Positions 1 to 12,655 of a DNA stretch of 12,655 bases are shown in pieces (position 1 is the first letter of the stretch; every line of letters begins with the position of its first letter). The position numbers and the translations under genes were made by a program. The stretch covers positions 1 to 12,655 of the forward strand of contig DFGZ01000086.1 in assembly GCA_002371295.1 (NCBI GenBank), read 5' to 3'. Under the pieces are notes generated by a model that saw nothing but the letters and a program-made list of their open reading frames with translations, was not told where the DNA came from and made no database searches. The DNA comes from Oribacterium sp. UBA3737 (GTDB lineage Bacteria; Bacillota_A; Clostridia; Lachnospirales; Lachnospiraceae).

Positions 1-167
1 GCCTTAATCATATCTCCATTTGTTGCTCCTTCTGGAATTGGGATTGCGTTGATTAGTGCTTCAATCGCTATTCTTTTTGCTTCCTCATGCTGCTTGTCTG
101 TAGTCATACCACTGCCATTAGTTGTTGAATGTGTTTGTAGATGATTAATGGCTTCATCTTTTGTCAT
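1..167 (-). CDS. Small phage protein, 3' end outside the window (partial)
   Basis: The reading frame begins at ATG 167 and runs open to the left edge for 55 codons without a stop, beginning MTKDEAINHLQ. A good ribosome site (GGAGG, 7 nt before the ATG) sits inside the end of the upstream gene, which it overlaps by 14 bp. This is the same arrangement as at the other junctions of this operon. The visible part is hydrophilic and helical, with an AKRIAIEALINAI stretch resembling the N-terminal helix of the ALEQQPC-module proteins encoded at 386-889 and 1460-2215. No function is recognised. The start and strand are well supported; the product is unknown because the C-terminus is missing. Confidence 0.6.
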   Translation of the reverse strand, partial: MTKDEAINHLQTHSTTNGSGMTTDKQHEEAKRIAIEALINAIPIPEGATNGDMIK

Positions 168-414
168 TCTTTGCCTCCGCTTTTCCGCACTCATACATTG
201 TTTCTGATTTCCTCAATTTTCGTCCACATTCCGGGCAAAACATCATTCTGCCGCCGCTCATGTTCAAACGCCCGCAAAATATGCCGTCAACCCTTGTTTC
301 TTCTGTAAGCGTTATTTTCAGCGTATTGCTTATTTTTCTTCTGCCTTCATGCCGCTTTGCTTGCTCTTTCAGCCATTTTATTTTTTCACAAGTCTTGCAT
401 TTGCCCGCTTTCAT
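154..414 (-). CDS. Small Cys-rich (zinc-ribbon-like) phage protein
   Basis: This 86-residue protein has an N-terminal CKTC pair (residues 6-9), a C-terminal CPECGRKL pair (about residues 60-67) and further single Cys residues between and after, an arrangement typical of a zinc-binding knuckle or ribbon. It is rich in Lys and Arg, so a nucleic-acid or protein contact is possible, but this is inference. The start ATG has GAGG 9 nt upstream and overlaps the end of the 386-889 gene; the stop lies past the start of the next gene, consistent with translational coupling. No named family is recognised. The gene is very probably real because it has the operon's strand, ribosome site and overlap pattern. 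Confidence 0.7.
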   Translation of the reverse strand: MKAGKCKTCEKIKWLKEQAKRHEGRRKISNTLKITLTEETRVDGIFCGRLNMSGGRMMFCPECGRKLRKSETMYECGKAEAKNDKR

Positions 415-889
415 TCGCTTTTCCCTCGTCTTCCGTCATGACAGTATCTAACATCATTGCCCCGCAATGATTGCAAAATTTAAAATGTTCTTTCATGAAT
501 TCGGCCTTCCCAACATAGCCGAGCGTTTTAGGGGTATTATTACATTCCGAACAGTACCAGTTATAATTTCTGTATATCCATTTGCCAGTCTTTATTTTTG
601 GCTGAACAGGTGGAAGTTTATATATTGCACCATAAACTTCTCCGCCAGGATGTCCATTATAGCGCCAGTCAAGTTCCTTTAAAGTTTCTATAACTTCTTG
701 TCGGCTGATAGCATCTTTACAAGGCTGTTGCTCTAGTGCTTTGATTGCAAGGTTTAAAATCTCGTTAAAGTCTTGTGTAAATTCCTTTGCGTCGGATTCC
801 CCAAGCCCCTCGTAATCTATTTCCTTTAGCTTTTTAGCGATAAATGGCAATATAATTCTTCTTATGCTTTCAATGAGTTCTTTTGTCAT
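386..889 (-). CDS. Modular phage zinc-ribbon protein with ALEQQPC-DAISRQ module
   Basis: This is a 167-residue protein. The order is an N-terminal helical segment (1-50), the module ALEQQPCKDAISRQEVIETL (about 51-70), a short linker ending in LPPVQP (about 92-97), GKWIYRN, then a zinc-ribbon-like pair CSEC (about 114-117) and CNHCGAMM (about 139-146). This architecture is very common in small proteins of Firmicutes, especially Lachnospiraceae, phages. The Cys4 end predicts zinc binding, while the cellular role is unknown. ATG 889 has GAGG upstream (GAGGTAAAGAATG) and overlaps the previous gene by 20 bp. The same module recurs, split by an insertion, in the gene at 1460-2215. Confidence 0.8.
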   Translation of the reverse strand: MTKELIESIRRIILPFIAKKLKEIDYEGLGESDAKEFTQDFNEILNLAIKALEQQPCKDAISRQEVIETLKELDWRYNGHPGGEVYGAIYKLPPVQPKIKTGKWIYRNYNWYCSECNNTPKTLGYVGKAEFMKEHFKFCNHCGAMMLDTVMTEDEGKANESGQMQDL

Positions 890-1088
890 TCTTTACCTCG
901 CTTTCTGCCTCATACGGTCTTGTATCCTCAATTCTGTATTTGCCTCCTTTTGGTAAAATAGCTTCTAACTCTGTCTTGCTGTCACTCGCATATATATCTT
1001 TCCAACGATGCGTATATACAGGGAAACTACAATTACCTAATATGTTAGGCCGGGCTACCGTTTCTTTAACCTGTAGTCTGTATCTCAT
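870..1088 (-). CDS. Small phage protein of unknown function
   Basis: This 72-residue, polar protein begins MRYRLQVKETVARPN and has no Cys pairs, membrane segment or motif that I recognise. The reading frame is supported by a GCGAGG ribosome site 4 nt before ATG 1088, by the ATGA overlap with the stop of the upstream DUF551-like gene, and by the overlap with the downstream start at 889. The short conserved-looking central part (YTHRWKDIYASDSKTELEAIL) could be a small alpha/beta fold. No function is proposed. Confidence 0.65.
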   Translation of the reverse strand: MRYRLQVKETVARPNILGNCSFPVYTHRWKDIYASDSKTELEAILPKGGKYRIEDTRPYEAESEVKNDKRTH

Positions 1089-1456
1089 GTTTCCTCGCTT
1101 TCCTGTGGCTTATATGGCTTGGGCAATGGCATCCATGCTACTATATCCGTTTGCCAATCGTACCCGCTATCAAGATAATATCCATCATCAAATCCGCACT
1201 CATCTTTTTCGACTGTGCCGTATTTGGTTGACACAAGTATTTCCTGTCCATCATCAGGCATCGGGCAATCTGCCATATAGCAATAATCGGGATATTCTTT
1301 CTGTTCTTCATCAGTCAAAGGTCTAAACTTTACAGGAGTCCACGGTGAATGTTCAATATCATATATTTCACCCTCTGCCATAAGTTCCTCAATGCTTTCC
1401 AAACAACCATTCTTAAACATTTCCGCTGTTATCCCAGGTATAAATAATCCCTTCAT
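1085..1456 (-). CDS. DUF551-like phage protein
   Basis: This 123-residue acidic protein has two recognisable parts. The N-terminal part (1-36, MKGLFIPGITAEMF then EGEIYDIE) resembles a recurrent N-terminal segment of clostridial phage proteins. The C-terminal part (about 64-118) carries PMPDDGQEILVSTKYG and ends DIVAWMPLPKPYK, the signature layout of DUF551 (a P-x-DGQEVLV turn followed much later by W-x-PLP-x-PY). DUF551 proteins are widespread in phages and have no established activity. Its stop codon is shared with the next gene start (ATGA). The ribosome site before ATG 1456 is weak, so translation is probably coupled to the gene upstream, which ends 3 bp earlier. A second, more divergent DUF551-like protein is encoded at 5169-5477. 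Confidence 0.75.
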   Translation of the reverse strand: MKGLFIPGITAEMFKNGCLESIEELMAEGEIYDIEHSPWTPVKFRPLTDEEQKEYPDYCYMADCPMPDDGQEILVSTKYGTVEKDECGFDDGYYLDSGYDWQTDIVAWMPLPKPYKPQESEET

Positions 1457-1459
1457 GTC

Positions 1460-2215
1460 TTATTTCTCACTTTCTTCAATCTTCCCGTCATTTATGTCGG
1501 GATGTGCGTCAGCTTTCCCCCTCTCGTAAGCCCTTTCACATTCTCCGCTTAATGCGATCTCTCTTTTAGCTGCATTATACCCGGCATTGTATCGGTCTGT
1601 TTTCAGCCACTCACATCCATCATGAGGATACCAACTGCACATTTCAATATGGTCGCATTCCGCACAATAGGCTTTGCTCTCTTCTCTATCTGCTTCGGGA
1701 TTCAGTGATCGTGGTGTGACGGGTGGTAAAGCTCTAAGCCGCTGAATATGCTTAGATATAATGTCTTCGGGTTTATATTCCTTATCTGCCAAATATTCCC
1801 CCGTCATACACATTAATGCATCTTCTCGGCTGATAGCATTCTCACATTCTACTTGTTTTTTATAATTTCTCAATTCAGCATCAAGCTCATTGCATTTGGT
1901 AACATGCCATCTTAATCTCTCAAGCCATGCTATGAACTCTTTTTTATTACTTGTTAATACACTGTATGATTCACCCAAAAATTCTTTGAGGGAATCAATT
2001 ATCCATGCATCCTCACAAGTCTCTTGTGTTCCGCAGATAACAGATCGTTCTATGTCAACATGATTCTTTGCCTTTTTAGGGACTTTTATATATTCATCCT
2101 CGCAAGGCTGTTGCTCTAAGGCTTTTAATACATCATCACGCTCAACATATACTGTATCTTCGCCTTCGTGCATCTTATAAGTTTGGAGTTTCATTATCTG
2201 TTCTTTTAATGCCAT
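1460..2215 (-). CDS. Modular Cys-containing phage protein with split ALEQQPC / AISRE module
   Basis: This 251-residue protein begins with a short helix (MALKEQIMKLQTYKM), then YVERDDVLKALEQQPCED (about 23-40). An extra segment of about 87 residues follows, including a Trp/Leu-rich helix (EFIAWLERLRWHV). The module then resumes with CENAISREDALMCM (about 124-137) and RLRALPPVTP (about 160-169). The tail has CAECDHIEMCSWYPHDGCEW (about 183-202), four Cys that could bind zinc, and a helical AYERGKADA end. Such modules are common in Firmicutes phages, without known activity. ATG 2215 lies within the end of the preceding gene, with GGTGAG 4 nt upstream. Compared with the gene at 386-889, the module appears to be interrupted by an inserted domain. 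Confidence 0.75.
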   Translation of the reverse strand: MALKEQIMKLQTYKMHEGEDTVYVERDDVLKALEQQPCEDEYIKVPKKAKNHVDIERSVICGTQETCEDAWIIDSLKEFLGESYSVLTSNKKEFIAWLERLRWHVTKCNELDAELRNYKKQVECENAISREDALMCMTGEYLADKEYKPEDIISKHIQRLRALPPVTPRSLNPEADREESKAYCAECDHIEMCSWYPHDGCEWLKTDRYNAGYNAAKREIALSGECERAYERGKADAHPDINDGKIEESEK

Positions 2216-2448
2216 GCTCTCACCACCTCTTTAATCTTTTCCAAGATTTCCCATGCCTCCAAGTCGTAATCATCAACTATCTTTTCTATCTTCTGGTACT
2301 TACGTAACCACTCTGCAAGCTGTCTGTGTTCTCTTCCACATTCTCTCCATTTTGGTTGCGAAATATTAAAATCATCATTAACCTTGCAGAGCTTCTCTTG
2401 TTCTTCTGCTACTTCCTCACAATGCTTTATTGCTTCATCTAAAGTCAT
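2206..2448 (-). CDS. Small helical phage protein (CGREHRQLAEWL family)
   Basis: This 80-residue, mostly alpha-helical, charged protein has the pattern LDEAIKHCEEVAEEQEKLC followed by CGREHRQLAEWLRKYQ. The same pattern (LDETIEQYEGIASLQES then CAAEYRQLVEWLKEL) is seen in the gene at 9270-9452, so this phage carries two related copies. The Cys residues and the His could form a small metal or disulfide site; this is inference. The start is fixed by a strong GAGG 7 nt before ATG 2448. The protein is of a type common in Firmicutes phages and has no known function. Confidence 0.75.
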   Translation of the reverse strand: MTLDEAIKHCEEVAEEQEKLCKVNDDFNISQPKWRECGREHRQLAEWLRKYQKIEKIVDDYDLEAWEILEKIKEVVRAWH

Positions 2449-2457
2449 TCTGTCACC

Positions 2458-2679
2458 TCAATCCGTATACACTTCGCCTTTAGGATAGCCGCAATTCGCA
2501 ACTCTCCATCTAAATTCTAAGGTTATATACCATTTCATAAACGTGAGTCCAAAACCTATGTGATTCCAGCCAAAACGCTCATAATATTGGATTCCGCCGA
2601 ATAGTCCAGAGTATTTCTCTGCTTTGCCAAAATATAAGGCAACTCGGTTCTTTTTACTTTTAAATTTTTTTATTATCAT
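2458..2679 (-). CDS. Small aromatic-rich phage protein
   Basis: This 73-residue protein has a basic N-terminus (MIIKKFKSKKNR) followed by an unusually aromatic body (GIQYYERFGWNHIGFGLTFMKWYITLEFRW). The body alternates hydrophobic and polar residues, suggesting a small beta-sheet fold rather than a membrane helix. ATG 2679 follows GAGGTGACGGA and overlaps the stop of the upstream gene as ATGA, so the two are probably coupled. No family name is recognised and no activity is proposed. Confidence 0.7.
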   Translation of the reverse strand: MIIKKFKSKKNRVALYFGKAEKYSGLFGGIQYYERFGWNHIGFGLTFMKWYITLEFRWRVANCGYPKGEVYTD

Positions 2680-2921
2680 TCCGTCACCTCACCAATGATT
2701 TTATTAATCCATTCATTCCGATATTCTTCTTTTAGCTTAAAACAATCGTCTCTTTCAAATCCCGGGCACTCGTTAGCACATCCGTCTAATCCGTGATCAC
2801 AGTCATACTCACAAAGTCCGCATACGCTATCGTCGACGTTCTTCTCCCTAATGTCTGAAAATATCGCTTCAAGTTCGTTTAAAAAATCGTTTATGTTTGC
2901 TTTGATCGATTTCTCTGTCAT
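2676..2921 (-). CDS. Small Cys-rich phage protein
   Basis: This 81-residue acidic protein has a helical N-terminus (SIKANINDFLNELEAIF) and a dense Cys cluster (VCGLCEYDCDHGLDGCANECPGF, broken here as VCGLCEYDCDH and GLDGCANECPGF), followed later by one more Cys. Six closely spaced Cys residues suggest metal binding. The frame is open further upstream to 2987, but ATG 2921 is chosen because GCGAGG lies 7 nt before it and the region before it reads as an arginine-rich non-coding leader. It ends in an ATGA overlap with the next gene. The function is unknown. Confidence 0.7.
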   Translation of the reverse strand: MTEKSIKANINDFLNELEAIFSDIREKNVDDSVCGLCEYDCDHGLDGCANECPGFERDDCFKLKEEYRNEWINKIIGEVTE

Positions 2922-2964
2922 GCTGTTGCCTCGCCTTCTGCCTACAACTCGTTTCATTCTCCTA

Positions 2965-3664
2965 TCAATCGCTATTAAGTAAATCAAAGATGTTCATCTG
3001 TGCGCTTGCCTGATCCAGTCTCTTCTTGGCCTGTGTATAATAATCCTGGTCTATCTCAAACCCTACATACTTGTGATTAGTGTTCCGGCAGGCTATCAGG
3101 CTTGACGCGCTTCCGACATGGGTGTCAAGTATGATATCTCCGTCTTTTGCATACCGGTTCAACAACCATTCGTATAACTCGACTGGCTTTTGTGTCGGAT
3201 GGAACCGGATATCTCCTTTCTTCGCTTGCGGCGCATACTCAAACACCTTTGCGTTATCATTAAATGAAGTCCAGGCATACTCGGCCATGGCCATAGTAAA
3301 GTTCTCGCTTATAGTCAGCTTCTTCCAGATAACAAAGCATCTTGTAGGTGGTAATTCAAAATAATTTCCGCCCCAAATAATTTGATTGCGTGAGACACGG
3401 AATAACTCTTCAAAGTATTCTTTTCCTGGGGCAGTATCCCACGCAATGATTTTTTTGTGTACTTCTTCGCCCATGTTCCACCGGTCCGGCATACACTTCG
3501 ACTTGTATCTGTCAAAGTTTCCTCCAAATCGGCTCCCATCTTCACGCTTCCAGTACCCCCCCATCTCCGTACGGAGGGTCTACAATAGCCAGGTCAAAAT
3601 AATTGTCAGGAAATTCTTTCATTCCCTCAAGACAATCCATGTTATAGAATCCAAAATCTAACAT
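2965..3664 (-). CDS. Phage DNA methyltransferase (N6-adenine/N4-cytosine type), interrupted by a frameshift at a 7-G run
   Basis: The enzyme would transfer a methyl group from S-adenosylmethionine to adenine N6 or cytosine N4 in DNA. The first frame starts at ATG 3664 (MLDFGFYNMDCLEGM), reaches the catalytic motif IV, DPPYG (residues 29-33), then runs into a 7-G tract (C7 at 3556-3562 on the plus strand) and stops at 3542. The other frame continues with YWKREDGSRFGGNFDRY to the stop at 2965, including HPTQKPVELYEWLL and the SAM-binding ILDTHVGSAS. The order IV then I suggests a beta-class layout. Dropping one G joins the frames into a 232-residue protein, a normal length for phage enzymes of this type. 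The G run could be a sequencing error, a phase-variable switch, a ribosomal or transcriptional slippage site, or a real knockout. On a conservative reading, only the ORF 2965-3564 or later would be called. Confidence 0.75.
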
Positions 3665-3667
3665 AGG

Positions 3668-3976
3668 CTATGTTTCGTCTTCCTCCTCATATCCCTCGCA
3701 CGGGCCTATCCCCTGCATATGGCCATCAAAGCACTGGATCTGTGTAGGATCCTTCCAGTTACACTTTTCGCATATAGTGCCACGGAGCTTTTCCATTCCT
3801 TTAAACCATGCCTCAAATTCTGCTGCACCCTTTACTTTCATCCAGCTATCAAAGGCTTTCATTTCCTGCTCGCTGTAGAAAAATATACCCATCTCGAACA
3901 CCTGATGTGCTACTCCGTTTTTATCCAGTGCAAGCATTATTTCCTTTTCGCATTCATCGCCTATCATTGAATCCAC
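3668..3976 (-). CDS. Small phage protein with C-terminal Cys cluster
   Basis: This 102-residue protein starts at a GTG (3976), supported by GGGAGG 8 nt upstream and by overlap with the end of the HUH replication gene; ATG 3967 is the alternative. The N-terminal half is helical and aromatic (IFFYSEQEMKAFDSWMKV and AEFEAWFKGMEKL). The C-terminal third has CEKC, a single Cys and a late GPCEGYE, a possible zinc site. It lies between the HUH gene and the methyltransferase. AGGAGG near its own 3' end may serve the methyltransferase, although the spacing to ATG 3664 is long. No family is recognised. Confidence 0.7.
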   Translation of the reverse strand: MDSMIGDECEKEIMLALDKNGVAHQVFEMGIFFYSEQEMKAFDSWMKVKGAAEFEAWFKGMEKLRGTICEKCNWKDPTQIQCFDGHMQGIGPCEGYEEEDET

Positions 3977-4812
3977 TTTTCTTTCCTCCCCTTCTTACCG
4001 TCAATCCGGTACATGATAACAAGAGTGTGCCGGTATCCGGCATCACTTACTTTTGTTTCGACGCGTTCAAGTGTGTAGCCTGGATACTTGTCGGCCCAAA
4101 ATTGCTTATCGTCGATATACATAGTCGAGGCTTCTTCTAACCTCTTCTTGTTCCACTTCGTATCATTCGGTTTTGGTGTGATAGGTTTTTGAAGTCCTCT
4201 GCTCTGTCGCCAGCTCCTATCACACCGCTTATTCTTGTTTATATATTTAACAAGGCTTTCCACGGATCCATGTTCCACTTCCAGACGGTCACAACGGCAC
4301 ATGCCTAACTTGTCACCGTTCCGGTCTGTCCATAGATCTTCTAGTATCTCTCTTGTGAGTCCTTCTGTTTTTTCTATGATTGCATGATGATGGTGCCGAC
4401 CTACGAAGCTGCCGTCTTCCTGTTCGGTAACATACTCTGTAGCCATTACCCACTTAGGATGTTTGATATCATGCCGATCACAATATCTGTACAAACGTTT
4501 TATATAATTACTCCAATCATCATCAGCTCGTTTATGGTCTGACGGATCCGGAAGATGTTCATCGTTGTATGTCAGGGTAACAGAATAATCACCCTGCTTG
4601 AAATTCGTATTAACTAGCTGCACATGATAGCGCTTTGCTCTTGATGCGTTGTAACATTGCTGTGCTAACTCAGTAGCATTCTGCTTCTTCCTTCTGGTGG
4701 AGTGCTTATGCTCCTTCTCGGAGATCTGATACAGGTCGACTTCCATATAACCTGCTGTATCGTATGAGCTACCGCATATATGTTTCTGTTCCCTGAAATA
4801 TACCTTACCCAT
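3964..4812 (-). CDS. HUH-type rolling-circle replication initiation protein
   Basis: This 282-residue protein has the three hallmarks of HUH single-strand endonucleases. Motif 1 is VTLTYNDEHLP (78-88). Motif 2 is the metal-binding histidine run GRHHHHAII (139-146). Motif 3 is the Tyr-x-x-Lys VKYINKNK (188-195, Y190 and K193). Such enzymes nick one origin strand, stay covalently bound to the 5' phosphate through the Tyr, and prime rolling-circle synthesis. Similar proteins occur in Clostridia phages and resemble the replication proteins of small ssDNA phages. An in-frame TAG sits two codons before ATG 4812, which fixes the start; AGGAG abuts the ATG, an unusually tight spacing that may lower expression. 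The gap upstream is highly structured and carries repeats, as expected of an origin. The role in this tailed phage (initiator versus accessory relaxase) is inferred. Confidence 0.8.
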   Translation of the reverse strand: MGKVYFREQKHICGSSYDTAGYMEVDLYQISEKEHKHSTRRKKQNATELAQQCYNASRAKRYHVQLVNTNFKQGDYSVTLTYNDEHLPDPSDHKRADDDWSNYIKRLYRYCDRHDIKHPKWVMATEYVTEQEDGSFVGRHHHHAIIEKTEGLTREILEDLWTDRNGDKLGMCRCDRLEVEHGSVESLVKYINKNKRCDRSWRQSRGLQKPITPKPNDTKWNKKRLEEASTMYIDDKQFWADKYPGYTLERVETKVSDAGYRHTLVIMYRIDGKKGRKEKWIQ

Positions 4813-4844
4813 CTCCTAAAGCTACCCTTAAATAATTTACTATG

Positions 4845-4922
4845 TCTCTTAATTTAAGAGAGATATACAAGCCCCATCGGCGCTTCCTGCGCCCACGTTT
4901 TATTAAACTGTCGTTCTCTTAA
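4845..4922. repeat. TCTCTTAA iteron-like repeats upstream of the HUH gene
   Basis: Two copies of the octamer form a perfect 17-bp inverted repeat (TCTCTTAATTTAAGAGA, 4845-4861) and a third, direct copy lies at 4915-4922. Between them is a GC-rich hairpin GGCGC-TTCCT-GCGCC (4879-4893) in otherwise AT-rich DNA. Repeats plus a hairpin next to a replication gene are typical of a replication initiator binding and nicking region, but no nick site can be assigned from sequence alone. The palindrome could instead be an autoregulatory operator or, in RNA, a hairpin 33 nt before the start codon of the HUH gene. Confidence 0.5.
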
Positions 4923-4927
4923 ATGAA

Positions 4928-5002
4928 TGTCTCCGGACGGAGTTGAACCGTCTATCAATCGCAAAATTTTGCGACCGCTCTTCCGATTGAGCTATCAGAG
5001 AT
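4928..5002 (-). tRNA. tRNA-like element with degenerate anticodon loop (no assignable anticodon)
   Basis: A cloverleaf can be read on the minus strand. The acceptor ATCTCTG pairs with CGGAGAC (six of seven pairs, one G-U). The D-arm is GCTC-AATCGGAA-GAGC with the usual A14, G18G19 and A21. The anticodon stem is GTCGC/GCGAT, the variable loop has 5 nt, and the T-arm is GACGG-TTCAACT-CCGTC with a consensus T-loop. Departures from a working tRNA are an extra A between the acceptor and T8A9, a first-pair mismatch, A at position 48, no encoded CCA, and an 8-nt loop AAAATTTT without U33. The anticodon arm is in fact a 16-bp palindrome (TCGCAAAATTTTGCGA, 4959-4974). It is more likely a tRNA mimic or decayed tRNA than a decoding tRNA. 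Confidence 0.5.
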
Positions 5003-5088
5003 ATAAAGCGCCCGGTGTTTTTTAAGGTGAAACATGTCTTCGGGCTAATCGCCTAAGCAACGGGGATTAGTAGCGTGCCGGACGCAAA

Positions 5089-5134
5089 GCCTGCTGACGG
5101 ACTGCTCCGTCAATGTGGCTGGATCCACGCAGGC
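5089..5134 (-). ncRNA. Compact three-way junction
   Basis: The outer stem GCCTGC/GCAGGC (5129-5134 with 5089-5094) encloses two hairpins, GTGG-loop-CCAC (5115-5128) and a 7-bp TGACGGA-GCAG-TCCGTCA (5095-5112). Only two unpaired bases (5113-5114) lie at the junction. Seventeen pairs in 46 nt with almost no linker is unlikely to arise by chance. It is a substructure of the larger structured region and, as DNA, could extrude as a branched cruciform. Confidence 0.6.
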
Positions 5135-5168
5135 CATCTATAAAATGGAGGATCTTATAGAAGCTTTC

Positions 5169-5477
5169 TTATTTTGATGCCGTAATATCTAACGGACATG
5201 TCGGAATTTTAAGCCATGCCTCAACAGTCAGATCGTTGTCAATGATTCCTCCCGGACAGAATTTGCCTTCCTCGTAGCAGTTACAGTTATTAAGCATTAG
5301 CCCATGATGATAATCCGTATTTCCTCTCTTTCCGGATACACTAAACGCAAGACCGTAAATATCTGCTTCTGGTGGATCCGATACCGGATACCACACGCCG
5401 AAAGAATGTTTTTTGTCTTTCTCTGAGTCTTCTCTCATCTGTTTAAGAATCAGCTTCTTATCTTTTTCGCTCATCAT
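5169..5477 (-). CDS. DUF551-like phage protein (divergent)
   Basis: This 102-residue protein starts MMSEKDKKLILKQM and then has VWYPVSDPPEADIYGLAF (about 29-46) and near the end VEAWLKIPTCP. The W-x-PVS-x-PPEAD opening and the EAW-x-x-IP closing motif match the DUF551 layout (usually WIPVSERLPE and HWMPLPE), though the end is degenerate. The middle holds NCNCYEEGKFC, possibly metal binding. The frame is open to 5537, but ATG 5477 follows AAGGAGAAGGAAG and is the natural start; the next codon, ATG 5474, is equally possible. It starts 11 bp after the stop of the LemA-partner gene, and its stop marks the edge of the structured gap. Confidence 0.7.
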   Translation of the reverse strand: MMSEKDKKLILKQMREDSEKDKKHSFGVWYPVSDPPEADIYGLAFSVSGKRGNTDYHHGLMLNNCNCYEEGKFCPGGIIDNDLTVEAWLKIPTCPLDITASK

Positions 5478-5488
5478 CTTCCTTCTCC

Positions 5489-6187
5489 TTATCCTGCCAC
5501 CACTGCAATTAACGCTACTATCGGAATTACTATCCAAATGATTGCAAACACTATCCCGAAATCAGTGCTCACATCTGCTTTTGCAGCGCTTTCTATATCG
5601 GCTCCTTCGTGGAAGACCGCGTCTTTAACGGTTCCTCCGGTCATATTGCCAAACACTGTCCCCTCAAGAGTTCCTCCGGCACCTCTAAACACGTACCTAT
5701 CAACTAAACCTATCTGTATAGTGCTGATGTAATGCTGACCAATTCCAGATATCTCATCGAATCTTATTTCAATGCCTTTGAATCGAACTGTATCGCTATG
5801 CCAGGATCTTCTTTCAACTTCATCCCAAGTCCAATACACCTCTGTGTGCTTCTTTTTATGTCCCTCGCTGTCTGTAGTGGTATATGTTCTTGTGTGGCGG
5901 GTGTAATGCTCTTTCACTCGTGACAAAGAGATATAAGCTCCGCCTATTTCTGCAACCGTCACAGGATTCAATGCTTCCATCTGGCCATAACCATAAGCAT
6001 TGCCAGCACTGGTATCTGCTGCATATTTATAAGCCTCATCGGACTCTATCCTCAGAGCTTTGTTGAATTTGGCATTACGTTCCATCTGCCAGGTATCTAT
6101 ACCGCCTTTGATTGCAAGGCCTATGGCTATATATGCGCAAACAGAAATCACAAAGATACATATAGCCTTTATTTCATCTTTATCCAT
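5489..6187 (-). CDS. LemA-associated membrane protein with two terminal membrane helices
   Basis: This 232-residue protein has a membrane helix near each end (about 8-27, ICIFVISVCAYIAIGLAI; about 210-231, GIVFAIIWIVIPIVALIAVV). Between them lies a soluble domain of about 180 residues with ALNPVTVAEIGGAYISL, KEHYTRHTRTYTTT and the aromatic VYWTWDEVERRSW. Proteins of this type recur beside LemA genes in Firmicutes, as I recall, and the domain has no known activity. The frame extends to 6241, but ATG 6187 overlaps the LemA stop by 8 bp (ATGGATAA), which indicates coupled translation; no good ribosome site supports the upstream starts. The two proteins probably form a membrane complex; that is inference from coupling. 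Confidence 0.75.
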   Translation of the reverse strand: MDKDEIKAICIFVISVCAYIAIGLAIKGGIDTWQMERNAKFNKALRIESDEAYKYAADTSAGNAYGYGQMEALNPVTVAEIGGAYISLSRVKEHYTRHTRTYTTTDSEGHKKKHTEVYWTWDEVERRSWHSDTVRFKGIEIRFDEISGIGQHYISTIQIGLVDRYVFRGAGGTLEGTVFGNMTGGTVKDAVFHEGADIESAAKADVSTDFGIVFAIIWIVIPIVALIAVVAG

Positions 6188-6719
6188 TTCCAAAGATGTT
6201 TTTAGGAGCATCCTCCGGAGCCTTATAATCAAGTCTTTCATAATCCTGTACCTCGTAACCTGTCATAGATATAAATGTGCTATGTGGGAACTTCCTGACA
6301 TACTGCTTGTAATGATTGACCGCCAGATTATAATTCTGCCGAGACTGTGAGATCATATTCTCTGTAAGCGCCAGTTCTGTCATGAGATTCTGATAATTCT
6401 GCTGGCTCTGTAGTTCTGGATAGTTGTAGGAAACTGCCTTCAACGATGCTATTACATTCCCGGCATCACTGCCTGGATTCATGTTGTTAGCCATCTCTTT
6501 TAATGTCTCAGATTCATGCTTGTCGTACTGCTTCACACAATCCGCCAAATTAAAAATAAGATCCACGCGTCTTTTTTCCTGCACCTTTATATCCGATTTT
6601 GCAGTCTCTACAGTTTCCTCAAGTGCTATAGCCTTGTTTCTGGTGTGCTGTGGAAACACTAAAAACAGCAATAAAATCACTGCTACGACCGTACCTAAAA
6701 TCATCAGTTTTTCTTTCAT
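6180..6719 (-). CDS. lemA: LemA family protein
   Basis: This 179-residue protein has one N-terminal membrane segment (about 6-23, MILGTVVAVILLLFLVF), a coiled-coil region and the LemA core. VQEKRRVDLIFNLADCVKQY (about 46-65) is the family signature, normally VQ-RR-DLIPNLV--VK-Y. It is followed by HESETL, YPELQSQQNYQNLM, ELALTENMISQSRQNYN, VNHYKQYVRKFP. LemA proteins are membrane-anchored helical bundles of poorly known function, usually chromosomal. ATG 6719 has AGGAGG 4 nt upstream. It overlaps and is coupled to the next membrane gene. Finding it inside a phage early operon suggests a role at the membrane of the infected or lysogenic cell, for example exclusion or envelope change, but nothing in the sequence proves this. 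Confidence 0.85.
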   Translation of the reverse strand: MKEKLMILGTVVAVILLLFLVFPQHTRNKAIALEETVETAKSDIKVQEKRRVDLIFNLADCVKQYDKHESETLKEMANNMNPGSDAGNVIASLKAVSYNYPELQSQQNYQNLMTELALTENMISQSRQNYNLAVNHYKQYVRKFPHSTFISMTGYEVQDYERLDYKAPEDAPKNIFGNG

Positions 6720-6727
6720 AATTCCTC

Positions 6728-6766
6728 CTAATCTTTACTACTAACTGTGAGCCTATTGTTTCTCAT
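6728..6766 (-). CDS. Possible 12-codon leader peptide before lemA
   Basis: The short frame MRNNRLTVSSKD has its own strong ribosome site (GGGAGG, 6 nt before ATG 6766) and ends in TAG that touches the AGGAGG of lemA. Such an arrangement is typical of a translational-coupling leader. It could be chance, since it is very short, and no attenuator hairpin is evident. Confidence 0.35.
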   Translation of the reverse strand: MRNNRLTVSSKD

Positions 6767-6803
6767 ATAGAACCTCCCGATAATCTAAAGAGGCTTGATG
6801 TTC

Positions 6804-7052
6804 TTATACTTCCGGATCTATAGGCGCACCGTTATATTCTTCAAGTGTCACCTGTCCGTTTATCTGTTTGTTACGTCTCGGTCTCGGCGTGTACATGTGG
6901 CCAGTCCCTAAGGCATCTTCAGGAAAGAAATCGAAGGATCTGCAAGTATTCGTGTGGCACACCTGCTGCTCTGTCAGAATCTTGTTAAGTTCCTGGCAAT
7001 AGCAGACATCGCCTACGATGATCCATGAGCAATACCGGCAATACTGTCTCAT
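6804..7052 (-). CDS. Small Cys-rich phage protein (YCRYCS family)
   Basis: This 82-residue protein opens MRQYCRYCSWIIVGDVCYCQ and continues QVCHTNTCRSFDFFPEDAL, giving six or seven Cys in the first 45 residues arranged as CxxC, CxC and CxxxxC. It ends with a Pro/Arg-rich YTPRPRRNKQ segment. This pattern is common in small phage proteins from Clostridia and suggests one zinc site; the function is unknown. ATG 7052 follows AGGAGGAGAAG. The frame could also begin at TTG 7070, but that lies before the ribosome site. The gap to the upstream nuclease gene is 38 bp. Confidence 0.7.
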   Translation of the reverse strand: MRQYCRYCSWIIVGDVCYCQELNKILTEQQVCHTNTCRSFDFFPEDALGTGHMYTPRPRRNKQINGQVTLEEYNGAPIDPEV

Positions 7053-7090
7053 CTTCTCCTCCTTTCCCAATGTTGAGCTTTTGTACGGTC

Positions 7091-8068
7091 TTATCCTAGC
7101 TTTTCAAGATTTGCTATAGCATTAATTACAATTTTTTCAGGCAAGCCCATCATTTTTGCCACTTCCGACGGGTCCGCTCCTAGTGCGTACATCTGCTCTA
7201 TCTTTTCCCGGTCCTTTTGGGTAAGATAACCGGTTCTTAATGGTGCGCCATCCTTTGGTGGTCTGCCGCGTTTTCTCTCCTGCTGCTCTGTATCAGGTTT
7301 CTCCGGGAGTTTGTTCTCTGCATCCGCTTTCTCCTGTTCCGGCATCTCCACTGGTATTAAGGATGACTCTGTATCCTTAATCTCTTTTCCGGTTTTATCC
7401 GAAAGATATGTCTCTGCGTCTACGTTCATGCGGGCAAACTCAAGTATCTCCTGCATACATCTTTCGCAGTAATCTCGCCCGCACTCATCCGCCGTAAGTT
7501 TCCTAATGGGATCCGGCATTTTCTGATATACTTCTTGTCCGTCAATTCTGTTTATGTAATCAACGCTCAGTTTCATAGGGAATCCGTCTATTGTTTCCCC
7601 ACACCTGTCACAACAAATAATTATCTTTTTCATCTTTTGTTCCTTTATGCTTCCCCAAACAGACATGCCTAAGTACCAATTAAGCACCTTCCTTGCTTCA
7701 CCGGCACCGTAACAGACAATCACGAAGTTGCCATTCTTTTTAAGCTTCTTCATGACATCTATCTGTGATTTAGTAGGCTTGTTAGGCTCTACCTTCATTT
7801 CGATATACAAGCTATGGTATCCGTGCCTCGACACCGGAAGTATCAGATCTGGGATGCCTGCAAGCACTCCGGCCCGCTTAAGGTTCGCCCCTTCCCTTTT
7901 ATCCCTGGCTCCACCGTTAGGAACATGGAATAAAAGATTTAAGTCCGGATACAACACAGCGTTAAATCTCGCCCAGCTTATAAGTGCTGCCTGTTCAGAC
8001 TCTTCCGAGCACCGCAGCACTTTACGGCCTGTATATGTTTTTACGTATTTCGACTTTGCGGATATCAT
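7091..8068 (-). CDS. VRR-NUC nuclease fused to a Zn/AT-hook/HTH protein
   Basis: This 325-residue protein looks like two proteins in one. Residues about 20-135 form a VRR-NUC domain (PD-(D/E)xK fold): ESEQ (23-26), LFHVPNGG (46-53), GIPDLILP (71-78, D74) and YIEMK (88-92), with the D...ExK catalytic set intact. VRR-NUC enzymes cut branched DNA. From M146 (MKKIIICCDRCGETI) there is a putative zinc site CDRC with later CERC (201-204), an AT-hook-like RKRGRPPK (265-272), and a C-terminal helix-turn-helix (about 283-322, DPSEVAKMMGLPEKIVINAI). M146 (ATG 7633) retains AAGGA 8 nt upstream, so the second half may also be made separately. The start ATG 8068 shares ATGA with the previous stop. The DNA-binding parts may direct the nuclease to replication junctions; this is inference. 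Confidence 0.8.
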   Translation of the reverse strand: MISAKSKYVKTYTGRKVLRCSEESEQAALISWARFNAVLYPDLNLLFHVPNGGARDKREGANLKRAGVLAGIPDLILPVSRHGYHSLYIEMKVEPNKPTKSQIDVMKKLKKNGNFVIVCYGAGEARKVLNWYLGMSVWGSIKEQKMKKIIICCDRCGETIDGFPMKLSVDYINRIDGQEVYQKMPDPIRKLTADECGRDYCERCMQEILEFARMNVDAETYLSDKTGKEIKDTESSLIPVEMPEQEKADAENKLPEKPDTEQQERKRGRPPKDGAPLRTGYLTQKDREKIEQMYALGADPSEVAKMMGLPEKIVINAIANLEKLG

Positions 8069-8511
8069 GAGTCGAGATCCCACTTGGTATTTTTACGAAT
8101 GGAGACATTGATCTTGCTGTCTCCTTTCTTCTTTATATAGATAGTCTTTATTTCGTCTAGCTTTATAGTGGCGCTCTTAACGTCACCTGCTGCAATCAGA
8201 TCAATGAGTCCGTCACACTGTTTCTCTATAGCTTCCGAAAAACATATCCGTAATTGCTTGTTGAGAAGACGGATATTATTCTTTGCTTTCTCTGCTGATT
8301 CTTCGAGCCTTGCATGATCAATCGCCTCTTTACAGGTACATGTTCTGGTTGCGTCAATGTCTACCTGCTCCTGGGATACAAAGTCTGTAACGTAGGTCAT
8401 CGCTCTCATCTGTCCGCAATACTTGCATGTTCCCGTTTTGTTATACATATCTTTTCCAAGGAACGTGCCGTCCTTGATGTCTGCCGGTCTCTTCTCTGCG
8501 ATTTTTCCCAT
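8065..8511 (-). CDS. Phage protein with N-terminal zinc knuckle
   Basis: This 148-residue protein has GTCKYCGQMR (about 27-36) and later RTCTCKEA (about 56-63), a plausible Cys4 zinc site. A long charged helix (about 66-110, ARLEESAEKAKNNIRLLNKQL) and a basic C-terminus (KKKGDSKINVSIRKNT) follow. A nucleic-acid role is plausible from composition only. ATG 8511 has AAAGG 11 nt upstream, a mediocre site. Its stop overlaps the start of the VRR-NUC gene (ATGA), so the two are probably co-translated. It resembles conserved hypothetical proteins of clostridial phages; no family name can be assigned. Confidence 0.7.
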   Translation of the reverse strand: MGKIAEKRPADIKDGTFLGKDMYNKTGTCKYCGQMRAMTYVTDFVSQEQVDIDATRTCTCKEAIDHARLEESAEKAKNNIRLLNKQLRICFSEAIEKQCDGLIDLIAAGDVKSATIKLDEIKTIYIKKKGDSKINVSIRKNTKWDLDS

Positions 8512-8542
8512 ATTTTTACGTACCTTTCGTTTTATTCAGAGT

Positions 8543-8827
8543 TCACGCTTCATCTGATTTTTCCGGGCAATATATTAATCCACGGCCATTCTCATAATTG
8601 ATAAAATGATTCAGAGTTTCGATGTCGTTTTCAAGAATCATATCAACGGCTCTTGCTGTATCCCGGTTACAGCAATCATTCCAGATCATGTACAACTTAT
8701 CCCCTGTAATGTTGGCATCCTGTAATTTTAAAAAAGCCGTCTCCGCTTTAAATGGAGCGAGATCATATGCTCGAATAAGAAAATCTAATGCCCCGGGATT
8801 GCCTTCACAGATATCAAAAGTCACCAT
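8543..8827 (-). CDS. Conserved phage protein of unknown function
   Basis: This 94-residue acidic, helical protein includes GNPGALDFLIRAYDL, AETAFLKLQDANITGDKLYMIWNDCCNRDT and GRGLIYC, short blocks that resemble conserved hypothetical proteins of Firmicutes phages. No catalytic motif is visible. ATG 8827 has GGAGGG upstream with a spacing of 9 nt. The 63-bp gap before it holds only a small GAGC-AAAA-GCTC hairpin (around 8863-8874). Confidence 0.7.
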   Translation of the reverse strand: MVTFDICEGNPGALDFLIRAYDLAPFKAETAFLKLQDANITGDKLYMIWNDCCNRDTARAVDMILENDIETLNHFINYENGRGLIYCPEKSDEA

Positions 8828-8890
8828 TACTAATTACCCTCCTCATTTTCATTCTTTAACATCAGAGCTTTTGCTCCGTAAAATCACTCG

Positions 8891-9289
8891 TCAAATAATC
8901 TTTCCGAGTCTTTCTTTCTCGTGTGTCGCCAGTAATATTACATTCCCGGCTTCTTCCTCAGTCATTCCCATAACCTCAGTGCCGACGGCACTCAGGATAA
9001 GTATGTTGCCTACAATGTAGGTATCATTTGATATCAAAAAACATTGTGCTATATCGTTATGAGGGAATCCGAGGATATCCCCGTCCTCATTAACTATCAT
9101 TGCTGTACGGGATCCCGTTTTGAGTCCGTCAACAAACTTTATCTGTCCGTCTACTTCCTGCTGCATGAAAAGGAGTTCGCCCAGGGAATCCTCTTTGTTG
9201 AATCCCGTCCGCTTCGGATACGGCACCTTTAAGATCTCGTCATCCGGTGTTATCTTTACCGCATAAAGTCTACACTTTGATTTTTCCAC
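8891..9289 (-). CDS. DUF3846-like phage protein
   Basis: This 132-residue protein has a central region reading SLGELLFMQQEVDGQIKFVDG, then TAMIVNEDGDILGFPHN and YIVGNILILS. This follows the DUF3846 order of a SLE-LQ-VGG-I segment, ICNEEGKL-GLP-N, and a terminal -G-FLI. DUF3846 proteins are common on phages and conjugative elements, with unknown biochemistry. The start appears to be GTG 9289, about 10 nt after GAGG, lying inside the end of the 60-residue gene upstream (20-bp overlap). Confidence 0.7.
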   Translation of the reverse strand: MEKSKCRLYAVKITPDDEILKVPYPKRTGFNKEDSLGELLFMQQEVDGQIKFVDGLKTGSRTAMIVNEDGDILGFPHNDIAQCFLISNDTYIVGNILILSAVGTEVMGMTEEEAGNVILLATHEKERLGKII

Positions 9290-9452
9290 GCCTATAGTCC
9301 CTCAATTCCTTTAGCCATTCCACAAGCTGCCGATATTCCGCAGCACATTTAAAGCAATGTACGTGTAAGGAACCTTTAGCCTGATGGCCGATTGACTCCT
9401 GCAAGCTTGCAATTCCTTCGTACTGTTCTATGGTTTCATCCAGTGATTTCAT
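9270..9452 (-). CDS. Small helical phage protein, paralogue of the 2206-2448 product
   Basis: This 60-residue protein, MKSLDETIEQYEGIASLQES then HCFKCAAEYRQLVEWLKEL, matches the layout of the 80-residue protein at 2206-2448 (LDEAIKHCEEVAEEQEKLC then CGREHRQLAEWLRKY). The two are diverged copies of one small family. Here the CxxC pair is more zinc-like. ATG 9452 follows AAGGGGGACAGC. The gene starts 10 bp after the SSB stop and is coupled to the DUF3846-like gene. The function is unknown. Confidence 0.75.
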   Translation of the reverse strand: MKSLDETIEQYEGIASLQESIGHQAKGSLHVHCFKCAAEYRQLVEWLKELRDYRRGKIKV

Positions 9453-9462
9453 GCTGTCCCCC

Positions 9463-9891
9463 TTAATTGAACGGAAGTCCTTCCGCCTCTACTCCATCCG
9501 GGATATTCATAAAGCCATCAGCATCCATATTTCCAAGGGGCTGTCCACTTTCCTGTGATCTCTTACTCTCTGCAAACTCCATGTGTTCAACCACTACATC
9601 AGTGGTATAGACTTTCTGTCCCTCTTTATTTGTATAGGATCCTGTCTGGAGCCTTCCCTCTATTGCAAACTTAGTGCCTTGAGTTCCGTACTTCTCCAAA
9701 AACTCCGCCGTCTTGCCGAAAGCAACGCAGCTTATAAAGTCTGCTGTCTGCTGCTCCTGGTTGCCTTCTTCTCTTTTTACCTTACGATCAACAGCCAGGG
9801 TGAAGCGTGCTATCGCTTTCTGATCCTGGCCTTGCGACCAACGGACATCGGCATTTCTTGTGAGCCGGCCCATTAAAATTACTTTATTCAT
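9463..9891 (-). CDS. ssb: Single-stranded DNA-binding protein
   Basis: This 142-residue protein has a classic SSB OB-fold: MNKVILMGRLTRNADVRW (1-18), IARFTLAVDRKV (27-38), ADFISCVAFGKTAEFLEKYG (50-69), AIEGRLQTGSYTN (76-88) and TDVVVEHMEF (97-106). It coats single-stranded DNA during replication and recombination as a tetramer. The C-terminal tail is acidic but ends in EGLPFN rather than the usual DDDIPF, so the partner-binding tip is altered by an extra Asn. ATG 9891 directly follows the stop of the 52-residue gene. Encoding SSB alongside an HUH nickase and a branched-DNA nuclease supports phage-directed DNA synthesis with long single strands. Confidence 0.95.
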   Translation of the reverse strand: MNKVILMGRLTRNADVRWSQGQDQKAIARFTLAVDRKVKREEGNQEQQTADFISCVAFGKTAEFLEKYGTQGTKFAIEGRLQTGSYTNKEGQKVYTTDVVVEHMEFAESKRSQESGQPLGNMDADGFMNIPDGVEAEGLPFN

Positions 9892-10050
9892 TCAATCCCC
9901 CTTTATTTCATCCAGCCTTTTCAGTATTTCATCCCAATACGGGATAAAATGTTCCGTTGCTTTTGCGAGCGGTTCCGGAAGTGCCTGACATAACATCACT
10001 ATTTCAGTCCTTATCCTTACCACTCTTTCTTTCATTTCCTTTTTAGTCAT
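9892..10050 (-). CDS. 52-residue phage protein upstream of ssb
   Basis: This short frame reads MTKKEMKERVVRIRTEIVML then CQALPEPLAKATEHFIPYWD and ends LKRLDEIKGD. It is helical and charged with one Cys. GGAG lies 7 nt before ATG 10050 and the TGA is directly followed by the ssb ATG, so it is almost certainly a real gene translationally coupled to ssb. Its ribosome site lies inside the 3' arm of a long inverted repeat (10057-10209), which may control translation of both genes. No family is recognised. Confidence 0.7.
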   Translation of the reverse strand: MTKKEMKERVVRIRTEIVMLCQALPEPLAKATEHFIPYWDEILKRLDEIKGD

Positions 10051-10056
10051 ATATCA

Positions 10057-10209
10057 CTCCGTCTGTCCGTACCGGTGCCCCGGGTTTATCAAAATACGAA
10101 AGAAGTATCTAAAATCACATTCATATCAAAAAGCCAATATATCTTCGAGGAGAAAATTTAAAATCACGGGTCACAGTCATTCCCGGACCACCGGAACGGA
10201 CAGGCGGAG
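10057..10209. repeat. Long inverted repeat in the ssb leader, sequestering a ribosome site
   Basis: Two 21-bp arms, 10057-10077 and 10189-10209, are inverted copies with two mismatches (19 of 21), separated by 111 bp. In the minus-strand transcript they would form a long hairpin whose 3' arm contains the GGAG of the 52-residue gene. The loop includes a smaller GGG/CCC-closed hairpin near 10167-10185. The arms carry CTGTCCGT(T)ACCGGT-like cores also seen at 11140-11154. They could be an RNA switch, a two-site protein binding element or a remnant of a small mobile element; no transposase or target duplication is seen. Confidence 0.6.
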
Positions 10210-10224
10210 CCGACGTAAATCTAC

Positions 10225-10476
10225 TCAACTCCTGCTGCCTCTTCTGCTTCTCCTTCTGTTAAGCCAGATAAAATCATCTGCCATGCAAAGCCCCATGAAT
10301 CCGCCAGATATATAAATGATTGATACATATTCTTCGCAAAGTGCAAGCATCACGCCGCACATAACAGCTATGACTCCGGCCAGAAATAATATGACTGCCA
10401 GTATGTCAAAAACTCCTTTGTAAGTCCTGACGAAAGCCCTCTTAAACCTTCTCATTCTCCATATAAATCTTTTCAC
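10225..10476 (-). CDS. Small two-helix membrane protein
   Basis: This 83-residue protein has a very basic N-terminus (MKRFIWRMRRFKRAF), two hydrophobic helices (about 23-45, FDILAVILFLAGVIAVMCGVML; about 52-66, SIIYISGGFMGLCMA) and a basic tail (RRRSRRGSRS). By the positive-inside rule both ends are cytoplasmic. The start is GTG 10476 in a GTGA overlap with the preceding stop; ATG 10455 is possible but has the ribosome site too close. The function is unknown; small membrane proteins in phage early regions can act in exclusion, but nothing here shows that. Confidence 0.7.
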   Translation of the reverse strand: MKRFIWRMRRFKRAFVRTYKGVFDILAVILFLAGVIAVMCGVMLALCEEYVSIIYISGGFMGLCMADDFIWLNRRRSRRGSRS

Positions 10477-10667
10477 TGTTCTTCTTCCTTTACCTTTACG
10501 CCTATCTGATTGACTTTAATCACGCCATTCATTTCAAAGATCGCGTCCGCAAGGCTCTCTGAAATCATATCTGCATCTGACTTTGCATCCTGTAAATCCG
10601 TACCACTACACGGCACCGCAATTTCTAAGGTTACCAGTGCTTCATATTGGTTCATTCCTTCTTCCAT
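10473..10667 (-). CDS. Small acidic phage protein
   Basis: This 64-residue protein reads MEEGMNQYEALVTLEIAVPC then SADMISESL-like helical sequence and GVIKVNQIGVKVKEEEQ. Its pattern of a beta strand, helix and beta strand suggests a small ferredoxin-like fold. GGAGG lies 7 nt before ATG 10667, and the stop overlaps the GTG of the membrane-protein gene. No family is recognised. Confidence 0.7.
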   Translation of the reverse strand: MEEGMNQYEALVTLEIAVPCSGTDLQDAKSDADMISESLADAIFEMNGVIKVNQIGVKVKEEEQ

Positions 10668-10681
10668 GCCATTACCTCCAA

Positions 10682-11023
10682 TTACTTTCCACTTGCTTTT
10701 CTGCCAAGCTTCTTAAGTTCTTCGACGCACATAGTTTTATTTGCTATGTAGGCGGAAAACGGTCGCTTTCTTCCGGCACCTTCTTCGAGCATGTCTATAG
10801 GAATGATGTAGTAAATATCGCCCCGCCATTCGTTGTGTACCTTAGGATATGTAAGCTCTATCTTTTTTATCTCACATATAAAAGCTGTGCCCTGGATGTC
10901 GACTCTCTCAAATCGTCTCTCTACTTCCGGCTGCGCTAACCACAAATACCATCCCTGTTCCGGTTTTCTCTCTTCAAAAAACTGCTGCCGTAGCTGGTTG
11001 TTCCTTAGCTCCTTAATGTCCAT
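10682..11023 (-). CDS. Conserved phage early protein of unknown function
   Basis: This 113-residue protein begins MDIKELRNNQLRQQFF and has GWYLWLAQPEVERRFERVDI, FICEIKKIELTYPKVHNEW, RGDIYYIIPIDMLEEGAG and FSAYIANKTMCVEELKKLG. It is a mixed alpha/beta soluble protein that resembles conserved hypothetical proteins of Lachnospiraceae phages. ATG 11023 is chosen because AAAGGAG sits 7 nt upstream; the frame is open to ATG 11059, which lacks a good ribosome site. It is the second gene of the presumed leftward early operon and is separated from the first by a gap that can fold through a long-range GC stem. Confidence 0.7.
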   Translation of the reverse strand: MDIKELRNNQLRQQFFEERKPEQGWYLWLAQPEVERRFERVDIQGTAFICEIKKIELTYPKVHNEWRGDIYYIIPIDMLEEGAGRKRPFSAYIANKTMCVEELKKLGRKASGK

Positions 11024-11076
11024 AATGTTCTCCTTTATTATTGTCTGTCCTTTGCTCATACCGCTAACCTATGCCG

Positions 11077-11205
11077 CCGGCCCCGTTGCACAAATCCCAA
11101 GATCCTATTAACAGTTTCTTGATTGAGTAAACTATATTTCTGTCCGTTACCGGTTCCGCTTGTGTCGGTGGAACAAACCAGCATACGACGCTCTCAGGGG
11201 GCCGG
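11077..11205. repeat. Long-range GC inverted repeat in a 205-bp leader
   Basis: CCGGCCCC (11077-11084) and GGGGCCGG (11198-11205) are perfectly complementary and close a 113-nt interval. Within it, GTTCC/GGAAC (about 11152-11173) can pair, and CTGTCCGTTACCGGT (11140-11154) repeats the core of the ssb-leader inverted repeat. The gap between the 47-residue gene and the 113-residue gene holds no reading frame of note. It is read as a structured untranslated spacer or a protein-binding region; no T-run terminator follows. Confidence 0.45.
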
Positions 11206-11228
11206 TGTCATAGATTAGCGATATGATG

Positions 11229-11372
11229 TTATTGTTTCTTATAGTTTTTCATTATTCTGTAAATGTCATGGCCGGCGGGAACCATAAGCCCCGCAACACT
11301 CTTCCGGATTGTTCCGTCTTTCATTACGTGGACGATCTTTATCTCATTGTCCTTATTTGCTTTAGCTTTCAT
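11229..11372 (-). CDS. First gene of the leftward early operon, 47-residue phage protein
   Basis: The short frame MKAKANKDNEIKIVHVMKDG continues TIRKSVAGLMVPAGHDIYRI to MKNYKKQ. It has an excellent ribosome site (AAGGAGGGGAC, directly before ATG 11372) and lies about 60 nt after a TTGACA promoter. The KIVHVMKDGT...S..G..VP...DIY.I pattern is of a kind seen in small phage proteins next to the cro gene in Clostridia. The size and basic character suggest a regulator or partner protein, but no function is assigned. Confidence 0.65.
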   Translation of the reverse strand: MKAKANKDNEIKIVHVMKDGTIRKSVAGLMVPAGHDIYRIMKNYKKQ

Positions 11373-11440
11373 GTCCCCTCCTTCCTTATTGACTGCTATT
11401 TTCTTTTGCTCCCCGGATGTTCCTTTTGCGTAATCGCAAT

Positions 11441-11469
11441 TTTAAAATAACATTGACATTTTTTGTCAA
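11441..11469 (-). promoter_or_regulatory. Leftward early promoter
   Basis: On the minus strand TTGACA (11464-11469) is followed after 17 bp by TTTAAA (11441-11446). The perfect -35 sits in a palindrome, TTGACATTTTTTGTCAA (11453-11469), whose halves are oriented opposite to those of the TGTCAC-N5-GTGACA operators. It points into the 47-residue gene and, with no clear terminator downstream, probably drives the long leftward operon. The -10 is only a moderate match. Confidence 0.6.
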
Positions 11470-11513
11470 GCGTTATTTTTGCGTCTGGCTTCCGCTACTG
11501 TTCCTTTAATCCT

Positions 11514-11741
11514 TTAGGAAGTGCTCAATGCCACATTATGTGACATTTCAGAGTTAAAAAAAAGCCATTCTATGCTTACGCCATAATAGGAAGCAAGCTT
11601 TATCTTGTACTCGTCTCTAGGGATTCTTTCTTCAAGTTCGTACATTGTAAGTGTAGATAAGCTTATTCCAACGGCGTCCGCTACTTCTTTACGGCTTTTT
11701 CCAGCTCTTAAATCTTGGAGTTTCTTTCCGAACCCTTTCAT
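11514..11741 (-). CDS. Cro-like XRE family regulator
   Basis: This 75-residue protein (MKGFGKKLQDLRAGKSRKEV) is little more than one XRE helix-turn-helix domain: SRKEVADAVGISLSTLTMYELEERIP covers the recognition helices, and SYYGVSIEWLFF closes the domain. It is divergent from the CI-like gene and shares its operator region, the classic place of Cro, which represses lysogeny functions and tunes early transcription. ATG 11741 has AAAGG 9 nt upstream; an in-frame ATG 11750 lies too close to that site. A TGCCAC-N5-GTGACA operator-like sequence overlaps codons near its 3' end. Confidence 0.85.
   Translation of the reverse strand: MKGFGKKLQDLRAGKSRKEVADAVGISLSTLTMYELEERIPRDEYKIKLASYYGVSIEWLFFNSEMSHNVALSTS
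11529..11545. promoter_or_regulatory. Operator-like site inside the 3' end of the cro-like gene
   Basis: TGCCACATTATGTGACA matches the TGTCAC-N5-GTGACA operator pattern at 11 of 12 positions, with the same 5-bp centre. It lies 60 to 76 bp upstream of the -35 of the leftward early promoter. It could let a repressor bound here act on that promoter or block transcription from cro. Confidence 0.45.
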
Positions 11742-11772
11742 AAAAGCCATCCTTTCTGTGGTTTGATTTGTG

Positions 11773-11789
11773 TGTCACTTTCTGTGACA
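11773..11789. promoter_or_regulatory. Operator 1 of the cI/cro control region
   Basis: TGTCACTTTCTGTGACA is a perfect 6-5-6 inverted repeat and the best match to the operator pattern. It lies just downstream of the cro promoter -10 (11795-11800), so an occupied site should block cro transcription. Confidence 0.65.
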
Positions 11790-11794
11790 ATTTG

Positions 11795-11822
11795 ATGATA
11801 CCATATCGTGAAATAAAGTCAA
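11795..11822 (-). promoter_or_regulatory. Promoter of the cro-like gene
   Basis: Minus-strand TTGACT (11817-11822) and TATCAT (11795-11800) are separated by 16 bp, and the -10 is preceded by TGG, giving an extended TGnTATCAT. It lies about 55 bp before the cro start. Operators overlap its -35 and lie just beyond its -10, so it should be repressor controlled. Confidence 0.7.
11797..11813. promoter_or_regulatory. Weak operator-like site within the cro promoter spacer
   Basis: GATACCATATCGTGAAA has one good half (GTGAAA, 5 of 6) and one poor half. It is listed because its centre lies 24 bp from operator 1 and 23 bp from the site at 11820-11836, an even spacing like that of lambda operators. Confidence 0.3.
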
Positions 11823-11836
11823 CACATTTCGTGACA
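11820..11836. promoter_or_regulatory. Operator overlapping the cro promoter -35
   Basis: CAACACATTTCGTGACA has a perfect right half (GTGACA) and a partial left half with the usual 5-bp centre. Binding here would cover the -35 box of the cro promoter. Confidence 0.5.
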
Positions 11837-11844
11837 ATTTTTAT

Positions 11845-11873
11845 TTGTGTTTCATCACGTTACGTGATAACAT
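11845..11873 (+). promoter_or_regulatory. Promoter of the CI-like repressor with embedded operator
   Basis: TTGTGT (11845-11850), a 17-bp spacer and TAACAT (11868-11873) form a modest promoter ending 23 bp before the repressor start. An operator-like palindrome, CATCACGTTACGTGATA (11853-11869), with the core ATCACGTTACGTGAT, fills the spacer and would allow autorepression or Cro repression of this promoter. Confidence 0.55.
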
Positions 11874-11896
11874 TAAACATATGAAAGGAGTTTTTT

Positions 11897-12292
11897 ATGG
11901 GATCATTCGCAAACGTTTTTAAATCCCTTCGATTATCAAGGGGATATACACAAGAAGAGTTATCGAAACGTCTAAATATAACCCGCAGTAGACTGGGAAT
12001 GTATGAAACCGGAGCGCGAGAGCCTGATTTTGAAACGCTTGAATTGATAGCTGATTTTTTTAATGTAGATATGGATTATTTACTCGGAAGAACGGACAAA
12101 ACAACGTATATACCCGAAGCGCATAATTCCGGCTACTACTTAGATCCTGAGACCGCTCGCATAGCGCAGGAGGTATTTGAGAATCCTAACATGCGTGTGC
12201 TCTTCGATGCTGCCAGAGGTTCAAACCCTGATGACATAAAGATGGCCGCCGATATGCTTAAGCGTTTCAAGGATACTAATCCTGACGGTTGA
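11897..12292 (+). CDS. CI-like XRE family phage repressor
   Basis: This 131-residue protein has an N-terminal XRE helix-turn-helix domain (5-65): FKSLRLSRGYTQEELSKRLN, ITRSRLGMYETGAREPDFET, LELIADFFNVDMDYLLGR. A short C-terminal helical segment (about 85-128, ETARIAQEVFENPNMRVLFD then DDIKMAADMLKRF) probably dimerises it. There is no S24/LexA-type peptidase domain, so RecA-stimulated self-cleavage is not expected and induction must use another route. AAAGGAG lies 6 nt before ATG 11897. It diverges from cro across several 17-bp operators and is followed by a gene for an ImmA/IrrE-like protein, a pairing typical of non-LexA repressors. Confidence 0.9.
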   Translation: MGSFANVFKSLRLSRGYTQEELSKRLNITRSRLGMYETGAREPDFETLELIADFFNVDMDYLLGRTDKTTYIPEAHNSGYYLDPETARIAQEVFENPNMRVLFDAARGSNPDDIKMAADMLKRFKDTNPDG

Positions 12293-12343
12293 GGATATAA
12301 TTTGATGTACGCTTTTTGCGCCTATATCGTAAGGAGTTCTGAT

Positions 12344-12592
12344 ATGTGTGAATTTTATGAAGGAAATTATATTTACCGAGTCAATTTTAACGGTGGAGTC
12401 CGCGAAGCCGTGGTTCCCGGAACTGACGGTTATTCTATTTATATCAATAAGGACCTGAACCGGAATGAAGCCATGGAAGCTTACCGTCATGCCATGAGGC
12501 ACATAAAGAACGGTGACTTTGACAGTGATTGTGCCAAGGATGTACAGGATATTGAAAGCAATGCTCACAAGTCCAGTACGCAAAACAAGTAA
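12344..12592 (+). CDS. Small ImmA/IrrE-like protein with altered HExxH motif
   Basis: This 82-residue protein has DGYSIYINKDLNRNEAMEAY followed by RHAMRHIKNGDF and, later, DIESNAH. The layout matches short ImmA/IrrE-like metallopeptidase proteins of Firmicutes phages, where HExxH binds zinc and its Glu is catalytic, with a downstream acidic or His ligand. Here the His ligands are kept (H49, H53) but the Glu is Ala, so peptidase activity is unlikely. AAGGAG lies 7 nt before ATG 12344; an in-frame ATG at 12305 (95 residues) has a weaker site. In systems such as ICEBs1, ImmA destroys the adjacent repressor; this copy may instead bind it without cutting, which is inference. Confidence 0.7.
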   Translation: MCEFYEGNYIYRVNFNGGVREAVVPGTDGYSIYINKDLNRNEAMEAYRHAMRHIKNGDFDSDCAKDVQDIESNAHKSSTQNK

Positions 12593-12609
12593 TAAAAAGA
12601 ACTCCCCTC

Positions 12610-12633
12610 TCAGCGCCTGGCCAAAGGTGCTGA
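12610..12633 (+). terminator. Hairpin after the ImmA/IrrE-like gene
   Basis: TCAGCGCCT and AGGTGCTGA form a 9-bp stem (one G-T pair) with a 6-nt loop, 18 nt after the stop, extendable by three pairs past a mismatch. There is no T run after it, so it is a weak terminator candidate or another RNA or DNA structure. Confidence 0.35.
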
Positions 12634-12655
12634 CGGGAAGCTCCGACAATAATAA

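Follow-up and report, generated by a model that had tools for sequence, protein, structure and literature searches.

The 356-nucleotide gap located at positions 4813-5168 of the analysed DNA (the window, a stretch of 12,655 nucleotides that forms part of a 44,258-base virus record, 44.3 kb) is very likely the origin region from which a temperate tailed phage replicates its genome by the rolling-circle mechanism; the HUH replication initiator (Rep) encoded beside it would cut at CTTG/TATA. The comparison of the DNA upstream of related Reps has shown a conserved, single-copy covarying hairpin and a putative nick core that are tied to this Rep family, and this conserved region is very probably the double-strand origin of the phage, as judged from its sequence. 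The original prediction had considered an RNA regulator of replication, a rolling-circle origin or a dual element; the origin has been supported and a new structured RNA has not, because what the relatives share is limited to the hairpin and the nick core. The kind of element, a rolling-circle double-strand origin, is already known and the member is new; no description of this origin was noticed in a literature search that had most subscription journals outside its reach.

The gap separates a short ORF (5172-5537) from the gene of the 282-amino acid HUH protein (3964-4812, minus strand), and the genes on either side have the same orientation. The upstream ORF had been described as DUF551-like, an assignment that was not borne out, as the ORF had no Pfam or PHROG family match at E 1e-3. 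The features found are the following:

3964-4812, minus strand: HUH replication initiator (Rep), 282 amino acids, REP_ORF2-G2P, identified by Pfam PF23343 and phrog_3584.
4843-4875, minus strand: nick core GGGGCTTG/TATATC...TTAAATTAAGAGACA, with the predicted nick at the slash, conserved in relatives.
4845-4861, minus strand: perfect dyad TCTCTTAA-A-TTAAGAGA, located 3' of the nick, from the sequence and the DNA fold.
4867-4868, minus strand: predicted nick CTTG/TATA, between G4868 and T4867, placed by alignment with phiX174 and by the DNA fold.
4879-4893, minus strand: hairpin of the origin, GGCGC-AGGAA-GCGCC, adjoining the nick core on its 5' side, with a stem kept in relatives despite sequence change.
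4927-5003, minus strand: degenerate tRNA-like cloverleaf with a AAAATTTT anticodon loop, from ARAGORN and Rfam RF00005 (31.6 bits).
5008-5085, minus strand: long-range stem with internal hairpins, in the lineage-specific folded block, the outer stem being present in the minimum free energy (MFE) and centroid structures.
5088-5135, minus strand: three-way junction that leaves two junction bases unpaired, in the RNA MFE and centroid structures, with the same branches as DNA.
5137-5161, minus strand: AT-rich hairpin TCTATAAGAT...TTTATAGA, directly after the upstream gene, from the sequence and the fold.

The Rep protein matched Pfam PF23343 (E 9.4e-9, 35.9 bits, above the curated cut-off of 27.8) and phrog_3584, a replication initiation protein family (E 1.4e-59). 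An alignment of 27 Rep sequences has been carried out with the window protein and 26 homologues picked from the 120 listed of 199 found, or from the loci. The nearest relative has a Rep 98% identical and lies on a 29-kb contig outside the fetched loci. Residues H141, H143 and Y190 were invariant and H142 was kept in at least 90% of the sequences; when two more distant sequences were included (29 in all), H143 and Y190 were still invariant, with H141 and H142 kept in at least 90%. Y190 is the candidate catalytic tyrosine, with a putative role as nucleophile. A search by sequence among solved structures found no relative of Rep, and a match by fold was modest. A ribosome-binding-like AGGAG motif (window positions 4812-4817, minus strand) directly abuts the Rep ATG, a spacing below the usual one; in the relative locus L002 seven bases lie between the motif and the start, which is a GTG codon.

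Related Reps were found by tblastn in 18 phage records. With profile scans, the best 80 of 101 matches in viral contigs corresponded to 79 loci, and 6 further loci came from genomes; an initial scan of genome contigs found no relatives. Upstream stretches of up to 450 nt (293 nt in L053) were analysed for 81 of the 85 loci, leaving out L021, a near duplicate of L020 that was counted in the core-copy test, and L055, L072 and L085, whose contigs begin at Rep or immediately ahead of it. When the gap was locally aligned with the fetched loci, matches at E 0.05 or better were found only within positions 4835-4907 (gap positions 262-334), and among the weaker alignments (E 0.1 to 5) were a 26-nt match in L017 and a match in L029 that extended to gap position 229. 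The block 4908-5168 had no counterpart in the fetched loci at E 0.05 or better, and no sequence similar to the three-way junction was found in the fetched relatives. The gap DNA had no match in phage and plasmid DNA, and it matched none of 397 genomes in a search in which an empty answer is uninformative. A shared nick motif with free variation elsewhere had been named in advance as the pattern that would favour an origin over a regulatory RNA, and this is the pattern that the homologous gaps display.

The shared region consists of the covarying hairpin followed, on the HUH-gene strand, by GGGCTTG/TATATC...TTAA.TTAAG.GACA, where the slash marks the predicted nick. With the origin folded as DNA, this position is unpaired and lies between two hairpins; the dyad on its 3' side was, by eye, partial or missing in most of the aligned relatives. 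The alignment of close origins comprised 17 distinct sequences including the window, many loci being near duplicates. GGGCT.GTATA was invariant in 17 of 17, and CT(T/G)GTATA was also found in all of them (T in 11 sequences, G in 6), an identity that is partly built in because a looser pattern selected the sequences. The core was present upstream of Rep in all 24 listed loci with a Rep 48-72% identical to that of the window, 22 with the canonical form and 2 with a variant. Each canonical locus contained exactly one core in its fetched sequence, on the Rep strand and with none on the opposite strand, 56-303 nt before the Rep start (extrapolated from tblastn). The variant loci L030 and L031 have one upstream sequence, with GGCCTAGTATATTGG behind an 8-bp hairpin and CCTAGTATA as the nick-site part; this variant scored 22.7 bits (E 3.6e-5) with a sequence model built on the core. 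No core was found in the approximately 100 nt of upstream sequence of L010, with a Rep 64% identical.

Among the more distant Reps, a looser pattern revealed a related core upstream in 14 of 58 loci. The 15 aligned distant sequences (these 14 and L008) all contained CTTGTAT, which is partly built in by the pattern, mostly followed by GGGGTATTAAC. In the other 44 loci no related core was found by pattern within 450 nt, so the core is not universal for the wider Rep family. The sequence model added one weak match among the distant loci (L089, E 0.006), and gave further weak matches in L113 and L138, irrespective of their place relative to Rep. In the 44.3-kb record the model had a single match at E up to 5. 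The site is tied to its Rep gene, being present once in each record or fetched locus and located ahead of the gene. Two matches (G001 and G558) were obtained in 392 genomes with strict filters that lose weak matches; G001 has a close Rep, and the match in G558 lies inside an ORF read as transketolase. A search of viral contigs with a DNA pattern for the origin yielded 4 stretches. A motif count over all loci (59) was set aside, since overlapping loci inflate it. Cumulative GC skew showed no turn at the origin site.

The hairpin just 5' of the core has been analysed in the same sets of sequences, with a count of stem pairs that allowed variable loop length and with shuffles of the segment, which keep base composition only, as control. 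The 17 close sequences had a mean of 5.65 of 6 pairs, compared to 3.82 in the shuffles (sd 0.16, highest 4.29 of 300), and the stem was weaker in the distant group (4.93 of 6 pairs, compared to 3.84). The stem sequences differ among loci, being GGCGC/GCGCC in the window, TGCAGCC/GGCTGCA in L022, ACGCCGC/GCGGCGT in L034 and TTGCCGCC/GGCGGCAA in L037. RNAalifold found 4 of 4 pairs changed on both sides, each in 2 to 4 sequences, with a break or gap at each pair in 2 to 5 of the 17 sequences; the alignment energy was small (-0.68 kcal/mol), which we attribute to the different loop lengths. When each stem was tested singly against base-composition shuffles (p<0.05), 12 of the 17 close and 5 of the 15 distant sequences were significant, and L020, L023, L029, L039 and L101 were among those that were not; the hairpin is therefore a feature of the group as a whole rather than of every sequence in it. 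The covariation that had been sought among homologous gaps was thus present in the origin hairpin, while the three-way junction and the cloverleaf had no counterpart in the fetched loci. On the plus strand, the hairpin and its T-rich tail resemble a terminator (1 found, compared to 0.4 expected in shuffles). L022, L024, L025 and L027 have in common another inverted repeat, rich in GC and located upstream of the origin around CCGGA...GCCGGTTG, which was not seen in the window and is a candidate clade-specific element.

The way in which Rep would bind, nick and displace a strand may be proposed by analogy with phiX174 and pC194-like replicons. The Rep encoded directly downstream would recognise the hairpin 4879-4893, its proposed binding element, together with the adjoining core, and would cut the Rep-coding strand at CTTG/TATA (4868/4867); the 3' end at the nick would then prime leading-strand synthesis, with displacement of the Rep-coding strand.

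The plus-strand origin of phiX174 (NC_001422, position 4306) is annotated right after CTTG and reads CTTG/ATATTAATAAC, where the slash marks the annotated position. In both origins CTTG precedes an AT-rich core that contains TATTAA. The phiX174 sequence starts here as CTTG/ATAT, whereas the close relatives described here have CTTG/TATA and the distant ones mostly CTTG/TATGGGGTATTAAC. In contrast to phiX174, the gap origin has a hairpin just 5' of the core, is located upstream of rep and not within the initiator gene, and belongs to a tailed double-stranded DNA phage. In Rep_1-like, pC194-like origins the nick site is CTTGATA and lies upstream of rep, according to PMC10378824; the nick tetranucleotide and the position upstream of rep are thus alike in these plasmid double-strand origins and in the gap. 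Unlike them, the gap has T, not A, after the nick, no plasmid match and no CS-6 site, and its Rep was assigned to PF23343. Two traits of the phiX174/pC194 class, CTTG before an AT-rich core and a hairpin beside the nick, are found here as CTTG/TATATC and the covarying stem.

The origin now predicted is precise and testable for a family of tailed gut phages that includes the Faecalibacterium phages Toutatis and Lelie, and the Reps of these phages are annotated there only as replication or hypothetical proteins. For the probable replication start of this family it provides a base-level nick prediction that is common to phiX174. A strikingly folded phage gap can also be an origin plus fast-changing filler, rather than a new RNA class.

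The folding that had drawn attention to the gap has been confirmed. The minus strand of 4813-5168 had an MFE of -114.3 kcal/mol as RNA (z -3.85) and z -3.84 with DNA parameters, with 0 of 100 dinucleotide shuffles as good in each case, and the predicted structure contained, as described, the three-way junction with its two unpaired bases (5135-5088) and the cloverleaf (5003-4927). The plus strand folded as RNA gave z -3.94, and since both strands fold equally well, the folding energy is no argument for RNA. The block 4908-5168, from which the origin is removed, had z -3.91 as RNA and -4.23 as DNA (0 of 200 shuffles as good in each). A scan of the 44.3-kb record in 220 overlapping 356-nt windows, with 30 shuffles per window, found 6 more extreme than the gap (z -4.62 in that run) and 25 at z -3 or lower; the fold is not unique and its weight is lower than first claimed. 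The gaps of relatives were folded for 21 picked loci, of which L037 and L075 were dropped (31- and 3-nt gaps by the ORF rule), the L034 gap started after its nick site and L035 was limited to 420 nt. A sense z of -3 or lower was found in 15 of the 19 measurable gaps, the lowest being -8.86, and the sense strand was the better-folding one in 11 of 19. This is an excess over the record windows, as a rough control, because the gaps and the record windows are of different length and origin. In several relatives (L028, L036) the folded part was on the opposite side of the nick.

Folding that is kept without common sequence could reflect a single-strand origin or a structural need of the displaced strand. 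The block 4908-5168 may tentatively be considered a single-strand origin for the complementary strand, recognised, once its strand is displaced, by the RNA polymerase or primase of the host, which we regard as possible and somewhat doubtful. Its strong folding as DNA and the recurrence of strong folding in relatives are in line with this function, and single-strand origins are described as located upstream of the double-strand origin, according to PMC10378824. However, the Rep strand of the gap has no CS-6 site TAGCG[A/T], and with this motif missing the role stays a guess; the gap has no plasmid match, the folded part lies beyond the nick in L028 and L036, and single-stranded circles are not required of tailed phages. 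A comparably tentative explanation is that chance and the old insertion of a tRNA account for the fold, and that the 65-bp origin is the sole functional part. Similarly strong folds occur in other windows of the record and no counterpart of the block was found, both of which agree with chance, whereas the excess of strongly folded gaps among the relatives, with the rough control mentioned above, points away from it.

The tRNA-like cloverleaf of the original prediction was recovered by ARAGORN at 5003-4927 and by the Rfam tRNA model, with 31.6 bits against a cut-off of 29. This score was obtained in a focused search and the match was absent from the fast Rfam gathering searches, so negative Rfam results should be taken with caution. 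In comparison with bacterial tRNA (RF00005), the D and T arms are good and near canonical, whereas the acceptor stem is imperfect with an A-C mismatch, there is a three-base spacer, and the palindromic AAAATTTT loop gives no usable anticodon. These faults in the anticodon and acceptor, in place of a seven-base loop with a readable anticodon and an intact acceptor stem, led to the rejection of a functional phage tRNA, and the cloverleaf is taken as a tRNA-derived relic or mimic; it could be a captured, decayed tRNA gene. No exact match to the pattern of the element was found in viral contigs, and among the phage matches listed there were only short ones, covering up to 35% of it and some of them in tRNA genes. 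An attachment site for a tyrosine integrase in a tRNA gene was also rejected, because the integrase found is a serine recombinase (phrog_95, with DNA invertase matches).

That the gap is a dual element, in which the origin (4835-4907) is accompanied by an independent tRNA-like RNA (4927-5003), either cleaved by RNase P so as to separate the upstream and rep mRNAs or acting as a tRNA mimic, seems unlikely. The Rfam score above the cut-off, the near-canonical D arm and T loop (by reading) and the lack of any tRNA call by ARAGORN in 3000 shuffled gaps (mononucleotide shuffles, which keep base composition only) speak for such an RNA. However, none of the other 81 upstream stretches gave a tRNA call, and the acceptor, spacer and anticodon defects fit a decayed gene as well.

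Less probable still, and in our opinion very unlikely, is a new structured regulatory RNA, with the gap transcribed as a rep mRNA leader or a small RNA and its fold controlling Rep synthesis. Folding well under that of the shuffles, the position between genes of the same orientation and the strong sense-strand folding in most of the measurable relatives are compatible with it, but the relatives have no sequence in common with the window beyond the origin, the complement reaches an equally good fold, and little more than half of the relatives fold better on the sense strand. Moreover, no sigma-70-like promoter, the type searched for, was found in 4700-5300, where 1.2 were expected by chance. 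The Rfam search added no support either, tRNA being the sole family that reached its cut-off, and a laxer search added four matches below theirs. The large non-coding folded RNAs GOLLD and ROOL are known from phage genomes; these and riboswitches were rejected because the gap had no Rfam match to them at the cut-offs. The gap has no fold in common with its relatives beyond the origin hairpin, and a new RNA class was rejected because the homologous gaps share nothing with the window beyond the origin.

A joint function of both parts is similarly improbable. In such an arrangement the rolling-circle origin would be coupled to a tRNA-derived fold with a role in replication. As displaced single-stranded DNA or as an RNA copy, the fold would recruit or block a factor of the host, be it primase, RNA polymerase, RNase P or a tRNA-binding protein, and would in this way time complementary-strand synthesis or Rep expression.

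Other genes were noted around the gap. The window that contains Rep also encodes a VRR_NUC nuclease domain (7094-8083), an ORF of unknown function (8068-8511, phrog_24368) and a single-strand binding protein (9466-9891), and in L002 an ORF that reads as similar to single-strand binding proteins lies just upstream of the origin. Elsewhere in the 44.3-kb record, a large serine integrase (L136:5697-7154, minus strand, phrog_95, E 4.6e-133) suggests that the phage is temperate. The same record encodes a reverse transcriptase (L136:1458-2609, phrog_1423, E 3.3e-94) which, by reading, belongs to a diversity-generating retroelement whose possible target is an upstream ORF (L136:75-716).
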